Part shown: positions 1 to 35,769 of the stretch, one piece after another | Numbering within the stretch: position 1 is the stretch's first letter | How the letters are laid out: the number at the start of each line of letters is the position of its first letter | Assembly (NCBI GenBank): GCA_024278235.1 | Contig: JAJRTO010000457.1 | Coordinates: forward strand, 1 to 35,769 | Length of the DNA: 35,769 bases | Source: Candidatus Poribacteria bacterium | GTDB taxonomy: Bacteria > Poribacteria > WGA-4E > JAJRTO01 | Reading direction: 5' to 3' | Program-made: the position numbers and the translations under genes | The notes under the pieces: model-generated | The model's database searches: none | What the model was told of the DNA's origin: nothing | The model's input: only the letters and a program-made list of their open reading frames with translations

Positions 1-149
1 AGCGCGCCCATGAACACTACTGCCATACTCACCGTACTTGCGGGTATCTGCGGTTGGACACGACCATCAGAAACCATACCAAGACGTGCGCCCAGACGGA
101 AACCACGCTCACAGAAACTACGAAAGCCAGGTATTTCATTTATCTGCAT
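1..149 (-). CDS. 5' end of a minus-strand ORF running off the window, possibly transposase N-terminus (MQINEIPGFRSFCERGFRLGARLGMVSDGRVQPQIPASTVSMAVVFMGA...)
   Basis: Open frame from ATG (complement of 147-149) to the window edge with no stop; strong SD GGGAGGTGA (complement of 155-163) 5 nt upstream. The 'DGR..PQIPASTV..AVVFM' pattern resembles transposase N-termini. Not in the supplied ORF track because it is truncated. Confidence 0.55.
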   Translation of the reverse strand, partial: MQINEIPGFRSFCERGFRLGARLGMVSDGRVQPQIPASTVSMAVVFMGA

Positions 150-269
150 CAAATTCACCTCCCTTCATCGAAGAACTCAGACATACGGATGCAACGCCTA
201 AAGTTTAACATATTCACCCACATAACCCATAGACATATGATGAAAAACACAAAAAACTAAACCAAAGCA

Positions 270-321
270 CCTGGGGAATTTCTATCGCTTGAGCTGCCTG
301 GGGAATTTCTATCGCTTGAGC
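270..321. repeat. Two perfect 25-bp direct repeats (CCTGGGGAATTTCTATCGCTTGAGC) separated by 2 bp
   Basis: Read directly: copies at 270-294 and 297-321. Confidence 0.95.
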
Positions 322-391
322 ACTTACAAATAATGGATTGTCGCGCCTCAGTGCAAATGCGCACCACATCGTTGGATTGGCTGCATTGAGC

Positions 392-449
392 AACCCGTTT
401 TCTTGGGCGAACGTGGGAACGATTCAAGGCTCGACTCAGAAAACGGGTT
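392..449. repeat. Inverted repeat, 12-bp perfect arms (AACCCGTTTTCT / AGAAAACGGGTT), 34-nt loop
   Basis: Arms at 392-403 and 438-449 are exact reverse complements. Confidence 0.9.
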
Positions 450-598
450 TCTGATCGCCAGATATGTACCTTGACGATGCCTTGCAAGAGGTGGTGGAAA
501 TCGCTTGTAGCACATCCTGTCTGTGTGTTATCATTGGCGTTAGGTATCTGTAGAAACGTGACATGATCAACAGTTGGCAGTACTTAAAGGAGGGTGTC

Positions 599-721
599 AT
601 GCGAACTCGGATTTTGGGGGTAAGTATAGTTTTGAATGTTACAGAACAGGTGCTTATTTTTCTGTTGATTTCCTGGTATAAGTCTGCTATACTGTCTTTA
701 TTCTTTGCTAAGACCGTATAG
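599..721 (+). CDS. Small ORF, 40 aa, hydrophobic (MRTRILGVSIVLNVTEQVLIFLLISWYKSAILSLFFAKTV)
   Basis: SD AAAGGAGGG 5 nt before ATG; one hydrophobic stretch; below the ORF-track size cutoff. Confidence 0.45.
   Translation: MRTRILGVSIVLNVTEQVLIFLLISWYKSAILSLFFAKTV
665..693 (+). promoter_or_regulatory. Sigma70-type promoter candidate TTGATT-N17-TATACT
   Basis: -35 at 665-670, 17-bp spacer, -10 at 688-693, upstream of the flagellar operon. Confidence 0.5.
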
Positions 722-785
722 TCAGTGGGAGTTTAGCGGTAGGAGTTGTGATAGATAGATTGCATTAGGTCGCAATCATGGAGGC

Positions 786-814
786 GGCGGGTCATGCACA
801 GAAGCGGACCCGCC
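786..814 (+). promoter_or_regulatory. GC-rich leader hairpin GGCGGGTC-N13-GACCCGCC
   Basis: Perfect 8-bp stem (786-793/807-814), with ATCAT...ATGAT flanks extending it across an asymmetric internal loop. Confidence 0.6.
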
Positions 815-1094
815 AATGATATTGAATCCCTTAATTATACATTGTATTTTCACATTTTTGTTGACAGGTTTAGTCGTGTTCATCAGAAACTCTAAGGTTT
901 GGATAGAGCCTTCGTAGCAAAACGTAGACCGTTGGGACATACGTGCTGCAAGAAGCTCCCTGTTCACAGGGGAGAACTGCCACGGACATCTGCTCGGTGC
1001 TAGCGCTAGAATAGAGAATGTCCAATAGCAGGAGAGTGATTACTCTGCACATCAGGTTTCTATGTGTAGGGACGGAGGTATATGCAAAAACAGC

Positions 1095-2738
1095 ATGAGA
1101 GCATCTTTTCTAGGTGAGCATATTTACTTTGCTTTTTGTGTTTTGTTGATACTTCGGCTGGGGGTTGGAGTTTATCAACCAGAATGTAGGGCCGAGAGTA
1201 TGCCAGTCTCCAAGCTGCTGGAACAGGTTGATATAGCCGAATCAACAGGTGAATGGCAGCAGATCATAGCTCACCTAGAGATCGCAATCTCAGAATATGA
1301 AACGCGTCTGATCAAGGCGATACCTGAGCAAGAATATAGAAAAGCAGAGGCATACTACTCGAAAGCAAAGAATCTGGATGATCTGGAAATCGCGTATGCA
1401 GCCTATAAGCTAGCGGCGAATAATATGCCTGGTAGTATTTACCGTCGATATGCTCTTTTCCGCTTGGGGGATATTCAGCGTCGCCGAGTGGAAATAGATA
1501 CTCAGAATCAGTCTGTTTATCTGCAGAGAACCGTTGAACACTACCTTCAAGCTCTCGAACAATGCCCTTCCCCGTACCCAGACTACCCCCTAACGGCAGG
1601 AAACGTCCCCGAATATCCTGAGATGGCACGCGCTGAATTTGCAGCTTATTGGATTGGGGATTATTACTATGAACGTGGACAGATCGATCGTGCAGAAGCC
1701 GCCTTTCGTGTTCTAACAGAGATGTTTCCCCAGGGTTATCTCAAGCTTGCAGATAATGCTCAATACAGACTTGCTCTATGTTTGATGGATCAGGGGAAAT
1801 GGGATCAAGTGCCGGATGTTTATGCATCGTTCCAGAATCAGTATGCGGATAGTCAAATCGCAGGAACAGCTCTGTTGAAATGGGCAGACAGCTACTTCTA
1901 TGCCGAGGGAACAAATGTCGAACGCGCAGAGCAGCTCTATGCAGAAGTGGTCAGATTGAAGAAGATAGACAAAGCAACAAGAATTGCTGCAGCAGAGAAA
2001 TTGCTTAGACTGTACACAAATCTCCATCTTTCTGAGCGTGTGGAACATCTCAAACAGAAAGTCGACACATTTATTTCACAGGTCTCCCCAGACAAGCAAT
2101 TAGCTTTCCGGATTGCTTATGGAGAATATCTGGCTGAGCGTGCTGACTATGCGCAAGTCTGTAATCAATTGCGGATGCTTCAATCGGCAGACCTGCATGA
2201 TACTTTACGTACGATGAGTCCTTTGTTACAGAAAATGTATTGGAGTTTGCTGGCGCAAGCAAGTTATGAAACGGGAGACTATGCAACCGCTGTTGAATGT
2301 TATGAAAATCTGAGGATGTTTCATGAGTTACCCCCAGCAGACTTTGCGAAGTTAAACCGTGCTTATCTTCATGAGGAACAGGAAGACAAAGCGATTATCC
2401 TCTCAAAGAACTGGCTTGCAGCGAGAAGTGGGATAGCTCCTGTATTGCCGGCGACAGTATCAGAGATACAGCTTGTGCTTGCCGAAGCCTATCGCCAGAG
2501 GAAGGACTACCGGAGTGCTATCGAGCATTTTGGGAAGGTTCTGGAGATTCGGGGGGATGTATCACACGAAGCTGAGGCATTGCGGAGTATGGGTGATATA
2601 TATTTTGAGCAAAAAGATTACGCTCAGGTACTACAGGTATATAGACGGTTGTATACAGATTATCAAAGTGTTGTTGACGCAGATCTATTGGAGTCGATGC
2701 AGCAACTGATTCAGCTCATCCCTGAGGGAGATAAGTGA
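1095..2738 (+). CDS. Exported TPR-repeat protein
   Basis: Hydrophobic leader then repeated TPR-like helical motifs (ALFRLGDIQ, AEFAAYWIGDYYYERGQIDRAEAAFR, AYRQRKDYRSAIEHFGKVLE, ALRSMGDIYFEQKDYAQVLQVYRRL). Start could also be 1062. Confidence 0.8.
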   Translation: MRASFLGEHIYFAFCVLLILRLGVGVYQPECRAESMPVSKLLEQVDIAESTGEWQQIIAHLEIAISEYETRLIKAIPEQEYRKAEAYYSKAKNLDDLEIAYAAYKLAANNMPGSIYRRYALFRLGDIQRRRVEIDTQNQSVYLQRTVEHYLQALEQCPSPYPDYPLTAGNVPEYPEMARAEFAAYWIGDYYYERGQIDRAEAAFRVLTEMFPQGYLKLADNAQYRLALCLMDQGKWDQVPDVYASFQNQYADSQIAGTALLKWADSYFYAEGTNVERAEQLYAEVVRLKKIDKATRIAAAEKLLRLYTNLHLSERVEHLKQKVDTFISQVSPDKQLAFRIAYGEYLAERADYAQVCNQLRMLQSADLHDTLRTMSPLLQKMYWSLLAQASYETGDYATAVECYENLRMFHELPPADFAKLNRAYLHEEQEDKAIILSKNWLAARSGIAPVLPATVSEIQLVLAEAYRQRKDYRSAIEHFGKVLEIRGDVSHEAEALRSMGDIYFEQKDYAQVLQVYRRLYTDYQSVVDADLLESMQQLIQLIPEGDK

Positions 2739-3175
2739 TGGATGAACGTGAAAACACTGACAGGGACACGATGGCTCGATTATACTTACAGATCGATCTG
2801 TATCAAACGCTTTTACAGTGCGTAGCGGAGCAACGCTTAGCGATCAAGAAAAGAGATACTCAGAAACTTCAGGATCTGACAATGCAGCATCAGGCCATTC
2901 TCAAACAGATTCGGGTTTGTCCATTAGAGAAATCCATGGTATCTGCTGAGTTGCTTGGTGATTCTCCCAACCAGATCCACATTCGCGCCCTGCTAGAACA
3001 GATCGCAGATCTGATCGATCAAGTTCGGATAATCAACGCGGATTCCGTATTGGAGACAAAACAGGTTTTGAAGGACACTCGTACCAAGTTGGTGGATCTG
3101 CAAAGACGCGAAGAAGCAGGGCATTCATATGCAAACAGACTGCCATCAGAACACTTGATCAGCAAGATTGGATGA
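2738..3175 (+). CDS. flgN: FlgN-like flagellar export chaperone
   Basis: Small all-helical protein with FlgN-style 'LLQCVAEQRLAIKKRDTQKLQDLTMQHQAILKQI'; adjacent to flgB. Confidence 0.55.
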   Translation: MDERENTDRDTMARLYLQIDLYQTLLQCVAEQRLAIKKRDTQKLQDLTMQHQAILKQIRVCPLEKSMVSAELLGDSPNQIHIRALLEQIADLIDQVRIINADSVLETKQVLKDTRTKLVDLQRREEAGHSYANRLPSEHLISKIG

Positions 3176-3179
3176 ACCG

Positions 3180-3602
3180 ATGCAACCACTTGATTTCTTT
3201 TCTGATCAGACAATGTTATCTCTCAAGATTGCCTTGAATGGCACATCATTGCGACACGAGGCGATCTCACACAATATTGCGAATGTAAATACTCCGGGAT
3301 TCAAACGTCATGATGTATCCTTCCAAAGCCAGCTTCAAGCGGCTTTGGGATCCCGGGAATCACATCTGTCTTTGACACGAACTCACCGTGCACATTTACG
3401 TAGTGAGACGAGGGAACCAGCGCTGGAAGATGGGCTGATTCGCTCATATATCGAATCAGACACACAGATGCGCAATGATCGAAATAATATCGATATTGAC
3501 CGAGAAATGGCATTATTGACCTCCAATTCTATCCGCTATCAGATGCTGACACGTCTGATAGCAGCACGCTATAACCTGATGCAGACAGTTGTGCAAAGTT
3601 AG
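3180..3602 (+). CDS. flgB: Flagellar basal-body rod protein FlgB
   Basis: 'HEAISHNIANVNTPGFKRHDVSFQ' rod motif and C-terminal 'NNIDIDREMALLTSNSIRYQMLTRLIAARYNLM'. Confidence 0.93.
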   Translation: MQPLDFFSDQTMLSLKIALNGTSLRHEAISHNIANVNTPGFKRHDVSFQSQLQAALGSRESHLSLTRTHRAHLRSETREPALEDGLIRSYIESDTQMRNDRNNIDIDREMALLTSNSIRYQMLTRLIAARYNLMQTVVQS

Positions 3603-3615
3603 AGAGGTACCCGTC

Positions 3616-3906
3616 ATGTGGATACAACCGATAGCAGGAATTGAAGAATCGATGGCACCCACACCGAAGTTGGAGGGCTTGCCTACTAAGAGCTTTCAGG
3701 GAATGCTGAAAAGAGGCATCCAGTACGTGGATCAACTACAGAGCCGGGCGGATCATCTGATGCAAGCTTACGCCTCGGGTGAAACCCAAAACATCCATGA
3801 GGTTATGATCGCGGTGACAGAAGCCAACATCGCCTTACAGCTTACGATGTCTATTCGTAATCAAGCGCTCCAGGCCTATCAGGAGATCATGCGGATGCAA
3901 GTGTAA
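3616..3906 (+). CDS. fliE: Flagellar hook-basal body protein FliE
   Basis: 'SFQGMLKRGIQYVDQLQSRADHLMQAYASGETQNIHEVMIAVTEANIALQLTMSIRNQALQAYQEIMRMQV'. Confidence 0.95.
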   Translation: MWIQPIAGIEESMAPTPKLEGLPTKSFQGMLKRGIQYVDQLQSRADHLMQAYASGETQNIHEVMIAVTEANIALQLTMSIRNQALQAYQEIMRMQV

Positions 3907-3959
3907 GGGGGTTAAGTGGATCTCATAACTTCATGGGATCTTCCCATTGAGGAGAGGAT

Positions 3960-5747
3960 ATGATGCCTGAGTTCCTTCAGAGATTGCTTGACCAGACTAG
4001 TGAGGTCTGGAATCAACTGGAGCCCGCACAGCGCGTACTGATTGGTAGTATTAGTGTCGCCATCGTTATTGGTCTGATCCTGGCACTATTCTGGGTTCGT
4101 CAACCAAACTATGTGACACTGTACTCAGGTCTGGATCAACGGGATGCCGCGGCGATTGCCAAGATACTCAATGAAAACGACATTCCCTTCCGTGTGACAG
4201 ATGGCAGTACGGAAGTGCAGGTGCCTGATGCTAAACATGATGGAATGTGGTTGCGTGATAAAGCATGGATTCTTGCCTCGAACGCAAATCTCCCTGCAAA
4301 GGAAACAGGGCTGGTTGGTTTTGAGATCTTCGATGAGCGTGAACTCGGGATGACGGATGCGCAATTCCAGCAAAAATATCAACGGGCATTACAGGGCCAC
4401 TTAAGCCGTCTGATTAGTGGCTTCAACGGCGTTCGATCTGCTATTGTGACCATTGTACCGGAGGAGAAAACACTCTTTCGTGAAGATCAAGAGGAAGCGA
4501 AGGCTGCTGTCTCCATTACTCTAGAACAGGAAGGAGAGAAATCCTTTGGCAGGGAGCAAGTGCTTGCAGTTGCCAATCTGATCTCCCATAGCGTTCCCGG
4601 GCTGAAGAAAGAGAATATCTCTATTGTTGTAGACAGCCAAGATGTCTCAGAACTGATGAAATCAGAGGGACTGAATGTCTCAACGGTCGATGCTAGTCTG
4701 AAACAGTTGGAGGCACAGAGGAAGATTGAGCAATACTTCCATGACAAAATCCAATCTGTTCTCAATCGGACACTTGGTCGCAATAAAGCTGAAATCATTG
4801 TGCGTGCTGATCTCGATTTCACACAACTTGAGCGTGAGACAGAGACATTTGCTCCTCCGATCGAAGATGAAACAGAAGGAATCATCCGTAGTGAGCACGA
4901 AAAACGCGAGAATTACATGGGAGTTCCTGGGGGGATGCCTGGGGGTGTTCCCGGAGTGGATACGAACGTGCCGGGACCTCCCCAGTATCCTACAGCACAG
5001 GGTGGCACACAACCCTCAGAGTATGATATGAGAGAATTCACCCGCAATTACGAGATGAATCGTTCGGTCGAGCGCGTCGCGGGTCCAGCCGGCGGAACCC
5101 ATATCCGAAAGCTCTCTGCAGCGGTTCTCGTAGACCAAAGTCTGGCACAGATACCAAATCTCAAGCAGGAAATTGAGGGAACTATCAAAACAGCATTGGC
5201 CAATGCAAATACAACCAGCGATCCAGATGTTCATGTTTCATTCATTCCTTTCGAACAACCGGAAACCGTACCGGCCGCTATCGAACCCTGGTGGGAAAAA
5301 CCTGCGGAATTATCGTTGATCGCTTTGATTGTCTTGTCCATTGTCTTCTTACTTCGATCCATGCTCATCCGAAGAGAATTGCCATTATCACAGGAACCAA
5401 CGCGAATACCAGAGTTTGAGGGGATCGGGCCGATCGATTTTGGCAGACAACCGATGGATATCGATAAGCCGCCCAGTGATCTGGAACCAGTGCCAGAGGA
5501 GAAAGAGGAAGAACCTGAGCTAACCCCGGAAGAAATCGCGAAGCTGGAGGAGGAACAGCGGCAGCGAGAGGAAGAGGAAAAGAAGAAACAAGAAGAGGAA
5601 GAAGCCAGGAGAAAAGAGCACGAAGAAGAAGAAAGACGCAGAGCAATCCTCGAGAGTGTGGGAGAGTATCTGCGCGAGAATCCGGCGGCCGCAGCACAAC
5701 TATTGGCAATGTGGATTATCGAGGATGAAGATCACTCAAAGCGCTAA
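3960..5747 (+). CDS. fliF: Flagellar MS-ring protein FliF
   Basis: 'YVTLYSGLDQRDAAAIAKILNENDIPFRV', 'ARVTIVPEEKTLF'-like region, two TM segments and C-terminal 'ENPAAAAQLLAMWI'. Confidence 0.96.
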   Translation: MMPEFLQRLLDQTSEVWNQLEPAQRVLIGSISVAIVIGLILALFWVRQPNYVTLYSGLDQRDAAAIAKILNENDIPFRVTDGSTEVQVPDAKHDGMWLRDKAWILASNANLPAKETGLVGFEIFDERELGMTDAQFQQKYQRALQGHLSRLISGFNGVRSAIVTIVPEEKTLFREDQEEAKAAVSITLEQEGEKSFGREQVLAVANLISHSVPGLKKENISIVVDSQDVSELMKSEGLNVSTVDASLKQLEAQRKIEQYFHDKIQSVLNRTLGRNKAEIIVRADLDFTQLERETETFAPPIEDETEGIIRSEHEKRENYMGVPGGMPGGVPGVDTNVPGPPQYPTAQGGTQPSEYDMREFTRNYEMNRSVERVAGPAGGTHIRKLSAAVLVDQSLAQIPNLKQEIEGTIKTALANANTTSDPDVHVSFIPFEQPETVPAAIEPWWEKPAELSLIALIVLSIVFLLRSMLIRRELPLSQEPTRIPEFEGIGPIDFGRQPMDIDKPPSDLEPVPEEKEEEPELTPEEIAKLEEEQRQREEEEKKKQEEEEARRKEHEEEERRRAILESVGEYLRENPAAAAQLLAMWIIEDEDHSKR

Positions 5748-5773
5748 CATAAACTGTGAAGGGAGAACGCGGG

Positions 5774-6814
5774 ATGACGGGCCCAAGAAAAGCGGCGGTT
5801 CTTTTGCTGACCATGCAATCGCTTGACAAGAACCTGCCCAGTGAGGTTCTGAAACAATTTACCAATGAGAGAATACGACTGGGGATCGTGCGTGAGATCG
5901 GGCAGATCGCCCAGGGGACTATCTCTATTAGTGTTGAGGAACGAGCACAGATCATTGATGACTTCAACAAGATGATAGACCAACATGGGCTATATGGCGG
6001 CTGGGGGAATGCAGAAGAACTGTTGGATCCTCTTCTAACAGGAGACTCTTTTACCAGAGAACGTAAAGAACAACAACTCAGGGATATTCTTGGAACATCC
6101 CCCTTCAGTTTTCTGAAGGAGATGGAGGCCAATGATATCTGGGGATATATCCAAGACGAACATCCGCAAACCATAGCCCTCGTGCTCGTTTGCCTTCCAG
6201 CAGAAAAAGCGGCAGCATTACTTCAACAGATTAGTCCCCCCAAAGCTCGTAACGACGTTGCCAGACGCATCGCAACGATGGAACGTGTGATGCCAGATGC
6301 ACTGAACGAAGTCCAAGAAGCCATCAAAGCAAAAATGGAGTTCATAACGGGGCATCAGGACGCGATCGGCAGCGGCCCAAACAAACTCGCACAGATCCTT
6401 GTGCGTATCGATGGTGATATGCAAGAAAGTATCCTGGAGGACATCCGCCAAAAGGATATGGCAAACGCTGAAAGAGTTGTCGAGAACATGCTCACCTTTA
6501 ATGATATTATCTATATTTCTGAGAGCGATATGCGTCGCTTTGTTATTACCGCTCTTCAAGCGAGTGGTGATCTGGAGAATACTTTGCCGATAGCACTCAA
6601 AGGAGCGCCCGAGGCCGTGACCGATAAGTTCATGTCTAACATGGGCAAGCGCAATCGAGGAGCCGTTGAAGACGTTGTGAGGATCCTGGGTGGCGTATCC
6701 AGACGGGATATCGAAGCGGCGCGTGCCACGATTGTGGAGGTCATCCGACAGCTTGAGCAAGCAGGAAGCATTACGATCTCCCGTGATTATGAAGAGGAGG
6801 AATTGATTGAATAG
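5774..6814 (+). CDS. fliG: Flagellar motor switch protein FliG
   Basis: EHPQTIALVL motif, C-terminal 'IALKGAPEAVTDKFMSNMGKR'. ATG 5774 has SD AAGGGAG. Confidence 0.96.
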   Translation: MTGPRKAAVLLLTMQSLDKNLPSEVLKQFTNERIRLGIVREIGQIAQGTISISVEERAQIIDDFNKMIDQHGLYGGWGNAEELLDPLLTGDSFTRERKEQQLRDILGTSPFSFLKEMEANDIWGYIQDEHPQTIALVLVCLPAEKAAALLQQISPPKARNDVARRIATMERVMPDALNEVQEAIKAKMEFITGHQDAIGSGPNKLAQILVRIDGDMQESILEDIRQKDMANAERVVENMLTFNDIIYISESDMRRFVITALQASGDLENTLPIALKGAPEAVTDKFMSNMGKRNRGAVEDVVRILGGVSRRDIEAARATIVEVIRQLEQAGSITISRDYEEEELIE

Positions 6815-7652
6815 CCAACGGATTCTCAAATCGCCCTCCATCTCACTTCAGTCTTTCCTGATTGGGGCTCAGCTTGAAGAGGAAAGAAAGAGAAAGGAAA
6901 GATTGGCGATTGAGGGAGAAAAACAACATCTCATAAGGGAAGCCGCATCTCGGCTTGAAGAGGCAAAGGCGCACGTCGAAGACGCGAAGATTCGCGCAAC
7001 GGAGATACTTCACCAAGCGAAAAACCAAGCACAACAGTTGTTTGCTCAGGCAGAATCTGAACGCAATGAGTTACTCGAAAAGGTACGCATAGAAGCTGAA
7101 GAAATCCGTGAGACGGCAAAACAGGAGGGATTCGAACTCGGGAAGCAAGAAGGATACGATCAGGGATACGAGGAAGGACACCAAAAAGGTTATCGGGAAG
7201 GGCACGTCGCTGGCACTGAGAAAGGCGAAAGCCAGTTTCACGGAAGCATCCAGGAGGCGAAAATAGTTGCGGAGACGATTGCTACTCAACGGGAAAACGC
7301 TTTCATTGAGATGGAACCACAGATCATACAGCTTGCCTTCTGCATTGCATCTAAGATTATCCACACCAGTGTTCGTCAGGGCGAAGCGATCCGCAACGTA
7401 GTGCGGGATATCCTCCAGCTTGTCGCCGCCAATGAAAAACTATGTATCCATATAAGCTCCGCTGACGTGGCTCACCTACAGTCCGAAGCAGATGTCATCT
7501 TCGACGGTTGGCCTGTCGAGATTCAGGTAGATGATGATATCAATCCTGGCGGCTGTTTGGTGACAACCCAACATGGTTATATTGACGCTCAAATCAATGA
7601 GCAACTGGAGCGTATTGAGGAGATTCTTGATCTGGATGGACGAAACTCCTAG
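6807..7652 (+). CDS. fliH: Flagellar export ATPase regulator FliH
   Basis: Coiled coil, GxxxG repeat run, FliH C-terminal domain; between fliG and fliI; TTG start with GAGGAGG SD. Confidence 0.88.
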   Translation: MNSQRILKSPSISLQSFLIGAQLEEERKRKERLAIEGEKQHLIREAASRLEEAKAHVEDAKIRATEILHQAKNQAQQLFAQAESERNELLEKVRIEAEEIRETAKQEGFELGKQEGYDQGYEEGHQKGYREGHVAGTEKGESQFHGSIQEAKIVAETIATQRENAFIEMEPQIIQLAFCIASKIIHTSVRQGEAIRNVVRDILQLVAANEKLCIHISSADVAHLQSEADVIFDGWPVEIQVDDDINPGGCLVTTQHGYIDAQINEQLERIEEILDLDGRNS

Positions 7653-8985
7653 CATAAATGTCTCGACGTCACGTGTGCCAGATCTCGACCCGTATCTGCG
7701 CCGTCTTGAGTTACTCCGGCCTGTAGAAATCCATGGGTTGGTGACCGAGATCAGTGGACTCACAATCCAGGCAGATGGCATTCACATCCCCGTTGGTGAA
7801 ATCTGCCATATCTGTTCTTCTACTGGCAAAGAGAAACTGAGCGCAGAGATCGTCGGCTTCCGTGGTGATAAGGCAATACTCATGCCTCTTGGCAGTATTG
7901 ATGGCATTGCTCCATATAGTGAGATTGTTGCAACCGGAATCCCGTTGGTTGCCCGTATGGGCCCGGGGGTGCTTGGCCGTGTTGTTGATGGTTTAGGGAA
8001 TCCAATCGATGGCAAAGGCGAGTTCGCTATCACCGACGAATATATCATCTATCATGATCCGCCCCCTCCGATGAAGCGCTCTCTTATCAATGAGCCGCTG
8101 TTTACAGGAATTAAGGCTATTGACACATTAACGGCTCTTGGAAAAGGACAACGGATAGGTATCTTTGGTGGCAGTGGTGTCGGCAAAAGCCTTCTGCTCG
8201 GCATGATCGCCCGTTACACAAAAGCCGATGTGAACGTGATTGCCCTTATCGGTGAACGCGGCCGTGAAGTTCGTGAGTTCATTGAGAATGATCTTGGAGA
8301 GGATGGACTTCGTCGATCCGTCGTCGTTGTTGTCACCGCCGACCAACCAGCTTTACTAAGGACCCGAGGGGCATTTCTTGCGATGACCTTTGCAGAGTAT
8401 TTCCGGAACCAGGGCACTGATGTTATGTTTATGATGGACTCTGTTACCCGATTTGCTATGGCTCAACGGGAGATTGGCCTCGCCATGGGTGAACCGCCTA
8501 CTACGAAGGGATATCCTCCATCCGCGTTTGCGATTCTTCCAAAACTACTTGAGCGAGCAGGCACGTTGGAGCAAAGTGGAAGTATTACTGGACTCTTTAC
8601 GATTCTGGTTGAGGGTGACGATCCAAATGAACCGATTTCAGATGCATCAAGGGCAATTCTTGATGGACATATTCTTCTTTCACGAGAACTTGCTTCCCAA
8701 AACCACTATCCAGCAATCGATGTGCTCAATAGCGTAAGCCGGTCAATGATAAACGTCATCTCGGAGGATCATCAACGACTGGCAACTCAGACACGGGAGT
8801 TGCTTGCTATCTATCGGCGTCATGAAGATCTGATCAATGTCGGTGCCTATGCGCCAGGAAGTAATCCGGTTTTGGACGAAGCCATCAACCGGGTTGGTCA
8901 GATTCGCCAATTCCTGCGTCAGGGTTTGGATGAACATGTCGATTTTGATGAAGCGATAAGGGAGCTACGACAGACTGTTTCGTAG
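7636..8985 (+). CDS. fliI: Flagellum-specific ATPase FliI
   Basis: Walker A 'GIFGGSGVGKSLLLGMIARYTKADVNVIALIGERGREVREFIE'. Start 7636 (MDETPS) overlaps fliH. Confidence 0.97.
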   Translation: MDETPSINVSTSRVPDLDPYLRRLELLRPVEIHGLVTEISGLTIQADGIHIPVGEICHICSSTGKEKLSAEIVGFRGDKAILMPLGSIDGIAPYSEIVATGIPLVARMGPGVLGRVVDGLGNPIDGKGEFAITDEYIIYHDPPPPMKRSLINEPLFTGIKAIDTLTALGKGQRIGIFGGSGVGKSLLLGMIARYTKADVNVIALIGERGREVREFIENDLGEDGLRRSVVVVVTADQPALLRTRGAFLAMTFAEYFRNQGTDVMFMMDSVTRFAMAQREIGLAMGEPPTTKGYPPSAFAILPKLLERAGTLEQSGSITGLFTILVEGDDPNEPISDASRAILDGHILLSRELASQNHYPAIDVLNSVSRSMINVISEDHQRLATQTRELLAIYRRHEDLINVGAYAPGSNPVLDEAINRVGQIRQFLRQGLDEHVDFDEAIRELRQTVS

Positions 8986-8996
8986 AACGGAAAATT

Positions 8997-9461
8997 ATGC
9001 AACGCGCTTTTCGTCTGCAGTCTATTCTGCAACTACGTCGAATGGCTGAAGAATCACAGCAACGGGTGCTCGCGAAGGCACGACAGGAACTTCTCACAGC
9101 CACTAACCTCCTTGATAGATTTGAACAGGCGGTGGATGAATGTATTGTTGATGTACAGGAATTGTACAGCGATTCTCTCAACATCAGACTTATCAATGAG
9201 TACAGCAACTACATTCAATGGATGCAGAAAGTGATTCAACATCAGAAGACATGTATCGAACAACTGTCGTCTCATGCGGATCAGGAGCAGTATGTTTTGG
9301 CGGAGGCAACAAAGCAACGCAAGATCATTGAAGCCCTGGCTGAAAAGCATGAGAAGATCTATCAATCGTGGCTTTTCAAGTTAGAGCAGAAAATGCTTGA
9401 TGAGGTAGCGAGTCAGATGCATGAGCGGCGTCGTACAGATGAGCGACCCATTCCCATGTAG
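8997..9461 (+). CDS. fliJ: Flagellar export protein FliJ
   Basis: Small coiled-coil protein ('FRLQSILQLRRMAEESQQRVLAKARQEL') immediately after fliI. Confidence 0.85.
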   Translation: MQRAFRLQSILQLRRMAEESQQRVLAKARQELLTATNLLDRFEQAVDECIVDVQELYSDSLNIRLINEYSNYIQWMQKVIQHQKTCIEQLSSHADQEQYVLAEATKQRKIIEALAEKHEKIYQSWLFKLEQKMLDEVASQMHERRRTDERPIPM

Positions 9462-9493
9462 CTCACGCGAGATGGGTGAAGGAGGAGATCAAA

Positions 9494-10186
9494 ATGAAAT
9501 GGTACTGGATAGTTGGTGCTGCGGTTGCCTGTCTTGTGGTTGCTACTCTATTGGCAGTATTACTGGATGTTGGCGAGGTCCGTTCGCGATGGTTCGCCTC
9601 CGAACAGGCCACAGGTGAAACAATATCCAATAACGAAACGAGAGTTATGCAACCATCGAATCAAAATCTGTTCGCCGAAGCTCAGATGGACTGGCAACAG
9701 CAGCTTAAGATGGAAAATGAGAAACTGAGATTTTCTCAGCAAGAGCTGGACAAACAAAAGCAAGAGTTGAGGAACTTACTGAAGAATGTCGAGAATCTTC
9801 TGGGAGAGTACAGACAGAGCCAGGCTAGTGTCCAAGAACTGAGAAAAGAGTTGGATGAACTGAAAAAACGTCAGGATGAGGCAGAACAGAAACTACGCGA
9901 CAGTGGGCAAGAAACCGAGAAGATAGATCAGGCAGAAGCCGCGAGGAACCTTGATAAGGATATCACCAAGATTGCTCGTGGAATCGAGGACAATCCCAGA
10001 GAGGGCGTCAAGTTATTGGTGGGCATGCTTGAACAGCAACAGGAAGACCACGTGTTGGCGATTCTAAAGAAACTGGACGAATCGACCATGATAGAGGTGC
10101 TCTCAAAACTCTCAAAAAATCTTCCCGGCAAATCGCGGGACGTAGCCGACTTAATACAGAATATGCTCAAGGTAAACAAAGGTTAA
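9494..10186 (+). CDS. MotE/FlgP-region-like membrane protein with MgtE-N-like C-terminal domain
   Basis: N-terminal TM, coiled coil, then 'DITKIARGIEDNPREGVKLLVGMLEQQQEDHVLAILKKLDESTMIEVLSKL'; ATG 9494 with GGAGGA SD. Confidence 0.65.
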   Translation: MKWYWIVGAAVACLVVATLLAVLLDVGEVRSRWFASEQATGETISNNETRVMQPSNQNLFAEAQMDWQQQLKMENEKLRFSQQELDKQKQELRNLLKNVENLLGEYRQSQASVQELRKELDELKKRQDEAEQKLRDSGQETEKIDQAEAARNLDKDITKIARGIEDNPREGVKLLVGMLEQQQEDHVLAILKKLDESTMIEVLSKLSKNLPGKSRDVADLIQNMLKVNKG

Positions 10187-10192
10187 CCGACC

Positions 10193-10429
10193 ATGATAGA
10201 ACTCATCAAGCGGGATGGTCAAACCATTGTGTTGAATGCAGAAGAGATCCTGTGGATGGAAGAATTGGCTGATACGATTATCACGCTATGCAATGGGAAC
10301 AAACTGTTCGTCCGTAATTCTGTTGAAGAGATTGTCCATCGTACCATCCATTATAAGCAGCAAATCCACAATCCTGAGTGGGCACAGTATCAAAACCCGC
10401 TCTTGAGAAATCACCAGGATAACCTGTAA
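10193..10429 (+). CDS. flbD: FlbD/SwrD family protein
   Basis: 'MIELIKRDGQTIVLNAEEILWMEELADTIITLCNGNKLFVRNSVEEIV' just upstream of motA. Confidence 0.9.
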   Translation: MIELIKRDGQTIVLNAEEILWMEELADTIITLCNGNKLFVRNSVEEIVHRTIHYKQQIHNPEWAQYQNPLLRNHQDNL

Positions 10430-10445
10430 ATCGGAGGACACCACT

Positions 10446-11258
10446 ATGGGAGGTCTAGCACCAGTAGCAGGGATAGTGCTCGGCTTTGGATTGATACTCT
10501 ACTCCATTGCACAGCGCAACGTCAACTTGGATACGTTCACGGATATGACATCATGGCTGATCGTCTTTGGAGGATCGTTTGCTGCAACCCTCACTAGCTT
10601 TGAGCCAAAACATCTGCTAACGAGCTTTCGGAGTCTCATCCATGTGTTTCGGCCGAAGAGTTATCCCTATGCTGGAACTATCGCCAAACTGTATCGAATT
10701 GCTGTAGCTGCACGCACTCAGGCCGCATTGGGAATCGAAAGTGAATCAGAGGATATCGAGGATAGCTTCTTCAAGAATGCTGTGGAGAAAGCTACCGTCA
10801 CAACGGATCATGAAGAACTTTACGACCTGCTAGAGGTACAGATGCGTGTGCTTCGGAAAGAACATCGCGATAACCAAGAAGTGTTTCGTCGTATGGGGGC
10901 CTATGCCCCCGCCTTTGGTATGATCGGAACACTTGTCGGCCTGATCATGATGCTTGGAAACGTGGAAAGCGGGGACATTTCTGCAATTGCAGACGGTATG
11001 GCAACAGCACTCGTGACGACCTTCCTGGGACTGGTCGGAGCAAATTTGGTTTTCCTCCCTATCGCCACAAAGATCGGTGAACAGTCAGAACGCGAAGCGG
11101 CATATTACGAATGCATTGTAGAAGGCGTGCTTGCAGCAGTCACAGGCGCAACCCCGGCAAGAGTGCTGGAACGCCTTCAGAGTTTCGTCCCACCCAGTGA
11201 ACTTAGCGAAGTGGATCGCGCTGTGGAAAGAGCGAAAAGTGAACCTGCGGCTGCCTAA
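10446..11258 (+). CDS. motA: Flagellar stator protein MotA
   Basis: 'VFRRMGAYAPAFGMIGTLVGLIMML' and 'GMATALVTTFLGLVGANLVFLPIA'. Confidence 0.96.
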   Translation: MGGLAPVAGIVLGFGLILYSIAQRNVNLDTFTDMTSWLIVFGGSFAATLTSFEPKHLLTSFRSLIHVFRPKSYPYAGTIAKLYRIAVAARTQAALGIESESEDIEDSFFKNAVEKATVTTDHEELYDLLEVQMRVLRKEHRDNQEVFRRMGAYAPAFGMIGTLVGLIMMLGNVESGDISAIADGMATALVTTFLGLVGANLVFLPIATKIGEQSEREAAYYECIVEGVLAAVTGATPARVLERLQSFVPPSELSEVDRAVERAKSEPAAA

Positions 11259-11271
11259 ATAGGAGGCCAAG

Positions 11272-12012
11272 ATGCTAGACAGACGTCAAGAAATTGCCCC
11301 TGCAGAAGAAGGTGGGGAGGATAAGTGGATGCTTTCCTATGGGGATATGATGACCTTGTTACTGACTTTCTTCGTGCTGCTATTTGCCATGTCAACGCTT
11401 GACACACGCGCATTCCGTGAAATGGTCATCTCTCTTAAAGGCACTTTCGGGGTTCTTACGGGCGGAGAGCGGGTCTTTTTACCCGGCGACTTGCCGGAAC
11501 CTGAACCTGCTTCCGGAGAACCCGTTGCATCGCATGCATTGACGCAGGCCCTGCCACAGCAGAGCGAAAGCGAAGCGGAGGAAACGGAAGCGGCCATCGA
11601 CATACAAGAACGGGAAGGAGAGATCATTGTACGTATCCCAACAGCAGCACTGTTCGATAGCGGGGGATACGAGATCAAGCAGCTCGGCAGAGAAAAGCTT
11701 GCTACGATTGCGGGGCTTATCAATGCTTATGAAAATGAAGTAACTGTTGTGGGACATGCGGATGCCACGCAGATAACGCCCGGAAGCCTTATATCGAGCA
11801 ACTGGCATCTCTCTGCTCTCCGTGCTGCAGAGGTAATCAAATACTTTGTCAATGAGCACAAGATGGATGATTCCAGGTTCTCACTGGCCGCTTATGGACA
11901 TACCCTAGCTGTCAGCCCGGATGACAGAAAGAACCGGCGTGTGGAACTCATATTTCGCCCCCTAGGAGGTAGATCATATCCCGACAGATATAAACAGGAA
12001 GGAGTACAGTGA
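11272..12012 (+). CDS. motB: Flagellar stator protein MotB
   Basis: 'WMLSYGDMMTLLLTFFVLLFAMS' TM with conserved Asp and OmpA-like peptidoglycan-binding domain. Confidence 0.95.
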   Translation: MLDRRQEIAPAEEGGEDKWMLSYGDMMTLLLTFFVLLFAMSTLDTRAFREMVISLKGTFGVLTGGERVFLPGDLPEPEPASGEPVASHALTQALPQQSESEAEETEAAIDIQEREGEIIVRIPTAALFDSGGYEIKQLGREKLATIAGLINAYENEVTVVGHADATQITPGSLISSNWHLSALRAAEVIKYFVNEHKMDDSRFSLAAYGHTLAVSPDDRKNRRVELIFRPLGGRSYPDRYKQEGVQ

Positions 12013-12398
12013 TGAAACACGGGCGATTTGCCTTTGTGATATTGATTACCATGATGTCTTTTGGTTGTGGCGGCGATCAGAGCAAGCCAGAGGAAGTATT
12101 GCTCGAAGATTTTATCGTCAACCTTAGTGGGCAACAGAAGTCCTATCTCAAAGCTAAGGTGGTGCTGGTGACTTCCGGTGCGAAGGATAAGAAACTCATC
12201 GAAGGTGCAAAGAGCCGCATACGGAACGTAATCATCAGCAGGCTACGCGAGATCAAAGCTGAAGATGCAAAAGATTCGAAGAGTTCAGGTGAGGATCTTA
12301 TGGAAACACTGAGAAAAGATATCATGAACAGAGTCAACAGCAATATGGACGGAGATCCAGTTACTGCAGTCTATTTCACCACTTTTGTCTTTCAATAG
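12012..12398 (+). CDS. fliL: FliL-like protein, possible lipoprotein
   Basis: FliL-like pattern 'LEDFIVNLSGQQKSYLKAKVVL...RDIILSRLR'-type region and position between motB and fliM; leader ends ...TMMSFGCGG. Confidence 0.8.
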   Translation: MKHGRFAFVILITMMSFGCGGDQSKPEEVLLEDFIVNLSGQQKSYLKAKVVLVTSGAKDKKLIEGAKSRIRNVIISRLREIKAEDAKDSKSSGEDLMETLRKDIMNRVNSNMDGDPVTAVYFTTFVFQ

Positions 12399-12406
12399 GA
12401 TGGATA

Positions 12407-13462
12407 ATGCATAAAGATGGTCTGACAAGAGAAGAATTCGCCAGCATAATGAGTCTGGAGGACGAGAAGGCAGAAGGCTCCGAAGCGACGCAATCTGTTA
12501 TACCCCCGGAGGAATCAGAGATTGCAGCGTATGATTTTTTTCAGCAGCGCATGTTCGTAAGTGATGCACTGCGCACGCTGGAAGAGATTCATAGCCGTTT
12601 CATCGCCAACTTTCGTATATGGATCTCAGGGCATTTACGCTCCATGTTCGAAATGAAAATGGCAGCCGTTGAGCAGAAGACCTTCTCTGAGTTTAGAGAC
12701 AGGCTGCCCGATCCCACATATGTGAACATCTTTGGCCTACGACCGCTCGAGGGAAATGCCGTATTGCACATTGATCTGGGACTGGCATTCATCTTTGTCG
12801 ATAAACTACTGGGAGGGTTAGGTGAGCCACTAACAGACAGTAATCTACGTGCGTTGAGTCCCGTAGAAATGCGTATCATGGCCTCAGTGATCAGTCACAT
12901 CTACGAATCCTTGAAAGAGGTGTGGCAACCGATCTATCCATTGGTTCCGGTCGCTCTCAGTGATGAAGCGCATCCTCAGTTCGTCGAAATTGGGGTGATG
13001 CCTGAAGATACAGTGGTACATATCAGCTTTGATGTTTCCTATGGGCAGTACCAGGCACAGATGGATCTTTGTATTCCCTATGTTGTATTGCAGCCAATCC
13101 GCAATCAACTTGTTGGAAGGCGGATACAGGTAGAGGGGACTTCCCGGACATCCATCCAGCAGCATCTGATGAAGGTACGCGTTCCTGTACGTGCAATCCT
13201 TGCAGAACACACGAGAACCCTGAGAGAACTGCTGGAACTCAACGAGAACGACGTGATTCCCTTCAACAAGGAGATCACGAAACATGCCGTAGTGGTTGTT
13301 GGAAAGACGCCCCGGTTCCTGGCAACACCGGGGATCGGTTCTGGTCGACGCATGGCTGTCAAACTCGTCTCCGAAATCAAAGATGAAGAAGAAAAAGAGT
13401 CGGCAGAATCCTCCTCGGCAGCAGAGCCAGGAGAGACAACTGAAAGGATAGAGAATGGATGA
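12407..13462 (+). CDS. fliM: Flagellar motor switch protein FliM
   Basis: LTREEFASIM N-terminus, 'LLGGLGEP', C-terminal SpoA region. Confidence 0.93.
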   Translation: MHKDGLTREEFASIMSLEDEKAEGSEATQSVIPPEESEIAAYDFFQQRMFVSDALRTLEEIHSRFIANFRIWISGHLRSMFEMKMAAVEQKTFSEFRDRLPDPTYVNIFGLRPLEGNAVLHIDLGLAFIFVDKLLGGLGEPLTDSNLRALSPVEMRIMASVISHIYESLKEVWQPIYPLVPVALSDEAHPQFVEIGVMPEDTVVHISFDVSYGQYQAQMDLCIPYVVLQPIRNQLVGRRIQVEGTSRTSIQQHLMKVRVPVRAILAEHTRTLRELLELNENDVIPFNKEITKHAVVVVGKTPRFLATPGIGSGRRMAVKLVSEIKDEEEKESAESSSAAEPGETTERIENG

Positions 13463-13826
13463 AAATGTGGTAAATGGCACAACATCAAGTGATACCAGTA
13501 CCCCAGAAGAGGAAGTAACGCCTGTTGATTTTCCGGTCCTTGAGGGTGCATATCGCGGAGTGGGACAGGGCAACCTTGAGAAACTCCTAAATGTACCCCT
13601 TACAGTAACAATTGAACTCGGACGGCGTCGTATGAGCATCAAGGAGGTCCTCGAGTTGAGTCCTGGTGCGATCATTGAACTCGATAAGATCGCGGGTGAT
13701 CCGGTGGATTTGCTGGTCAATGATCGACCCTTTGCGACAGGTGAAGTGGTTGCCGTGAAAGGTTACTATGGCATTCGCATTATAGATATTGAATCCCAGG
13801 AAGAACGTTTCAGCAATCTCATCTGA
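13455..13826 (+). CDS. fliN: Flagellar motor switch protein FliN
   Basis: 'LLNVPLTVTIELGRRRMSIKEVLELSPGAIIELDKIAGDPVDLLVNDRPFATGEVV'. Confidence 0.96.
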   Translation: MDENVVNGTTSSDTSTPEEEVTPVDFPVLEGAYRGVGQGNLEKLLNVPLTVTIELGRRRMSIKEVLELSPGAIIELDKIAGDPVDLLVNDRPFATGEVVAVKGYYGIRIIDIESQEERFSNLI

Positions 13827-13837
13827 CAGGATGGACC

Positions 13838-14425
13838 ATGGAACGAGTACTCTTGGCTGTTCTTAGTCTTCTGTTGTTCTGTCACGTGGTATCCGTCGTT
13901 GGAGCCCAGCAATCAGAACCAGAGACACCTCCTGACCATGAACGACTCTCCGAATACGAGGCACCTGAGCCGCCTCCATCACCCGGTTTTGAGTTGAGGG
14001 ATGTGGGACGGGTCTTCATCTCTCTGTTCTTCATCATCGGTTTGCTCTATGGTTCACTCTACCTACTCCGCAAAGGTTGGAAACAACGTAGAATCGGTCA
14101 TGCAGCTACGTCAGAGATGCATGTCTTGGGTCGCTTGTATCTTGGTCCCAAGAAACTACTCTATCTTGTAGAAATGCCCAGCAGGATTCTTGTTCTCGGT
14201 GTGACGGACCACCAGATATCCCTGCTCAGTCAGATTACTGATGAGGACGAAATTCTTGCAATTAAGCAAAGCCACAGTACCGACTCGGCCACCCCGATCT
14301 CGTTCTTACAGCAGTTGAGAAAAAACATGGGTTCCCGATCACAACAAACCGAAAGATCTGATATGACACTTTGGGAACTTGAGCAAGCCACAGTTGCTAC
14401 TAACAGAGGCAAACCAGAGCCATGA
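13838..14425 (+). CDS. fliO: Flagellar biosynthesis protein FliO
   Basis: Signal sequence, TM, then 'MHVLGRLYLGPKKLLYLVEMPSRILVLGVTDHQISLLSQI'; between fliN and fliP. Confidence 0.85.
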   Translation: MERVLLAVLSLLLFCHVVSVVGAQQSEPETPPDHERLSEYEAPEPPPSPGFELRDVGRVFISLFFIIGLLYGSLYLLRKGWKQRRIGHAATSEMHVLGRLYLGPKKLLYLVEMPSRILVLGVTDHQISLLSQITDEDEILAIKQSHSTDSATPISFLQQLRKNMGSRSQQTERSDMTLWELEQATVATNRGKPEP

Positions 14426-15180
14426 GGCCCCGCCCTGACATATTCTTAGTTTTACTGATCTTTTCTTGCCTATGTTTGAGTGCTTCAGTCGCCGATGCTC
14501 AAATCCCTCGTGTGACGATTGGACTGGAAGGTGCTGATAACCCTCAGGAAGTATCGGCAACGCTTCAGGTACTGTTTCTGCTGACACTTCTGGCGCTTGC
14601 ACCAGCCCTGTTAGTCATGGTAACATCATTCACACGCACAGTTATCGTGCTGTCCTTCATCCGACAGGCATTAGGAACGCAACAGGTCCCTTCAAATCAG
14701 ATCATTGTTGGCCTTGCATTGTTTCTTACTTTTTTTATTATGACCCCTGTTGGGAAGCAGATCAACGAGCAGGCACTGCAACCCTACTTGGATGAACAGA
14801 TAACCTCAAGCGAAGCCCTTGGCAAAGCCATGCTGCCTCTGCGGCAATTCATGCGCGAAAACACTCGTGAAAATGATCTGGGGCTGTTTGTGGCGATGAC
14901 GGAGGGCACTCGCCCAGCAAACTTTTCTGAGGTGTCAACACTAACTCTAATTCCAGCTTTCGTCATTAGTGAGCTACGCACAGCCTTTATTGCAGCGTTC
15001 ATTGTCTATGTGCCCTTCTTAATCATTGATGTCGTTGTTGCCAGCACATTGCTCTCAATGGGGATGCTGATGCTACCACCGATCATGATCTCGCTCCCCT
15101 TCAAGCTATTACTGTTCATAGCGGTCGATGGCTGGCATCTCATAACCCGCGCTCTACTGCTGGGATACGTCCACTCGTAA
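14422..15180 (+). CDS. fliP: Flagellar export protein FliP
   Basis: 'MVTSFTRTVIVLSFIRQALGTQQVPSNQIIVGLALFLTFFIM'. Confidence 0.97.
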   Translation: MRPRPDIFLVLLIFSCLCLSASVADAQIPRVTIGLEGADNPQEVSATLQVLFLLTLLALAPALLVMVTSFTRTVIVLSFIRQALGTQQVPSNQIIVGLALFLTFFIMTPVGKQINEQALQPYLDEQITSSEALGKAMLPLRQFMRENTRENDLGLFVAMTEGTRPANFSEVSTLTLIPAFVISELRTAFIAAFIVYVPFLIIDVVVASTLLSMGMLMLPPIMISLPFKLLLFIAVDGWHLITRALLLGYVHS

Positions 15181-15189
15181 GGAGGTCTT

Positions 15190-15474
15190 ATGACGCCACA
15201 ATCCATCATTGCCGATGGCCATAAAGCTCTCTTTATCGCGCTAGCTGTTGCGTCGCCGATGTTAGGTTTCGGGCTGATCGTTGGACTCATGGTGAGCATT
15301 TTTCAAGCTGTGACCCAAATCCAGGAAATGACCCTCACATTCGTTCCGAAAATCCTGGCAGTCGTGGTCGCAGCCGTTGTTTTCGGCAAATGGATCCTGG
15401 CCATGATGACGAATTACACATATCACTTGCTCTACTATCTTCCAGAGACACTGATACGAGATATTCTGAGGTAG
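15190..15474 (+). CDS. fliQ: Flagellar export protein FliQ
   Basis: 94 aa, 'PMLGFGLIVGLMVSIFQAVTQIQEMTLTFVPKI'. Confidence 0.97.
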   Translation: MTPQSIIADGHKALFIALAVASPMLGFGLIVGLMVSIFQAVTQIQEMTLTFVPKILAVVVAAVVFGKWILAMMTNYTYHLLYYLPETLIRDILR

Positions 15475-15475
15475 C

Positions 15476-16267
15476 ATGTTGGATTGGATGACCTTTGCCA
15501 CAACTCAGGTACATGTTTTTGCTCTGATATTGATGCGCGTCTCGGCTATACTGATGTCGATACCAATAGTAGGAAATCGACATGTCCCTGCACAGGTCCA
15601 AATCGGCTTGGCAGTGATTGCGACCATCCTGCTATGGCCTCTGGCGGGTAGTAGTGTAGGGGTACTTCCAACCGATGTGCCAGGCTATACACTCCTGGCC
15701 ATCAGGGAACTGGGGATCGGTTTGGTTATCGGATTTGCTGCATCGTTGATCTTCAACGCGATCTATCTGGCAGGGCAGATGATCGATATGCAGATGGGAT
15801 TTGGGATTGTGAACGTCATCGATCCATTATCCAACATACAGATACCGATTGTAGGTCAATTCCAGTACCTGATAGCCATCCTGATCTTCATGGCTATCCA
15901 GGGCCATCACTGGTTTGTTGAAGCGGTTGTAGACAGTTATCGTATCATCCCGATCGGACAGGTCCGTTTCTCCCCGGAGATGATAGAGATCATCTGGGAA
16001 CTGGCACGGCACATGTGGATAATAGCTTTCAAGATCGCTGCTCCTGTACTGGGGCTGTTGTTTCTTTCAACCGTGGCGATGGGTATCATTGCCCGGACCG
16101 TGCCACAGATGAATGTATTCATTGTTGGTTTTCCACTCCAGATCGCACTGGGGTTGTTCATGCTGGCAGCCGTACTTCCCATGTTCTATGTCATTTTGGA
16201 AAAGAGCTTCTTACTCCTGCATGAGATGTTTGTACCGCTTATGAAAGCGATGGGCCCAGTTGGGTAG
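15476..16267 (+). CDS. fliR: Flagellar export protein FliR
   Basis: Multi-TM, 'RELGIGLVIGFAASLIFNAIYLAGQMIDMQMGFGIVNVIDP'. Confidence 0.96.
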   Translation: MLDWMTFATTQVHVFALILMRVSAILMSIPIVGNRHVPAQVQIGLAVIATILLWPLAGSSVGVLPTDVPGYTLLAIRELGIGLVIGFAASLIFNAIYLAGQMIDMQMGFGIVNVIDPLSNIQIPIVGQFQYLIAILIFMAIQGHHWFVEAVVDSYRIIPIGQVRFSPEMIEIIWELARHMWIIAFKIAAPVLGLLFLSTVAMGIIARTVPQMNVFIVGFPLQIALGLFMLAAVLPMFYVILEKSFLLLHEMFVPLMKAMGPVG

Positions 16268-16272
16268 AGAAC

Positions 16273-17349
16273 ATGAGAGATCCTGAACGCAGATATCAGC
16301 CAACGCGCCGCCGTCGTCAAGAAGCACGGCGCAGAGGTCAGGTTACACGCAGTACAGAACTCAACTCGGTACTGATATTACTGGTCGTTCTGCTCCTGAT
16401 GACCTTCATGGGAAGCAGCATCTACCGGGGACTGTCCATCATACTACGTGATGCCTTCATACGAGTTGCTCAGGCATCTCATATGAGTAATCTTCCTGAT
16501 GTTGCAGGACTTGCGTGGGAAGGAAGCAAACTCATATTGCCAATCATGCTCGTTGCTTTTGTGGTTGCCATCCTGAGTAATGTTTTGCAGATTGGCATTG
16601 TATTTACAGCGTATCCTCTACAGCCGCGTTTCGACAAAATCAATCCTGTCTCAGGATTTCAGCGTATTTTCTCCGTACGTTCCCTGTTTGAATTGGGGAA
16701 ATCCCTTGGCAAGATAGCCATTATTTCTGGTGTTTCCTATCTTGTCATCCGGGGACGGCTAGAACGACTCGCGTTTGCCATGGATATGGCGCATGGGGAG
16801 TTCCTGCGCTTCATAGCGCACACAGTAGCTCGACTTTTCCTTTGGACCTGTGTTACACTGATCGCCCTGGCCTTAATGGATTACTTTTACCAGCGTCGCG
16901 AACACGAACGTGGACTGTTGATGACGTTCCGTGAACTGTTGGATGACCTTCGCCAGGAAGAGGGCGATCCGCATGTCCGCGCTCGCATTCGAAGCTTGCG
17001 ACAAAGCATCACTCGACAACGGATGATGGCTCAAGTAGAGGAAGCAGATGTAGTCATCATCAATCCTGTTCACCTAGCTGTCGCACTGAAATATGACACG
17101 GAAAGCATGCAGGCGCCCTGTGTCGCTGCAAAAGGAGCACGCAAGTTGGCGGATACTATCCGCGAGATTGCACAGAAACACAGAATTCCTATTGTGGAGA
17201 ATCCGCCACTTGCTCAGATCCTATATAAAACGGTAGAAGTCGATCAGGAGGTTCCAGAGCGGCTTTACGAAGCCATTGTGGAGGTGTTTGTCTACATACA
17301 TCGGCTTGCACAGCGGAGGCATTCGACACTCGCTGCTATGAATGGATAA
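16273..17349 (+). CDS. flhB: Flagellar export protein FlhB
   Basis: 'RRQEARRRGQVTRSTELNS' and 'ADVVIINPVHLAVALKYD' autocleavage region. Confidence 0.96.
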   Translation: MRDPERRYQPTRRRRQEARRRGQVTRSTELNSVLILLVVLLLMTFMGSSIYRGLSIILRDAFIRVAQASHMSNLPDVAGLAWEGSKLILPIMLVAFVVAILSNVLQIGIVFTAYPLQPRFDKINPVSGFQRIFSVRSLFELGKSLGKIAIISGVSYLVIRGRLERLAFAMDMAHGEFLRFIAHTVARLFLWTCVTLIALALMDYFYQRREHERGLLMTFRELLDDLRQEEGDPHVRARIRSLRQSITRQRMMAQVEEADVVIINPVHLAVALKYDTESMQAPCVAAKGARKLADTIREIAQKHRIPIVENPPLAQILYKTVEVDQEVPERLYEAIVEVFVYIHRLAQRRHSTLAAMNG

Positions 17350-17352
17350 TCC

Positions 17353-19425
17353 ATGCAGACGGTATCAAATGGTCTAGGTCGTGTAGGCAGCATTGCGGTA
17401 CCCGTTGTCATCGTCGTATCACTGGCAATGATGATCTTTCCATTACCTGCACCATTGCTGGATCTGCTGCTGACCCTGAATATCACGATCTCGATATCGA
17501 TCTTGTTCAGCACGATCTACATTCGAGATTCGCTAGAACTCTCGGTGTTTCCCTCGTTACTTCTGATCGTGACGCTCTATCGATTGGCCCTGAATGTCGC
17601 TTCAACACGCCGTATCATGCTATACGGACACGAAGGCCCCGGAACCGTCAGCAAAGTTATCTCCACGTTCGGTGATTTTGTTGTCGGGGGAAACTATGTG
17701 ATCGGATTTGTCATTTTCCTGATATTGGTTGCGATTCAATACGTCGTCATCACCAATGGAGCACAACGAGTCGCTGAGGTTGCAGCACGTTTTACCCTGG
17801 ATGCAATGCCAGGAAAACAGATGGCCATTGATGCAGAGCTTAACGCAGGGGTCATTACAGATGATGAGGCTCATCAGCGAAGACACCACATTCAGAGAGA
17901 AGCAGATTTTTACGGTGCGATGGATGGTGCCAGCAAATTCGTAAAGGGCGATGCTATCGCATCCATGATCATTATTGTCGTAAATATTCTTGGAGGACTC
18001 GCTGTGGGTATACTTCAGCGAGGGCTTAGCTTCTCGACGGCTGTGGGAACGTATACGTTGCTCACTGTTGGCGATGGCTTGGTAGCGCAGATTCCAGCAC
18101 TTGTCATCTCTACGTCCGCAGGGATTCTTGTAACACGTACAAGCACCGAAATGGATTTAGGGAGCGATATTACCCGGCAAGTGTTCTCCCAACCAAATGC
18201 CCTGTTCGTTACAGCAATAGCTCTCCTGATTTTCGGACTTGCAACCCCGTTGCCCGATCTGCCGTTTACCTTATTGAGTTTCATTTCAGGTGGGCTCGGT
18301 TTGTTTCTGTATCTTTCAACAAGACGGATGGCGGCCGAGGAAATCACACTGGAGAAAGAAGCTGAGGCGACAGAACGAATAGAAAAAATGGAAGCGAGCT
18401 TTGAACCGGATCCGATCCTCGTCGAAATCGGTTATGATCTGATCGCGCTGGCAGATGAAATGCAAGGAGGAGATTTAGCGGAACGTATTCGAGAAATACG
18501 ACCGCGCTGTGCTAGAGATCTGGGGATTGTTATCCCACTGATCCGTATGATCGACAGCGTTGATCTCAGTGGTGCAACTTACCGCATTAGTATTAAGGGA
18601 ACCCCGGTCGCTCAAGGTGAACTCATGGTCGATCGCTATCTTGCGATGAACCCAGGAGATGCGCAGGAAGGGGTTCCGGGTGTCTCAACAACAGAACCCG
18701 CGTTCGGCATGTCGGCCCTCTGGATTGAGGATATCTACCGAGAACGTGCAGAACAGTCAGGATACATCGTTGTCGATCCTGCAACTGTTCTGGTGACACA
18801 CCTGGAGGAAGTGATCAAACGTCATGCTGCGGAGTTGCTGAGTCTACAAGCTATACGCACGTTACTTGATCATCTTGCAGAGCGTAATCCGGTCGCTGTC
18901 AATGAGGTGGTTCCTGAAGTATTGAGTCTGGTCGATGTGCGCAACGTACTAGCAAGGCTACTGACAGAACAGGTTTCTATCAGAAATCTCACGACGATCT
19001 TGGAGACACTCGCAGATAACGGCCGTGTGCTCAAGGACACCAGGTTTCTGACGGAGAAGGTCCGACAATCGCTCAGGCGGGAGATCGTCGAACAACACCT
19101 TGGTCCGGACCGGCAACTGCATGTTCTGACACTGCATCCAGAGCTAGAGGCGACATTGCTCGAATCCATTCAAGAAGACGCTTCCGGAAGGGCTGAACTG
19201 AGAGCAGATGCACGTTTGATCCGTACGACGATCCAGAACATCAATGAGACGACGGAAACTGTCGCTGCACAGGGCATTCAACCGGCACTGCTGTGCGCTC
19301 CTGCGTTACGACCTCATTTAAGTGAACTGGTACATTTGTATCTCCCCAGTATGGCAGTACTATCGTACGAAGAACTAACGACACAGGTAGAAACGGTGAC
19401 AGATGGGGTTATTCAAGCCTCATAG
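17353..19425 (+). CDS. flhA: Flagellar export protein FlhA
   Basis: 'RVAEVAARFTLDAMPGKQMAIDAELNAGVI' FHIPEP-family region. Confidence 0.98.
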   Translation: MQTVSNGLGRVGSIAVPVVIVVSLAMMIFPLPAPLLDLLLTLNITISISILFSTIYIRDSLELSVFPSLLLIVTLYRLALNVASTRRIMLYGHEGPGTVSKVISTFGDFVVGGNYVIGFVIFLILVAIQYVVITNGAQRVAEVAARFTLDAMPGKQMAIDAELNAGVITDDEAHQRRHHIQREADFYGAMDGASKFVKGDAIASMIIIVVNILGGLAVGILQRGLSFSTAVGTYTLLTVGDGLVAQIPALVISTSAGILVTRTSTEMDLGSDITRQVFSQPNALFVTAIALLIFGLATPLPDLPFTLLSFISGGLGLFLYLSTRRMAAEEITLEKEAEATERIEKMEASFEPDPILVEIGYDLIALADEMQGGDLAERIREIRPRCARDLGIVIPLIRMIDSVDLSGATYRISIKGTPVAQGELMVDRYLAMNPGDAQEGVPGVSTTEPAFGMSALWIEDIYRERAEQSGYIVVDPATVLVTHLEEVIKRHAAELLSLQAIRTLLDHLAERNPVAVNEVVPEVLSLVDVRNVLARLLTEQVSIRNLTTILETLADNGRVLKDTRFLTEKVRQSLRREIVEQHLGPDRQLHVLTLHPELEATLLESIQEDASGRAELRADARLIRTTIQNINETTETVAAQGIQPALLCAPALRPHLSELVHLYLPSMAVLSYEELTTQVETVTDGVIQAS

Positions 19426-19442
19426 AGTCCAGGAGAGAATGT

Positions 19443-20561
19443 ATGCGTATCAAAACCTATGAGGTCCGTTCCATGCCAGAGGCTTTGGCGCGAATCAAGC
19501 AAGATTTAGGTCCCGATGCGGTTATCCTGAATATCCGACGCATCAAGCGACGTCGTTTATTTGGTCTACTTGGGGACAAGCTGATTGAAGTCATCGCCGG
19601 TGTGAGGGATCGGGAGAGAACATCGAAAACGAAACAACCGCAAGCTCCCGGATCACCGAAAATAGTGAGAGTGTCAGAAACTGAGCACGTCATGGAGAGT
19701 TCTGAAGCGACCTCCACAGACACGGGGATGCGTAGACTTTTAGATGATCTTCACGATCATCTGAATAAACTGGGGATCCATAGAGAGTTGGCGCAACGAA
19801 TTGTGTTTATGTTGGATGATATTGCCTCAACACAGATGACCCAGGGAATTGAACTGAATACCCAGGAAATCCGCTCTACCTTCATCCAGCGCTTAGAGCA
19901 GATCATACCGATAGCCGGAGAGATCTCTCTCACAAACGGTGAAAGACAGGTCATCGCATTGGTTGGCCCCACCGGAGTTGGCAAAACCACAACAACCGCG
20001 AAACTTGCGGCATTGTACTCCATCTTGAAGCGTCGCTCAGTTGGGTTGATCAGTATTGATGCTTATCGTATTGCGGCGTATGAACAGTTGAAGACCTATG
20101 CCGAGATCATTAACTTACCTGTACAGTTGGCACTCAGTCCGCGTGGAGCACGTGAGGCTGTTGAGAATCAAACGAACTGTGAACTGGTTTTTATCGATAC
20201 AGTAGGTCGGAGTCCCAGTCACGAAATGCATATGGCGGAACTGCAGAGCTACATTACCGCAATGCAGCCGGATCAAGTATACTTAACACTGGATGCCACT
20301 ACAAAATATATGGATCTACTGGAAGTCTACGACAAATACCGCCAAACGGGTGTGAGTCGACTATTATTCACAAAACTGGATGAAACCCTTTCGCTGGACT
20401 CTCTGATCAATATGGCATATCGAACCAAACAGCCGCTCTCCTATTTTACCACGGGTCAAAGCGTACCTGATGACATTGAGGTCGCGAGTCATACGCGCCT
20501 GTTTGATTTCATGATCCATGAAAAGCATCTACAGGCTATTCTGGACCAGATGAAGGAGTAA
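19443..20561 (+). CDS. flhF: SRP-type GTPase FlhF
   Basis: 'ALVGPTGVGKTTTTAKLAALY', 'SIDAYRIAAYEQLKTYAEI', 'DTVGRS', 'KLDET'. Confidence 0.96.
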   Translation: MRIKTYEVRSMPEALARIKQDLGPDAVILNIRRIKRRRLFGLLGDKLIEVIAGVRDRERTSKTKQPQAPGSPKIVRVSETEHVMESSEATSTDTGMRRLLDDLHDHLNKLGIHRELAQRIVFMLDDIASTQMTQGIELNTQEIRSTFIQRLEQIIPIAGEISLTNGERQVIALVGPTGVGKTTTTAKLAALYSILKRRSVGLISIDAYRIAAYEQLKTYAEIINLPVQLALSPRGAREAVENQTNCELVFIDTVGRSPSHEMHMAELQSYITAMQPDQVYLTLDATTKYMDLLEVYDKYRQTGVSRLLFTKLDETLSLDSLINMAYRTKQPLSYFTTGQSVPDDIEVASHTRLFDFMIHEKHLQAILDQMKE

Positions 20562-20568
20562 CGACCAT

Positions 20569-21471
20569 ATGGAAAATGACAATGTAGCCAATGCCACCAT
20601 GGCGAGTCAGGCTGATGGCCTACGTCAGATGCTTGCAAAACACATTATACCGGTGGTCGGCAGCAAGAGGGGCATTGGACGATCCTCCTTTATCTGGAAT
20701 CTCGCCACTGCACTATCAAGTACATTCGCCAGGTTGTTGATCTACCATGTGGCTCCCGATCATTTACCGGACATTTATGCGGAGCGTACGATACGAAGAA
20801 ATCTAAAACCGTTGGAAACCGTTTGGCGTCAGAGAGAAGAACTCTCCGCAGCGATTGCGGTGGCTCGCCGGCCGAATATATCCGTTGCACAATTAGGCGA
20901 CATTCATGGAGAATATACACCAGTAGATGGTAAGCTACCAGAGAAGGATCTCCGGGAACGTGTAGGGATGGAAACACAGCGCATTGAAGACATGTATGAC
21001 TGTATCCTGGTCGATGTGGGCACGGCCTCACACACTCAGAGTATCGCAGTCTTGCTTGAACTCAGACGATTCTTTATGGTAATCACACCTGATATTCCTG
21101 CGCGAACCAGTGGCTATGCCCTCATCAAGCATCTTACTGCATTGGGGGCAGAATGCGATATTTCGCTCATTGTTAACATGGGGACGGACGAAGATCAAGC
21201 ACGCCGGGTTGCCGACAGCCTGATCACCACTTGCTCAGATTTCCTCGGGATCAATGTGTCTTATCTCGACTTCATCCCAATGGACTTCAGCATCATGAAT
21301 GCTCAATGGAAAAGTCAATCTGTCGTTGAGATGAATAACCCATCTGCAGCCGCTCAATCCATTTTGCGTATTGCAGCAACCCTGGGGCAAATGATAGCGG
21401 AGAGAGAACTTCCACATGCCAGTCTCGGGGCGATGATCTTGACTGCTGCTTTGACTGAGGAATCTGAATAG
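20569..21471 (+). CDS. flhG: Divergent FlhG/MinD-family protein with degenerate ATPase motifs
   Basis: Directly after flhF; MinD-like layout with 'IIPVVGSKRGIGRSSFIWNLATALS', 'DCILVDVGTASHTQS'; N-terminal 'SQADGLRQML'. Confidence 0.8.
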   Translation: MENDNVANATMASQADGLRQMLAKHIIPVVGSKRGIGRSSFIWNLATALSSTFARLLIYHVAPDHLPDIYAERTIRRNLKPLETVWRQREELSAAIAVARRPNISVAQLGDIHGEYTPVDGKLPEKDLRERVGMETQRIEDMYDCILVDVGTASHTQSIAVLLELRRFFMVITPDIPARTSGYALIKHLTALGAECDISLIVNMGTDEDQARRVADSLITTCSDFLGINVSYLDFIPMDFSIMNAQWKSQSVVEMNNPSAAAQSILRIAATLGQMIAERELPHASLGAMILTAALTEESE

Positions 21472-21516
21472 AATCATGGGCGGGACAAATTCACCAGAAA
21501 AGGAGACTTGCATACA

Positions 21517-22248
21517 ATGGGAATGATGAGCCGAAGTCCAAATGACATCGGACGACCCGTTTTCTTACACGTTCGGTCAGGGCTCAATGTCACGGAACAC
21601 CGGAGCCAAATATATCGCATGGAGGGAAACAGCCTTATCCTGGAAGCACCTCCTTCCCTTCGATTATCGGAAGGTCAGGAGATAACCATCTACAAAGCGA
21701 CTGACGGTGGCGAGACACAGGAGTACCAGACAACAATACAGTCGTTCCGTCGTGATGAACTCTTGGAAACAGAGGTACTCCATAGCACCATCCCTCAAGG
21801 GTTTGCTATACGAAGCTATTTCCGTGCAGACAGCATTGTTGCTGTAACCTTGCTGGCGGAAGGGCAGAAAACACCGAGTGTTGGAAACATGCTCAATCTG
21901 AGTGGAAATGGGATCCGCCTGGCTGTTGAACTCGTGGAGCCTGAACGGCCCCAGCGAGGGGATCCGGTCGAAGTTGAGTTCAGTTTGCCCAGGATTGGGG
22001 GGGGTGCCCGCGTGGGCAGACGACGCAGATATCAGTCGGAACCCACCATGGATGAACTCAAATTCCTTGGGACTGTTATTCGACGCCATGAAAGTGCTAC
22101 GGATCGACGTTTAACCGTCTTTGGGATTATGTTTGATGAACAACAGTTTGTCGGATCTCCCGATAAAGAAGACGACCGAGAAAAACTCGTTCGGTATGTT
22201 CTTCAGATCGAATTTCAACAACTAGAACAACGGCTTGAGGAGTCATGA
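21517..22248 (+). CDS. PilZ-domain (YcgR-like) protein
   Basis: RSYFR ... NLSGNG matches PilZ RxxxR and [D/N]xSxxG. Confidence 0.8.
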   Translation: MGMMSRSPNDIGRPVFLHVRSGLNVTEHRSQIYRMEGNSLILEAPPSLRLSEGQEITIYKATDGGETQEYQTTIQSFRRDELLETEVLHSTIPQGFAIRSYFRADSIVAVTLLAEGQKTPSVGNMLNLSGNGIRLAVELVEPERPQRGDPVEVEFSLPRIGGGARVGRRRRYQSEPTMDELKFLGTVIRRHESATDRRLTVFGIMFDEQQFVGSPDKEDDREKLVRYVLQIEFQQLEQRLEES

Positions 22249-22577
22249 TAGAGTTGCCACAGAGGCTAGCCGCATTCATAGGAGGGCTTGGCTTCTTAAT
22301 GGCCCTATTGGTAGGTATCCTCAACTACCCTTATGGGATCGGATTGGCCTTGGTTGCCTGGAGATCAGTCGTCATCTTCCTGATCCTGTTCGGCCTGGGT
22401 TGGCTCCTCGGGACCGTTATTGTGTGCCTGATTCCTGAGCCTAAAGGAGAATCTGAAGCTGAGGAACAACATGTGGATGTCGCATTCGATCAAAACCCGG
22501 AAGAATGGGAAGAACTGGATTCAATCGAGGACGAAGAATCCAATGAAAGCGATGGATCATCCTCTGTTCCAGTGTAA
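22245..22577 (+). CDS. Small two-TM protein with acidic C-terminal tail
   Basis: Overlaps the preceding stop; two hydrophobic segments; tail DVAFDQNPEEWEELDSIEDEESNESDGSSS. Confidence 0.7.
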   Translation: MIELPQRLAAFIGGLGFLMALLVGILNYPYGIGLALVAWRSVVIFLILFGLGWLLGTVIVCLIPEPKGESEAEEQHVDVAFDQNPEEWEELDSIEDEESNESDGSSSVPV

Positions 22578-22582
22578 ACGCC

Positions 22583-23377
22583 ATGAAACTGCTTCCTTTA
22601 GCAAAATGCGGTACTGAATCCTTGCATGAGCTATGGAGAGATTGCAAGCATCACCATTGTGAGCGAGCCAGGGAACTTCTGATCTTGCATTACGCAGGAC
22701 TGGTCAAGTATGTCTTGGATCGCCTGGCATTGAATCCTCCTTCGCCGGTAGAGTTCAATGACCTCGTGAACACCGGAATTCTGGGGTTGATAGATGCAGT
22801 AGACCGTTATGATCCTGAATACGGTACTCCATTCAAATCCTATGCAATATGCCGTATCCGGGGATCTATCTTGGATGAGGCCAAAAAACTTGGCTGGATT
22901 CCACGCTCAAGATATCGCAAACATGTGATGATCGAACATGCTTACGCACAGATTGAACGCGAAATGGGAAGACCAGCTACAGATGAGGAAGTGGCCCGGG
23001 TTCTCGACCTGGAGCTTGAGGGTCTCTATGAGTTGCTGGCGGACATGCACTCCTCCAATTTTATCTCCCTGTATGACTGTATCCATGCAGATGCTGTTGA
23101 AAGAGGGACTTGTCTGATAGACATCATTGAGGATCCGCAAGTGGATCCAGCAGAATCAGTGGAACTCCGTGAAATGCAGGAACGACTCGCAGATGCCATT
23201 CGGAATCTACTTGAGAAAGAGAAATTCGTCATCATGTTATATTATTATGAGGAACTCACCTTCAAAGAGATAGGACGCGTTCTCTCCGTGTCAGAATCGC
23301 GTGTCTGTCAGATTCATACGAAGGCGGTTCTTCGGATCCGGGGAAAACTGAGAGACATAATGCCCACTGAGAGGTGA
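22583..23377 (+). CDS. fliA: RNA polymerase sigma factor FliA (sigma28)
   Basis: 'FNDLVNTGILGLIDAVDRYDPEYGTPFKSYAICRIRGSILDEAKKLGWIPRS' and region 4 'LTFKEIGRVLSVSESRVCQIHTKAVLRIR'. Confidence 0.96.
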   Translation: MKLLPLAKCGTESLHELWRDCKHHHCERARELLILHYAGLVKYVLDRLALNPPSPVEFNDLVNTGILGLIDAVDRYDPEYGTPFKSYAICRIRGSILDEAKKLGWIPRSRYRKHVMIEHAYAQIEREMGRPATDEEVARVLDLELEGLYELLADMHSSNFISLYDCIHADAVERGTCLIDIIEDPQVDPAESVELREMQERLADAIRNLLEKEKFVIMLYYYEELTFKEIGRVLSVSESRVCQIHTKAVLRIRGKLRDIMPTER

Positions 23378-23386
23378 TGATGTTCA

Positions 23387-23701
23387 GTGCCGATCCCTGT
23401 TGATCTTCAGAATGTGTTCACAAGAGCTGCTGAGGTTCAACGTATTCAAGAGATACTCCAACAGTATACAGCAAACCAGCAACAGTACTTTGCAGAGCAT
23501 TTTCGGGAACTGCGAAGAAGGCGTCTGTCGCGTGTGCGAGACACGGAGGCTAGTACCGAGAGTGTGATCTATGACAGGGGAGCACAACATGAGGAACAAA
23601 GTGAACGACATCATCAAAGGAGAAGGCGTCGCAGAACACGAGCATTTATGGCAAAGCGTCAGGAGATCGATGGAGAGCATCATATTGATGTTCGCCTCTA
23701 A
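23387..23701 (+). CDS. Small basic/helical hypothetical protein
   Basis: GTG start after fliA; 'MPIPVDLQNVFTRAAEVQRIQEILQQY ... HHIDVRL'. Confidence 0.6.
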   Translation: MPIPVDLQNVFTRAAEVQRIQEILQQYTANQQQYFAEHFRELRRRRLSRVRDTEASTESVIYDRGAQHEEQSERHHQRRRRRRTRAFMAKRQEIDGEHHIDVRL

Positions 23702-23712
23702 GCGATCTTCGA

Positions 23713-24663
23713 TTGCCGGATCTCGAAATTACGTGCGATGCCATGAGACAAATAATGGATACTTCTACTGATACCACTACGATAGACACGCTGATTTTAG
23801 AGGAAACAAGACTACTCGCAAATATCGAAGTCCAGAACGCCGCGCGCATAGATTTGGAGTCTTCGATTGAAGATGCACGCGTTCGAATTCAGAAATTGAC
23901 CAAAGATCTAAAAGAAGCCAAGGCGAACGCAACACATGCGCGCACTGAGTTGGACGAACTCACCATGAGGGAGGCCTCAATGCTGGCACAGATTGATGTC
24001 ATCCAATCAACAATTGCCAAGGTGGAAGCGGAGATCAACCAGCTAAGTGAGCCGATGAATGCATTGCAGGCTCAACTTGAAGAAGCACGGATGACTTTCA
24101 ACGAAGCGAAGCAGGAACTACAACGTACTGTGGAGCACAGGGATGCGATCCTCCGCGGGTTGGATGACATCAAGCGCGACTATCGGAGCACAATAGCTCA
24201 AGAGACTCGACTTCAGGCCGAGATCGAGATGACCCTGGGCATGATCGAAGAGACGAAAGAACGTACTGCTGAAATCAAGGAACGAATATCTCCAATGGAG
24301 GAAATGCTGCAAGTCGAGACAACGTTCGCAACGGAAGCACAGGAGGAACTTCGTAGTGTACGCTTTACAGAGGCGCACCTGTTAGCTCAACAGGAGACTA
24401 TTCATACGGTACCACCATCAACTAAGGTGCCCCGAGCTTCTTTCGTTCCAGAATCGACGCAGAGAGTACCAACACTAGCGGCCAGTAAGGAAGATGCTCC
24501 CCCACCGAAATCATCCGAAATGGACGAGGAAGCAGATCAGACGGATCAGATCTATGAACTTGCAGATGCAGGATATAGCGTTGCCGAGATCTCTCAAGCA
24601 ACTCAGATACTTCAGGGGCGTATTGAATTGCTGTTGAAACTACGTGGCTTCAAGCAACCTTGA
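23713..24663 (+). CDS. Long coiled-coil protein with short C-terminal HTH-like segment
   Basis: Heptad-rich coil then 'QIYELADAGYSVAEISQATQILQGRIELLLKLRGFKQP'. Exact start uncertain (23713/23743/23755). Confidence 0.7.
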   Translation: MPDLEITCDAMRQIMDTSTDTTTIDTLILEETRLLANIEVQNAARIDLESSIEDARVRIQKLTKDLKEAKANATHARTELDELTMREASMLAQIDVIQSTIAKVEAEINQLSEPMNALQAQLEEARMTFNEAKQELQRTVEHRDAILRGLDDIKRDYRSTIAQETRLQAEIEMTLGMIEETKERTAEIKERISPMEEMLQVETTFATEAQEELRSVRFTEAHLLAQQETIHTVPPSTKVPRASFVPESTQRVPTLAASKEDAPPPKSSEMDEEADQTDQIYELADAGYSVAEISQATQILQGRIELLLKLRGFKQP

Positions 24664-24680
24664 CTGAAAGGAATACGGCG

Positions 24681-25580
24681 ATGCACACAAAGCCAACTGT
24701 GGGACACGGGATCAACCGACAGGTGGAGATCAGTAGTAGATCCACAGATAGACCACTGGCCTTCACACACCTGAAGTATATTAGTGGAGAACAACTCAAG
24801 CTCCTGACACCTCTCGATGCCAATGGTGAAGTCATTCAATACGCTCCCCATGAAGTGATAGTTCTGCGAGAGTTACCCCGGGGAGTCCCTCCGATTTCCC
24901 ATGAGACCTATGTTATAGAAGCCGGGGTTCCGAACAGCATATGGGGCAGCCTGTTGATACTCGCTCAACCACAAGACCATCCCGTCCGTAAACGCCAATT
25001 TGCGCGAGTAGAAACAGTTTTTCCTGTAAGCGTCGACTTGATAAACAGCCAAGAATCTGTCAATGGATTGGTCACGAATCTGGGCGCAGGCGGTGTTTTA
25101 TTCACGGTGACTGAAGGAAACCCTGATGTACTCAATCCAGGACTTGAAATATCCATCGAGCTGAATCTTCCGGATGGTGAGATGTTTGTCTTCCCAGGAG
25201 TGATTCGCCGATCCTATCGTATAGAGCGGGACAGCAGGAATTTTCACGTAGTGGCTGTGGAATTCCAGGTTGACGATGGCGAACAGCAAGAAGCTCTTGT
25301 ACGCTACGTCCTCACGAGAGAAATTGAACTGCGCACGCTGGATCTCGTCAAGGAAGAAGTACCATTGGATCGGCAACTGGAGATGCTCCGCGAGGAGATT
25401 GTGCAACTACGGGAGGAACTCAAGCTGGCCCACGAACGCGAAGCTCAGGCTGCTGAGGCGAGACGACGTTCAGACGCCATCATTATGCAACTGACTCAGC
25501 AACTCGATGAACAGACCCGCCGCGCTGCTGAGCTGCAGCGTCGACATCGAGTCCAGTGGTGGAAGTTCTGGATGCGCTAA
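24681..25580 (+). CDS. Second PilZ-like protein with coiled-coil and Trp-rich C-terminal tail
   Basis: 'RKRQFARVETVFPVSVDL...VTNLGAGGVLF' PilZ-like; C-terminus RHRVQWWKFWMR. Confidence 0.7.
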   Translation: MHTKPTVGHGINRQVEISSRSTDRPLAFTHLKYISGEQLKLLTPLDANGEVIQYAPHEVIVLRELPRGVPPISHETYVIEAGVPNSIWGSLLILAQPQDHPVRKRQFARVETVFPVSVDLINSQESVNGLVTNLGAGGVLFTVTEGNPDVLNPGLEISIELNLPDGEMFVFPGVIRRSYRIERDSRNFHVVAVEFQVDDGEQQEALVRYVLTREIELRTLDLVKEEVPLDRQLEMLREEIVQLREELKLAHEREAQAAEARRRSDAIIMQLTQQLDEQTRRAAELQRRHRVQWWKFWMR

Positions 25581-25623
25581 GGCCATCAATGACTTTCAAC
25601 CCCCTCAACACGACAAAGTTCAC

Positions 25624-25650
25624 TAAAGATTCGACAGGGATGGTCGACAA
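25624..25650 (+). promoter_or_regulatory. Sigma28 (FliA)-type promoter candidate TAAAGATT-N11-GTCGACAA
   Basis: 7/8 and 6/8 matches to TAAAGTTT / GCCGATAA with exact 11-bp spacer, in the only sizeable gap of the cluster, upstream of fliD. Confidence 0.7.
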
Positions 25651-25836
25651 TAGTCATTAAGCAACAGAAAATCGCCCTTGTTGGAATAAATCATCCTGGA
25701 ATCGCACTATCCTGCATTTCCAACGGAGGGACAGATCCAAGTGCGTGCCCAGAGTACCTGGTGACCACAGGGAGTTGCCCCACGAACGTTATTGCGTGGA
25801 ATGCAAATTGACATCAGTAAGTGGAAGGATGCACCG

Positions 25837-27942
25837 ATGGCAGCTATCATTGGAGCGGGGAATTTTACACAGATAGTGGATCAACTGATTGCCCTGAAGA
25901 TGCAATCGCGTAGTCGCATTGAAACAGAATCAGTGGCCATTCAGTCTGCCAAGATGGAACTGAACGACACCGAAGCAAGTTTACTATCGCTCAAAGGACA
26001 GATCAGTTCATTGGCTGAAGGCACGGGCCTATTCAATCACAAAGCATCATCAAGCGATTCAGCGAAAATAAGTACAGCAACACTCTCTGCCCAAAGCCGA
26101 AGTAATGTGGATTTTGGCACTTATGAAATAGAGATTATCAGTAAAGCAACACCTTTCAAGACGTGGAATACCGGTTCGATTAGTAAAAGCATTGATCCCA
26201 ACGCCTCAATAGGCAGCGCCGGTTTCCGGATGACCCCAACGGATGGGACGTTCACCATTAACGGGGTGCAGTTTGAGATCGACTCCAACACCAATACACT
26301 GACAAAAGTGGATGGAAATGTTCAGCTAACGACAGATCTGAAGCTCTCATCGATACTCAGCGCGATCGAGGCTGAAATTTCAGACCTGGCATCGGTTACT
26401 TACGATGCGGGTACCGATAAAGTCTCATTTACCGGGAGCAATTCTAACTTCATCCAGCTCGGATCTAGCGGAGATACAAGCAACTTCCTTCAAGCTATTG
26501 GCGTCAAAGATGCTGCCCAGAATTCCGTTGGCGGTGTCATCAACGTGGTTAGTATAGGACCTCTTGGGGCTATCAACCGATCTGAAACACTGGATACTGT
26601 GCAAAATCAGCTACAGACAAACATGATGAGCGGGGATTTCTATATCAATGATGTCAAGATTGACATCGATCTCACGCAGGATTCGCTCCAGGATGTCATG
26701 GATCGAATTAATCGTTCGGCAGCGAAGGTTACAGCTTCTTATGATCCACTCGTGGATAGGTTTCAGATTAAGGGAAACGTCGGTGGAGCCCAAATACGCC
26801 TTGAGAATGGGACCTCAAACTTTCTAGAGGCATTGGGGCTGATCGATAATCAAAATCAACTGGTTGGTGGATCAGATACAGGGAGCATCGCTAGATTTAA
26901 GATCAACGGCCAAGAATTTCAAACGAACAGCAACACCGGGCTTCAGGACTTCATCCGCGGTGTGAGCTTCGATTTACAGGGGGATGTGGGGGATACTGCA
27001 ACCATCACGGTCACCTACGATACCGATGGAGCTGTTTCTATCATCAAACAATTTGTGGAGCAGTACAACTCAACGTATCAGGATATCAATAACTCTCTGG
27101 AAAGTGGTGCTCTTGAGAGGGATACTTCTTTACGATCGCTTCGCCGACGTCTTTACTTCGCAACATTGAAGGATGTCGGAGGTCTTCCAATCGATTATAA
27201 TGGGCTCATAGACATTGGCATTACTCGAACTCACGGTAGCAACCCAGAATTGGAAGTATCAGACGAAACGAAACTACGTGATGCGCTGACAGCGGATCCG
27301 GAAGCAATCGCTGAACTATTTGGCACCTCAAGTAACACGACTACATCTGTCAAACTACTAGATCCCCAGCAACTCCGAATACCGGCGGGTGTCCATCAGT
27401 CGCCGAAGAACCAGGTTATCATCAATGGTGATGTGACGGCGAACTATCAAGCCAACGAATCCATCCGCCTCGTTGATGGCAAACTGCTGGAGGAACTTAC
27501 GATCCAGCAAAGTACCTATGACAACACGACAGATCAGACGACGATTATCTTTACAACAGACATAGGAAACGACTATACTTCGGCTGCTCATATCGGTCTC
27601 GTACCTGTTGATCCCAACGATCCGAATGCTGTTGAGTTTACCCTTGCTTCTAAAGGGATTGCTGCGACTCTCGGTGAGATTATCGATGCTTACACCGGTA
27701 CGGACTCAACGGATGGGATCTTCGATAAACGACAGACTTCCCTCGACAGACGGGACCAAATAGTACAAAAACGACTCGAAGACTTTGATGCCCGGATTGC
27801 GCAAGAGAGGCAGCGATTGACAAGAGAATTTGCCGCATTGGAAAGCACCTTATCGATGCTCCAATCCCAACTCGATTTCCTATCCCAGCAGTCGCAGAAT
27901 ATGCAGGGTCTCCTTGGATCAATCCTTCCAAGCTCAAGCTGA
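25837..27942 (+). CDS. fliD: Flagellar filament cap protein FliD
   Basis: N-terminal 'NFTQIVDQLIALKMQSRSRIETE', FliD-type internal region, C-terminal coiled coil 'LDRRDQIVQKRLEDFDARIAQERQRLTREFAALESTLSMLQSQLDFLSQ'. Start could be 25801. Confidence 0.92.
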   Translation: MAAIIGAGNFTQIVDQLIALKMQSRSRIETESVAIQSAKMELNDTEASLLSLKGQISSLAEGTGLFNHKASSSDSAKISTATLSAQSRSNVDFGTYEIEIISKATPFKTWNTGSISKSIDPNASIGSAGFRMTPTDGTFTINGVQFEIDSNTNTLTKVDGNVQLTTDLKLSSILSAIEAEISDLASVTYDAGTDKVSFTGSNSNFIQLGSSGDTSNFLQAIGVKDAAQNSVGGVINVVSIGPLGAINRSETLDTVQNQLQTNMMSGDFYINDVKIDIDLTQDSLQDVMDRINRSAAKVTASYDPLVDRFQIKGNVGGAQIRLENGTSNFLEALGLIDNQNQLVGGSDTGSIARFKINGQEFQTNSNTGLQDFIRGVSFDLQGDVGDTATITVTYDTDGAVSIIKQFVEQYNSTYQDINNSLESGALERDTSLRSLRRRLYFATLKDVGGLPIDYNGLIDIGITRTHGSNPELEVSDETKLRDALTADPEAIAELFGTSSNTTTSVKLLDPQQLRIPAGVHQSPKNQVIINGDVTANYQANESIRLVDGKLLEELTIQQSTYDNTTDQTTIIFTTDIGNDYTSAAHIGLVPVDPNDPNAVEFTLASKGIAATLGEIIDAYTGTDSTDGIFDKRQTSLDRRDQIVQKRLEDFDARIAQERQRLTREFAALESTLSMLQSQLDFLSQQSQNMQGLLGSILPSSS

Positions 27943-27960
27943 TAGTATAGGACGCTATTC

Positions 27961-28263
27961 ATGAAGATTCATACCACAAAGATTGCTGAAATTCAGCATC
28001 CGAAGCAAACTCAAAAGCGTGCCTCCGATGTCCAAAATAAAGCGGCGGCAGATACACAGGAAATCGCATCCATTGAGCTGTCCCGACAAGGGATTCTTGT
28101 GAACAAGGTAAATGAAGTCATCCGCGCTCAACAAGCGGATCCAATGCGAGAAGCTCATATCGAGGAACTAAAGGCAGCAATTGAGAACGGTTCTTTTCAC
28201 GTAGATGCGGATGAGGTTAGCCTGAAGATCCTGCGTGATGCATTGAAAGGTCTGATTGGCTGA
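27961..28263 (+). CDS. flgM: Anti-sigma28 factor FlgM
   Basis: C-terminal 'VNKVNEVIRAQQADPMREAHIEELKAAIENGSFHVDADEVSLKILRDALKGLIG'. Confidence 0.85.
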   Translation: MKIHTTKIAEIQHPKQTQKRASDVQNKAAADTQEIASIELSRQGILVNKVNEVIRAQQADPMREAHIEELKAAIENGSFHVDADEVSLKILRDALKGLIG

Positions 28264-28310
28264 GCCTGGATGACTGCTGATAACTCTCTCCAACAGGTAA
28301 CTGTGTGCTG

Positions 28311-31300
28311 ATGAACGGATGCATCGAGCGCCTTTGGTTCAGTTGTGGTTGTTTCATACTCTTGTTCTATTCGTTCCTCTTTCCAGCTTGGGCGACACCT
28401 GAAATCTCCCTCACTCCTTCCACTTACACTGCAGAAGTCGCCGAAGAGTGGCTCCTCAGCGTTCAAGTTGCCAACGTGAAAGATCTCTATAGCGTTGTTC
28501 TCGAATTATCATTTGAGCCGGCTTCTCTACAGATCATCCACGTCAACCCAGGTGATTTTCTGACCGATCCATCTGCTGGATCATCTTCCTTCCTTTACAC
28601 GATCCATCCTGATCAGATTCGTCTCGCTATGGCAGCACCCATTGGTCATCCGGGTGTCTCTGGCTCCGGTACGATTGCCACGATTCGGTTCTCATCATTT
28701 CAGCAAGGGCGAGCAGATCTGAGCATTTCGCCGGACTCACTTATATTGTCAGATACGACGGGAACTCCTATTACAGATGCCCCACAGATACGCAATACTT
28801 CCATTGCAATTGGTCGAGGTGTTGTTCTTGATCATGAAACAGCAACGGTAGGTAATGACATCACTGCCTACCTCACTGGATTTTCACCTGGCGAGATGGT
28901 CACAGCACAACTGGGCGAAAAACCTTTGAGCCTAAGCACAAATATGGTTGATGCTGCTGGCCGGCTACAGACGACCTTTGAATTACCGCCGTTTACTGGT
29001 GGAGAGCAACAGATCCGATTTCACGGTGAAGATTCCGGATGGGATGAATCTGTCCCTCTGGGGGTTATGCCAAGCATCCAGATGATTCAGCCAAATCAAG
29101 CGAAGATCGGTTCACGTGTGCAGGTACAGGTTCACGGATTTGGAGCTGAGGAAACCATCATTGTGGAGTTAGGTACTGTGATGCTTATCTTGGAATCCGG
29201 TAGTCACCGAAGCGATGAATTTGGAAGTGCAAACCTCTCATTTAGTATACCGACGATGCCTGTCGAAGGAAACTTACCCATCAAGATATCCGGCCTGCAT
29301 TCGGGGTTATCAGTCCAACAACAAGAGGCACTGCGGATCTTGCCTGAGATCACTCAACTTATGCCGACTCAAGGTTCAATCGGCACATCCATTGAGATTA
29401 TGGGCCATGGATTTGGAGCCAATGAACCCATATCAGTGCAATTCTCAGGCGAGCCGGTCGAAGCGACATCGGACGCTGACGGCCGATGGCAGATCGTATT
29501 CCTGTTGCAATCAGAGCAGATTGCTGAAAGTCGCTATGGTGTATTGCCCTGTGTGGCAATAGGTTTGCGCTCTGATCAGCGTGCTACTCGACACGGTTTT
29601 GTCTATGAACCTCTCGGCCGTATTACCTCTATTGAGCCCTCCGGTGAGGTGAATGTTGGTGACACCATCGAGTTTCAAGGGGAAGGATTTCCCGCAGGTG
29701 CATTGGTCGGCATGCTTTTGAATGATAGACCAGTGACGCAATTCCGAGATACGCAGGGAAACACGCTGATTCCACCTGTTGTTCCCAGCAATGGGGTTCT
29801 CCATTTTCTGTGGGACGTCCCAACCATCCCGGCGGGCATCAAGAACCTGACGCTGACCGTAGGTTCGATAAGATTGGAACGGGAAAATGCGATAGCAGTC
29901 GTTCCCTCCATCACAAGTGTCCTGGTGAAAGATGGCACGGATCTGGTGACCACCGGACGTCCCGGGATGCTTGCGACTGCAAGTGGTGAAGGCTTTACAG
30001 CGAATCACCTCGTTGTGCTTGACATGGGAGCGCACGTTGGTGTGGCAACAGTTCAAGCGGATGCGTATGGTCATTTTGAAGCACCCTTCGTCTTACGCGA
30101 CGCTCCACCAGGGAACGTTCTGATCACCGCCAACGATGGCGTTTACACAGTGACCTATCGAGAACTTCTCCTCTCTGTACCAGAATCTCCAACATTTTAC
30201 CTGAGCACTACTTCAGGGCATGCCGATGAAATCGTCCGAATCGTGGGGACCGGTTTCCCGCCTTCCATCAACCTGGGAACACTCGGATTGGATTCTATCG
30301 CAGATGAGGGACTGAGTCCCCAATTTCTGCTGCTCATGGATGCCCGTGTTGGGTACACAACAGGAAGCCAGATCATTACTGACGGCCGTGGCGCATTTGA
30401 CATGGCCTTCAGCATTCCCAGGGATGGTACGGAGGCCACCTATGGTGACAAAGAGGTATGGCTCTTTACTACCACTGAAGGGATGCTCTCTCAGCCACTT
30501 CATCTGGAGCCCCATCTGATCGTACAACCGAGCGAGGCTGCGCCAGGACAGACCGTGCAGTTATATGGCACGGGTTTCGCTCCCAACGAACCGATCAATC
30601 TGGGATTTGGTGAATCTGGAGCCGAAACCGTTATCACCGACCCAATCCTGGCAGACAGTTCTGGAAGCTGGTCCGTATCTTTCACGATTCCGAATCAACC
30701 GGGAGGACTGAGACGGTTCCAGGCGAAAGGGGGAACTTCTCAACAGAATCGATACGTTGAGTTCTCAGTGATCCCTCAGATCACCCAGGTCATCAAGCGG
30801 ATCACAAATGAATCTCCGGGATCGACGCTCTCTCCGGGAGATACGGTGGAGATTGCAGGGAACGGTTTTGGGGCGAACGAACAGATACAGATCGATCTGG
30901 GAGAAGCCCGGAATGTGCTCATCACAGGGGAACCAGGCACCGGCTCTCTGGGAGACTTTTCGACGGCTTTTCTGGTGCCCAATCAGCGATCTTTAAGCCC
31001 GGAAGTTCGGGCTCGTGTTATCGGTTTGGATTCCGGGTTTGTTGCAGAATCTCCTGTCATACTGTACGTTGCCGGCCGTCTCAAACTGGAACCACAACGT
31101 GGGTTTGTAGGAACATGGATCACAGTTCTTACCAGTGACATGCTCAACACCGTTTACTTTGCAGGACAATCGCTTCCCATCCAGCAATTTGATGCCCTGG
31201 GTCATCCAATGTTTCAGATCCCTACTCAACTGCCCGGAGGGAGTTACGTCATCGAAGCAGGCGAAGCCAGCACAATATTTGAGGTGATCCCCCGGCTCAC

Positions 31301-33476
31301 ACTCGCACAAGGTCAAACGGTGGTGGTAGGAACATCTATGCAGATCCGGGGCACCGGATTTGATCAGTATGAATTGGTATCCTTCGGTACAGGATGGCTA
31401 GAACAGATAACCCAGAGCGTAACCGATCAGTATGGTCAATTCAACACATCTATGATTATTCCTCCGCAGCCGGGTGGCTGGACATTGTTGTACGCATCAG
31501 GCACGAGTTCTTTCATCACACAACCACTTAATATCTCACCGAAGATCGTGACAGTTCAGAGCTCGCCGTCGGATGCCACGCTTCTTATCGCAGCAGAAGG
31601 TTATGGCGTTCAAGAAACCGTTCAAATCCTTCTTGATGGTGTGACATCTCTGGAACGGGATACAACAATGGATGGATTGATCGGCGTGAGCATCCCCTTC
31701 GGTGCAATCTCTTCCGGAACAGCTCACTCCGTACAGATACGTGGTCTGAGTTCTGGACTGGTCGATGTCTGGCGCGGTACGTGGTATCCAACGACTGCCA
31801 GACTTGAAGTGGCATCTTCCGTGGCAACTCTCGGTAGTTTCATACAGATTCGGGGCTTCGGCTTCAGTGCAACAGAGCCTCTCCGCCTTCTGATTGGAGA
31901 TCGCGTATTCAACACTGCAACAAGTGCAGCGGGCAGCTTCGACATTACTTACTCTATTCAGAAGGAGTTCGCGTCAGGCATGATTCCCATTCATGCACTT
32001 GGAAGAACATCCCATATCCAGGCTTTCCATCCCGGCTTTACCTATATCTCATCCGTTGGCCCTCGTATTGTTTCTGTGATTGAAGACAGCAGTGGTAAAA
32101 TCCTGACAGTGGGGGATACGCTGACTATCTATGTAACACAGGGAGAAGATGCGACCCCGGCGGAACGTGGCTATTTCCGAATTGGTCCGGATATCGAAGC
32201 CCCTCTTTACAACGATGGCATCCATGGGGGGGATGTACAGGCCGGCGATGCTATATGGACAGGACAAGTGGTCGTCCGTTCCGAGCACTTAGCAGTGGAG
32301 AACACCGTATGGGTTGAATTGGCCGACGCAGCAGAACAGACGGCGCAGGCCAACAGCAATACCACTGTTCAGATCGATGCGATTGCTCAGATCACCTCGA
32401 TCCTGGTTCCTGATAAGATCTTATCGGACACTCCTATCTCCATTGAAGTGACAGCAGAAATAGGGGGCACCGCCACCTGTCAACTCGAAGGATTCATTGA
32501 AAATGTACCTTTGAAGGAGGAGGAATTGGGGATCTATCGAGCGGAGGTCCAGATCACAAGCGCTGAGACAAGCAACACAAGGTGCATTGTCACCTTCGAA
32601 GATGCACTAGGGAACCAAAGCACGAGCCAATCGGATCCGATCCTGGTGGATACATCAGCCCAGATCAAGGAGGTCTCTGTTTCAGGCAGCCCCGCTCTTC
32701 CTGGAGAAAGCATCACGATCACCTTGCTTGCCGAACCCGGAGGAGAGGCATCGTACCGCATCCCGACGTTGATATCGGAGCGGCCTCTTGAGGAGGTGTT
32801 GGCAGGACAGTATGTGGGAGAATATCTTGTACCGCAGGGAACGCCTTATCATAGTGGCATACTGGAGATCACATTCACAGATGCTTATGAACACACGGCC
32901 ACGGATGCATCAGAGCAAGTCATTCTTGGTGTGGCAGCCCGTCAATTCACCGTAGAAACGACGCTCTATCGTGGACTGAATCTGGTCAGTTTACCATTGC
33001 AAGTTCCTGAAATCCAGACGCTGAGTGATTGGATGGCACACATCGGCCCGGAGACCAGCAGTATCGTCTGGTACGATAACAACACAGAACGCTTCCGAAC
33101 CATCATCAAGGGACAACCGGCGGAACCAGTGCAAATCAAACCGGGAGTCGCTTACTTTATTTTCGTGGATGCCAATGTGCATATCATCTATCGAGGACAG
33201 CCCTATGAAGGGGATGTTTCACTGCTTTCTGGGATGAATATGCTTGGTGTACCACTCCAGGATGAACGTGCCCAAACCATCCAGGATCTCGCTTCGCTCC
33301 TGGGTGATGCCACGCTCATCATTCGTTATAATCGAGAAACCGAATTATTTGAATCGTATACTCCCTCTATCAGTGATCAACGTATCGGTTCCCATCCCAT
33401 CACAGGTACCGAAGGCTTCATTGTGTTGATGAGTTCAGCGCGCACGATCCTGTTTGAGGGAGATGTGTGGCAGTAA
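28311..33476 (+). CDS. Giant secreted protein: cohesin-like domain, ~12 IPT/TIG-like repeats, C-terminal 'GLNLVSLPL' domain
   Basis: Signal peptide ending PAWA; N-terminal cohesin-like 'VQVANVKDLYSVVLELSFEPASLQIIHVNPGDFL'; repeated 'G..v.i.G.GFgaNE.i.v.lG' motifs. Confidence 0.8.
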   Translation: MNGCIERLWFSCGCFILLFYSFLFPAWATPEISLTPSTYTAEVAEEWLLSVQVANVKDLYSVVLELSFEPASLQIIHVNPGDFLTDPSAGSSSFLYTIHPDQIRLAMAAPIGHPGVSGSGTIATIRFSSFQQGRADLSISPDSLILSDTTGTPITDAPQIRNTSIAIGRGVVLDHETATVGNDITAYLTGFSPGEMVTAQLGEKPLSLSTNMVDAAGRLQTTFELPPFTGGEQQIRFHGEDSGWDESVPLGVMPSIQMIQPNQAKIGSRVQVQVHGFGAEETIIVELGTVMLILESGSHRSDEFGSANLSFSIPTMPVEGNLPIKISGLHSGLSVQQQEALRILPEITQLMPTQGSIGTSIEIMGHGFGANEPISVQFSGEPVEATSDADGRWQIVFLLQSEQIAESRYGVLPCVAIGLRSDQRATRHGFVYEPLGRITSIEPSGEVNVGDTIEFQGEGFPAGALVGMLLNDRPVTQFRDTQGNTLIPPVVPSNGVLHFLWDVPTIPAGIKNLTLTVGSIRLERENAIAVVPSITSVLVKDGTDLVTTGRPGMLATASGEGFTANHLVVLDMGAHVGVATVQADAYGHFEAPFVLRDAPPGNVLITANDGVYTVTYRELLLSVPESPTFYLSTTSGHADEIVRIVGTGFPPSINLGTLGLDSIADEGLSPQFLLLMDARVGYTTGSQIITDGRGAFDMAFSIPRDGTEATYGDKEVWLFTTTEGMLSQPLHLEPHLIVQPSEAAPGQTVQLYGTGFAPNEPINLGFGESGAETVITDPILADSSGSWSVSFTIPNQPGGLRRFQAKGGTSQQNRYVEFSVIPQITQVIKRITNESPGSTLSPGDTVEIAGNGFGANEQIQIDLGEARNVLITGEPGTGSLGDFSTAFLVPNQRSLSPEVRARVIGLDSGFVAESPVILYVAGRLKLEPQRGFVGTWITVLTSDMLNTVYFAGQSLPIQQFDALGHPMFQIPTQLPGGSYVIEAGEASTIFEVIPRLTLAQGQTVVVGTSMQIRGTGFDQYELVSFGTGWLEQITQSVTDQYGQFNTSMIIPPQPGGWTLLYASGTSSFITQPLNISPKIVTVQSSPSDATLLIAAEGYGVQETVQILLDGVTSLERDTTMDGLIGVSIPFGAISSGTAHSVQIRGLSSGLVDVWRGTWYPTTARLEVASSVATLGSFIQIRGFGFSATEPLRLLIGDRVFNTATSAAGSFDITYSIQKEFASGMIPIHALGRTSHIQAFHPGFTYISSVGPRIVSVIEDSSGKILTVGDTLTIYVTQGEDATPAERGYFRIGPDIEAPLYNDGIHGGDVQAGDAIWTGQVVVRSEHLAVENTVWVELADAAEQTAQANSNTTVQIDAIAQITSILVPDKILSDTPISIEVTAEIGGTATCQLEGFIENVPLKEEELGIYRAEVQITSAETSNTRCIVTFEDALGNQSTSQSDPILVDTSAQIKEVSVSGSPALPGESITITLLAEPGGEASYRIPTLISERPLEEVLAGQYVGEYLVPQGTPYHSGILEITFTDAYEHTATDASEQVILGVAARQFTVETTLYRGLNLVSLPLQVPEIQTLSDWMAHIGPETSSIVWYDNNTERFRTIIKGQPAEPVQIKPGVAYFIFVDANVHIIYRGQPYEGDVSLLSGMNMLGVPLQDERAQTIQDLASLLGDATLIIRYNRETELFESYTPSISDQRIGSHPITGTEGFIVLMSSARTILFEGDVWQ

Positions 33477-33506
33477 AATCGTGGGAAGACATGGAAAGGA
33501 GATCTC

Positions 33507-33938
33507 ATGTCCCCAGCTCTATTTTTAGGTATGGTTGCAGTCGCATTTGGTGTTATCGCACTTCTGCTATCGCTCTCTGCTTACGCGGGAGTCCGTTCCC
33601 TCACAAAGAAAAACGAAGAAGCAGCAGAGAAGGCTATCCGGGCAGAAAACAGGAATCTGTCGATGGTCTTCTACATGGACGATGCCTCACAGGATACAAA
33701 AGATCCGAGAGAAGTTCAGAGTTTGTTGACGAAGCTGGGAACCCGGGTTCTGACAACATTGCTCATGGCGCTCTGGCGGGAAGGTGTCATCACAGCAGAT
33801 CGCATGATCCAACTACAGCCACTGGCGCAGAACTACCTTGAGCAAATGTACCCTGGTACATTCCCGCAGGCATGGAGAACAGAAGCAGAAGCAGGAGCAA
33901 GAACAGGAACAGAAGAGGATGAGGATGAGGAAAGATAA
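33507..33938 (+). CDS. Small membrane protein with acidic low-complexity C-terminus
   Basis: SD AAAGGAG, N-terminal TM, C-terminal EAEAGARTGTEEDEDEER. Confidence 0.65.
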   Translation: MSPALFLGMVAVAFGVIALLLSLSAYAGVRSLTKKNEEAAEKAIRAENRNLSMVFYMDDASQDTKDPREVQSLLTKLGTRVLTTLLMALWREGVITADRMIQLQPLAQNYLEQMYPGTFPQAWRTEAEAGARTGTEEDEDEER

Positions 33939-34043
33939 GCGGATCAGACGGAATACACCGCAGGAAGTAAGGCTCAGTACTCACCATCGTAGTTTGTAGT
34001 CAGGCACGCAATGAAATGGAGTGCCGTTGTCGCGCCACTGCGT

Positions 34044-34069
34044 GTAGGGCGAGGTGACCTCGCCTCTAC
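34044..34069. repeat. Near-perfect palindrome GTAG-GGCGAGGT-G-ACCTCGCC-T-CTAC
   Basis: 8-bp perfect arms plus 4-bp outer arms with a single bulged T; between convergent genes. Confidence 0.85.
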
Positions 34070-34077
34070 GTTGCTTA

Positions 34078-34620
34078 CTACGAGCAGGATCTGATGTATC
34101 CCCAAGTGAGCCTCTGCTTCCCTCTATTGACGACAGATGTCGTTCCCTGGCGGTTCACCATGGTGATTCGGAGCCTGTGTATGCCAGCCCCCAGATGCAA
34201 CGTGCTGCTGCGCTGCATCTCTATGATATGATTGTCTATCTCCAGGAACACGAATTCACCTGCCGGAATCTCAGAGACATCCCAGGTCAATATGAGATCT
34301 GCCGTGTTTGCTTGTATCTCAAGCTGCCATTGATGTATCCGGCCCGCCTTTCTGATATCCTTAATGAGACGTGGAAAGTCGGGATCACGGATCGTAAAGG
34401 CAGCATCCAGAATAGATCCCCGGCCTGCGGGAGGAAGGACAGCATCCATTCGATCGAGCCAATCCAATGCAGCACTGTCAACACCAAATGTGAGCTGGAT
34501 AGGGACAGTCTCTTGTTTTTCACTCATCACGGTGACAGTCGCTTCCCAGCCTGCCGCCCATACAGAAGAATGAACCAGCAGAATGCAGATGCACGCTGAC
34601 AAACACAGTTTTTGAATCAT
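34078..34620 (-). CDS. Secreted protein sharing a domain with the neighbouring minus-strand gene
   Basis: Signal peptide (MIQKLCLSACICILLVHSSVWAAG); domain with 'RDPDFP...WQLEIQ...LTWDV...IIEMQRSSTLHLGAGIHRLRI'. Confidence 0.65.
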   Translation of the reverse strand: MIQKLCLSACICILLVHSSVWAAGWEATVTVMSEKQETVPIQLTFGVDSAALDWLDRMDAVLPPAGRGSILDAAFTIRDPDFPRLIKDIRKAGRIHQWQLEIQANTADLILTWDVSEIPAGEFVFLEIDNHIIEMQRSSTLHLGAGIHRLRITMVNRQGTTSVVNRGKQRLTWGYIRSCS

Positions 34621-34665
34621 CTCAACGATGCTCACCAACTCCATTTGATTTTGTTCGGGGGCTGA

Positions 34666-35769
34666 TTACCGGAGAACCGTAAGCTTTCGGGTCTGCGAGA
34701 ATCCAACCGTTTGGAGCGAGTAGAAATAGACCCCGCTGCTGACCATTTCTCCCGATTGACTCCTGCCATCCCAATGGATAGCGCGTGTCTTGTCTTGATA
34801 CTCCCCGGCTAACTGCCGGCGCAGATGGAAACGGCGTATTTTGTATCCTGCCATATCATAGATGGTGAGCGCAACATCGCCATCCTCGGCAAGTCGGTAC
34901 GGAATCCAGGTCTCCGGGTTGAAGGGATTGGGGTAATTCGCGAGCAGTTGGGTCTGCTCGGGCAGGGACTCGAAGGCATCCAACACCAGCTTGAGACGAT
35001 GTTCTCCGGCCAGCAGCGATAATGTTCGATCCGGTTGCATCTGCATGGATTGACCGTCGTGCCACAACACACCACGGTACATATCCGGTAAATCTTTCCA
35101 CCGAAGTTCACCAGGTTCATGCAATACAAGGAGCAATTGCATACTCACGCGCGTGCTGCTCTCGACGATGTTTCGATCCAATAAAGAAAAATCAGGATCA
35201 TCAATCATCCAGCCCGCTTTCAGTGTTTCATCTGTCCGCATGGGCACAGGCGGAATTGGACGATCCCACCGTGCGTCGAAACCTGCTGAGGCCATTGGGT
35301 GCATCCCGAATGCTAACTCCCGCTGCTCCTCCCCTGTCTGAATCTCCAGCACACTTTCCCAGGTCGGTACTGGCAACTTCGTAGCCGCCTGGGGCTGTGT
35401 CGCAGGAGCAGGTATGATATTCATGTACAGTGTGGCATCTGCAATGAAAGGTATCCAATACCCAACCCCGGGGTCGATGGTAGTGGCGCGTCTGTATCTT
35501 TGATCCTCAGCATCCCAGCGATACGCGAAGGGCAAAATAGCACGTTCCGGATCTGAACTCAGGCTACTGACGGGGAGACTCACCGAGACGCTACCTACCA
35601 TATTCCACCCCCGCTTGACTTCACGGGTAAGGCTGCTACGCGGTTCGTATTGGATGGGAAGCTGGGTGTCCCCTGTAACGGCAAACCAGTAGCCGGTGCC
35701 AAACTCAAGTGTATCCGCTGGTTCATATCTCCGGCTGGTGGGATTCCAGGTGTAAGCCGGTAGAAGCAC
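34666..35769 (-). CDS. Secreted protein (5' end outside window) with C-terminal FlgD-Ig/type-A-sorting-like domain
   Basis: C-terminus 'LLANYPNPFNPETWIPYRLAEDGDVALTIYDMAGYKIRRFHLRRQLAGEYQ...GVYFYSLQTVGFSQTRKLTVLR'. Confidence 0.8.
   Translation of the reverse strand: MLLPAYTWNPTSRRYEPADTLEFGTGYWFAVTGDTQLPIQYEPRSSLTREVKRGWNMVGSVSVSLPVSSLSSDPERAILPFAYRWDAEDQRYRRATTIDPGVGYWIPFIADATLYMNIIPAPATQPQAATKLPVPTWESVLEIQTGEEQRELAFGMHPMASAGFDARWDRPIPPVPMRTDETLKAGWMIDDPDFSLLDRNIVESSTRVSMQLLLVLHEPGELRWKDLPDMYRGVLWHDGQSMQMQPDRTLSLLAGEHRLKLVLDAFESLPEQTQLLANYPNPFNPETWIPYRLAEDGDVALTIYDMAGYKIRRFHLRRQLAGEYQDKTRAIHWDGRSQSGEMVSSGVYFYSLQTVGFSQTRKLTVLR

Follow-up and report, generated by a model that had tools for sequence, protein, structure and literature searches.

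A poribacterial FlhG with a degenerate ATPase and a retained FlhF-activating helix motif in a second flagellar system

FlhG is normally an ATP-driven counter that limits the number of flagella built per cell. The locus described here raises the question of what remains of that role in an FlhG whose ATPase motifs have eroded while the motif of the short helix by which FlhG turns off its partner FlhF has not. The window, meaning the whole 35,769-nucleotide stretch of DNA that was analysed, is contig C399 of a 5.19-Mb, 536-contig MAG of Candidatus Poribacteria with a contamination estimate of 3.85%. It holds a near-complete flagellar cluster, from FlgN and FliF through FliD, which belongs to the second of two flagellar systems in this genome.

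A degenerate FlhG beside an intact FlhF

The cluster runs in the order FlgN, FliF, FliG, FliH, FliI, FliJ, MotA, MotB, FliL, FliM, FliN, FliO, FliP, FliR, FlhB, FlhA, FlhF, the flhG-like gene, PilZ, a FliA-type sigma factor, PilZ and FliD. As is characteristic of FlhG, the flhG-like gene adjoins flhF on the downstream side within the flagellar operon; its ATG lies 7 bases past the flhF stop codon, with AAGGAG upstream. The features discussed below are as follows, all on the forward strand.

12407..13462, +, fliM of the second system; its N-terminus, LTREEFASIM, is possibly a diverged EIDAL-type motif
16273..17349, +, flhB
17353..19425, +, flhA of the same (second) flagellar system, from profile matches and tree
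19443..20561, +, flhF, an intact SRP-type GTPase and partner of the degenerate FlhG, from TIGR03499 and alignment
20569..21471, +, flhG-like gene with a degenerate ATPase, 300 aa, from translation, alignment and an AlphaFold model matching FlhG 4rz2
20605..20625, +, activator or enhancer helix motif SQADGLR (compare DQAxxLR) with the catalytic Gln as Q14, from alignment; motif function from PMC12826062 and PMC12327844
20665..20685, +, degenerate deviant Walker A, KRGIGRS (K33-R34-G35-I36-G37-R38-S39), from alignment
20743..20769, +, degenerate Walker A' YHVAPDHLP, first Asp absent and D64 kept after a 2-residue insertion, from alignment
21004..21021, +, Walker B-like ILVDVG with D149 kept, from alignment
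21424..21468, +, C-terminal helix without the FF motif typical of nearly all canonical FlhGs compared, from sequence only
21508..22248, +, PilZ/YcgR-type protein downstream of flhG
22583..23377, +, fliA-type sigma factor

Directly downstream of fliD, the window also encodes a 1723-aa protein with TIG and cohesin domains (28305-33476), which is possibly secreted or filament-associated.

A preliminary description of this DNA had read the gene as a pseudo-FlhG, and its account of the motifs was compared with an alignment of 14 FlhG sequences in which columns were counted over the 11 canonical FlhGs. KRGIGRS does stand where KGGxGK[T/S] is expected: the canonical set shows no variation at G34, K38, T39 and the first DxD Asp (position 60), where the window protein has R, R, S and H. 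The Walker A' segment had been described as lacking its first Asp, which is correct, with the refinement that the segment is only half lost, its second Asp, D64, remaining behind the two-residue insertion. The Walker B-like strand is retained as claimed. So is the likeness of SQADGLRQML (20605-20634) to the DQAxxLR helix, its Gln being kept; a chance origin of this motif is unlikely, because only 208 of 200,000 shuffles of the window protein place QAxxLR within the first 40 residues. By sequence, then, the protein carries the N-terminal enhancer helix with catalytic Gln by which an FlhG is known, and it fails the deviant Walker A pattern KGGxGK[TS]. The upstream FlhF, earlier called intact, scores above the cut-off of the FlhF equivalog TIGR03499 and was aligned to B. 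subtilis FlhF 2px0/3syn.

Curated models score the window protein as no intact ATPase, with ParA/AAA Pfam matches below cut-off and just 38 bits for minD_arch. Membership of the KGGVGR-motif variant AAA ATPases (NF047398) was also considered, and the score was 13.4 bits against a curated cut-off of 90 bits. The predicted structure nevertheless resembles FlhG more than any other MinD/ParA-type fold: the best PDB match of the AlphaFold model is FlhG 4rz2 (Foldseek, E 3.9e-15), in a model of moderate mean pLDDT (72.7) that is poor at residues 72-122. At the C-terminus, the FF motif is absent, and the membrane-targeting sequence is presumed to be lost or changed; the hydrophobic moment of the helix is not clearly lower. 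From these motifs, ATP-dependent dimerisation and ATPase activity are predicted to have been lost. Residual nucleotide binding is possible because D64 and D149 are kept and the change from K to R is conservative.

Two flagellar systems in three Poribacteria

FlhA is present in 16 of the 85 genomes of the phylum, and the window genome has two full-length FlhA genes. Its other flagellar set is spread across contigs: C388 breaks off within the second flhF, and C170 starts inside an FlhG with an intact KGGVGKT, followed by a PilZ protein, a membrane protein and a sigma factor. The helix of this canonical FlhG would lie in the N-terminal piece missing from C170, which begins at KGGVGKT, and that piece was found on no other contig. 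The same pairing of systems occurs in SP142 (PAQF01) and UWMA-0119 (DTUY01), two MAGs (G030 and G065) that are 96% complete and belong to another family than the window genome. In SP142 the canonical system lies on C73 and the second system, with its degenerate FlhG, on C26; the corresponding contigs in UWMA-0119 are C386 and C420. An intact FlhG is thus encoded in all three genomes that carry a degenerate one.

The second systems of the window genome, SP142 and UWMA-0119 are one lineage. The FlhA and FlhF trees each unite them at 100/99, apart from the canonical systems, and a tree that constrains the window FlhF to group with those of the canonical systems is rejected (p-AU 3e-74). Over its whole length the window FlhF shares 47-48% identity with its two orthologues, and 24 genes are collinear with SP142 C26, including the tail of PilZ, sigma factor, coiled-coil, PilZ and FliD. 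No member of this clade was found outside Poribacteria in the collections searched. The FlhG tree is uninformative as a test of monophyly on account of its long branches; the three degenerate proteins form no clade in it, and such a clade is not rejected (p-AU 0.42). Best Foldseek matches are FlhG 4rz2/4rz3 for the window and SP142 degenerate proteins alike.

Several side observations were made in the course of these searches. The G3 motif of second-system FlhFs (window 20196-20222) reads DTVGRSPSH / DSVGRSPNH, as opposed to DTPGRS in canonical poribacterial FlhFs, and this alteration may be connected with the change in the FlhG partner. In one poribacterial family (G011, G006, G009, G015 and G013; loci L080, L075, L078, L081 and L082), flhF lies away from flhA with no adjoining flhG. 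FlhF may work without FlhG there, because the phylum-wide FlhG profile reaches no more than MinD-level scores in these genomes. Stand-alone proteins of about 250 aa that match FlhA in its N-terminal membrane half alone (PF00771) are kept outside flagellar clusters in three genomes of one family, at L140:6961-7731 (SP142 C34), L141:8172-8867 (UWMA-0119 C403) and L137:9691-10446 (G064 C505). A further degenerate copy suspected in G064 (C431) was rejected as an orphan MinD-like protein with an intact P-loop, outside any flagellar cluster.

The losses are common to the three degenerate FlhGs. None has the P-loop lysine, which is R in the window and Y in SP142 and UWMA-0119, and the two relatives, reading SGGVGMGYT and SGGIGTGYT, are without either P-loop lysine; both orthologues thus also fail the deviant Walker A pattern. 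The invariant glycine at the second residue of KGGxGK is R in the window and V or I in the relatives. The first DxD Asp is missing in all three, and the Walker B Asp, D149 in the window, is Glu in both relatives. The C-terminal FF motif, found in nearly all canonical FlhGs compared, is absent from all three. Retention is equally shared. QAxxLR is kept in 3/3, with a full DQAASLR in both relatives; the window's SQADGLR has Ser for Asp and keeps the Gln. The spacing from helix motif to P-loop is exactly 13 residues in each, against 28-55 in canonical proteins. Since the related genomes carry the same kind of loss, a sequencing error or frameshift in the window gene is rejected; the preliminary description had left this to be decided by canonical KGGxGKT homologues in the clade, and the second-system orthologues lack that motif too.

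The rest of the protein has diverged widely. The window FlhG is only 20-28% identical to canonical poribacterial FlhGs, and of the 44 columns invariant in the 11 canonical proteins it keeps 19, the SP142 second-system protein 17. Branch lengths of degenerate FlhGs are many times canonical ones. Between the window and the SP142 second system, FlhF is 47% identical and FlhG 19%, whereas canonical pairs with 44% FlhF identity have FlhGs that are 41-44% identical. Divergence this fast would follow if the protein was released from its ATPase constraint and selection continued to act on a smaller interface. In SP142 and UWMA-0119, the degenerate flhG is a maintained gene under strong purifying selection: its dN/dS is 0.063; the values are 0.056 in the flhF and 0.088 in the flhA of that system, and 0.091 in the canonical flhG, all estimated from this one pair of genomes. 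None of the differences between their two degenerate FlhGs falls in the helix motif.

Proposed function and alternative explanations

FlhF stimulation has been traced to an N-terminal region of FlhG, the peptide of which binds close to the catalytic site of FlhF (PMC7226244). The Gln of DQAxxLR is co-catalytic in GTP hydrolysis by FlhF, and replacing it with alanine has an effect in B. subtilis like that of deleting flhG (PMC12826062, PMC12327844). Gln8 of the motif is critical for stimulation, and the B. subtilis Q8A mutant has an flhG-null phenotype (PMC12327844). Because the helix is retained and FlhF is intact, we infer that the window FlhG stimulates the FlhF GTPase. The explanation that we consider probable is that this is the FlhG belonging to a second flagellar system common to at least three Poribacteria, that its MinD-type ATP cycle has been lost, and that it acts as an ATP-independent, non-cycling activator of the FlhF GTPase and possibly also as a C-ring adaptor.

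Characterised FlhGs cycle between an ADP-bound or apo monomer and an ATP-bound, membrane-attached dimer (PMC12327844, PMC7226244). The window FlhG would instead stay a monomer that does not cycle on the membrane, or form an ATP-independent dimer, and its helix would stimulate GTP hydrolysis by the co-encoded FlhF. It would probably still carry C-ring parts (FliM/FliN), because the C-ring protein FliY binds a characterised FlhG independently of nucleotide (PMC12327844). Thus the poribacterial degenerate FlhG may have kept the ATP-independent half of the protein (the helix, perhaps the cargo) and discarded the ATP-dependent half (the dimer and recruitment to membrane and landmark). The second-system FlhF might then be turned over by a soluble activator limited by expression, cargo or the other FlhG. 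Deviant Walker A mutants of Vibrio FlhG lose function and polar localisation and are hyperflagellate (PMC7226244); for this reason normal counting is not to be expected from an ATP-dead FlhG, and by analogy the second flagellum is likely not counted by an ATP-gated FlhG. Its placement and number would be set by the FlhF GTP cycle together with FlhG expression or cargo occupancy, and not by ATP-gated recruitment of FlhG to the membrane or pole. Taken together, the evidence suggests that the FlhG control step can run without ATP. Points against this account are the residual nucleotide binding that the kept residues might allow, the loss of function in the Vibrio mutants, the S in place of D at the first position of the window helix, and the lack of a clade of the three FlhGs in the FlhG tree.

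These results also settle how far the preliminary description can be followed. Its pseudo-FlhG with a retained FlhF-activating helix holds up, given the degeneration in three genomes, the FlhG fold, the kept Gln and the purifying selection in two relatives. An activator or scaffold role may be right; "constitutive" is stronger than the evidence, since the protein could be regulated by cargo or by heterodimerisation with the intact FlhG. The suggested effect on flagellar number and placement has to be narrowed to the second system, as the sister system has a canonical FlhG and the window protein is not the cell's only one.

The canonical FlhGs of the two relatives show what looks like the reverse loss. 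In SP142 (L017:8904-9830) and UWMA-0119 (L054:7080-8009), on C73 and C386, respectively, the ATPase-intact canonical proteins read NHAAELR, with His for the catalytic Gln and Asn for the Asp. The Gln is kept in the other canonical poribacterial FlhGs with a readable N-terminus (G003, G004, G007, G059, G060, G064 and G083). In each of these two genomes, therefore, the ATPase resides in one FlhG and the activating helix in its counterpart; as they are sister genomes, this complementary loss counts as one evolutionary event. A tentative extension of the proposal is that the two paralogues of a cell have split the ancestral activities, with system one keeping the ATPase and membrane tail and system two the helix. 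FlhF GTPase stimulation and ATP-gated positioning would then be activities that nature can separate, and they may work in trans between the two flagella.

The activator role of the helix could be secondary if the degenerate FlhG serves mainly as a chaperone or scaffold for the C-ring (FliM/FliN), or forms a heterodimer, as its inactive subunit, with the other system's intact FlhG. The nucleotide-independent FlhG-FliY interaction would fit this, as would the presence of an intact FlhG in every one of the three genomes and the EELDAL-like motif kept at the N-terminus of the second-system FliM in UWMA-0119. The helix, however, ranks among the best-preserved stretches of a protein whose identity is otherwise 19-25%. 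This indicates that FlhF is the partner under constraint and makes the explanation unlikely. It is unlikely, too, that the window FlhG still binds ATP non-canonically, with R38 for the P-loop lysine and D64 as the Walker A' Asp, and goes through the usual FlhG cycle. K33, G35, G37, D64 and D149 are kept in a protein of FlhG fold, but the orthologues have neither P-loop lysine and carry Glu at the Walker B Asp, K36A in Geobacillus FlhG abolishes ATP binding (PMC12327844), and the FF motif of the membrane tail is missing from all three proteins.

The very long FlhG branches and lost catalytic residues could also reflect a decaying gene, a pseudogene in the making that is leaving a dispensable second cluster. 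Full-length ORFs in three genomes, the preserved helix and spacing and an otherwise complete cluster make this very improbable, and for SP142 and UWMA-0119 a simple pseudogene is rejected by the dN/dS of 0.063. Finally, the contig number and contamination estimate of the window MAG might suggest two organisms binned together, an artefact hardly to be credited when two more MAGs of another family hold the same pair of systems and the second-system clade occurs only in Poribacteria among the collections searched.

Comparison with known systems

FlhF and FlhG are treated as a coupled GTPase/ATPase switch, in which the contribution of the ATP cycle beyond the FlhF-stimulating helix is not settled. 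An apparently ATPase-dead FlhG that selection has kept beside an intact FlhF, in a genome whose other FlhG is ATPase-intact and has lost the Gln, is nature's own separation of these functions and lends itself to tests with purified proteins. The open-access literature was searched, though not exhaustively, and yielded no description of a naturally occurring FlhG with a dead ATPase.

With FlhG/FleN/YlxH, the MinD-like ATPases represented by Geobacillus 4rz2 and Pseudomonas FleN 5j1j, the window protein shares the fold, the place directly downstream of flhF and the N-terminal helix with its conserved Gln. It differs from them in lacking the P-loop lysine, the deviant Walker A glycine, the first DxD Asp, the FF motif of the membrane tail and about 20 linker residues. 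Loss of the deviant Walker A lysine recalls the laboratory ATP-binding mutants K31A of Vibrio and K36A of Geobacillus FlhG. Whereas such mutants are loss-of-function in monotrichous Vibrio (PMC7226244), the poribacterial loss has become fixed in nature, in a gene that is maintained. Turning to dual flagella, Shewanella and Vibrio likewise have two separate flagellar gene sets per genome; in S. putrefaciens, FlhF/FlhG are needed by the polar system alone and do not affect the lateral one (PMC11236974). In these Poribacteria, by contrast, both systems have an FlhF and an FlhG of their own, and the intact half is not the same in the two FlhGs. Since FlhF/FlhG leave the secondary system of Shewanella unaffected, a second system that combines an FlhF of its own with a stripped FlhG represents a known control circuit in a new form.
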